Positions 1-31,981 of a stretch of DNA of 31,981 nucleotides are shown piece by piece; positions within the stretch are counted from its first letter, which is position 1, and every line of letters begins with the position of its first letter. Origin of the DNA: a virus; the IMG/VR virus record IMGVR_UViG_3300025168_000362, positions 1-31,981 of that record; one strand, written 5' to 3'. Both the position numbers and the translations under genes were made by a program. The notes below the pieces were generated by a model. That model was not told the origin of the DNA, made no database searches, and saw nothing but the letters and a program-made list of their open reading frames with translations.

Positions 1-1
1 T

Positions 2-460
2 CAGGGTATACCTTCTGAGGCAGATGTAATGAAGCCAGATAGCACGACAGTATTCAGCTTCCCAATGAAGTCACCTCAAGGTGCAGTCACTAGGACACAG
101 ATGAATGCTATCGAACAGCTTGAGTTGTGGCTTACTTATCAGCGTCATTTCTGTGAGCATAAGCCTAGCGTAACTATATCCGTTAAGGAAAACGAATGGA
201 TGCAGGTAGGCTCATGGGTGTATGACCACTTTGATGAGGTATCGGGTATCAGCTTCCTGCCATTCAGTGAGCATACATATCAGCAAGCACCTTATCAGGA
301 CATAGATGAAAAAGAATACAAAGAGTTCTTGACAAAGATGCCAAGTAGTGTAGACTGGTCATTGCTTCAGGAGTTTGAGAAAGAAGACACCACTTCAGGT
401 GGGCGTGAGTTAGCCTGTACTGCAGGCGTGTGTGAAATTGTAGATATTGAAGCAGCATAG
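2..460 (+). CDS. nrdJ: Class II (adenosylcobalamin-dependent) ribonucleotide reductase, C-terminal part
   Basis: Reduces ribonucleotides to deoxyribonucleotides using a B12-derived radical, supplying dNTPs for phage replication. Only the last ~152 codons are here. The frame is open from position 2 to the window edge, so the ATG at 29 is an internal Met and the gene is cut at its 5' end. I recognise the family by the stretch around VTISVKENEWMQVGSWVY, the segment SFLPFSEHTYQQAPYQ, and the C-terminal Cys pair ACTAGVC (C-x4-C, codons about 416-433). In monomeric class II enzymes such a C-terminal pair re-reduces the active site. The catalytic barrel, with its thiyl and redox cysteines, lies outside the window. 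The stop is followed 15 nt later by the next start, so it heads or continues a rightward operon. It is independent of oxygen but needs cobalamin or a precursor from the host. The family call is from memory of family sequences. Confidence 0.87.
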   Translation, partial: QGIPSEADVMKPDSTTVFSFPMKSPQGAVTRTQMNAIEQLELWLTYQRHFCEHKPSVTISVKENEWMQVGSWVYDHFDEVSGISFLPFSEHTYQQAPYQDIDEKEYKEFLTKMPSSVDWSLLQEFEKEDTTSGGRELACTAGVCEIVDIEAA

Positions 461-475
461 AAAAGGAGAAACAAA

Positions 476-700
476 ATGACAGACGAAAACAGAACGATTA
501 CAATTGACGGTAAAGAGTACGATTACGAAGAGCTAGAGGATAATCAGAAGAGTATGGTTAATCATGTAGCTTCATTAAACAGTAAGACAGCACAAGCTAG
601 GTTTGACCTAGACCAACTTATTGTAGCGCAGGATGCCTTCACCAAGATGCTGGTAGCTTCTGTAAACGAAACCCCAGAGGCGCAGCCAGAGGGAGAGTAA
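476..700 (+). CDS. Small DUF6447-like protein
   Basis: A 74-residue acidic protein. It opens with a short beta-hairpin-like segment, TITIDGKEYDYEEL, followed by one long helix with the pattern NHVASLNSKTAQARFDLDQL. This resembles DUF6447-type proteins that I recall from marine phages, where a TI(D/N)GKEY start and a Q-x-R-F/D-L-D-Q-L helix are typical. The function of that family is unknown; the helix suggests a coiled-coil dimer. A strong ribosome binding site (AAGGAG, about 463-468) sits just upstream of the ATG at 476. The gene lies between the ribonucleotide reductase and a GIY-YIG-type gene, and its stop is 1 nt from the next start, so it is surely co-transcribed. The C-terminal tail (ETPEAQPEGE) looks disordered. 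Confidence 0.75.
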   Translation: MTDENRTITIDGKEYDYEELEDNQKSMVNHVASLNSKTAQARFDLDQLIVAQDAFTKMLVASVNETPEAQPEGE

Positions 701-701
701 A

Positions 702-1259
702 ATGTTGTTTGACTTTTTAAAGAATAGCAATGAAGAAATTAACCTAGAACACTACACTCGCAGTAATGCAAAGTTTGAAGATGGTGAATGGTGGTATGTG
801 CAGCCGGGGGATGGGGGTCGAAGAAGGATAAAGTCTCACGCTCGTAAAAATACTAGCAGAATGTTTGTTAATGGTAAATACATTCCAAAGACACACCCGC
901 TACACAAGGCAGGACGATACAAGTCTTTAGACGATGCTTGGTCACACAACAAGATTGAGAGCATTGATCAAGGTGAAGTGTACATCATTGTGAATGATGC
1001 TTGGAAGGATTGGGTTAAGGTAGGCAAGGCAGTGTCATCTAGTGACAGACTCAACGGCTACCAAACATCATCACCCTTTCGTGACTACAAGGTAATAGCT
1101 ACGTTGACTACAGACAATCGCCACACAAAAGAAAAGGAGATGCACAAAATCTTTGAACACTTTGCTGAAGAACGTAAGGGTGAGTGGTTCAAGATTGACA
1201 AGGTTAACGCAATTAAGTTGTTCAATTATCAGATACAGGAGAATGTAGATGCGGCGTAA
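702..1259 (+). CDS. GIY-YIG / T5orf172-type nuclease-like protein
   Basis: A 185-residue protein whose C-terminal half (about 91-172) fits the T5orf172/MUG113 branch of the GIY-YIG superfamily. The core begins GEVYIIV (91-97), then VKVGKA (105-110), R116-L117, Y120 followed by QTSSPF, an E-x-x-M-H helix around 145-148, and GEWFKI (160-165). In this branch the conserved Gly, Arg/Lys and Glu residues form the putative catalytic site, although activity is rarely shown. The N-terminal 90 residues are basic and contain GDGGRRRIKSHARK, which could bind nucleic acid. The start at 702 has GGGAGAG just upstream, at the end of the preceding gene. Possible roles are degrading host DNA, excluding other phages, or homing; the sequence does not choose. 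I see no intron or interrupted gene beside it that would favour homing. Confidence 0.75.
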   Translation: MLFDFLKNSNEEINLEHYTRSNAKFEDGEWWYVQPGDGGRRRIKSHARKNTSRMFVNGKYIPKTHPLHKAGRYKSLDDAWSHNKIESIDQGEVYIIVNDAWKDWVKVGKAVSSSDRLNGYQTSSPFRDYKVIATLTTDNRHTKEKEMHKIFEHFAEERKGEWFKIDKVNAIKLFNYQIQENVDAA

Positions 1260-1506
1260 TGGATTAACAAAGTATGATGCTCCACTTCGTATTCAATACG
1301 AGTGGGGCTACGAAGCATTCAAACGTGGTGGTAGGTTTGATTCAAAGGGTATCTTCCAAGAGATACGCCTTAACACTGATCCGAATACCATGCAAGCACG
1401 AGAGTGGCAGAGGGGGTATAATGATGCTTACTACGGCAAGCCGATGGCTTACGCATTAGATCAGCAAGAAGGACGCAGCAACAATGAATTTAGAAAACGA
1501 AGCTAA
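1249..1506 (+). CDS. Small protein with RMF-like pattern
   Basis: An 85-residue basic protein. Its start overlaps the end of the GIY-YIG gene by 11 nt and its end overlaps the MazG gene by 23 nt, which is typical of a tightly coupled phage operon. Two short segments, YEWGYEAFKRGG (17-28) and REWQRGYNDAYYG (51-63), resemble the spacing of aromatic, Gly and Trp residues in the ribosome modulation factor/CrpP fold, where a W-x-x-G-Y-x-x-A helix is typical. If that is right, it may bind the ribosome or another host RNA-protein target. This is inference from a short pattern. No other domain is visible. The acidic/basic mix and short length also fit an uncharacterised early phage protein. Confidence 0.65.
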   Translation: MRRNGLTKYDAPLRIQYEWGYEAFKRGGRFDSKGIFQEIRLNTDPNTMQAREWQRGYNDAYYGKPMAYALDQQEGRSNNEFRKRS

Positions 1507-1870
1507 ACAGTGGATGAAGGAGAGAAAATCAATGAGTGGTATTACAGCAACTGAGTATCAAATACGTGCTGCTGAAACTGCCATCTTCCCAAAAGAAAAA
1601 GCCCTTGAGTATATCACTCTTGGGCTTTGTGGTGAGGCTGGTGAGATTGCTAATAAGGTTAAGAAATTAATACGTGATGGTGCAGATATCGAAGGCTACA
1701 ATGATAAGATGAACCAGATAGGTGCAGAGTTAGGGGATGTCCTATGGTACTGCGCTATGCTTGCAAAGGAAGTGGACATGAATCTTGGTAGCGTTATGGA
1801 AGGTAATCTAGAGAAGTTGGCAGACAGGAAAGCTAGGAACCGTTTACAGGGTGACGGTGACAACCGTTGA
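1484..1870 (+). CDS. mazG: MazG-like nucleotide pyrophosphohydrolase
   Basis: Hydrolyses the alpha-beta bond of (d)NTPs or of related nucleotides such as ppGpp. Phage versions are thought to clean the nucleotide pool or to change host stringent signalling. The protein is all-alpha and has the metal-binding motifs of the family: E51-A-G-E54 within GLCGEAGEIANKVKK, and E82-L-G-D85 within GAELGDVLWY, i.e. the E-x-x-E...E-x-x-D signature. Two starts are possible. ATG 1484 (128 aa) has AAGGA 10 nt upstream. ATG 1532 (112 aa, beginning MSGITATEYQ) has a better AAGGAG 9 nt upstream and starts near where most small MazG proteins begin. I list the longer form but think 1532 is at least as likely. Its neighbours (reductase, small proteins) support a nucleotide-metabolism role. 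Confidence 0.88.
   Translation: MNLENEAKQWMKERKSMSGITATEYQIRAAETAIFPKEKALEYITLGLCGEAGEIANKVKKLIRDGADIEGYNDKMNQIGAELGDVLWYCAMLAKEVDMNLGSVMEGNLEKLADRKARNRLQGDGDNR
1517..1522 (+). promoter_or_regulatory. Ribosome binding site for the internal MazG start
   Basis: AAGGAG, 9 nt before the ATG at 1532. It is stronger than the site in front of ATG 1484 and suggests that translation of the MazG-like protein may really begin at 1532. Confidence 0.5.
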
Positions 1871-1944
1871 TTATATTACTAGGTATAATAGCAATGTTAT
1901 ATATGTACTTGTTACATATCTTAGCCAAGGAGCAGGGGATTTAG
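1867..1944 (+). CDS. Possible 25-residue single-membrane-helix microprotein
   Basis: A short frame that starts at TTG 1867 inside the MazG stop region (TTGA overlap) and encodes about 25 residues. The first 19 are almost wholly hydrophobic (MIILLGIIAMLYMYLLHIL) and are followed by a charged tail, AKEQGI. A GGTGA about 6 nt upstream could serve as a weak ribosome binding site; an ATG at 1894 is an alternative start. The stop TAG (1942-1944) lies in the loop of the terminator hairpin. Such tiny membrane proteins are common in phages, but at this length AT-rich non-coding DNA can mimic one. I rate it as plausible, not shown. Confidence 0.33.
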   Translation: MIILLGIIAMLYMYLLHILAKEQGI

Positions 1945-1957
1945 TTCCCCTGTTTTT
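1933..1957 (+). terminator. Rho-independent terminator of the rightward module
   Basis: A 7-bp GC-rich stem (CAGGGGA at 1933-1939 with TCCCCTG at 1946-1952), a 6-nt loop, and a T-run from 1953. The T-run is on the + side only, so it ends transcripts of the reductase-MazG operon. It touches the stop codon of the convergent 1230-residue gene (1956-1958). Confidence 0.85.
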
Positions 1958-4900
1958 ATTTGTACGCATCCCTTACTGCCTTACCATACTCAACTAATTT
2001 AGATAAATCTTCTACATCAGCACCGTCTGCTGGCCTACCCTCACGTAGTAAGAACTCCGATGCAGCATTTACACGTACATCAGACGGAAGTCTACGGTAA
2101 GCTGTCATTGCTTTTATGTATACAGGTGCATCTGCTTTTACTTTCTTACCATCTGATAAATTTCTTTTGGCGGCTTTAATCTGAGTTGTGATAAGAGGTT
2201 TGATACGACTGTTTACAAACTCTTGCTCAGTCATTTTCTTTATACCAAACATATTACGTTCTTGTAGCACCTCACTGTCACGATACTCTTCACGAGATTC
2301 TTCTTCATAAGCTTGTGCTGCAGCTACAATACCGGGGATGATGTCACGCAATTGAGCGTTCTCAAACCTACGTATGCTAGGTACTTTAGATGTACTACCC
2401 AATTCAAACTCAGTTAAACCAAGACGTTTAATATATTCACCCTCTTCACTATCCTGTGTTCTCAGGGTAAGGCCTAGCCCCACTTTCAATGCTGAACCTA
2501 CTCTACTTGATTCCTCTTGGAATAAGCGTTCACGTATAGGTTGTTCATCTTCTGTTATTACACCATCCTCATTTATGTCTAGGTCTACATCTCTTTCATT
2601 TACAGTACCATCTTTATTTATTCGCACATCCCTTGCCATCAGTCCCCTAGCTTCAAAGGGTCGCTTAATTTCTTTCTCAAATGTAGAACCAAACGCTAGT
2701 GTAGGGTCTTGCGCTACGTCCTTATATGTTTCTTCACGTCTACCTAGCGCACGTTCAGTATCAATTATTTGTGCAAATGGTACAGCCCACGTAGATAGAT
2801 AGTTACCTAGCGCACGGCCTACTCGCCTTGCTGCAGCTTCATCTCTAGTCAAATCAGAATCACCTGCAAGTTGTACCACTTCATCTACGATGCTGTTACC
2901 TACACCTGTACGTATGTTAGTGCCTAAGAATGTTTCTGCAAATTCCCTTGCTTTAAAGAAGTCGTCAAACGTACCATTTATTATACGCTTAGTTGCTTCA
3001 CCTAAGTACATCATCTGGCGTACTGGAAACTGTGGTGTAGTATCCATCACTGTACCATCACCTACATTAATCTCTTTATAATCTGCAGGTGCATCATCAC
3101 TTGTACGAGCCATATAAGCTGCACCAACAGTACCTATGCCTACTAGATTACGTGAGATACGTTGACGGTCTTTAGCGGTCAGCTTAGTGCCTTTAGGTAT
3201 TTGCCCCATCAGTTTCTTTGTCAAGGGTATAGATGCACCACCTGCATAGTTACCCATTATCTCCATACTATTAAACATAAAGCGTGGGAATGGCATTACA
3301 ACAGTCAAACCATTACGTGTAATGAATGATGTAGCTTCTCTGAACACACCAATGTCAGGCTGCTTTGCATAGGTTACATCTAGTGCATTGTTAGTAGCAT
3401 CAGCTACCAGTTCATTGAATGACCTAGCCCCTTTAGGACGTACTGTAGTTGAATCATTCAGCAAGTCTTTAATCTTGCCATCATTCAGCGTGTCAATTAA
3501 ATCAATCTTATACTCACGCTTGACTAGGCGTTCTAATTCACCAAGGAATGCACCCCTGCGTACAAGGTATTCTTGCCAGCGGTTAGCACTATTAAGTACA
3601 CTTACACCATCCTCTAGTTCAGATAGTACAGTATCTACACCCTTGCCTACTGTATCAAAATTTCTACTCGCCAAGCGTTCTGCTTCTTGCCTAGCTTTTT
3701 TAGCGTTGTATACTAACTTACCCTTTTTGTTTTTTGAGTAAAATCTTTTATCATCTTTCAACGCCTTTAAGAAAGTCTCTACTTGCTGCTGTCTAGGAAT
3801 ACCACGCCCTGTAGCAGCCTGTAATTCATTAAGCTGGTTAAACATAAGGTCAAACTGCTTGGATAGTTCAGGTCTGTCTAAGATAAAGTCAACATACTCC
3901 TTAGTATCTAATCTGCTTTCAGGCCCAAACATATACTTCATGTTGGCAAAGCTATCCTTCCAGTTTTCTTTACTGATAAGAGACTTAGCACCAGCAGCAG
4001 CCTTACCACCTACGCCCTTTGCTTCGCCCATGTTATACAAGGCAGTGTCCATTACATTACCTAGTGAATCCATAGGTGAACGAATACCAGCAGACTGTAG
4101 GTTACGTGCAGCAGTAGCAAGCTGAGACACCAGACCACCACGGCGTATGCCTTCTAAGCGCATGATGTTATTACGTATGTTACCCTGACGTGCCTGTGTA
4201 GCTGCCCGTTGCAAGTCCTGCATCTCATTGAGTGGCCTTGCACGTTTAATCTGAGACAGCTTGTTGAGTACCTTACCTGCCTCTGAGCCAGAGCCTACCA
4301 CTGTTAGGATGTAGTCCTCAAAAGATACATTGTACTTGTTTAACGTGTCAATGAGTTCGTCACCAGCTATCAGTTCTTTGTTGATGGTCAGGTCAAGTAG
4401 ATTATCTATTACAGTCTTATCATTATCAAACGCTGTAGGATACTTAGTCTTTAGGTCTGCTGCTGCAGCAACTAGACCATCTAGCTTCTCTGGCTTGAGT
4501 ATAGGTGCAGTAAGTGTATCACCAACGCCAGCTAGTTTAGCTGCATCGTCAGCCTCTACTTCACTAAGACCTAGTGCTTTAGCAGTTTGACTTCTGGTAT
4601 CTTTAAAGTCTATCTCTTCAGCGGTTTCTTTACCTGCTTTACGAGCTAAGTCATCGTCAACTACACGCACACCATCTACTACAGTTGAGATAGTCTTTCC
4701 TGTCTGTTCTTCAAAGCCTAAGATAAGTTCATTCTTTAAGTCTACGTTCTCTGCCGCAACCTGTTCAGCCCTTGTTGTCTTAGCTGCTATCTCTTCTGCT
4801 GTAGCTTCCTTGGCCTTGTTTATATTCATCTTACGGTCAAGTAGTTTAGCACGGGCTTTCTCACCCTTTGCTTTTAGCTTGGCTGTTTGTTTAGCTTCTC

Positions 4901-5648
4901 TAAATAGTTTTCTTACAGGACGCATAACAGTTGAACCACCCGGAACTGCAGACTCTATCATTTCTAACATCATACCCATATCACCAGCAAACTTCTCACC
5001 GCCTACTCTGTCTTCAAAGGGTACGTCAACTCCGACAGCTTTTAATCCTTTAGTCAAGGCTACTCCAACATTGGCGGTGCTATCAGACACAAATTCCATA
5101 GCTACGGCAAGATTCCTAATGTCTTTACCCGCTGCTTTACCAATCCATTCTACAATAGGCTGGAAGGGTTCTGCTATAGATTCATCTATAAAGTCTTCTG
5201 GTATCACACTACCAAGATTACTAAACTTCTCTGCTGTTTTTGCAGTACTGGCATAGTTAAACGCAGAGTCAGTTTGTTCTGACACTGTTGGTGTAGGCTC
5301 ATCAATGGGTTCTAGCTTTACTCTATCAACTTCTGCATCGCCTGTAGGCACTGAAGGTACATACCTGTACCCTTCAGGCACTTCACCTGTACGCACGAAT
5401 GTTTCTTCTGGTGTTTCTACAACAGGCTCATCTACAGAGACATATTCAGCGTCATCGAACACACTTTCAAACTTAGATACTGCTGTATCTTGTGGTGCAG
5501 CTTCTTCTACGTCCTCGACAGGTACTTCTTCTTCATCATCTTTAAACACATCATCAAACTTAGAAACAGAAGAAGGAGCAGACGCAGGTGTTGATTGCTG
5601 TCTCTGCTCCTCATCGTCAAAGACACTACTAAAATCTAACGATGCCAT
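1956..5648 (-). CDS. Large internal virion / ejection-type protein (1230 aa)
   Basis: The longest gene here and the last of the leftward virion operon. Position, size and the adjacent 540-residue helical protein suggest the role of T7 gp15/gp16-type proteins, which are held inside the capsid and ejected with DNA; this is inference. Visible parts are: an acidic, disordered N-terminus with three copies of F-x-x-V-F-x-D (F6-D12, F31-D38, F60-D66); charged helical stretches at about 255-310; a hydrophobic segment GLTVVMPFPRFMFNSMEIMG near residue 783, which could insert in a membrane; and an EF-hand loop DINEDGVITEDE (1024-1035) preceded by a degenerate copy. I see no lytic transglycosylase motif. 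Start ATG 5648 lies 2 nt from the previous stop. It could instead be a tape-measure-like protein, but gp11/gp12-like tail genes argue for a short tail. Confidence 0.72.
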   Translation of the reverse strand: MASLDFSSVFDDEEQRQQSTPASAPSSVSKFDDVFKDDEEEVPVEDVEEAAPQDTAVSKFESVFDDAEYVSVDEPVVETPEETFVRTGEVPEGYRYVPSVPTGDAEVDRVKLEPIDEPTPTVSEQTDSAFNYASTAKTAEKFSNLGSVIPEDFIDESIAEPFQPIVEWIGKAAGKDIRNLAVAMEFVSDSTANVGVALTKGLKAVGVDVPFEDRVGGEKFAGDMGMMLEMIESAVPGGSTVMRPVRKLFREAKQTAKLKAKGEKARAKLLDRKMNINKAKEATAEEIAAKTTRAEQVAAENVDLKNELILGFEEQTGKTISTVVDGVRVVDDDLARKAGKETAEEIDFKDTRSQTAKALGLSEVEADDAAKLAGVGDTLTAPILKPEKLDGLVAAAADLKTKYPTAFDNDKTVIDNLLDLTINKELIAGDELIDTLNKYNVSFEDYILTVVGSGSEAGKVLNKLSQIKRARPLNEMQDLQRAATQARQGNIRNNIMRLEGIRRGGLVSQLATAARNLQSAGIRSPMDSLGNVMDTALYNMGEAKGVGGKAAAGAKSLISKENWKDSFANMKYMFGPESRLDTKEYVDFILDRPELSKQFDLMFNQLNELQAATGRGIPRQQQVETFLKALKDDKRFYSKNKKGKLVYNAKKARQEAERLASRNFDTVGKGVDTVLSELEDGVSVLNSANRWQEYLVRRGAFLGELERLVKREYKIDLIDTLNDGKIKDLLNDSTTVRPKGARSFNELVADATNNALDVTYAKQPDIGVFREATSFITRNGLTVVMPFPRFMFNSMEIMGNYAGGASIPLTKKLMGQIPKGTKLTAKDRQRISRNLVGIGTVGAAYMARTSDDAPADYKEINVGDGTVMDTTPQFPVRQMMYLGEATKRIINGTFDDFFKAREFAETFLGTNIRTGVGNSIVDEVVQLAGDSDLTRDEAAARRVGRALGNYLSTWAVPFAQIIDTERALGRREETYKDVAQDPTLAFGSTFEKEIKRPFEARGLMARDVRINKDGTVNERDVDLDINEDGVITEDEQPIRERLFQEESSRVGSALKVGLGLTLRTQDSEEGEYIKRLGLTEFELGSTSKVPSIRRFENAQLRDIIPGIVAAAQAYEEESREEYRDSEVLQERNMFGIKKMTEQEFVNSRIKPLITTQIKAAKRNLSDGKKVKADAPVYIKAMTAYRRLPSDVRVNAASEFLLREGRPADGADVEDLSKLVEYGKAVRDAYK

Positions 5649-5650
5649 AT

Positions 5651-7273
5651 TTATCTACCCATATCTTCATCATTTTCTGCTTTTACAAATCTAGTACCTG
5701 TCCAAATTCCATAAAGCGAACCATCCTCTTTAAAAGGTACAACAGCACCTGCCTTAATATTTTCTTTAGCATACTTTGTTAGCTGTTGAGCATTCTGTAA
5801 TCCTGAAATCTTGTTCCACGGTACATAGTTTATTTTGTCAGTAGATTTCTTTTTTGCAACGGCTGTATTGTATTCTGCCTCTTTACCAACAGCAAAGCCA
5901 TATGCCTTTTGAATATTGTCTGCACGTAAGGAATCAATGTAGCGTTTAGCTTCGTCTGGCATAGATTTACCTTCAGGTGTAAGTCTTTTTGCAGCAGTGT
6001 TTAATGCTCTATCCATTCCACCATAGTAAGCAGCTTCGTTACCCTCAATAGCGTACTTAACTTTGCCGCCAATATCTTTCTGTGGTACTTTCTCTAACTC
6101 AAACTTTCTAGCGTTTTCTATTATACTATCAAGACTTTGTTTTGCAAACTCAATAGCCGTACCGCCTTGATTCTCTACTTCATTATTATAGGCTATTGCA
6201 GCAGCAGTCATATCAGTCGATAATTGTTTAAAGTCTTTACGTTCAATATCAGTAATATCAGACCTAGCCAGTTGAGTTTCTGCATATATAACTGCTTTTT
6301 CAAAGCTGGCAAATTCAGGATGTCGTTTAGCTTTTGCTGCCTCACGTTTCTGCTCTGCAACGGATAAGCCAGCAGCTTCCATATCAACTACGTGTTTTTC
6401 TGCCCTCATAATTAATTCTGCTTGTCTACGTAGTGCCTCTGCTTTTGCTCTTTTATTAGCTACTTCTTGTTGTTTTTCAGCGGAAGCAAACTTGTCTTTA
6501 GCTAAATCTGCAGCTTGTGCGTCTAGGTTCATAGCTTGCCTTGTTCTTGTCATTCCAAGGTCAGTAGCATCCATATCTAACCTTACTCTATCTAAGCCCA
6601 ATTCTTTAGTTTCTATATTTAAGCCTCTTTCTTCTTGATCCTGTCCATACTTTTCTGCAGCACTAAGCCTTGACCTATCCACAGAACCAAACTTACCTAT
6701 ACTTGATGCCGGTGCAGTGGCAGGTTTTGCATCAAATCCTTTATTCATTTGTTTCTCAAGCCGTGCAGTATCCGTGTCATCACCATCACGTCCGAAGAAC
6801 TCGTCTATCCTAGATGTACCTACACCATAGGTAGCAGCTTTAAACTGTGTTCCTTTATACTCAGGCATAAGAAGTCCAGCTTCTCCACCTGTGTAAGCAG
6901 TATCACCTTCTTTGAAATCTTTAAAGTCTAAGCTTATGTCATAGCTACCTAACTCATCTGCACGTCCTCTTGCTTTAGTTAAGTAAGAAGTCACACCAGC
7001 AACACCACCACCTGATTCAGCCAAGCTATCAAAAGCAGCTTTAGCTTTAGTAGCATCTCCATTAAAACCCTCTAATAAAGATCGGTATCCAGCAAGAGCC
7101 TCTTCATCTGTCTTTTCTTTTTTGGCTTCATACTTTTCTCGTTTGGTTGCTTCTCGTTGCATCCAAAACTTTTTAGCAGAGCTAAGTTCATCTTGCCTTC
7201 TTTCCATAGCAGACTGCAAGCCCTTGTCTATACTACTAGCTAATCCTGTTGAAAACCCTGTCCAAAAACTCAT
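5651..7273 (-). CDS. Helical internal virion-type protein (540 aa)
   Basis: A 540-residue, highly charged protein rich in Ala, Lys, Glu and Gln, with no recognised enzymatic motif. Residues about 210-320 form a long predicted helix or coiled coil of alternating acidic and basic residues, for example LDAQAADLAKDKFASAEKQQ and RRQAELIMRAEKHVVDMEAA. The N-terminus (MSFWTGFSTGLASSIDKGLQ) is amphipathic. A compact C-terminus ends with a strand-rich segment, VVPFKEDGSLYGIWTGTRFV. It overlaps the upstream gene by 1 nt (TAATG at 7273) and is followed 2 nt later by the 1230-residue gene, so the three are co-translated. Such a pair of large helical proteins at the end of a podovirus structural operon usually encodes internal core or ejection proteins; I infer that role here. 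Confidence 0.7.
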   Translation of the reverse strand: MSFWTGFSTGLASSIDKGLQSAMERRQDELSSAKKFWMQREATKREKYEAKKEKTDEEALAGYRSLLEGFNGDATKAKAAFDSLAESGGGVAGVTSYLTKARGRADELGSYDISLDFKDFKEGDTAYTGGEAGLLMPEYKGTQFKAATYGVGTSRIDEFFGRDGDDTDTARLEKQMNKGFDAKPATAPASSIGKFGSVDRSRLSAAEKYGQDQEERGLNIETKELGLDRVRLDMDATDLGMTRTRQAMNLDAQAADLAKDKFASAEKQQEVANKRAKAEALRRQAELIMRAEKHVVDMEAAGLSVAEQKREAAKAKRHPEFASFEKAVIYAETQLARSDITDIERKDFKQLSTDMTAAAIAYNNEVENQGGTAIEFAKQSLDSIIENARKFELEKVPQKDIGGKVKYAIEGNEAAYYGGMDRALNTAAKRLTPEGKSMPDEAKRYIDSLRADNIQKAYGFAVGKEAEYNTAVAKKKSTDKINYVPWNKISGLQNAQQLTKYAKENIKAGAVVPFKEDGSLYGIWTGTRFVKAENDEDMGR

Positions 7274-7773
7274 TACTTTCTCCGTGCCATTAAGCCTGTT
7301 GGCTCTTCATTTTCTTCAACTTCTTTATCCTCAGTTTCGGTTACTTCATCTTTGTTTTTTAAGTCTGCTTCATACTCTGTAATAGCTTTAGCCATAGCTG
7401 AATCTCGTAGTATAGGCTTATTAGGATTTTCTAAACCTGTCTCATACTTAACACCTGCACTATCACCAATCATCATAAGCATTTCCATAATCATAGGCAG
7501 TACAAGCATGCCCACATCTACTGTGTGTATACCTTCCATAACACTAGACAATTGAATAGTATTAGCAATAGATGTAACAGGCACACCAGACTCCAGCACT
7601 TCAGTTAGTTGAACCATGAACTCTTCACTACTCATACGTTCCATGTAGTAGTCAATAGTATCATCTACTGTACTAAATCTAGAAGGAGTTTGCCACGGTC
7701 TAGCACCTAACTCAGCAGTTAAAGACTGCCCCGGAATAGGTGCATCAAAACTAGGTTGATTCGTTATCGCCAT
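7273..7773 (-). CDS. Uncharacterised structural-module protein (166 aa)
   Basis: A 166-residue acidic protein of unknown function. The middle (about 75-115) is a hydrophobic, Met-rich helix region with VDVGMLVLPMIMEMLMMIGD, which could pack in a bundle or contact membrane. The C-terminal third is strongly charged (TETEDKEVEENEEP) and ends in a basic ARRK. It overlaps the upstream 79-residue gene by 23 nt and the downstream 540-residue gene by 1 nt. Sitting between the 976-residue and 540-residue virion proteins, it may be a small core protein or a chaperone for them. I do not recognise a family. Confidence 0.65.
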   Translation of the reverse strand: MAITNQPSFDAPIPGQSLTAELGARPWQTPSRFSTVDDTIDYYMERMSSEEFMVQLTEVLESGVPVTSIANTIQLSSVMEGIHTVDVGMLVLPMIMEMLMMIGDSAGVKYETGLENPNKPILRDSAMAKAITEYEADLKNKDEVTETEDKEVEENEEPTGLMARRK

Positions 7774-7990
7774 TTATTTCATCCCTGTATTTTCTTATGA
7801 CTTGCATTTGTTTAGCTACACGAACAGCAGGATTATTGTAGTCGAGACCATCTGTTTCTTTAGACATAGTATTAGACCTAGTTAATAGGCCACCTGTTTT
7901 TTCTGGTTTTTTTACAGTCTTTAAGTTTTCAAATCCTTCAATATCCATACGTTTGTAGGCTTCTCTAGCAGCATTAAATTGTCTGGACAT
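7751..7990 (-). CDS. Uncharacterised small protein (79 aa)
   Basis: A 79-residue basic, mostly helical protein with no recognised domain. The start ATG at 7990 has a GGAG about 8 nt upstream and overlaps the end of the 976-residue gene by 17 nt. Its end overlaps the next gene by 23 nt. These overlaps on both sides and the good ribosome binding site make it a real gene. The sequence holds KKPEKTGGLLTRSNTMSKET, which looks like a flexible linker between two helices. Function unknown; probably a minor virion or assembly component, given its neighbours. Confidence 0.6.
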   Translation of the reverse strand: MSRQFNAAREAYKRMDIEGFENLKTVKKPEKTGGLLTRSNTMSKETDGLDYNNPAVRVAKQMQVIRKYRDEINGDNEST

Positions 7991-10904
7991 TATGCTTTCT
8001 CCGTTTCTTGTTTACTACTATATCCATGAATTGTTTTGTGGCCCATTTTAATGGCGGTACTTTAGCAATTAGTTTAGCATAATTTTCACCATGTGTCATG
8101 TATAAATTTTTAAACCAACTAGGAGCATCATATTGTAGCCAAGTACGGAACACAAACCATTCAGCATTTTGTTTGCCATATACTTCACGTGCTACCCAGC
8201 AAGCACCAAATAAATATGCACTGCCTAATGTACCAATTAAACTACCTATTGCATTACCTGCTGCTGATTTACCTGCTGCAGCAGAAGCAGCTTGAGATGT
8301 TGCAGCATCTAGTTCAGCAATCGCCATAGCACTGTATCTATCCAGTTCACCTTCTGCTGATTCCCATGCCCACTCCATAGTATCAGCATAGAAACTCCAC
8401 AAATTACTGTAAGCTTGTTTACTTACATCAAGAACAGCATTCGCATTCAACTCATTAGCACGATTAATTGAAGCCGTATCCGCTGTAGCTATCTGTCTAC
8501 GCCACTGTGCATTACTCTGTGCAATCACTAGCTGGTTCTGTGCATTAAACTGATCACGTTGATTGTTTAGTTCTGCGTTAAAACGATTTACTGTATTAGC
8601 CTGACCAGCATTATACTGTGATTGTGCATTAGATTGTGTCGCATTAAACTGAGACACTTGAGAACCAAGATTCTGGAAGAACTGATCTGTTTGGTTTTCA
8701 CTAGATGCATTAAACTGTGCGGCAGCATTTGCTGCAGCTTGATCTGAAAACAAAGACTGTACACGCTGTTGTGCTTTAAACAACTCTGTCTGTTGGTCGT
8801 TAGATAAGTTAGCCATATCCATCTGCAAGAAGTTCTGTGCTTGTTGTACAGAAGCTTGTTGTCTATTGCTTAGGTTCTGGCTATCCATAGCAGCAATTGT
8901 TGCAGCATTCTGCAGGGTCGTAGCTTGTGCAGTATTAAGATTAGCTAATCCAATAGTTTTCATCAACTCTGAATTATGTAATTGCTCTTGCTGGTCTGCA
9001 CTAAATGTTATGTTAGCTGCCTCAGAAAATCTAGCTGCGTTTTGCATAGCTGTTTGTTGTTGTACATTAATCTGTTGACCTTGTAAGGCTGCAGAAAGTT
9101 GTGCATTAGACATATAAGATTGTTGTCTATTAGACAGATTAGCTAAATCTATTTGAAGATTGTTGGCATTATTTACTAGTGCTGTCTGTTGCCTATTATT
9201 TAAATTCATATTAGAAACTTCAGCAAATCTAGCAGCAGTAACTAAGTTTACCTGTTGTTGATTACTTAAATTCTGTCCTTGGAAAGCTGCCTTTATTTGT
9301 GCATTAGCCAAGAAGGTTTGCTGCATGTTAGACAAGTCTTGTGTCTGTAATGCAAAAGCATTAGTACTGTTCTGTAATGCTACTTGCTGCTCATTAGAAA
9401 GGTTCTGCAGTGAAAGACCTTGTTGTGCGGCAGCATTAGTTAGGGACACTTGTTGCCGCCTATCTAAGTTGCTCATATTCATCTGGTTAAATGTTTGAGC
9501 ATCTTGTGTAGCAATAGGTAGTGAAGACTCCATAGCAGCCTGTAGGATAGCCGCACCTGCCATTGAGCTACCAGCTAGACCCCTTGAGGCCATAGCAGCG
9601 TTAGCAGCCCTTAAAGCCCCTGCTGCCCATACAGGTGTGCCATCATCAAACTGCTTCATCAACCCTTCTAGCTGACCCTGTACAGTTCCTAATGCACCTA
9701 CCTCGCCTTGAATAGCACTAGCTAATGTGCCATTGTCTACACTAAATGAATTTAGTTTGGCTGCATAAGCTACGGCATCTTCTCTAAGGAACCCACCTGA
9801 TTGTGCCAGTTGCGCTTGAGCCATATTAGACTCTTGAATTTGTGCAGCCTGTGGTATTTCATTTACAGATACGGTAGCTTGTTGAGCTATAGCTGGATCA
9901 ATGCCAGAAGACTGTGCAATCTGAGCTGCTGGTATAACTTCGTCTTGACCTTTAGCTGCTGCTAACTGGTCTGGTGTTACGTTTAGATCACCAAATCCAA
10001 CCCCTTGTTTAAAAGCAGTATCAAACTCTGGTGCGCCGGGTGTAGCTCCGGCAGATAATGAACCTGTTGCTGCTGTTATGCCGCTAGTTGTCCCCGATGC
10101 GGCAGCTACTTTGTTCATTTCAGTATCTACATCAGTTTCCGTAGTTGTTACAGCAGCTTTATTTGCTGTTCCCGCTGTAATTAATCCAGCTTGATACGTA
10201 TTTGCAGTAGCAGTCGGTACTTGTACAGCACCTGCTGAAAAGTCATAGTTAATAGGAACTTCAAACCGGCCACCATCCGGCGTAAATGCAAATTTATTAC
10301 CTTGTTGCGGCATTACTGTTTGACGTATTGCGCCGGGGGTAGGATCGTTTTCAAGATACGGGCCTGTCAGTGTACCTGTTCCTGCTGCTATTTTTTGTGC
10401 ATCTTCTGTTTTTGTAGCTTTAGAAATTGTTGTGGCACCAATAGGCAGACCGGGTTGATACATTTGTTCTACACTGAACTGTGCTACACCGGGAATTTGG
10501 TTTTTGATTTCTGCTGTTTTTTCATCGCCTACATTTACACCTTCAGGTAACTGATCACCTTCTTTGTAATATGTAGCGGGAGTTACATTATATTGTGCGG
10601 GACTAGCACCTGTATACACAGGTGTGGCAGCTTGTGTTGACCCAAAATTACTTACAGTACCTCTGTTTGATACAGGCTGTTCTTCTTCTTCTTTTTTATT
10701 ATCGGCTACACCACCAGTATTAAACCGTGGCACGTATCCACCTTCTGCCATCTTCCGTGCAGCATTCGTATACATATTCATCTGCTGTTGCCGTGCAGGG
10801 TCTTGGTCAACGTACTGCTGAAACTGGTTCATATCACCTTGATAGCCCATAGCCCCTGCAATCTTATTCATTGCTTGAGGTTTAAATCCTTTGAACATCG
10901 CCAT
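7974..10904 (-). CDS. Hendecad-repeat virion protein with C-terminal CWVAREVYG module (976 aa)
   Basis: A very large Gln/Ala/Asn-rich protein in the tail and internal-protein block. Parts in order: N-terminal 1-70 with AEGGYVPRF and NTGGVADN; a Gly/Thr-rich, low-complexity region about 75-330; a helical region; then eleven tandem 22-residue units (480-721, consensus LSNxQQxxLxNAxxxxxxxxxN) and nine 11-residue units (730-828, consensus QFNAxxxxxxx). An 11-residue period with no indels predicts a long right-handed coiled coil. A small-residue hydrophobic stretch near 875-901 precedes a compact 75-residue end that starts C902-W-V-A-R-E-V-Y-G and is rich in Trp, Tyr and basic residues. A rod-like internal, tail or ejection protein is the best guess. 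The C-terminal module resembles a CFI-box-like pattern; its role is unknown. Confidence 0.75.
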   Translation of the reverse strand: MAMFKGFKPQAMNKIAGAMGYQGDMNQFQQYVDQDPARQQQMNMYTNAARKMAEGGYVPRFNTGGVADNKKEEEEQPVSNRGTVSNFGSTQAATPVYTGASPAQYNVTPATYYKEGDQLPEGVNVGDEKTAEIKNQIPGVAQFSVEQMYQPGLPIGATTISKATKTEDAQKIAAGTGTLTGPYLENDPTPGAIRQTVMPQQGNKFAFTPDGGRFEVPINYDFSAGAVQVPTATANTYQAGLITAGTANKAAVTTTETDVDTEMNKVAAASGTTSGITAATGSLSAGATPGAPEFDTAFKQGVGFGDLNVTPDQLAAAKGQDEVIPAAQIAQSSGIDPAIAQQATVSVNEIPQAAQIQESNMAQAQLAQSGGFLREDAVAYAAKLNSFSVDNGTLASAIQGEVGALGTVQGQLEGLMKQFDDGTPVWAAGALRAANAAMASRGLAGSSMAGAAILQAAMESSLPIATQDAQTFNQMNMSNLDRRQQVSLTNAAAQQGLSLQNLSNEQQVALQNSTNAFALQTQDLSNMQQTFLANAQIKAAFQGQNLSNQQQVNLVTAARFAEVSNMNLNNRQQTALVNNANNLQIDLANLSNRQQSYMSNAQLSAALQGQQINVQQQTAMQNAARFSEAANITFSADQQEQLHNSELMKTIGLANLNTAQATTLQNAATIAAMDSQNLSNRQQASVQQAQNFLQMDMANLSNDQQTELFKAQQRVQSLFSDQAAANAAAQFNASSENQTDQFFQNLGSQVSQFNATQSNAQSQYNAGQANTVNRFNAELNNQRDQFNAQNQLVIAQSNAQWRRQIATADTASINRANELNANAVLDVSKQAYSNLWSFYADTMEWAWESAEGELDRYSAMAIAELDAATSQAASAAAGKSAAGNAIGSLIGTLGSAYLFGACWVAREVYGKQNAEWFVFRTWLQYDAPSWFKNLYMTHGENYAKLIAKVPPLKWATKQFMDIVVNKKRRKHNVQTI
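8421..9467 (-). repeat. Tandem 66-nt (22-residue) and 33-nt (11-residue) protein repeats
   Basis: Inside the 976-residue gene. Positions 9467 down to 8742 hold exactly eleven 66-nt units (22 residues each, for example units beginning LSNEQQ, LSNMQQ, LSNQQQ, LNNRQQ, LSNRQQ). After an 8-residue step, 8717 down to 8421 holds nine 33-nt units (QFNAS, QFFQN, QFNAT, QYNAG, RFNAE, QFNAQ and more degenerate ones). The unit length never varies. Confidence 0.9.
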
Positions 10905-10905
10905 A

Positions 10906-11112
10906 TTAACTCATTCCCATAAATACTGTAACTACCATAGCTACTACCATTATAGTGCTACCCATTATCATTGCTTCTAAACGCCACATGCGTTTGTCTA
11001 GTGATTTTAATTGTTCACCTACAGCAGCGTAACGCACTGCACATTCTTTTTCGTGTGCTTCTAGTTCTAGTGCTACACGAAGTTCAGGGGTTACAGACTG
11101 CTCTAGTTTCAT
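10906..11112 (-). CDS. Small membrane protein, holin/XhlA-like candidate
   Basis: A 68-residue protein with a charged amphipathic helix (about 10-45, containing EAHEKECAVRYAAVGEQLKS) followed by one membrane helix at the C-terminus (GSTIMVVAMVVTVFMGMS). This arrangement is like the XhlA-type holin-associated proteins and some small phage holins, so a lysis role is possible. I chose ATG 11112 because GGAG lies 7 nt upstream and the ATG is 2 nt after the previous stop. A TTG at 11124 would add four residues but has no better site. It is followed one base later by the large repeat protein gene. It could equally be a membrane anchor for virion assembly; no endolysin is recognised beside it. Confidence 0.65.
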   Translation of the reverse strand: MKLEQSVTPELRVALELEAHEKECAVRYAAVGEQLKSLDKRMWRLEAMIMGSTIMVVAMVVTVFMGMS

Positions 11113-11114
11113 TG

Positions 11115-11420
11115 CTAGCTCCAAGAATCAAACCAAGTAGATACCTCAGCAGTAACTTCATCTGTAGTCATATCAACAAACTCACCGCCACTGTTTTCTT
11201 TCTGCATAGCGTACCGACCATGAATGTTAAGGACACGAGTGGTAAGTCCTGCCTTGTCTAGTACCGTTACTGTCTCTGGTACTTTAAACTCACGAGGTGC
11301 GTCAATGGTCCAGCCCACCATAGTAAAGTTATCTGGGTCAGTGTAGTATCCACCATTCTTTACCCAATTAGGTATAGTCATGCCCTGTGGACCTGCATCT
11401 AGTTTATATTCAATAATCAT
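11115..11420 (-). CDS. Uncharacterised structural-module protein (101 aa)
   Basis: A 101-residue acidic, probably beta-rich protein with many aromatic residues, for example IPNWVKNGGYYTDPDNFTMV and a Trp-containing C-terminus TWFDSWS. The start overlaps the previous stop as ATGA (11417-11420), a strong sign of translational coupling to the 273-residue gene. The stop is 2 nt before the start of the small membrane protein gene. I do not recognise a family. It could be a small tail, head-completion or chaperone protein. Confidence 0.65.
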   Translation of the reverse strand: MIIEYKLDAGPQGMTIPNWVKNGGYYTDPDNFTMVGWTIDAPREFKVPETVTVLDKAGLTTRVLNIHGRYAMQKENSGGEFVDMTTDEVTAEVSTWFDSWS

Positions 11421-12238
11421 TCTTCTTTCTCCTGTTTGTTTTCTAGAAGATTCATATATTCAGAGTTAGTAAAGTTTACTTTGCCAAACATACGTTCCGC
11501 AGTTTTGTCTACATTGACACAATACTTATCTGCCATTCGGTCTAAAAACTCTTCTAAGTCATTTGAGTGTAATACAACACCATTACTAATTTGTTCTCCA
11601 GTATGTTGTACATAACCAGAAGTCTCTGTTAATGCTACTTGTGGATGTACCCCATACTGTTGCAGGTACTCAATTGTGGCTGTTTGCGCACGACCACCTT
11701 CTAGTAAATTACGGTACATAAGTTCAAAGCCTCTGCGAACATGGTGTCGTTTTTCTTCAGCTTCAAATGTAGATTCATCCCATTCATCAATACCGTGTTT
11801 TTCTTTAATGTTATTATACTGGTCAATAAGCGTAGCTATATCTTTAAACGATCCATTAACCTTTGACTCTAGCATAAACATAGAAACATTTTTTTGGCGA
11901 AACTTTGCTTGTGAGATTGGGTCATCTTCAAACTCCAAGTCCTTAATTTCTTTCTGTGTTTCTGCGTAGCTAACCTGTGCTTCTGCCAATGCCATCTTAC
12001 GCTTTTCAATCTCTGCCATAATCTGACGCATCATACGCATTGGTGATTGACCATTGAGCATAGTTAGTGTCATTAGTGATAGAGTATGCTGGCTGTTGTT
12101 ACGATCAAAGCTACGAGTTTTTTCTTCTATCTCTGGAAGAAATTCATTTACTTTTGCTACAGCAGCCGTATTAACTTTATTCTCTTGTATCATGGGTAGA
12201 TCAAAGGCTACCCTTGTAGTTATTATTTCATTAGTCAA
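11417..12238 (-). CDS. Helical structural-module protein, TTG start (273 aa)
   Basis: A 273-residue, mostly helical, charged protein; residues about 75-145 look like a coiled coil (RQIMAEIEKRKMALAEAQVS, then KDLEFEDDPISQAKFRQKN). No enzyme motif is visible. The start is TTG 12238, supported by AGGAG 7 nt upstream; the nearby ATG is out of frame and the next in-frame Met is 15 residues in. It is the first gene after the promoter at 12267-12295, so it opens the last transcription unit of the virion module (internal and ejection-type proteins). It may be a connector, chaperone or internal protein; the function is unknown. Confidence 0.7.
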   Translation of the reverse strand: MTNEIITTRVAFDLPMIQENKVNTAAVAKVNEFLPEIEEKTRSFDRNNSQHTLSLMTLTMLNGQSPMRMMRQIMAEIEKRKMALAEAQVSYAETQKEIKDLEFEDDPISQAKFRQKNVSMFMLESKVNGSFKDIATLIDQYNNIKEKHGIDEWDESTFEAEEKRHHVRRGFELMYRNLLEGGRAQTATIEYLQQYGVHPQVALTETSGYVQHTGEQISNGVVLHSNDLEEFLDRMADKYCVNVDKTAERMFGKVNFTNSEYMNLLENKQEKEE

Positions 12239-12249
12239 TTTACTTCTCC

Positions 12250-12276
12250 TCTGTATAAAAAATTACATTATACAGA
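12250..12276. promoter_or_regulatory. Perfect 9-bp dyad overlapping a promoter (operator candidate)
   Basis: TCTGTATAA (12250-12258) and its exact reverse complement TTATACAGA (12268-12276), separated by 9 nt. One arm covers the -10 box of the leftward promoter and the other ends just before the AGGAG ribosome binding site. Because the -10 arm lies outside the transcript, a protein-binding operator is more likely than an RNA hairpin. Confidence 0.5.
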
Positions 12277-12295
12277 TATTTTACTAAAAATGCAA
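12267..12295 (-). promoter_or_regulatory. Sigma70-like promoter for the internal-protein block
   Basis: On the - strand, TATAAT (12272-12267) is a perfect -10 box. A weak -35, TTGCAT (12295-12290), lies 17 nt upstream. It stands in the only AT-rich gap between the fibre genes and the 273-residue gene, so transcription would start near 12260, about 20 nt before the TTG start. Confidence 0.6.
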
Positions 12296-12302
12296 GTCTT
12301 TA

Positions 12303-13406
12303 TTAATTGCCTGATAAGCCTGTTAGATAACGTCTAGCTAAAGTCAAGTCTCCAAAATCTGTAGCATTGCCGGGGGTAGATATAGTTACGTATGCCATAA
12401 CATTAACAGGAGTGTTGCCGCCACCACCAAATATTGCTCTAGTGACATTTGCACACGCTGCCATATTATACTGCACTGCTGTTAAATTTCCAAAATCCGT
12501 GGCATTACCAGTTGTAGCTATAGTTACATAGTCTATTACATCACTTACAGCAGAAGAAGAATAACCACCTCCAAATAATGCTCTAGTGCCGTTTGAACAC
12601 CCTGCTGGGGCTGAACCTCTACCTACGGTTAAATCACCAAAGTCTGTAGCATTACCAGTAGTAGCAATTGTTATATAGTCAATTTCGTTTTTAGGGCCGG
12701 GATTTCCACCAGCAAATAAACCTCTTGTAGTGGAACTAGCACCTCCTAATTGTTTTCTAGCTACGGTAAGATCACCAAAGTCTTGAGAATTTCCCGGAGT
12801 GGCTATAGTTATATAATCTATTGTATTTACTGTTGCTGATGCTTGGCCTAGTGCTATAGCGGCACGGCTTCCATTAGACACAGCAGCACAGCCTCTAGCA
12901 GTGGCACTTAAATCTCCAAAATCCGTACCGTTTCCTGTGTTGGCTATAGTAATATATTCTATAATGTTATAAAAAGTAGTATTAGATTGGCTATGTCCAC
13001 CCGCAAGTATACCTCTACTTCCGTTAGAACAACCCGCTAAAAAAGCCCTAGCTTGTGTAAGGTTTCCAAAATCTGTAGCATTACCTGTGGTAGTTATATC
13101 TATATAATCTATATTATTTTGTTCTGTGTTATTAACATCACCGCCAGCAAATATACCTCTATTTCCTAGTATAGGTGGTGGTGGTTCTGTTACAGCCGTA
13201 GTATACCACAGATCATTAGCATAGATTTTAAATACATCATCAGAAGTGTCAAACCACAAAGCTCCATCACAAGGGTAAGTAGGCTCTGTGGATTGTGCGT
13301 AGTACTCTTTTTTGAGTGCGCCGCTGCCTGCACCTACTTTAGCGTTGTAGGTGAAGTCTACAGTGCTACCGTCATTGGTAATTGTGTCTACTTTTATTGT
13401 ACTCAT
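12303..13406 (-). CDS. Propeller-like tail fibre protein, paralogue 3
   Basis: A 367-residue protein with a short N-terminal module (1-80) containing MSTIKVDTITNDG and a Trp-rich GALWFDTSDDVFKIYANDLW, followed by six repeats of about 47 residues (83-367). Each repeat reads roughly RG-hydrophobic-xAGG, then Y-(I/V)-T-I-A-T-T-G-N-A-T-D-F-G-D-L-T, then AR and a C/S-N-G turn. The pattern recalls kelch/RCC1-type beta-propellers; the last half-repeat (LTGLSGN) would close the ring. It is the third of three adjacent paralogues after the long fibre gene, so host-surface binding is the likely job. I infer attachment to the tail from the shared N-terminal module. No peptidase or lyase motif is seen. 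Confidence 0.77.
   Translation of the reverse strand: MSTIKVDTITNDGSTVDFTYNAKVGAGSGALKKEYYAQSTEPTYPCDGALWFDTSDDVFKIYANDLWYTTAVTEPPPPILGNRGIFAGGDVNNTEQNNIDYIDITTTGNATDFGNLTQARAFLAGCSNGSRGILAGGHSQSNTTFYNIIEYITIANTGNGTDFGDLSATARGCAAVSNGSRAAIALGQASATVNTIDYITIATPGNSQDFGDLTVARKQLGGASSTTRGLFAGGNPGPKNEIDYITIATTGNATDFGDLTVGRGSAPAGCSNGTRALFGGGYSSSAVSDVIDYVTIATTGNATDFGNLTAVQYNMAACANVTRAIFGGGGNTPVNVMAYVTISTPGNATDFGDLTLARRYLTGLSGN
12306..13160 (-). repeat. Six ~47-residue propeller-like repeats
   Basis: Six in-frame copies with the core TGNATDFGDLT or close variants (GNGTDFGDLS, GNSQDFGDLT and others), about 142 nt apart, filling residues 83-367 of the 367-residue fibre protein. Confidence 0.85.
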
Positions 13407-13409
13407 AAA

Positions 13410-14501
13410 TTATTCTCCTGAACATGAGGCGGGACCACCCCGTGCTGCTGTTAAGTCACCAAAATCCGTACTATTACCAGTCGTGGCTATCGTTACATAC
13501 TCAATTATATTTTTAAACCCGCCGAAACTGCCACCGCCAAATACAGCTTTGATGCCATCTGAACATGATGCACTCTCGCTAATTGTCGCCCCAAGATTAC
13601 CAAAACTTGTAGAATTGCCGGGGGTAGCAATGGTAACATACTCTATGCCATAGTAGTTAGCTAAGGCAGAAAACAAACCTCTTGTACGATTTGAACACCC
13701 CGTTACGTAGTCTCTACCTTGAGTAAGGTTTCCAAAATCTATGGCATTACCAAGCGTTGCTATTGTTACATAATCAATAGTGACATCAGATGTTGGATTA
13801 CCACCAGCAAAAACACCGTATGTACCATCTGAACAAGAACCAGTGCTTGATCTTTCAGTCGTTAAATCACCAAAGTCTTGAGCGTTACCTGTTGTTGCTA
13901 TTGTAATGTAATCAATTGCAGCTTTTGGGCTTCTGGCACTTCCAGCAAACAAACCTTTTGTGCCATCCGAACACCCGCTACCTAATTGATACGTTACTTT
14001 TGTAAGATCACCAAAATCAGTAGCATTACCTGCGCTGGCTATTGTTACATAGTCTATGTTATTTGTGTCGTTTCCTGTAGTACCACCAGCAAAAACACCT
14101 CTAGTTTTATTTGAACAAGCACCCCCCCTGTATCGTGCTAATGTTAAATCACCAAAGTCTGTAGCATTGCCGGGGGTAGATATAGTAATATAGTCTATTG
14201 TATTGACAGCGGCATACGAAGTATTCAGACCACCAAAAAAAAGACCACGTGAACCTACATACGGTATAGGTGGTGCTGTCACATTAAGTTTCCTAAATCT
14301 AGTATTTATATACTGATGTAAGTCTGTACCATTCCACCAGAAAGCACCATTCTTAGGGCTAGTAGGTTCTGATGTACCTGTGTAGTACTCCGAAATTGCA
14401 TGGCTTGCCGTAATATCTGCCCCAGCTATATTTAAACCCTGTGAGAAAGAAGGAGACCCGTTTGAGGTATTTTCCATACTTGATACTTTAAATTCGCTCA
14501 T
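13410..14501 (-). CDS. Propeller-like tail fibre protein, paralogue 2
   Basis: A 363-residue paralogue of its two neighbours. The N-terminal module (1-82) carries MSEFKVSSMENTS and the anchor-like stretch SEPTSPKNGAFWWNGTDLHQ; the anchor aromatics differ from paralogues 1 and 3 (NGTDLHQ in place of DTDDDKAY). Six repeats follow (85-363), each with a YVTIATTGNATDFGDLT-type core; one copy has changed to GNSTSFGNLG. The gene ends with ARGGPASCSGE, a half-repeat that matches the others. It starts 3 nt after the previous stop and ends 3 nt before the next start. Role: probable receptor-binding or fibre-tip protein. Whether all three paralogues are in one particle cannot be told from sequence. Confidence 0.77.
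   Translation of the reverse strand: MSEFKVSSMENTSNGSPSFSQGLNIAGADITASHAISEYYTGTSEPTSPKNGAFWWNGTDLHQYINTRFRKLNVTAPPIPYVGSRGLFFGGLNTSYAAVNTIDYITISTPGNATDFGDLTLARYRGGACSNKTRGVFAGGTTGNDTNNIDYVTIASAGNATDFGDLTKVTYQLGSGCSDGTKGLFAGSARSPKAAIDYITIATTGNAQDFGDLTTERSSTGSCSDGTYGVFAGGNPTSDVTIDYVTIATLGNAIDFGNLTQGRDYVTGCSNRTRGLFSALANYYGIEYVTIATPGNSTSFGNLGATISESASCSDGIKAVFGGGSFGGFKNIIEYVTIATTGNSTDFGDLTAARGGPASCSGE
13413..14249 (-). repeat. Six ~46-residue propeller-like repeats
   Basis: Six in-frame copies of the GNATDFGDLT-type core in residues 85-363 of the 363-residue fibre protein, about 140 nt apart. Confidence 0.85.
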
Positions 14502-14504
14502 TAT

Positions 14505-15635
14505 TTAATCTCCTGAACATCCAGAAACTGCTTGAGTTGCAGCAGTTAAATCGCCAAAGTCTTGAGCATTACCCGGTGTAGATATAGTTACGTATTGAAT
14601 AACATTACTGCCTGCTGAAGCTGCTGTATCATAACCTCCTGCAAAAACGCCTCTTGTAGCATTAGCACAAGCTGCAAGAAGATAAGGAGAAGTAGTTAAG
14701 TCTCCAAAGTCTGTAGCATTACCCGGTGTAGATATGGTTATATATTGTATTACGTTGTTATTATTTTGAGAATTGCCGCCAAATAAACCTCTACTTCCAT
14801 CACCACAACCTGCACTTGCTTGCATAGTACTAAGCAGATCACCGAAGTCTGTTGAGTTTCCTGTGGTAGAAATAGTAACATACTCTATTGAATTTACAGC
14901 ACCAGACGAAGAGTCTCCCATGTTAAATACAGCCCTACTTTTACTAGCGGTAGACGCAGAATTTTGTCCTACGATAGCTGCATTTCCAAAATCAGTAGCA
15001 TTTCCAGTAGTAGCTATTGTAATATATTCAATAGTATTAACTTTACTACTTTCATTGCCGCCGATAATTAATCCCCTAACATCATTAGACGCACAAGAAA
15101 GTCTGTGTCTATTTGCAGTAAGATTACCGAAGTCTGTAGCATTTCCAGTACTAGCAATTGTAACATAATCTATTACATTTGACTGGCCCCCGGCTGCTAT
15201 AGTTTCACCACCTGCCCAAATACCTCTACTTCCACTAGAACAAGAACCTGATCGTGTTCTAGCTGCAGTTAAATCACCAAAGTCTGTAGCGTTACCCGTA
15301 GTTGGTATAGCTATATAACTTATTACATTTACATCCGTACCGCTTCCACCTGTATTACCGCCACCAAATAATCCTCTATTACCTATACCTACTTCCAGCA
15401 AATTAGTATACGTTAATTCGTAAAACTCACTGTTAATATAAACATACGCTTTGTCATCATCTGTATCATACCACACTGCGCCATTAGCAGGACTACTTGG
15501 TTCTGCACTCTGTGCGTAATGCTCTTGTTTATTTACAGAAGCTAAAGCGACACCATCAATTGTAACACCATCTGGTATGTTTGGCGCACCTGATCCAGCT
15601 AAGTTAGTAACTGTATCTACTTTAATCTTACCCAT
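14505..15635 (-). CDS. Propeller-like tail fibre protein, paralogue 1
   Basis: A 376-residue protein. The N-terminal 1-84 holds MGKIKVDTVTNLAGSG and QSAEPSSPANGAVWYDTDDD, matching paralogue 3 closely. Six repeats of about 48 residues follow (87-376), each beginning RG-(L/I/V)-F/W-x-G-G and carrying a Y-(I/V)-(A/T)-I-x-T-T-G-N-A-T-D-F-G core; the third copy has lost the DLT (GNAAIVG). It ends in SGCSGD. It lies directly after the 1027-residue fibre with no spacer (its start is the base before that gene's stop). Probably part of the adhesion apparatus. The three genes look like tandem duplications that have since diverged mostly in the inter-core loops. Confidence 0.77.
   Translation of the reverse strand: MGKIKVDTVTNLAGSGAPNIPDGVTIDGVALASVNKQEHYAQSAEPSSPANGAVWYDTDDDKAYVYINSEFYELTYTNLLEVGIGNRGLFGGGNTGGSGTDVNVISYIAIPTTGNATDFGDLTAARTRSGSCSSGSRGIWAGGETIAAGGQSNVIDYVTIASTGNATDFGNLTANRHRLSCASNDVRGLIIGGNESSKVNTIEYITIATTGNATDFGNAAIVGQNSASTASKSRAVFNMGDSSSGAVNSIEYVTISTTGNSTDFGDLLSTMQASAGCGDGSRGLFGGNSQNNNNVIQYITISTPGNATDFGDLTTSPYLLAACANATRGVFAGGYDTAASAGSNVIQYVTISTPGNAQDFGDLTAATQAVSGCSGD
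14508..15377 (-). repeat. Six ~48-residue propeller-like repeats
   Basis: Six in-frame copies of the GNATDFGDLT-type core, one degenerate, in residues 87-376 of the 376-residue fibre protein, about 145 nt apart. Confidence 0.85.
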
Positions 15636-18600
15636 TTATACCACCGCCCATCTTGATCCTGAAGGTACTGTAACTGTAACACCTGATGCTATGCTTACAG
15701 GACCAGCACTTACTGCATTTTTATTACTTGTAATTGTGTAGTTAGTAGAAACTGTTTGACCATTCTCGTAAAATATATCGTTTACAGCACCTGCCGCTAC
15801 CTCAGCCCATGTTAAACCACCAGTATTACCCGACTGTGCCGAAAGAAAATAACCATTTACTGCACTATTAGAAACTTTTAAGTTAGCTTCATCAACAATG
15901 TTATCGGCAATAACAGTCGCACCATCTGCTGTACTGGTGACTTCACCTGAATGATTTGGATGAACATAGTTATTTGCTTCAGCCCAAGTTAAACCACCAG
16001 TATTACCAGATTGTGCTGAAAGAAAATAGCCATTACTAGGACTGTTACTAACTTTTAGGTTGGCCTCATCTACTATATTGTTGGCAATAACAGTTGCACC
16101 ATCTGATGATGAAGTAACCTCACCTGTGTGATTAGGGTGGGTGTAACTACTTGTAGCAGCAAAAGATAATACACCTGAACCGTTTGTAGTTAGTACTTGT
16201 CCATTAGAACCGTCAGTCGCAGGTAAAACAAACGATGGATTACCACTAAATGCGCTATGTGCTGGAGCCTTTAATTCAAGGTAGTGTGCATTATTTGACT
16301 CACAATAGAACCGTATGGCTGCAACACTGCCTGTGCCTGTGCGAATACTTACAAGACCATCTTGTAGGGTTACACCACCACTAGAACCATTCCCACCAAA
16401 TGTTGCACTACTGCTGTTGCTTAATGCAACTGTACCTGTAGCATTAGGGAAGGTAATTGTACGGTCAGCCGTAGGGTTTGTAAAAGCTACAGTAGTATCA
16501 TTGCCATCTGCACCAGAACCTTCTACAGTAAAGCCTGAGTCGTTAAGATGCATACCTGTTATAATAGGACTTGTTATTGTTTTATTAGTAAGTGTTTTAG
16601 TTGTAGCTGAGAAGTATGTGTCTAATAAGTCTACATCACGATAACCGATATTGTTACCATTGTCAAATACTAATAGGGCATCATTATTAGCTATTGCGGT
16701 ACTTGTGTCTACACTTACAGCAGAAAAGTCAGCTACAGTGTTTAACTCTGCACCTGTAGCATTAAGACCTGTTACGTTATTAGATGACGCAGCTACACTA
16801 TCTACATAAGCCTTTACAGATTGTTGTGTTGGAATAAGTACTGCACTGTTAGAAGACATGTTATCTTCATCTACAAATGCGGTAGCAGTTATAGTGCCAT
16901 CCGTAATACTACCAAAGGATACCGTGCCACCAGTTATAGTGCCTGTAGTTGTAATAGCACTTGAACCATTGTCAATAGCTCCAAAGCCGCTTGTAATACT
17001 ACCACTATTAAGTGCGCCTACTGTTGTAGCAGCAGTAGTCACAAGGTTAGGCATAGCTGTTATTTCATCATCAAAGTATGCAGCTAGGTCTGTTACAGCA
17101 ACCTGTACCATAGTGCCGCTATCATTCATTACAACACGGTCAGCGTCAGCTACGGTTGTTGATGTTGCGGATGTACCACCATCTATAATGTTTAGTTCAG
17201 CAGGTGTAGCTGTAATCGCTGTATTACTTGCTGCAGCTAATACAGGAACAGTACCCGACTGATTAGGAAGATTGATTGTACGGTCTGCTGTTGGGTCTAC
17301 AATAGTTAGAGTAGTCTCATGGTCATCTGGTGTAGCACCCTCAAATACAATCGCATTCTGTGCATTAATAGTTACTGTATCTACAACAGTCTGTGTACCT
17401 GATACTGTCAAGTTACCTGAAACAATGAGGTCTTGCGATACAGTTACGTTACCACCAGCAGCAATAGACACTGCATCAGTATCACTAGCGGAACCTATAT
17501 TACCACCGTCACCGATAATAATATTACCACCTGTAATGTTACCAGTAGTTGTGATTGTGCTAGAGCCGGTATTTATTGTACCAAAACCACTTGTGATGCT
17601 ACCACTGTTTAATGCACCGACAGCAGTAACACTACTAAGAATACCTAAGTTACCACCTAAATACGTAGTTAAATTAGTCATGGCAACTTGCTTCATAGTG
17701 CCATTGTCGTTGACTACGACTCTATCTGCATCTACTAGAGTAATAGCAGAAGCTGAGGTATCGCCATCTACAATATTTAGTTCAGCAGCAGTACTAGTAA
17801 CTGCAGTACTAGCAATAGAAAGTGCATCCGTTTCTAGCGTACCATCAATATCAACGTCACCAGATACGTCTAAAGTAGCAGCATCTAGTTCGCCAGTAAT
17901 TGTTATGTTTCTTGCGCCAGTAAAATCTTTATTGCCATCTACAACTATTGCTTTAGAAGCTGCAACAGTTCCTGCTGTTACGCCATCTATAGTTTCTAAT
18001 TCGGCTTCATTAATATCAGCAGAACCAATTACAAAACTTGTACCTGTAATTGTTGTGCCAGTTATAGCTGCTGCACTAGCTCCACCAATAACAGCACCAT
18101 CAATAGAACCGCCATTAATATCTGCCGTGTCAGCTACAAGAGCGTCAATGTTAGCAGTACCGTCAATGTACAGATTACGCCACTCAGAGCCTACAGCACC
18201 TAAGTCGTATGTATCGTCAGCAGAAGGTAATAGAGGAGAGGCTACATCTGCAGTAATTGTAACTGTGTCACTTGCAGCATTGCCAAGTGTAGTGTTTCCA
18301 TTTACTGTAAGATTTCCTGTAAGGGTAGAGTTAGTGTCTACTTGCAATACATCTATTGTGGCTGTACCATCAAGATATAAATCTTTAAACTGCAGGCTAG
18401 ACGTACCTAAGTCAATATCATTGTTAGTGACAGGAACTACTGCACCGTCTTGAATACGTATCTGCTCTACAGCAGAGGTAGACACTTGTACAAAGACACC
18501 GACACGATTGTTTGTTGTGTCAATTGCTACTTTGTTTAGTGCGTCTGAATCAGCAATTAAAGGTACATATGCACCCTCTGCTGTAGTACCATCGTGCTTA

Positions 18601-18719
18601 TGCCCTGTGCTTGCGCTAAAGGCATCCCGAAGAGCATTGTATTCTATGTTAAGCGGATTAGCACGTACAACAGCCGTTGCAATAATATCTGCTGAAGATT
18701 GTCTTGTATATCCTGCCAC
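15636..18719 (-). CDS. Tail fibre protein (1027 aa)
   Basis: A 1027-residue, Thr/Ser/Asn/Asp/Gly/Val-rich protein typical of trimeric beta-helical tail fibres. The N-terminus (1-50) contains the H-x-H-D-G-T motif (H40-T45, GHKHDGT), common near the virion-proximal end of fibres. It continues with units such as DIDLGTSSLQFKDLYLDGTA and TYDLGAVGSEWRNLYIDGTA, then two long modules of 195-200 residues sharing AELNI(V/I)DG, DADRVV and GALNSGSITSGFG, and finally two 59-residue tandem units (about 855-972) with HPNH(T/S)GEVTS and NGYFLSAQSGNTGGLTWAE. I see no C-terminal S74 chaperone domain; the end (VTVPSGSRWAVV) is a short strand often seen at fibre tips. The start is 3 nt after the gp12-like stop, as expected for fibre genes. 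Confidence 0.85.
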   Translation of the reverse strand: MAGYTRQSSADIIATAVVRANPLNIEYNALRDAFSASTGHKHDGTTAEGAYVPLIADSDALNKVAIDTTNNRVGVFVQVSTSAVEQIRIQDGAVVPVTNNDIDLGTSSLQFKDLYLDGTATIDVLQVDTNSTLTGNLTVNGNTTLGNAASDTVTITADVASPLLPSADDTYDLGAVGSEWRNLYIDGTANIDALVADTADINGGSIDGAVIGGASAAAITGTTITGTSFVIGSADINEAELETIDGVTAGTVAASKAIVVDGNKDFTGARNITITGELDAATLDVSGDVDIDGTLETDALSIASTAVTSTAAELNIVDGDTSASAITLVDADRVVVNDNGTMKQVAMTNLTTYLGGNLGILSSVTAVGALNSGSITSGFGTINTGSSTITTTGNITGGNIIIGDGGNIGSASDTDAVSIAAGGNVTVSQDLIVSGNLTVSGTQTVVDTVTINAQNAIVFEGATPDDHETTLTIVDPTADRTINLPNQSGTVPVLAAASNTAITATPAELNIIDGGTSATSTTVADADRVVMNDSGTMVQVAVTDLAAYFDDEITAMPNLVTTAATTVGALNSGSITSGFGAIDNGSSAITTTGTITGGTVSFGSITDGTITATAFVDEDNMSSNSAVLIPTQQSVKAYVDSVAASSNNVTGLNATGAELNTVADFSAVSVDTSTAIANNDALLVFDNGNNIGYRDVDLLDTYFSATTKTLTNKTITSPIITGMHLNDSGFTVEGSGADGNDTTVAFTNPTADRTITFPNATGTVALSNSSSATFGGNGSSGGVTLQDGLVSIRTGTGSVAAIRFYCESNNAHYLELKAPAHSAFSGNPSFVLPATDGSNGQVLTTNGSGVLSFAATSSYTHPNHTGEVTSSSDGATVIANNIVDEANLKVSNSPSNGYFLSAQSGNTGGLTWAEANNYVHPNHSGEVTSTADGATVIADNIVDEANLKVSNSAVNGYFLSAQSGNTGGLTWAEVAAGAVNDIFYENGQTVSTNYTITSNKNAVSAGPVSIASGVTVTVPSGSRWAVV
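15802..16155 (-). repeat. Two 177-nt tandem repeats in the fibre gene
   Basis: Two consecutive 59-codon units, about 15802-15978 and 15979-16155, which begin with nearly the same bases (TCAGCCCA(T/A)GTTAAACCACC) and stay alignable throughout. They differ mainly at synonymous sites. Confidence 0.85.
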
Positions 18720-18722
18720 TTG

Positions 18723-20855
18723 TTATCTCCTATCCCCTGTTCCATACAATATTGATACAGCCTGTATGGTATGGCTGGGGCTTGTACTGTTGGTAACATA
18801 AGATACTGAAATAGAATCACCTGAGCCACTTATGTTAGTACTACGAATTGGTGTAGGGTTTCCATCATAGATGTCTGTGTCATCGTAGATAGTTGAACTT
18901 GCATCAAATAAAGAAGCAGCACCTGCGGTAGTTAATTCAACGTTTGCAGGTGTAGAAATTTCTGCATCACCAAAATTATATTCTAAACCTACGGCTATTG
19001 TTGATGCACCCTCTGATTTAAGAAAGGTTTTAACTCTGTAAAATACTTTACGTAATTCTGGGTCTTGCATAAAGTAAAAGGGAGTTTGATAAACGCTTAA
19101 TATATTGCTCCCGCCAAACGAACTACCTTCTTCTTGTTTGAATACTTTACCAGTAGTATCTCCATGAAGAACGAACTCAAACTGTCCTACATATCCACTG
19201 GCTACTGCTGTTGCTTCAATCCCTACAAGCTGACTATATTCAAATGTAGACTGCGCTGAAGAACTTTTACGTATAGCTGCTAGCAAAGATAAAGAAGTGT
19301 TAGCCTCAAAGAATAATCTAAACTGGGATTTTCTACGAATTACTAAAGCTTTTAATTTAGTTACGTCTTCGTTTTCCGTATAGTTTTCAAATGTTTTTTG
19401 TATCTCACGTGATACTGTTTCAAGTTCAACGTCACCAATCCTAGAGGTTCCTGAAATAGGTCTAATGCCATCTGGACCAAGAAAAATAATGTCTCCACCA
19501 AACTCTACTACAGTGTCGGGAGCAACACAACCCAAGTCATTAGTGACATTTTCTACACTAAAGTTAGAGTAATTATCCCCAACAATACGTTTAATTTGAT
19601 TCTGACCAAATACATATAGTTGATTACGAAAAGACTTTAACTGTGTTATTGTAAAACCTATGTTAATAACACCTGCTCCATTTGCAGGATCAAAGTCTGT
19701 GTCTACGTTAGGAGAAGAAAAGTAAATATTAAAAGGTTCGTCAGGGTCTCCAGCTAACCAGAGGTGATTTGAAAATGCACTAGAAAATTTAGGATTGTTA
19801 GGTGCGTTAGTATGTGTAATTTGTATGTATGCAGTTCCATTATACTTAGCTGCTGGATTTATACCATCCGTTATTAACAATATTTCTTCAGACCAATTAT
19901 ACCTTTCAAAACGTATAATGTCAACCCCCGTCATAGTAGGGCTAGCGGGTCTATGTTGTCCTGCACCTGAACCTACCGTAATGGCTGCAGCAGTTCCAGC
20001 ACTTACGGCTATTTGTGTAATTGTGTTAAAGTATCCAGTACTATTTACTGTGCTATTATTTGGCCCTGCTACAACTTCTACTAAAGCTACCCCTGAAGAG
20101 TTTGTCCCTGTTATAGTAAAATTTTTACCCGACTCGTTTCCTGTACCTGTAATAGTAACTTGTCTAGGTTGTTGTGCTGCAGAAGTTGTAAAGTTTACAC
20201 TGCCACTGTCTGCTAAAGCACCGTTTATAGTTAGATTACCAGAACCGCCCGGAGTTTGAGATGCACATACACCATCAGGATCGTTAGCAACTAAGTCAGT
20301 ATTTACAGTAGTCCAACCTATAACAGTAGGGGTACTTGCTACAGTGCCTGCTGCACTAGATGTACCGCCTGTGATTACGTTAGCTGCAGCAAAAATATTG
20401 GTAGGTAGTCTGCCAAAGTTTAGTACAATAGCATTTGCTGCTATAGATATTACTGTGCCGGTTGCAACGACTGCAGTAGCGTCAGATGAACTAACTACAC
20501 CTGTAACCGTTTCTCCTACACTAAAACTAGAACCTTGTCCTGATCCTAAAGCCACAGTGTAGTAATGATTGTAGAAATGCAGATACTTATTTCCTGAAGA
20601 TGGTGTTCTACAACCTAGTATGCCTTGATTTATTTCGCCATTTACTGCTAGACCTAGAACCTTACCTGTGCCGGGTAATGTTTCATAAGAGTTTGCATAA
20701 CCGCTTATACGTCTATAGCCACCCTCAAGAGAAGGCTCCATATTAATTAAGCGTATGGCACTGCCAGATAAAGCATTACTTTGAGTAAGAGGGTCAACAT
20801 TAGTGACAAGCCCTCCTGAACAAACAGAGACAAAGGTTTGTAGATTGTCTGCCAT
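18723..20855 (-). CDS. Tail tubular protein B-like (gp12/nozzle-like), 710 aa
   Basis: A 710-residue, beta-rich protein that matches the general look of T7 gp12-like nozzle proteins in marine podoviruses. The N-terminus has SVCSGGLVTNVDPLTQSN and RLINMEPSLEGGYRRISGY, a typical opening. The middle includes FERYNWSEEILLITDGINPA, HLWLAGDPDEPFNIYFSS and QLYVFGQNQIKRIVGDNYS, a repeated-blade layout seen in this family. Residues about 100-290 are Thr/Ser/Gly-rich and look like an inserted beta domain (repeated GTVIS, GTGNESGKNF). The nozzle forms the lower tail channel and holds the fibres. It sits between the gp11-like gene (2 nt upstream) and the fibre, the usual order. The family call is by general resemblance. 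Confidence 0.83.
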   Translation of the reverse strand: MADNLQTFVSVCSGGLVTNVDPLTQSNALSGSAIRLINMEPSLEGGYRRISGYANSYETLPGTGKVLGLAVNGEINQGILGCRTPSSGNKYLHFYNHYYTVALGSGQGSSFSVGETVTGVVSSSDATAVVATGTVISIAANAIVLNFGRLPTNIFAAANVITGGTSSAAGTVASTPTVIGWTTVNTDLVANDPDGVCASQTPGGSGNLTINGALADSGSVNFTTSAAQQPRQVTITGTGNESGKNFTITGTNSSGVALVEVVAGPNNSTVNSTGYFNTITQIAVSAGTAAAITVGSGAGQHRPASPTMTGVDIIRFERYNWSEEILLITDGINPAAKYNGTAYIQITHTNAPNNPKFSSAFSNHLWLAGDPDEPFNIYFSSPNVDTDFDPANGAGVINIGFTITQLKSFRNQLYVFGQNQIKRIVGDNYSNFSVENVTNDLGCVAPDTVVEFGGDIIFLGPDGIRPISGTSRIGDVELETVSREIQKTFENYTENEDVTKLKALVIRRKSQFRLFFEANTSLSLLAAIRKSSSAQSTFEYSQLVGIEATAVASGYVGQFEFVLHGDTTGKVFKQEEGSSFGGSNILSVYQTPFYFMQDPELRKVFYRVKTFLKSEGASTIAVGLEYNFGDAEISTPANVELTTAGAASLFDASSTIYDDTDIYDGNPTPIRSTNISGSGDSISVSYVTNSTSPSHTIQAVSILYGTGDRR

Positions 20856-20857
20856 TC

Positions 20858-21574
20858 TTAAATTCTATCAACAATTGCACTAGAAGTAGATCGTTGTAAC
20901 ATTGTAGATATAACATTAATATGTTGATCTAAAACTAATCTTCGCATCATTTTTATACCGTCTTCAAATTTAACACTGTGCATATTTGCACTCTGCTCAT
21001 TTGATCTGAATATCATCATGTACATCATAGCACCGTCAAGAATTACATGTTTAAATCTGTCTGGTATAATTGATACATCATCATGTAAGACTATATCAGC
21101 AGGAAACTTAAAGTATCTATACTCAACTACGTAAGCTGCATCAGGAACAGGGGTAACACCAAACTTTGTATCTTGCGTTGTATAAACATATTCAGGATCG
21201 CCTCTTCCACCCTCACCGCTTACTTCTTCATTACTTCTGTACTTGGTTAGATACTGATCATAAGTAAGTAGTTTTAGTTTTTTGGGTATGTTATTTTTTG
21301 ATGTAAGGCGTTTAATAAAAAAAGTATCCCAGTCTGCTTTTGAATAATCAGCAGGAAAAGAATACGCACCCGTACCTGCAGTTAATGTCTGCTCGTGGGT
21401 AACTAAAAGAAAAGGCCACTCTTGTGCGTCTTGAAGCGTTTGCCTAATAGCAGAATTAATTGCATCCTTAGCTAGTGCCTGTACATTTTTAGCACTAGCA
21501 AAACTAGACTCATCTATTTGAACTTCGTTTAGCCTACGTAAAAGTTCATTAGTTAGATTAATAAATGTACTCAT
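20858..21574 (-). CDS. Tail tubular protein A-like (gp11/adaptor-like), 238 aa
   Basis: A 238-residue protein that resembles T7 gp11-type adaptor proteins forming a ring under the portal. Typical features are the early helix INLTNELLRRLNEVQID, the segment INSAIRQTLQDAQEWPFLLV, a turn GTGAYSFPADYSKADWDTFF, and a final helical region around DRFKHVILDGAMMYMMIFRS. It begins 2 nt after the 128-residue gene's stop and ends 2 nt before the nozzle-like gene, the order expected of a short-tail module. Adaptor plus nozzle genes are a main reason to call this a podovirus. Confidence 0.85.
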   Translation of the reverse strand: MSTFINLTNELLRRLNEVQIDESSFASAKNVQALAKDAINSAIRQTLQDAQEWPFLLVTHEQTLTAGTGAYSFPADYSKADWDTFFIKRLTSKNNIPKKLKLLTYDQYLTKYRSNEEVSGEGGRGDPEYVYTTQDTKFGVTPVPDAAYVVEYRYFKFPADIVLHDDVSIIPDRFKHVILDGAMMYMMIFRSNEQSANMHSVKFEDGIKMMRRLVLDQHINVISTMLQRSTSSAIVDRI

Positions 21575-21576
21575 TG

Positions 21577-21963
21577 TTATAGCCTTTTAGCAGGTGTAAA
21601 ATATAGTCTAGCAGAAAGTGTAGCGTCAAAGTTCTTGCTAGACGTATGCCTAAATATTAATACTTTATCTCCGGCATGTAAAAATAAAGGTCCACCACCA
21701 ATAAACTGTGTGCTGCTGTTTGCAGGTATGGCATCTTCGCCTACAAGAAAGGGATATGTATCATCTTCTGCATGATATATTTGAATACCAATATTAGAAG
21801 CATCACTATTTTTATTAGCCACCATAAGAAAAACTATTTCAGCTTCGTGGCTTTCAGGACAGGTAAACAGTAGGGTAGCATTAGTAGTATCACTAGTAGT
21901 ACTAGCAGAATTACCTGTAACTGCAACAAACTTGCTATCTGTTCTGAAGTTAATGCCTGCCAT
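21577..21963 (-). CDS. Small beta-rich virion protein (128 aa)
   Basis: A 128-residue protein with a beta-sandwich look: alternating hydrophobic strands separated by Ser/Thr/Asn turns (ATLLFTCPESHEAEIVFLMV, then NIGIQIYHAEDD, then PLFLHAGDKVLIFRHTS). It directly abuts the 70-residue gene upstream, with start and stop adjacent. Position between capsid-related and tail genes suggests a head-to-tail or decoration protein. The strand pattern also resembles small tail-attached binding domains. No catalytic motif. Function unknown; virion location is inferred from context only. Confidence 0.68.
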   Translation of the reverse strand: MAGINFRTDSKFVAVTGNSASTTSDTTNATLLFTCPESHEAEIVFLMVANKNSDASNIGIQIYHAEDDTYPFLVGEDAIPANSSTQFIGGGPLFLHAGDKVLIFRHTSSKNFDATLSARLYFTPAKRL

Positions 21964-22176
21964 TTAATTATTCTTTTTACGCTCTAAATTATTTACGATT
22001 GTTACAGGATTAACATACTTCTTTAATAGTCCACCTTTAGACAAACCCATAGCTGCAGATGTACCCCTAGAGGACATCATGCCCTGTGGCGCACGTGTAG
22101 CAGATGGACGGTACTTACTGTTTTCTTGTTCAGGAGTTCCTATACCACCCAAAGCATATTTTTTAATTTTGCGCAT
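21964..22176 (-). CDS. Small basic protein (70 aa)
   Basis: A 70-residue, strongly basic protein (many Lys, Arg, Ser, Gly) that looks disordered except for a possible C-terminal helix VNPVTIVNNLERKKNN. It contains two x-GG-hydrophobic motifs, YALGGIG and SKGGLLKK, which recur in other structural proteins of this phage. Its stop abuts the next start. It could be a DNA-binding, assembly or internal-head peptide. I do not recognise it. Confidence 0.6.
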   Translation of the reverse strand: MRKIKKYALGGIGTPEQENSKYRPSATRAPQGMMSSRGTSAAMGLSKGGLLKKYVNPVTIVNNLERKKNN

Positions 22177-22197
22177 TTATAAATCCTCTAATGTGTA

Positions 22198-22229
22198 ACT
22201 AAAGGGCCACCCGAAAGCAGCCCTCTAGT
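22198..22229. other. Imperfect 10-bp hairpin between structural genes
   Basis: ACTAAAGGGC (22198-22207) pairs with GCCCTCTAGT (22220-22229), with one G-T wobble in the - strand RNA; the loop is 12 nt. It lies between the decoration-like gene and the 70-residue gene. On the - strand no T-run follows, so full termination of the structural operon is not expected. It may slow polymerase or shape mRNA decay, giving more capsid and decoration mRNA than downstream mRNA. On the + strand a short T-rich run (GTTTTATTT) follows. Confidence 0.5.
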
Positions 22230-22236
22230 GTTTTAT

Positions 22237-22716
22237 TTACGCAAGTGCGTCACGGGAAACTTCAGCAGCTTCCATCTCACCAAGTGAGCTTACATCCATC
22301 AGTACGGCGAAAACACGAATTTCACCAGCAGTAAAGGATGCGCCACCACCCGCAAGGGTAAGGTCCAGAGTATCCGCAGAACCGATAACAAGATCAGCAG
22401 AGACAGTTACGCTAGGTGCATAAGCACCATCAGCAGCACCGTCAATGTCAAATGCTGTTACGTATTCATTGTCATCTGCGCCAGTACCAAGAACAGCAGT
22501 TGCGTCAGTACCAGTATTCTGAGTTGCACTGGAAGTTACCTGAAAACCAGCAGCAATAATCTTGGTGTTCGCAGGGACAGTGATACACTGTACTACGTCA
22601 CCGTTTGGATTAATGCTGTTAGCAGTAAGGTCAACGACCTGCTCAACCATATACGGATTGCGTCCACGCTGGGAATTACCCATAGCAGGAGCAAGAGTAG
22701 CAGTAATTGTAGCCAT
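22237..22716 (-). CDS. Probable head decoration / capsid-associated protein (159 aa)
   Basis: A 159-residue acidic, Ala/Thr/Gly/Val-rich protein, probably all-beta. The pattern DVVQCITVPANTKIIAAGFQ followed by VSADLVIGSADTLDLTLAGG looks like small virion structural proteins that follow the capsid gene in many marine phages. It begins 12 nt after the capsid stop and is followed by a stable hairpin. High expression is likely because it shares the capsid promoter. The C-terminus (EMEAAEVSRDALA) is helical. It could be a cement protein or head fibre base; I cannot distinguish them. Confidence 0.72.
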   Translation of the reverse strand: MATITATLAPAMGNSQRGRNPYMVEQVVDLTANSINPNGDVVQCITVPANTKIIAAGFQVTSSATQNTGTDATAVLGTGADDNEYVTAFDIDGAADGAYAPSVTVSADLVIGSADTLDLTLAGGGASFTAGEIRVFAVLMDVSSLGEMEAAEVSRDALA

Positions 22717-22728
22717 TGTTTATTCCCC

Positions 22729-23805
22729 CTATGCTAAATGGTAAATGGCGTTGACAAGAGCTTCAGGACGAAGAATCTTGCGGCCGTACAAATGCATACC
22801 CCGAACAATGTCGGCGAAGCTGTCTGGATCACGGTAAGTTTCAGTCTTATTGATCTGCTCTGCAGTAGCAACAGCAGATGAATGTCCTGCAACAATCACA
22901 CCATAGCTGGATGAACTGTTTGTGCCAGCGAATGACGGGCCAGTACCAACTGAAGGTAGGTTGTTTGACTGATAGACTTGGAAGCCGTGGATTTGTGTGG
23001 ACACTTGACCGTTTTGCAGTCCTGAACCACCAAAATCTGCATTGAACAAACGAGAATCTTCGTCTTTCAATACTTCCATGAACACTGGATCAAGGATCAA
23101 CCAACGACCTTGTGAGTCCACGTTCTGCTGGTCAAGAAGACGAGCCATACGTGCAATCAAAGTCAGTGGGTGAGTATCACCAGCAGCAGGAGTTGCGTCA
23201 GTTGCACCACCCGTACGAGGGGCAATAGCAATAGCAGCACCTGAGGAGCCTGCAGAACCTGCACCATCAGTAAAGTTTGATGCGTCCAGTTTCATGCTTG
23301 CAAGCAATTCGTCTGTACCAGCAGTTGAAACAGCAACGGAACCATTTACGGTTGTGTTAGCTGTATTGGCTGCGCCGTGCAGAGCAGATTGCTTAAAGCC
23401 TGACATATAACCAAGAACGTCTTGGTCAAATTGGTCAGCAAGGCGATACGCAGCACGGTCACTTGCCAGAGACTGGAAGTTTACGTGTGAGTGTGCCTCT
23501 TCAATGTCATCAACCTTAAATGCAAAGTAGTTAGCTTTGTCAATTGTCAGGCTGAAGTCTTCGTCATCAAGGTCTTGCGGCGTGATGGTTGTACCACGGG
23601 CGTAAGCCTTAACTGTAATTTCGGGTTCCTTGATAATCTTAACGGAATCACCCATTGCAGCAATCTCACCGAAGTAATCGGAATTAGTGATTGCCTCAGC
23701 AACAGCAGACTTGCGGAAAGCAAGTTGCACCTGTTTGCTGTAAATTACGGGAGAAAAATTACCGTTAGGAAGATTACCATAACCACTAGCAGTAGTAAAT
23801 GCCAT
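22729..23805 (-). CDS. Major capsid protein, HK97-fold type (358 aa)
   Basis: A 358-residue protein with the features of HK97-fold phage capsid proteins. The N-arm has FSPVIYSKQVQLAFRKSAVA; the E-loop and P-domain region has VKAYARGTTITPQDLDDEDF; a spine-helix-like stretch LADQFDQDVLGYMSGF follows. The C-terminus has the segment IVRGMHLYGRKILRPEALVN that I recall from marine podovirus capsids. A 90-residue Gly/Ser/Ala/Thr-rich insertion (about 140-215) may be a surface loop. A scaffold gene precedes it and no protease is seen nearby. AGGAGA lies 7 nt upstream of ATG 23805, and the 236-nt leader in front carries its own promoter, consistent with high expression. Confidence 0.9.
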   Translation of the reverse strand: MAFTTASGYGNLPNGNFSPVIYSKQVQLAFRKSAVAEAITNSDYFGEIAAMGDSVKIIKEPEITVKAYARGTTITPQDLDDEDFSLTIDKANYFAFKVDDIEEAHSHVNFQSLASDRAAYRLADQFDQDVLGYMSGFKQSALHGAANTANTTVNGSVAVSTAGTDELLASMKLDASNFTDGAGSAGSSGAAIAIAPRTGGATDATPAAGDTHPLTLIARMARLLDQQNVDSQGRWLILDPVFMEVLKDEDSRLFNADFGGSGLQNGQVSTQIHGFQVYQSNNLPSVGTGPSFAGTNSSSSYGVIVAGHSSAVATAEQINKTETYRDPDSFADIVRGMHLYGRKILRPEALVNAIYHLA

Positions 23806-24000
23806 GTTAAAATCTCCTATGTAGCATTTTACAGATACAAACTCGCAAGACTAATTAGGAGGCTGCTTCACTTGGGTGCGTGTTATAACAAGGTGGCCGC
23901 CCTGCTATTCAACGGGCCATGTTCGTCAGGTAATCCGTAAGACTTGGCTGTTTGCAAAATTTGATATACCTACATTGCGCTTAGTAGATATACCTATATG
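23806..24000 (-). other. Untranslated leader of the capsid gene, possibly structured
   Basis: About 195 nt between the predicted transcription start (near 24000) and the capsid ATG. No frame of useful length is open here on the - strand. It holds a GC-rich patch unlike its AT-rich flanks, with complementary arms TGGCC/GGCCA (23894-23898 and 23915-23919), an exact 10-bp palindrome TGTTATAACA (23881-23890), and a weak stem TGTA...TACA just before the ribosome binding site. It may be a structured 5' untranslated region controlling capsid output. The structure is my reading by eye; no known RNA family was recognised. Confidence 0.45.
23963..23996. repeat. Duplicated 10-mer just after the capsid promoter
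   Basis: GATATACCTA occurs exactly twice, at 23963-23972 and 23987-23996, 24 nt apart. On the - strand these fall at about +5 to +14 and +29 to +38 from the predicted start. This is a candidate operator or regulator site. Confidence 0.6.
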
Positions 24001-24006
24001 ACTATA

Positions 24007-24034
24007 GTTATACTTAAAAATAACTACTTGTCAA
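24007..24034 (-). promoter_or_regulatory. Strong sigma70-type promoter for the capsid transcript
   Basis: On the - strand: a perfect -35 TTGACA (24034-24029), a 16-nt spacer, and a -10 TATAAC (24012-24007, one mismatch). It begins 7 nt after the scaffold stop. It is the best promoter I see in the window. Confidence 0.75.
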
Positions 24035-24041
24035 CCCTTTT

Positions 24042-24911
24042 TTATCTAGCAGAGCCAGAAACATCATAGATGAACTTACCACTACGGATAGCTTCCATGA
24101 TTTCATCTGCCACCTTCTCATATTGTTGTGGTGACATCTTCTGTACTTCGGACTCTTTTAGATACCCAGAAGCCTCATTATTCTGTGGCTTACTGCGTGA
24201 GTTCTTTGTAGACACAGACTTAGCTGCATCTCTGTCTGACTTAGGTTTCTTATTAGAAATACCCATGTCAGCTTTATATAAATCAATTGCTCGTGCAGCA
24301 GAACGTGCATCATTGTCATTGTCATATAATGCGTCCTGTACCCACTTAGGCTGTTCTTCTGCCCAGTTGTGGAAGTCATCGCTGTCTCTGATCTCATCAA
24401 AGTCAGGATGTATCTGCATCAATGCTGCTTCAGCTTTTTCTTTTGTAGCATTAAGCTGCATCTCATCAATGTATTTTACACGCTCTTCTAAAGCACTGGA
24501 CTGTTCACGTGCCTTCTTCATTGCGATTGTTTCAACGATAGCTGCTACATCTGGATAGTCTGCTGCCCACTGCTCAATGTCTTCATCAGACTTAGGCAGT
24601 TTCATTTCTTTCTTAGTGGCTGACTCAAGCTGCTTTTTCATTGCATCTAGTTCAGTCTTAAACTCTTCAGCTTGCTTTTGTTGGTGTCGGCGCAGATCAG
24701 AGTAACGCTTCTTAAATGTTTTCTCTTCAGCGGATGTAGGCTCTTCCTCTTCTTCAGGCGCAGCAGCTTCTGCCTCACCCTTTTGTTCTTTCATTAGTTG
24801 TTCTAGTTCTTCTTCTTCAATCTTGCGTTTTTCTTCGTTAGTGTATTTACGATTAGCGAATGCAACTTTCTTTGGTGCTTGCATTTCTTCTGCCATGATT
24901 GTATCGTTCAT
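24042..24911 (-). CDS. Capsid scaffold-like protein (289 aa)
   Basis: A 289-residue, very charged, helical protein just before the capsid gene, the normal place for a scaffolding protein. Acidic and Glu-rich stretches (KIEEEELEQLMKEQKGEAE, APEEEEEPTSAEEKTFKKRY) are followed by a coiled coil (RRHQQKQAEEFKTELDAMKK), a middle helical domain with HPDFDEIRDSDDFHNWAEEQ, a basic Ser/Lys-rich linker around 222-245, and a C-terminal segment SPQQYEKVADEIMEAIRSGK that may bind the capsid protein. The start ATG 24911 has AAGGA 8 nt upstream; a Met five residues in is less supported. There is no protease Ser-His pattern, so it is not a fused protease-scaffold. Confidence 0.83.
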   Translation of the reverse strand: MNDTIMAEEMQAPKKVAFANRKYTNEEKRKIEEEELEQLMKEQKGEAEAAAPEEEEEPTSAEEKTFKKRYSDLRRHQQKQAEEFKTELDAMKKQLESATKKEMKLPKSDEDIEQWAADYPDVAAIVETIAMKKAREQSSALEERVKYIDEMQLNATKEKAEAALMQIHPDFDEIRDSDDFHNWAEEQPKWVQDALYDNDNDARSAARAIDLYKADMGISNKKPKSDRDAAKSVSTKNSRSKPQNNEASGYLKESEVQKMSPQQYEKVADEIMEAIRSGKFIYDVSGSAR

Positions 24912-24999
24912 TATCTATTCCTTTGTTGGGGCCACTGTAGCCACACTGTCGGGCATGGGGAGTGAGTAGCCAACTGATTGTAAGATTTAAGTAAGCTTC

Positions 25000-27024
25000 T
25001 TACGCAGCTTTCTTCAGTGCGTTTTTGTATTGTCCATACACTGTGTAGACTTCACCTTCTGTGTATACATCATAGCGGTCATCTGCTGTACCTATGTAAA
25101 CTGTTGGTGTTACTTGTTCTATATACTCAAGTGACGTTACTTCTACGTTATTAATGTAGTCACCAAGCACTAAGTTTTCTGTGCGCTTCCACGAACCGTT
25201 AGCAAGTACGGGATGATCATTTGTAATCTTGAGTTCACCATTGACTACATAGTAACCTTCACGCATATGCTTGTGTAAAACTTCTGTAACTCTAGTGTAG
25301 TCTACAATATCACCAACCTGTACATTCGTTACAAAATCAATAACACCGTTACGTTTTACTTTCATGTCTTCGGTTAAACAGATAACACCCATATCACCGC
25401 CGCCGCCTGTGCCAGCATCTGAACCGTAACCGCCGCCATCACTTTCACCTACACCAGTATCCTGACCGCCCTCATCATTTTCTCTTGCTCTATCTAAAGC
25501 ATCTCTAGCTGCTCTGGCTGCTGCTTGACGATCAGCTTGCGCTTTATTAGCAGCTTCACGTGCTGCAGCCTCTGATGCTGTTTCTTTATCAAATTCTCTT
25601 TGAGTAACACCTTCAGCATAGCCTAATGCTTTTTCAGTTTCTGTTTGTTTTTCTACTTCTTTATGATCTGTATAACCTAAGATATCTGCAAACTTATCAT
25701 ATTTGTTTTTAGCAGCACTAGATAAACCAGAATAAGACTCTGCTCCTAGTTTACCGCCCCGCCAACCAGACTTATTACCAGCAGATAGAGCCTCTTTGTA
25801 ATCAGAAAAAGAAGCATAATTAAAAGTACCTGTTTCATTTTTACTTTGATCGCCTGTTTTTCCATCTACGGCAATACCATTTTTATCAAAAAATCCACCA
25901 GAGTTAGGGTCTAAGTCACCCTTTTGAAAACCTACATACCCTGTAATACTAACACCTAAAGAGTTTTCAAGTTGATTTCTTGCTGTTTGTTGAGCATCCA
26001 TTAAAGAATCATCGGGCCTACCTGTGTATGTTGGCTCTGTTCCAAAAATATTTAAAGCTGTATCGGGCAATAAATTTTTAATAAAAGTGCCGCCCGGAAG
26101 TACATTCAATAAATCAAATCCACGATTACCTGTTATTGCATACCTGTCTTTAGCTGACGTTACTCCCGTTTTAATTTCTTCAGGGGAGTAACCAGCAATC
26201 TTTTCTCCTGTAATTAAAGAAGTGCCGCCGCCATAATCAGGACCATCTCCTTCTTCACTTTCAAAATCAGTTGGTCCAACGGTACTTCTAGGCGAAGTAG
26301 TCTGTATAGCATTATCTTGCTGTAATGTATATCCTTCAGGGATAGGATAGAGAGGTTGACCATTCTTAAAAGGTATTTGTAAAGTTTGTCCTGAACTATT
26401 TACATAAGTTCTAAACTCATCATACTGACCGGGATTGTTTCCTACAGTCTGACCAAAGGTAGGTATATTAGTTGTTTGAGTTGCTCCTATAAATTGAGTA
26501 CCCGGAAGCTGTGACCCTTGAAATTGTGGACCTTGTTGTACAGGTTGCACAGTATAGTCTGGTATTGGTGGTGCTACATAAGGTCTAAATCCTGTAGTTG
26601 GTCCGGGGTTAGGTGTTGTATTGTAGTTAGTACCCGACATTTTAACTACACCACCATATGCAAACTCTTGAGGAGTATTATACTCGCCTTCATCTTCTGT
26701 GTCAAGGTCTTCTATAGAAAAAGGTATATCATCAGGAAGAGTAGCTTCTTCACTATTACCCATCTGCCCCATAGCTTCCATACGTGCAAGTCCCGCTTTA
26801 GCTTCTTGGCGCATCTCCATAAGTTTTTCTAATCCAAAATAACGTACTACGTCTGCAGGAAAAACAAATTCACCCTCACTTAGCTGGGCAGGAATGTCAT
26901 CACGAACTTCTTCTTGAGTAGAACCGGGCGGTACGTCATTACCAGATACAGGATCAACAGTGCCGCCCTCATCCATAAGACCACCTTCGTCAAACATTTC
27001 CATTTGTTTTGCCATGTTGTTCAT
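25000..27024 (-). CDS. Structural-module protein with C-terminal Hint (hedgehog/intein-type) domain, 674 aa
   Basis: Three parts. (1) N-terminal 1-110, acidic, with LSEGEFVFPADVVRYFGLEK and MRQEAKAGLARMEAMG; this segment recurs in marine podovirus proteins near the portal. (2) A Gly/Pro/Gln/Asn-rich, mostly disordered middle (130-545) ending in a Gly-rich linker around YGSDAGTGGGGDMGVI. (3) A 126-residue Hint-like domain (549-674): a nucleophile-like C549 in CLTEDMKV, then VQVGDIV, then ITNDHPVL with the block B D603-H604-P605, then VLGDYI, and a C-terminal strand DVYTEGEVYTVYG. The usual terminal His-Asn of a splicing intein is not seen, and no extein follows the domain except about 12 residues. 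Cleavage or thioester chemistry is possible, splicing unlikely. Role unknown; perhaps virion or head-tail maturation. Confidence 0.75.
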   Translation of the reverse strand: MNNMAKQMEMFDEGGLMDEGGTVDPVSGNDVPPGSTQEEVRDDIPAQLSEGEFVFPADVVRYFGLEKLMEMRQEAKAGLARMEAMGQMGNSEEATLPDDIPFSIEDLDTEDEGEYNTPQEFAYGGVVKMSGTNYNTTPNPGPTTGFRPYVAPPIPDYTVQPVQQGPQFQGSQLPGTQFIGATQTTNIPTFGQTVGNNPGQYDEFRTYVNSSGQTLQIPFKNGQPLYPIPEGYTLQQDNAIQTTSPRSTVGPTDFESEEGDGPDYGGGTSLITGEKIAGYSPEEIKTGVTSAKDRYAITGNRGFDLLNVLPGGTFIKNLLPDTALNIFGTEPTYTGRPDDSLMDAQQTARNQLENSLGVSITGYVGFQKGDLDPNSGGFFDKNGIAVDGKTGDQSKNETGTFNYASFSDYKEALSAGNKSGWRGGKLGAESYSGLSSAAKNKYDKFADILGYTDHKEVEKQTETEKALGYAEGVTQREFDKETASEAAAREAANKAQADRQAAARAARDALDRARENDEGGQDTGVGESDGGGYGSDAGTGGGGDMGVICLTEDMKVKRNGVIDFVTNVQVGDIVDYTRVTEVLHKHMREGYYVVNGELKITNDHPVLANGSWKRTENLVLGDYINNVEVTSLEYIEQVTPTVYIGTADDRYDVYTEGEVYTVYGQYKNALKKAA
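25003..25380 (-). other. Hint domain of the 674-residue protein
   Basis: Codes residues 549-674. Block A (CLTEDMKV...VGDIV), block B (ITNDHPVL) and the VLGDYI strand are in the usual order. No homing endonuclease is inserted: only about 40 residues separate block A from block B. Confidence 0.7.
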
Positions 27025-27028
27025 AGTG

Positions 27029-27256
27029 TCATCCCTCAGCGTTAGCTACGTCCTCACGTAATCGTTTAATCTTACGTAGTACATCTATAGCACCCTGTGC
27101 TTTGTGTACCGTTATCATATTCTCAGATTGTTCTAGCACCTTATGATGTTGTGCTACCATGTTATCCAAATACTTACTGAAGTGGTCCCATTGGCGGTTG
27201 TTGCCCACCAGCGGCTTGAGCTTGCTGAGGAGTTCCCGGCTGTTGTCCTTGTCCAT
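27029..27256 (-). CDS. Small helical protein overlapping the portal gene (75 aa)
   Basis: A 75-residue (82 if from GTG 27277), helical, basic protein with RQWDHFSKYLDNMVAQHHKV and VHKAQGAIDVLRKIKRLRED. This pattern (about one turn, a His-His pair, a KAQGAI stretch, a KxKxLR end) recurs in my memory of small proteins beside portal genes of marine podoviruses, whose function is unknown. I chose ATG 27256 because AAGGA lies 10 nt upstream, whereas GTG 27277 has no clear site. Its first 83 nt overlap the end of the portal gene in another frame, and it is followed 4 nt later by the 674-residue gene. It could be a portal-associated or head-assembly factor. Confidence 0.7.
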   Translation of the reverse strand: MDKDNSRELLSKLKPLVGNNRQWDHFSKYLDNMVAQHHKVLEQSENMITVHKAQGAIDVLRKIKRLREDVANAEG

Positions 27257-29324
27257 TTGCACTAAATCCTTGTTCACCCGGCACAGGAGCCTGTCCTACG
27301 CCTATTGAGCCTCCTCCAGCACCTGTAGGGTCCATTGCGTCAGCACCCGCTGGTGAGGCTCCTACGCCCCCTTGCGGAGCTTCTTGCTGAAACCCTTTCA
27401 TAATCTCTGCCTGTAAGGCGGCTTCGTCCATATTGTTGGTAACTTTATCGGGGTCTAAGTCCATTGATTTTGCAATCTCACGGATTACATATTGGAACTT
27501 AGCAAAGGGTGCTAATGCTGGGCTGCTTGCAATCTGCAAGAACTGCATCAAACGCTGACTACGTACTTCATTAGCCATGAGGCTTTCAGTACCACGTGCC
27601 TTAACTTCTAGGTCTCCTTTGATCTCTTTATCAAAGTCAAACTGCATGTTAAAGCGGAAGAAACCCTCACCAAGAGGACGCAGCAGATAGTCGTCTACGT
27701 TCTTAATGATTGTCTTAGTGCTTCCCTGTGCAGCACCCATAAGCATTGAGATGCCAGATGCAGTACGACCTACACCAGACACACCTGTCTGTCCATGAGC
27801 GAATGATGGGAAGCCTGTGCTTTCATCTGCTAGTACACGTGCCTTATCAAACAGCATCATGTTCTCGCTGGATACGTTAGGAAACTTTGTACCAAAGATT
27901 GCCTGACCCGGTGCGCCACCCTGCCTACGGAATACCTTGCCCGGATACAGTGACAAGTCTTGACCCGGTACTAGGTTTGTCTCATCTACTTCTACAATCA
28001 AGTTACCTGACAGTACAGCATTGTCTACAGCCATACGCATAAAGCCATTCATCAATGTCTGTGTATCATCCATGTTCTCAGCAATACCTACACCAAAGAA
28101 TGAGTATGGGTTTAGCTCATATGGTGCAGCATGGTATGGAATTTTAGCTGGCTTGAATGGGTTGAGAACCATGCGAAGCAGACGGTTATTACAGACCCAC
28201 ACGTTAGCTTGCAATTCATCAAAGTCATTTAGTTCTTTTGGAATGTCTACGCCTTGCTCTTCTAACAACTCAACGTCTACCATGCCCCAATACTCAAGCA
28301 CTTCAAAACGATCAATGCCATGCTCTGGTGCATAGTCAGTTAGATCATCTTCCCAGTATTTCTTAGTATAGTTCTCGCCCATAGCGATAGCTTCATTGAT
28401 AACTTCACCACGGAAGTATGGACGTTTCTTTAGATTGCGTAATTGGGTACGTGACATTTTATGCCGTTCAATTACAAACTGTGCCTCATCCATATTGTTT
28501 GCATCTGGGTCTGGGTAGAAATTCCAAACAGATACATGATTTACTTGTGGTACAGTTTTAAAGGCTGGGTCATATTCACCCTCATCGTTCCAGCTAGGAT
28601 ACTCTTTATCAATAGCAAACGGACCTTTCATTACGCCCGTACCAAACAGTGCCATTTCAAATGCGGCATTACGTAAATGTTTAGATGCACCTGACTCTTC
28701 TAGCTGGTCATGTATTTTCTTCTGCATCTTCTTAGCTGCAATCATAGCAGGGCTAAAAGTAATTGCTGTAGGTGTCTTGCCCGGACCCGCTTTTACTTTG
28801 TCGTTAATAGGGTCTAGCTTGTTCTCCATAACGCCAAGCTTATCTTGTAGGCTTGCTGCTGTAGCACCTGCTGGTAGGTCATTACCATCTCCAGCAAACC
28901 CATAAGGGCTTAGTGAGCTAGTATCTTCACGTAACTGATCCGGCTCATTAGGATCAAAGTGTACGTCTTCTACTACACCTTCTGGTAATTCAGTAGGTTC
29001 AACAGACAAAGGAAAACGCTGGTTAGCAAACAGAACATCTACAATCTGCCCATATGCTGCCAGCGTCTTAGTTTTTGTGACTTTAATAAAGACACGAGAC
29101 TTTTCTGTTTCTGTAAATTGAACATCAGGTCCGTACAAACCACGATAATTGCGGTAGGCTTTTAGCCAACGATCTTCGTCCTGATACCTATAATCTTCGG
29201 ATCGCTTATAGCGTTCCATAATAAATGGTATAATCTTGCTTACGTCTACGTCAGAAACAGATGTATCGTCACTGTCTTCTAGTGCGATAGCATCATCTTC
29301 AATCATCATTTCATCTTCATTCAT
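27174..29324 (-). CDS. Portal protein (716 aa)
   Basis: The dodecameric ring at the capsid vertex that terminase docks on and DNA passes through. Evidence is its place (directly after the large terminase), its length, and a typical portal layout. There is an acidic N-terminus, then helical EDYRYQDEDRWLKAYRNYRG (about 42-61), a region with FEMALFGTGVMKGPF, then VSVWNFYPDPDANNMDEAQF (the W-x-x-x-P-D pattern seen in portals of marine podoviruses) and RTQLRNLKKRPYFRGEVINE. A long helical stem/wing region and a Pro/Gln/Gly-rich tail (about 650-716) follow. The start ATG 29324 has GAGGAAAAG upstream. The tail overlaps the next gene. I see no fused protease. Confidence 0.87.
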   Translation of the reverse strand: MNEDEMMIEDDAIALEDSDDTSVSDVDVSKIIPFIMERYKRSEDYRYQDEDRWLKAYRNYRGLYGPDVQFTETEKSRVFIKVTKTKTLAAYGQIVDVLFANQRFPLSVEPTELPEGVVEDVHFDPNEPDQLREDTSSLSPYGFAGDGNDLPAGATAASLQDKLGVMENKLDPINDKVKAGPGKTPTAITFSPAMIAAKKMQKKIHDQLEESGASKHLRNAAFEMALFGTGVMKGPFAIDKEYPSWNDEGEYDPAFKTVPQVNHVSVWNFYPDPDANNMDEAQFVIERHKMSRTQLRNLKKRPYFRGEVINEAIAMGENYTKKYWEDDLTDYAPEHGIDRFEVLEYWGMVDVELLEEQGVDIPKELNDFDELQANVWVCNNRLLRMVLNPFKPAKIPYHAAPYELNPYSFFGVGIAENMDDTQTLMNGFMRMAVDNAVLSGNLIVEVDETNLVPGQDLSLYPGKVFRRQGGAPGQAIFGTKFPNVSSENMMLFDKARVLADESTGFPSFAHGQTGVSGVGRTASGISMLMGAAQGSTKTIIKNVDDYLLRPLGEGFFRFNMQFDFDKEIKGDLEVKARGTESLMANEVRSQRLMQFLQIASSPALAPFAKFQYVIREIAKSMDLDPDKVTNNMDEAALQAEIMKGFQQEAPQGGVGASPAGADAMDPTGAGGGSIGVGQAPVPGEQGFSANGQGQQPGTPQQAQAAGGQQPPMGPLQ

Positions 29325-29335
29325 ATTGCTTTTCC

Positions 29336-30895
29336 TCAGTATCCAAAGGTTGCGTCTGCTACTCTCATGCCGCCGCCGGGTCTACCCATAGGGTCATAGT
29401 CAAACACACTAAACTTTGGCCTAGACATTATACCATACCTTAACGAATCGTACAAGTGATCTTCCGAATGTGTGTCAATATCCTCTGGATTTTTCTTGTC
29501 AAGAGGAATGGACGGTAACTGGGCAACGATGTTTGTGCAGTTATTAAAGAAAACAAGTCTAGGCTCCTCTGTAAATTCATCTACCTGTAAACGTCTGTGT
29601 ATTTCGTTTTTACCGGCTACACGACTGCCTCTGCTTCTATCTGATGGTCTCCAACGACACCCTCTACTTACCATTTGCTCCGCAAGAGAAGGGCCAGTAT
29701 CACCACGCTTATGCCACAGAGAGCTATCCAAAACACCATACTTAATAGTTCCATCACCAGCTTCTAAGTCAAGGATCATATCTGCCAAATCTGTGGCAAG
29801 GACTTTAGATACGTATAGTTCTCTATATACCACAAGTTGTTCATTAGGTGCAACAGCAAACCAGATAACGCCAGACTTGCTGCCGTAACCGTAATCGCAA
29901 GCCCTAAACTTAACCCAGTTATGAGGAATATCAAAAGGCTCAACAACGTGAATATTGCGGTCAAACTCTGTAAAAGCCGCACCTTCTTTAATATCCCAGT
30001 CTCCGTCAAGGAGTTGTCTTCGTTGCTGCTCTGGCATTGAGAGTAGCATTGCTTCGTAGTCACCTGACTCCGCAAGGTATGGATTATCAGAAAGTCTTGC
30101 GGGTATAAATCTTCTTTTGTATAAAGGTCTTCCAGCCTTTGCGTGTCCTGCTGGGTATTTAAGAACTTCTCCTGTTTCAATATCGGTTGCATCGTAGGCT
30201 CTGTTATAAGGCGCAGGGTCAATAAACATTTTCTTAACCCAATGATGACCTCTACCGCCGGGGTTGGTCGTAGCCCTCATATAAATTGGCAAGTCAGGTG
30301 CAGTGGACCTAAGACGACTTCGCATGTAGTTCCATGCATATGGTGTGGCCCATTGTGTTAGTTCGTCAAAACCTATCCAGCTAAACGCTAGACCCTGATA
30401 ACGCAAGACATCATCATCTCTGTCAAGATAAGACATCCACAACCTTGCGCCAGATGGTGCAGTCCACTGCATTTTTCTTTCTGACCACTTAATACCGGGC
30501 CAGATTTTTGGGTACAACTCCTGCGACTTAAATACAAGCTCTCTTAGCTCTTCTGTCGTGTGTCGTAAAAGCAAGCCACTAAATGCGGGATGCCCCATGT
30601 AACGTAATGGATCAGAGAGCATAGCATAGGATTTACCACCGCCAGCACTTCCACCAAATAACACCTCTCGTTCTGCCGCTGCCAAGAAATCCGTCTGTGG
30701 GCCTTTGTTAGGTTTAAAGAGTACGTTCTGCGTTTCTTCAATAGCCTGTGTTTCATACTCTACAGGTTTTATTTCAACTGTTGGCTCTGGAGCCTGTTCT
30801 TTCTTCTTCAAGGACTTTCGCTTTGGCGATTGCCTTTTCCGCATATTCTGCCCACTTGCGGATGCTTGTAGCTTGGTTCTTACGTCTTCGCTCAT
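29336..30895 (-). CDS. terL: Terminase large subunit (ATPase-nuclease), 519 aa
   Basis: Packages DNA into the procapsid and cuts it. Motifs visible: Walker A GGSAGGGKS (81-89); Walker B SWIGFDE (172-178, with D177-E178); coupling motif ATTNPGG (208-214); nuclease acidic residues at D334 (RACDYGYG), D390 (YGVLDSS) and D479/D483 (SEDHLYDSLRYG). This is the RNase-H-like fold of the Terminase_6C-type nuclease. Length is normal. The first 50 residues are basic and helical and overlap the upstream gene by 122 nt; an internal Met at residue 18 would still overlap. The start ATG 30895 has AAGG upstream. Packaging type (cos or pac) cannot be read from the sequence alone. Confidence 0.95.
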   Translation of the reverse strand: MSEDVRTKLQASASGQNMRKRQSPKRKSLKKKEQAPEPTVEIKPVEYETQAIEETQNVLFKPNKGPQTDFLAAAEREVLFGGSAGGGKSYAMLSDPLRYMGHPAFSGLLLRHTTEELRELVFKSQELYPKIWPGIKWSERKMQWTAPSGARLWMSYLDRDDDVLRYQGLAFSWIGFDELTQWATPYAWNYMRSRLRSTAPDLPIYMRATTNPGGRGHHWVKKMFIDPAPYNRAYDATDIETGEVLKYPAGHAKAGRPLYKRRFIPARLSDNPYLAESGDYEAMLLSMPEQQRRQLLDGDWDIKEGAAFTEFDRNIHVVEPFDIPHNWVKFRACDYGYGSKSGVIWFAVAPNEQLVVYRELYVSKVLATDLADMILDLEAGDGTIKYGVLDSSLWHKRGDTGPSLAEQMVSRGCRWRPSDRSRGSRVAGKNEIHRRLQVDEFTEEPRLVFFNNCTNIVAQLPSIPLDKKNPEDIDTHSEDHLYDSLRYGIMSRPKFSVFDYDPMGRPGGGMRVADATFGY

Positions 30896-31175
30896 TTGCT
30901 AACCTTTTCCTTAACCCTACATGGGATATGTAACGTCCTGTCTGTGTACTTAGCCAGTTAGCTACTTCACGATAACTGTATTGATTTACGTGGCTACGTG
31001 CCTTCTCAAGTAAATCTAATTCAATCTGTATAGGTTGCAGTAGGTCGGGGTCTGCTTCATCCTGTTTGTATCCGAATGGTACTGTACGTGCAATACGTGG
31101 TATAGCTACCCACTCGTTTTGTTCTTTAATATCTGTTGGCTGTGGTAGCTTCCACTTACCTATGCTGCGTGTCAT
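30774..31175 (-). CDS. HTH protein, likely terminase small subunit (133 aa)
   Basis: A 133-residue basic protein directly before terL, the usual place for the small terminase. Residues about 67-95, SYREVANWLSTQTGRYISHV then GLRKRL, form a helix-turn-helix with a strongly basic tail (ANERRRKN), fitting recognition of the packaging site. Upstream are RSIGKWKLPQP and a central helix IELDLLEKARSHVNQYS. The start overlaps the preceding stop (ATGA, 31172-31175) and the end overlaps terL by 122 nt in another frame. The protein sits on a three-gene packaging operon. It could be another HTH regulator; context favours terminase. Confidence 0.72.
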   Translation of the reverse strand: MTRSIGKWKLPQPTDIKEQNEWVAIPRIARTVPFGYKQDEADPDLLQPIQIELDLLEKARSHVNQYSYREVANWLSTQTGRYISHVGLRKRLANERRRKNQATSIRKWAEYAEKAIAKAKVLEEERTGSRANS

Positions 31176-31672
31176 TTGTTTTTACGGTTATCTACTGTAG
31201 ATTTTACCATACCACCTACCCGATAGTCAAGTGTTATTGCAGCCATATCTTTTTTAGACATACCTTCGTATACTTTACCTTCGGCTCCTTTTTTAACAGC
31301 CATAGTTTCTTTTTTGTTTTTACCTGTTACTACATTACGAGTAGATGGCTTTAGTTTTGGGCCAGCTATATGTTTTTCAAAAAAAGTTTGCCTACGCAGT
31401 GGAACATTAATTTTTTGACTTTTTGATATTTTATTTAAATCTTTTATTTGTGGGTTCTCTTTTTTTAAAGATTTTAACGTGACACCAAGTTTATCAGCAA
31501 TATCACTTAGGGTACTACTTTCGTTACCAAACTTACCTGCAGAAACACTGAAAGTAGCGTCCTCTGTTTTTTGTTTCTTTTCTTTTCTTTTTTCTATTAA
31601 CTGTTTTTCATACTGAGTTAGCGGATTATCTTTTGTCCCTTTATCACGGGCCTTTAATGAACCTTTAAACAT
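31172..31672 (-). CDS. LysM-like domain protein (166 aa)
   Basis: A 166-residue basic protein. Residues about 41-92 (FSVSAGKFGNESSTLSDIAD, KLGVTLKSLKKENPQI, KSQKINVP) match the LysM fold pattern: a short strand, a helix with a D-I-A-x-x-x-G-V motif, a second helix leading to N-P-x-I, and a closing strand I-N-V-P. LysM binds peptidoglycan or other N-acetylglucosamine polymers. No catalytic domain is attached; the rest is Lys-rich and probably disordered, ending in YRVGGMVKSTVDNRKNK. It lies in the packaging block; its start/stop overlaps (TAATG with the upstream gene, ATGA with the downstream one) tie it to the HTH gene. A role in cell-wall contact or as a minor virion component is a guess. 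Confidence 0.72.
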   Translation of the reverse strand: MFKGSLKARDKGTKDNPLTQYEKQLIEKRKEKKQKTEDATFSVSAGKFGNESSTLSDIADKLGVTLKSLKKENPQIKDLNKISKSQKINVPLRRQTFFEKHIAGPKLKPSTRNVVTGKNKKETMAVKKGAEGKVYEGMSKKDMAAITLDYRVGGMVKSTVDNRKNK

Positions 31673-31981
31673 TAGTCATCATCCTCTACAATTGCTTTAG
31701 GTGGCATAAGCATGACACCGCCTGATGCTTCTACGTGCATCTTCTCAGTCTTAACCAAACCTGTGCGGTCAAGTAGTTCTTTAGCTGCAGCCATCTTATC
31801 ACGTATACCTAGTTCAGTTGGATCATACAACCCACCTACCATAGCCATCGCAGCCTTCGGCGCATTACGTGCCATGTACATTTGAGTAGCCTCAAGTATC
31901 TCTTCTTTAAGACCTTTAACAATTTCTGAAGTACTAGAAGTGTCAGCATATCCTGCCAGTTTCTTTGCTTGCACCAAATCA
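31672..31981 (-). CDS. Packaging-block protein, 5' end beyond window; small-terminase-like tail
   Basis: At least 102 codons, open to the right edge, so the true start is outside. The TTG at 31977 is probably not the start. The visible part is helical and ends with AAAKELLDRTGLVKTEKMHV, a segment resembling the C-terminus of phage small-terminase-type and related DNA-packaging proteins (a LDR-x-G-hydrophobic-x-K-T pattern), then a short beta stretch (SGGVMLMPPKAI) and an acidic end VEDDD. The stop overlaps the start of the LysM-like gene (TAATG). Two small-terminase-like proteins in one operon would be unusual, so one of the two may have another role. Confidence 0.55.
   Translation of the reverse strand, partial: DLVQAKKLAGYADTSSTSEIVKGLKEEILEATQMYMARNAPKAAMAMVGGLYDPTELGIRDKMAAAKELLDRTGLVKTEKMHVEASGGVMLMPPKAIVEDDD

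Follow-up and report, generated by a model that had tools for sequence, protein, structure and literature searches.

Hint domains capable of auto-processing occur in inteins, Hedgehog proteins, BIL domains and polymorphic toxins, and the Hedgehog thioester is transferred to cholesterol. In phages, maturation is generally ascribed either to dedicated proteases or to chaperone tails that cleave themselves off and have a different fold. C-terminal Hints on the tail proteins of jumbo phages, such as Erwinia phage Y3 (gp110) and NCTB (BN7874_136), are already annotated in GenBank as 'contains intein domain', and many phage proteins in BFVD bear the name Hint; this kind of domain is therefore known, and no published function of the Y3 or NCTB C-terminal Hints was found in the openly available literature searched. 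Among the BIL domains, the A-type carries a highly conserved C-terminal His-Asn, while the B-type is without the C-terminal splice motif and its N-terminal auto-cleavage has been reported (PMC7765530). In the Vint family, motifs A and B are conserved and the C-terminal part is divergent (PMC2362128).

The domain analyzed here is the C-terminal end of a protein encoded in an IMG/VR virus record of 31,981 bases, and this whole stretch of DNA is referred to as the window. It resembles the B-type BIL domain in its intein-like motifs, all of which are present except for the degenerate C-terminal one, in its occurrence on variable proteins and in its fold (C. thermocellum BIL structure 2lwy, TM 0.75), but B-type BILs have been described on bacterial proteins; the comparison was made by motifs, and the nearest Pfam families are Vint and Intein_splicing. 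The C-terminal His-Asn of A-type BILs is absent from the relatives. Vint (PF14623; VWA-Vint proteins, structure 8r2c) is the nearest Pfam family, several relatives exceeding its cut-off and the window sequence staying below it, but no VWA hit was obtained within the carrier protein and the eukaryotic order VWA-Vwaint-Vint is absent. The sterol-recognition region of the Hedgehog Hog domain is lacking as well, the protein ending about 10 residues after block G. As to inteins, there is neither a C-terminal Asn after a penultimate His (HG in relatives, YG in the window) nor a C-extein starting with Cys, Ser or Thr, and no conserved host protein is interrupted. Thus the domain is neither an intein nor a Hedgehog domain. 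Vibrio phage 1.266.O gp4 (L093:3167-5290, plus strand) also has a Hint domain in a gene adjoining the portal gene, but this one looks like a true intein with Cys1, HN-Cys and extein on both sides.

Organization of the carrier gene and its neighbors

On the minus strand of the window, the genes are aligned in the order of terminase large subunit (29336..30895, by profile matches), SU10-type portal protein (27174..29324; SU10_portal PF23899, 3e-27), an 82-aa ORF, the carrier gene of 674 aa (25000..27024), the gene for a phrog_13678 protein (24042..24911), from which the neighbor tree below was made, and the gene for the major head protein (22729..23805; phrog_267). A sequence-only reading of this DNA had placed the carrier beside the portal and a scaffold; the portal side is confirmed, and on the other side the phrog_13678 neighbor is indeed present, being scaffold-like by position alone. 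From its gene position, the carrier would be a virion protein of the window phage.

The carrier N-terminus is homologous to HMO-2011 gp49 and to portal-side proteins of RCA phages, its N-terminal part matching those of Puniceispirillum phage HMO-2011, Roseobacter phages (CRP-1 and others) and ctYwJ313, and the window virus is therefore of the HMO-2011 type, with the HMO-2011-like portal-side gene, portal, terminase and coat genes all retained in order. The conserved N-terminal region (QEEVRDDIPAQLSEGEFVFPADVVRYFGLEKL..., 26623..27024, minus strand) is common to relatives with and without the Hint domain. Between the carrier and phrog_13678 genes, the intergenic stretch (24912..24999, minus strand) consists of the 3' flank and a conserved GGCTAC..CCCC element found in both Hint-bearing and Hint-less loci. 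This element (24914-24999, minus strand), 5' of the phrog_13678 gene, is present in two copies and includes a short stem with two compensated pairs; it gave no Rfam match.

The Hint domain covers residues 549-674 (Cys549-Ala674, 126 aa; 25003..25380, minus strand), exactly as had been read from the sequence, and is followed by the stop codon at 25000-25002. It is preceded by a linker rich in Gly, Asp and Ser (residues 516-548; 25381..25479, minus strand), in agreement with the Gly-rich linker claimed earlier; the linker end is the predicted new C-terminus after cleavage, and Hint-less relatives end here. Within the domain, also on the minus strand, block A (CLTEDMKV) starts with Cys1, the HKHMR motif with the invariant His586 lies between blocks A and B (25261..25275), block B of the TxxH type (ITNDHP, extending to ITNDHPVL) includes T601, D603 and H604 (25210..25227), and a block-F-like motif (YDVYTEG) precedes the degenerate block G, YTVYG (25033..25047), which reads YTVHG in relatives, without His-Asn. 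The protein ends with a 10-residue tail QYKNALKKAA (25003..25032, minus strand), a vestigial C-extein. A ClpXP degron at the conserved C-terminal Ala-Ala was considered and rejected, because VrlC-type carriers end with KAS or AVG, and because the Ala-Ala codons lie within a DNA stretch common to Hint-less loci.

Identification of the Hint domain

The window sequence alone gave weak Pfam matches, Vint with an E value of 0.0016 (18.7 bits against the gathering threshold of 27) and Intein_splicing with 0.031, both under the curated cut-off, and in the single-sequence PDB search only chance matches were detected. The assignment is therefore secured by family-level evidence. Relatives were collected by iterated searches of viral contigs, with identities from 100% down to about 32%, and distant members among them exceed the Vint threshold of 27 bits (L247, 35.3; L241, 31.0; L239, 30.0; L231, 29.6). 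In a PDB search with a family profile of 50 sequences, the Vint structure of Tetrahymena (8r2c) was matched with an E value of 1.5e-4 and gp41-1 inteins with one of 0.005. Using the same 50-sequence alignment, AlphaFold2 yielded a model with pLDDT 93.1 and pTM 0.85, and an earlier model from 17 near-identical sequences (pLDDT 60) was set aside. When the model was compared with the PDB by Foldseek, each of the first 47 matches was an intein, a BIL or a Vint domain; the class 3 DnaB intein of M. smegmatis (6bs8, TM 0.76) came first, two BIL structures were among them, and no confident match outside Hint proteins was obtained in the PDB. That the C-terminal 126 residues of the carrier are a Hint domain, as the sequence-only reading had claimed, is thus not in doubt.

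Conservation of the catalytic residues and absence of the splicing end

Cys549 (25378..25380, minus strand), the Hint Cys1 and predicted acyl acceptor, was found in 73 of 73 distinct ORFs that bear the block-B motif and extend far enough upstream, three further block-B ORFs that are cut by a contig end or frameshifted being left out of the count. Since the ORFs were chosen by block B and not by Cys1, this count is independent of the selection filter. Block B has the form [TS]-N-D-H, of which the His is invariant in 50 sequences, a conservation partly enforced by the search motif. The proposed catalytic pair of Cys549 and H604 is supported by these observations. Of the outcomes that the sequence-only reading had named as speaking against it, neither of the two computational ones, a lack of Hint matches or a variable C549, was obtained. 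Among 24 compared sequences, both TGT and TGC are used for Cys1 and both CAC and CAT for H604 (H56 of the domain), and T601 (T53 of the domain) varies to Ser. The dN/dS values of other alleles against the window domain range from 0.04 to 0.19, which indicates strong purifying selection on the domain where it is present.

The His-Asn end, noted as missing from the window, was detected in none of the about 72-73 distinct relatives, which end with YTVHG (His-Gly) instead. The block-G His is replaced by Tyr (TAT) in the window only, being His in 23 of the 24 compared sequences, and the window Tyr might weaken whatever this His does. About 10 residues follow block G, the first of them being Q, R, H, D or N. 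Because the Asn is replaced, splicing and Asn cyclization would not be expected, and an N-S acyl shift at Cys549 would still be predicted. The residue ahead of Cys1 is variable among relatives (D, I, A, L, W, V, T, E or K); several of these residues can slow the N-S acyl shift.

In the Y3 and NCTB proteins, the Hint likewise forms the extreme C-terminus of a structural protein with a very short tail, and Cys1 follows a low-complexity or collagen-like part. Profile alignment by hhalign of the domain family with Y3 gp110 and NCTB BN7874_136 gave 98% probability (E 2e-13) up to block F. In contrast to the His-Gly (Tyr-Gly in the window) of the family, the Y3 and NCTB Hints keep His-Asn before a tail of 7-10 residues. 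When the alignment was continued by eye past block F, the family VHG fell on VHN or IHN of Y3 and NCTB, and we therefore infer that block G has changed from Asn to Gly. Directly 3' of its Hint-ended tail protein, NCTB encodes a free-standing Hint/intein-like protein (L091:4333-4794, plus strand).

Carriers of the domain

The same Hint ends at least four unrelated carriers, always as the last domain and at a linker or junction. Besides the HMO-2011-type portal-side protein, these include DUF4815/VrlC-type proteins of T4-like phages (PF16075, E 1e-46; phrog_358), annotated in isolates as virion structural, VrlC or tail proteins, a collagen/central-tail-fibre-J-like protein (L239) and a subtilase (Peptidase_S8) on a viral contig (L236:1414-3363, plus strand), together with several proteins without family assignment. 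The only bacterial-genome record with the domain is a MAG contig bearing phage tail genes (L037), and the domain is absent from every cultured HMO-2011-type phage that was examined. The HMO-2011-type phages are an abundant and dominant group of marine phages, and the main comparative paper on them makes no mention of Hint or intein (PMC9038755). In the openly available literature searched, no description was found of the domain, its Asn loss, its carriers or its on/off evolution. The sequence-only reading had suggested, as a plausible unreported use, a step in virion assembly or the attachment of something to the virion; 'unreported' stands for the use and the evolutionary pattern, but not for C-terminal Hints as such, in view of the annotated jumbo-phage tail proteins.

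Gain and loss of the domain at a single point

Relatives chosen by the N-terminus alone fall into three groups at the C-terminus: some carry the Hint domain, some have a basic tail (...KKPKVKKMKRGGLASKK) and others stop at the Gly/Asp-rich linker. In at least 18 Hint-less contigs, the linker is followed by an immediate stop exactly at the position of Cys1, and then by the last Hint codons, in the form of KAA, EAA, QAA or an out-of-frame version. All viral contigs were scanned for this scar pattern, made up of the last Hint codons, the stop and the bases after it. Of the loci detected, 47 bear the Hint and 18 have the linker-stop structure; six further exact matches lay in unrelated DNA and were excluded. 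Among the scarred loci, 15 distinct linkers and no fewer than six types of junction can be told apart, L121 among them having been reached by a different route. A frameshift or split gene was rejected for the linker-end proteins, because no reading frame between their stop and the following gene encodes a Hint.

A minimum of 16 changes of the Hint label is required by the tree of the phrog_13678 neighbor (111 rows), 6 of these being forced by strongly supported branches; for Hint versus linker-end alone, the figure is 13. The window and the L050/L267 contig differ by 1% in the neighbor gene, whereas the identity of their Hint domains is as low as about 63%. These scars, tree changes and the L050/window mismatch indicate that the domain has repeatedly been swapped, gained and lost at one point. 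As for the direction, loss would be favored over insertion upstream of an existing stretch, because the K-A-A/K-A-S end recurs on carriers with different flanking DNA. Between L050 and the window gene (25000-27024), the middle of the carrier is hypervariable though the N-terminus and the neighbor gene are nearly identical, and modules therefore seem to be exchanged within the carrier gene.

In five contigs, the HMO-2011-type slot contains a Hint of a second family, which is divergent (CFAAGT...VTGNHAI...; 92% and E 5.5e-7 in the profile match): L128 (4779-5177), L144 (8435-8830), L152 (2993-3388), L309 (5001-5396), all on the plus strand, and L310. A near relative, L110, ends at the linker. 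The Hint-less relatives among L103-L172 often end with the repeated basic motif KKPKxKKMKRGGLASKK. Five named phages, HMO-2011, CRP-1, CRP-345, ctYwJ313 and CRP-13 (L032, L033, L034, L035 and L083), have a globular non-Hint C-terminal domain in this slot, and each of the five domains starts with Cys directly after the linker. That of ctYwJ313 is CFI-box-CTERM (NF041770, E 2.2e-15), which shares with the Hint domain the slot, the Gly-rich linker before it and the leading Cys, but is a separate family with no function assigned, and no homology to Hint is claimed; the CRP-345 slot domain gave a weak match (0.025) to the same family. A Cys-started module (GACWVAREVYG...; 7974-8321, minus strand) likewise ends a 976-aa protein of the window, without a match in Pfam, PHROG or NCBIfam.

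Proposed mode of action of the Hint tail

The reading that we prefer is that of a non-splicing, single-turnover Hint tail that would cleave itself off at its N-terminal end. After synthesis of the linker-Hint protein and folding of the Hint, T601 and H604 would promote an N-S acyl shift, in which the side chain of Cys549 attacks the peptide bond between Ile548 and Cys549. The thioester would then be resolved a single time, in the simplest case with water, a small thiol or a small amine as the nucleophile, so that the Hint of about 14 kDa would be released and the carrier would end in the flexible Gly/Asp-rich linker. N-terminal cleavage of this sort is what has been reported for B-type BILs (PMC7765530). 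The Hint-less relatives that end at the predicted cut with the last Hint codons kept as a scar, the invariant Cys1 and block-B His, the lack of a terminal Asn and the lack of a C-extein to splice all agree with the single-turnover self-cleavage that the sequence-only reading had proposed. Since Hint-less relatives stop there, the linker end appears to be natural as a C-terminus, but deletion of any C-terminal domain would leave the same end, so that modularity could explain it too. The variable residue ahead of Cys1, the Tyr in block G of the window and the absence of the domain from the cultured phages examined also count against self-cleavage, to which we give slightly better than even chances. 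Such a cleavage, during or before assembly, may serve for the timing of assembly, or for exposing or freeing the linker end.

That the domain stays uncleaved as a folded module, serving as a cap for binding or stability or as an intramolecular chaperone, and retains Cys1 for a structural or metal-binding role, is unlikely but deserves attention, given that cleavage of the Hint tail is something we infer, that the block-G His is lost in the window allele and that diverse modules (basic tail, CFI-box and others) alternate in the slot. Such a module hardly accounts for the selective retention of exactly the Hint catalytic set, Cys1 and [TS]xxH, in the face of a decaying block G and with both codons being used, or for the placement of the Hint always as the last domain on unrelated carriers. 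This last feature also argues against a decayed intein or another selfish remnant persisting without benefit, which we consider very improbable: the patchy, fast-changing presence and the allele swaps on the neighbor tree (L050 versus the window) would suit it, but dN/dS is as low as 0.04-0.19, there is no C-extein and no endonuclease within 126 aa, and the site is not a conserved extein site.

The chemistry of a ligase would be identical up to the thioester, which no Asn could divert, and the Cys549 thioester would then be passed to a specific nucleophile such as a virion protein, lipid, sugar or amine, with covalent attachment of the linker end. Conservation is strong over the whole Hint domain, beyond the active site, and B-type BILs and Hog offer precedents for N-terminal processing; in contrast to Hog, only about 10 residues lie past the Hint fold, leaving no acceptor-binding region, no co-conserved partner gene was found and the Hint-less relatives manage without an attachment step, making this reading rather improbable. 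A broader version, more doubtful still, would take the slot as dedicated to Cys-first processing or attachment, in which the linker end would be joined, through the Hint thioester, to one specific nucleophile of the virion or the host, while the CFI-box, the HMO-2011 ICTELY, the CRP-1 CYVATAL and the second Hint family would be interchangeable modules with related Cys chemistry, swapped between phages under diversifying selection.

Under the preferred reading of N-terminal self-cleavage, a Hint tail that is conserved but does not splice, borne by portal-side proteins as well as by tail proteins, would, if true, represent a new device of phage maturation. Because the domain is lost exactly at the predicted cut, the pattern suggests that phage proteins undergo a processing step not yet described, and the Hint-less relatives give a clear prediction, that residue 548 is the last one of the mature carrier. 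As natural mini-Hints that lack the Asn step and are about 125 residues long, members of the family would also be of use in making protein thioesters.
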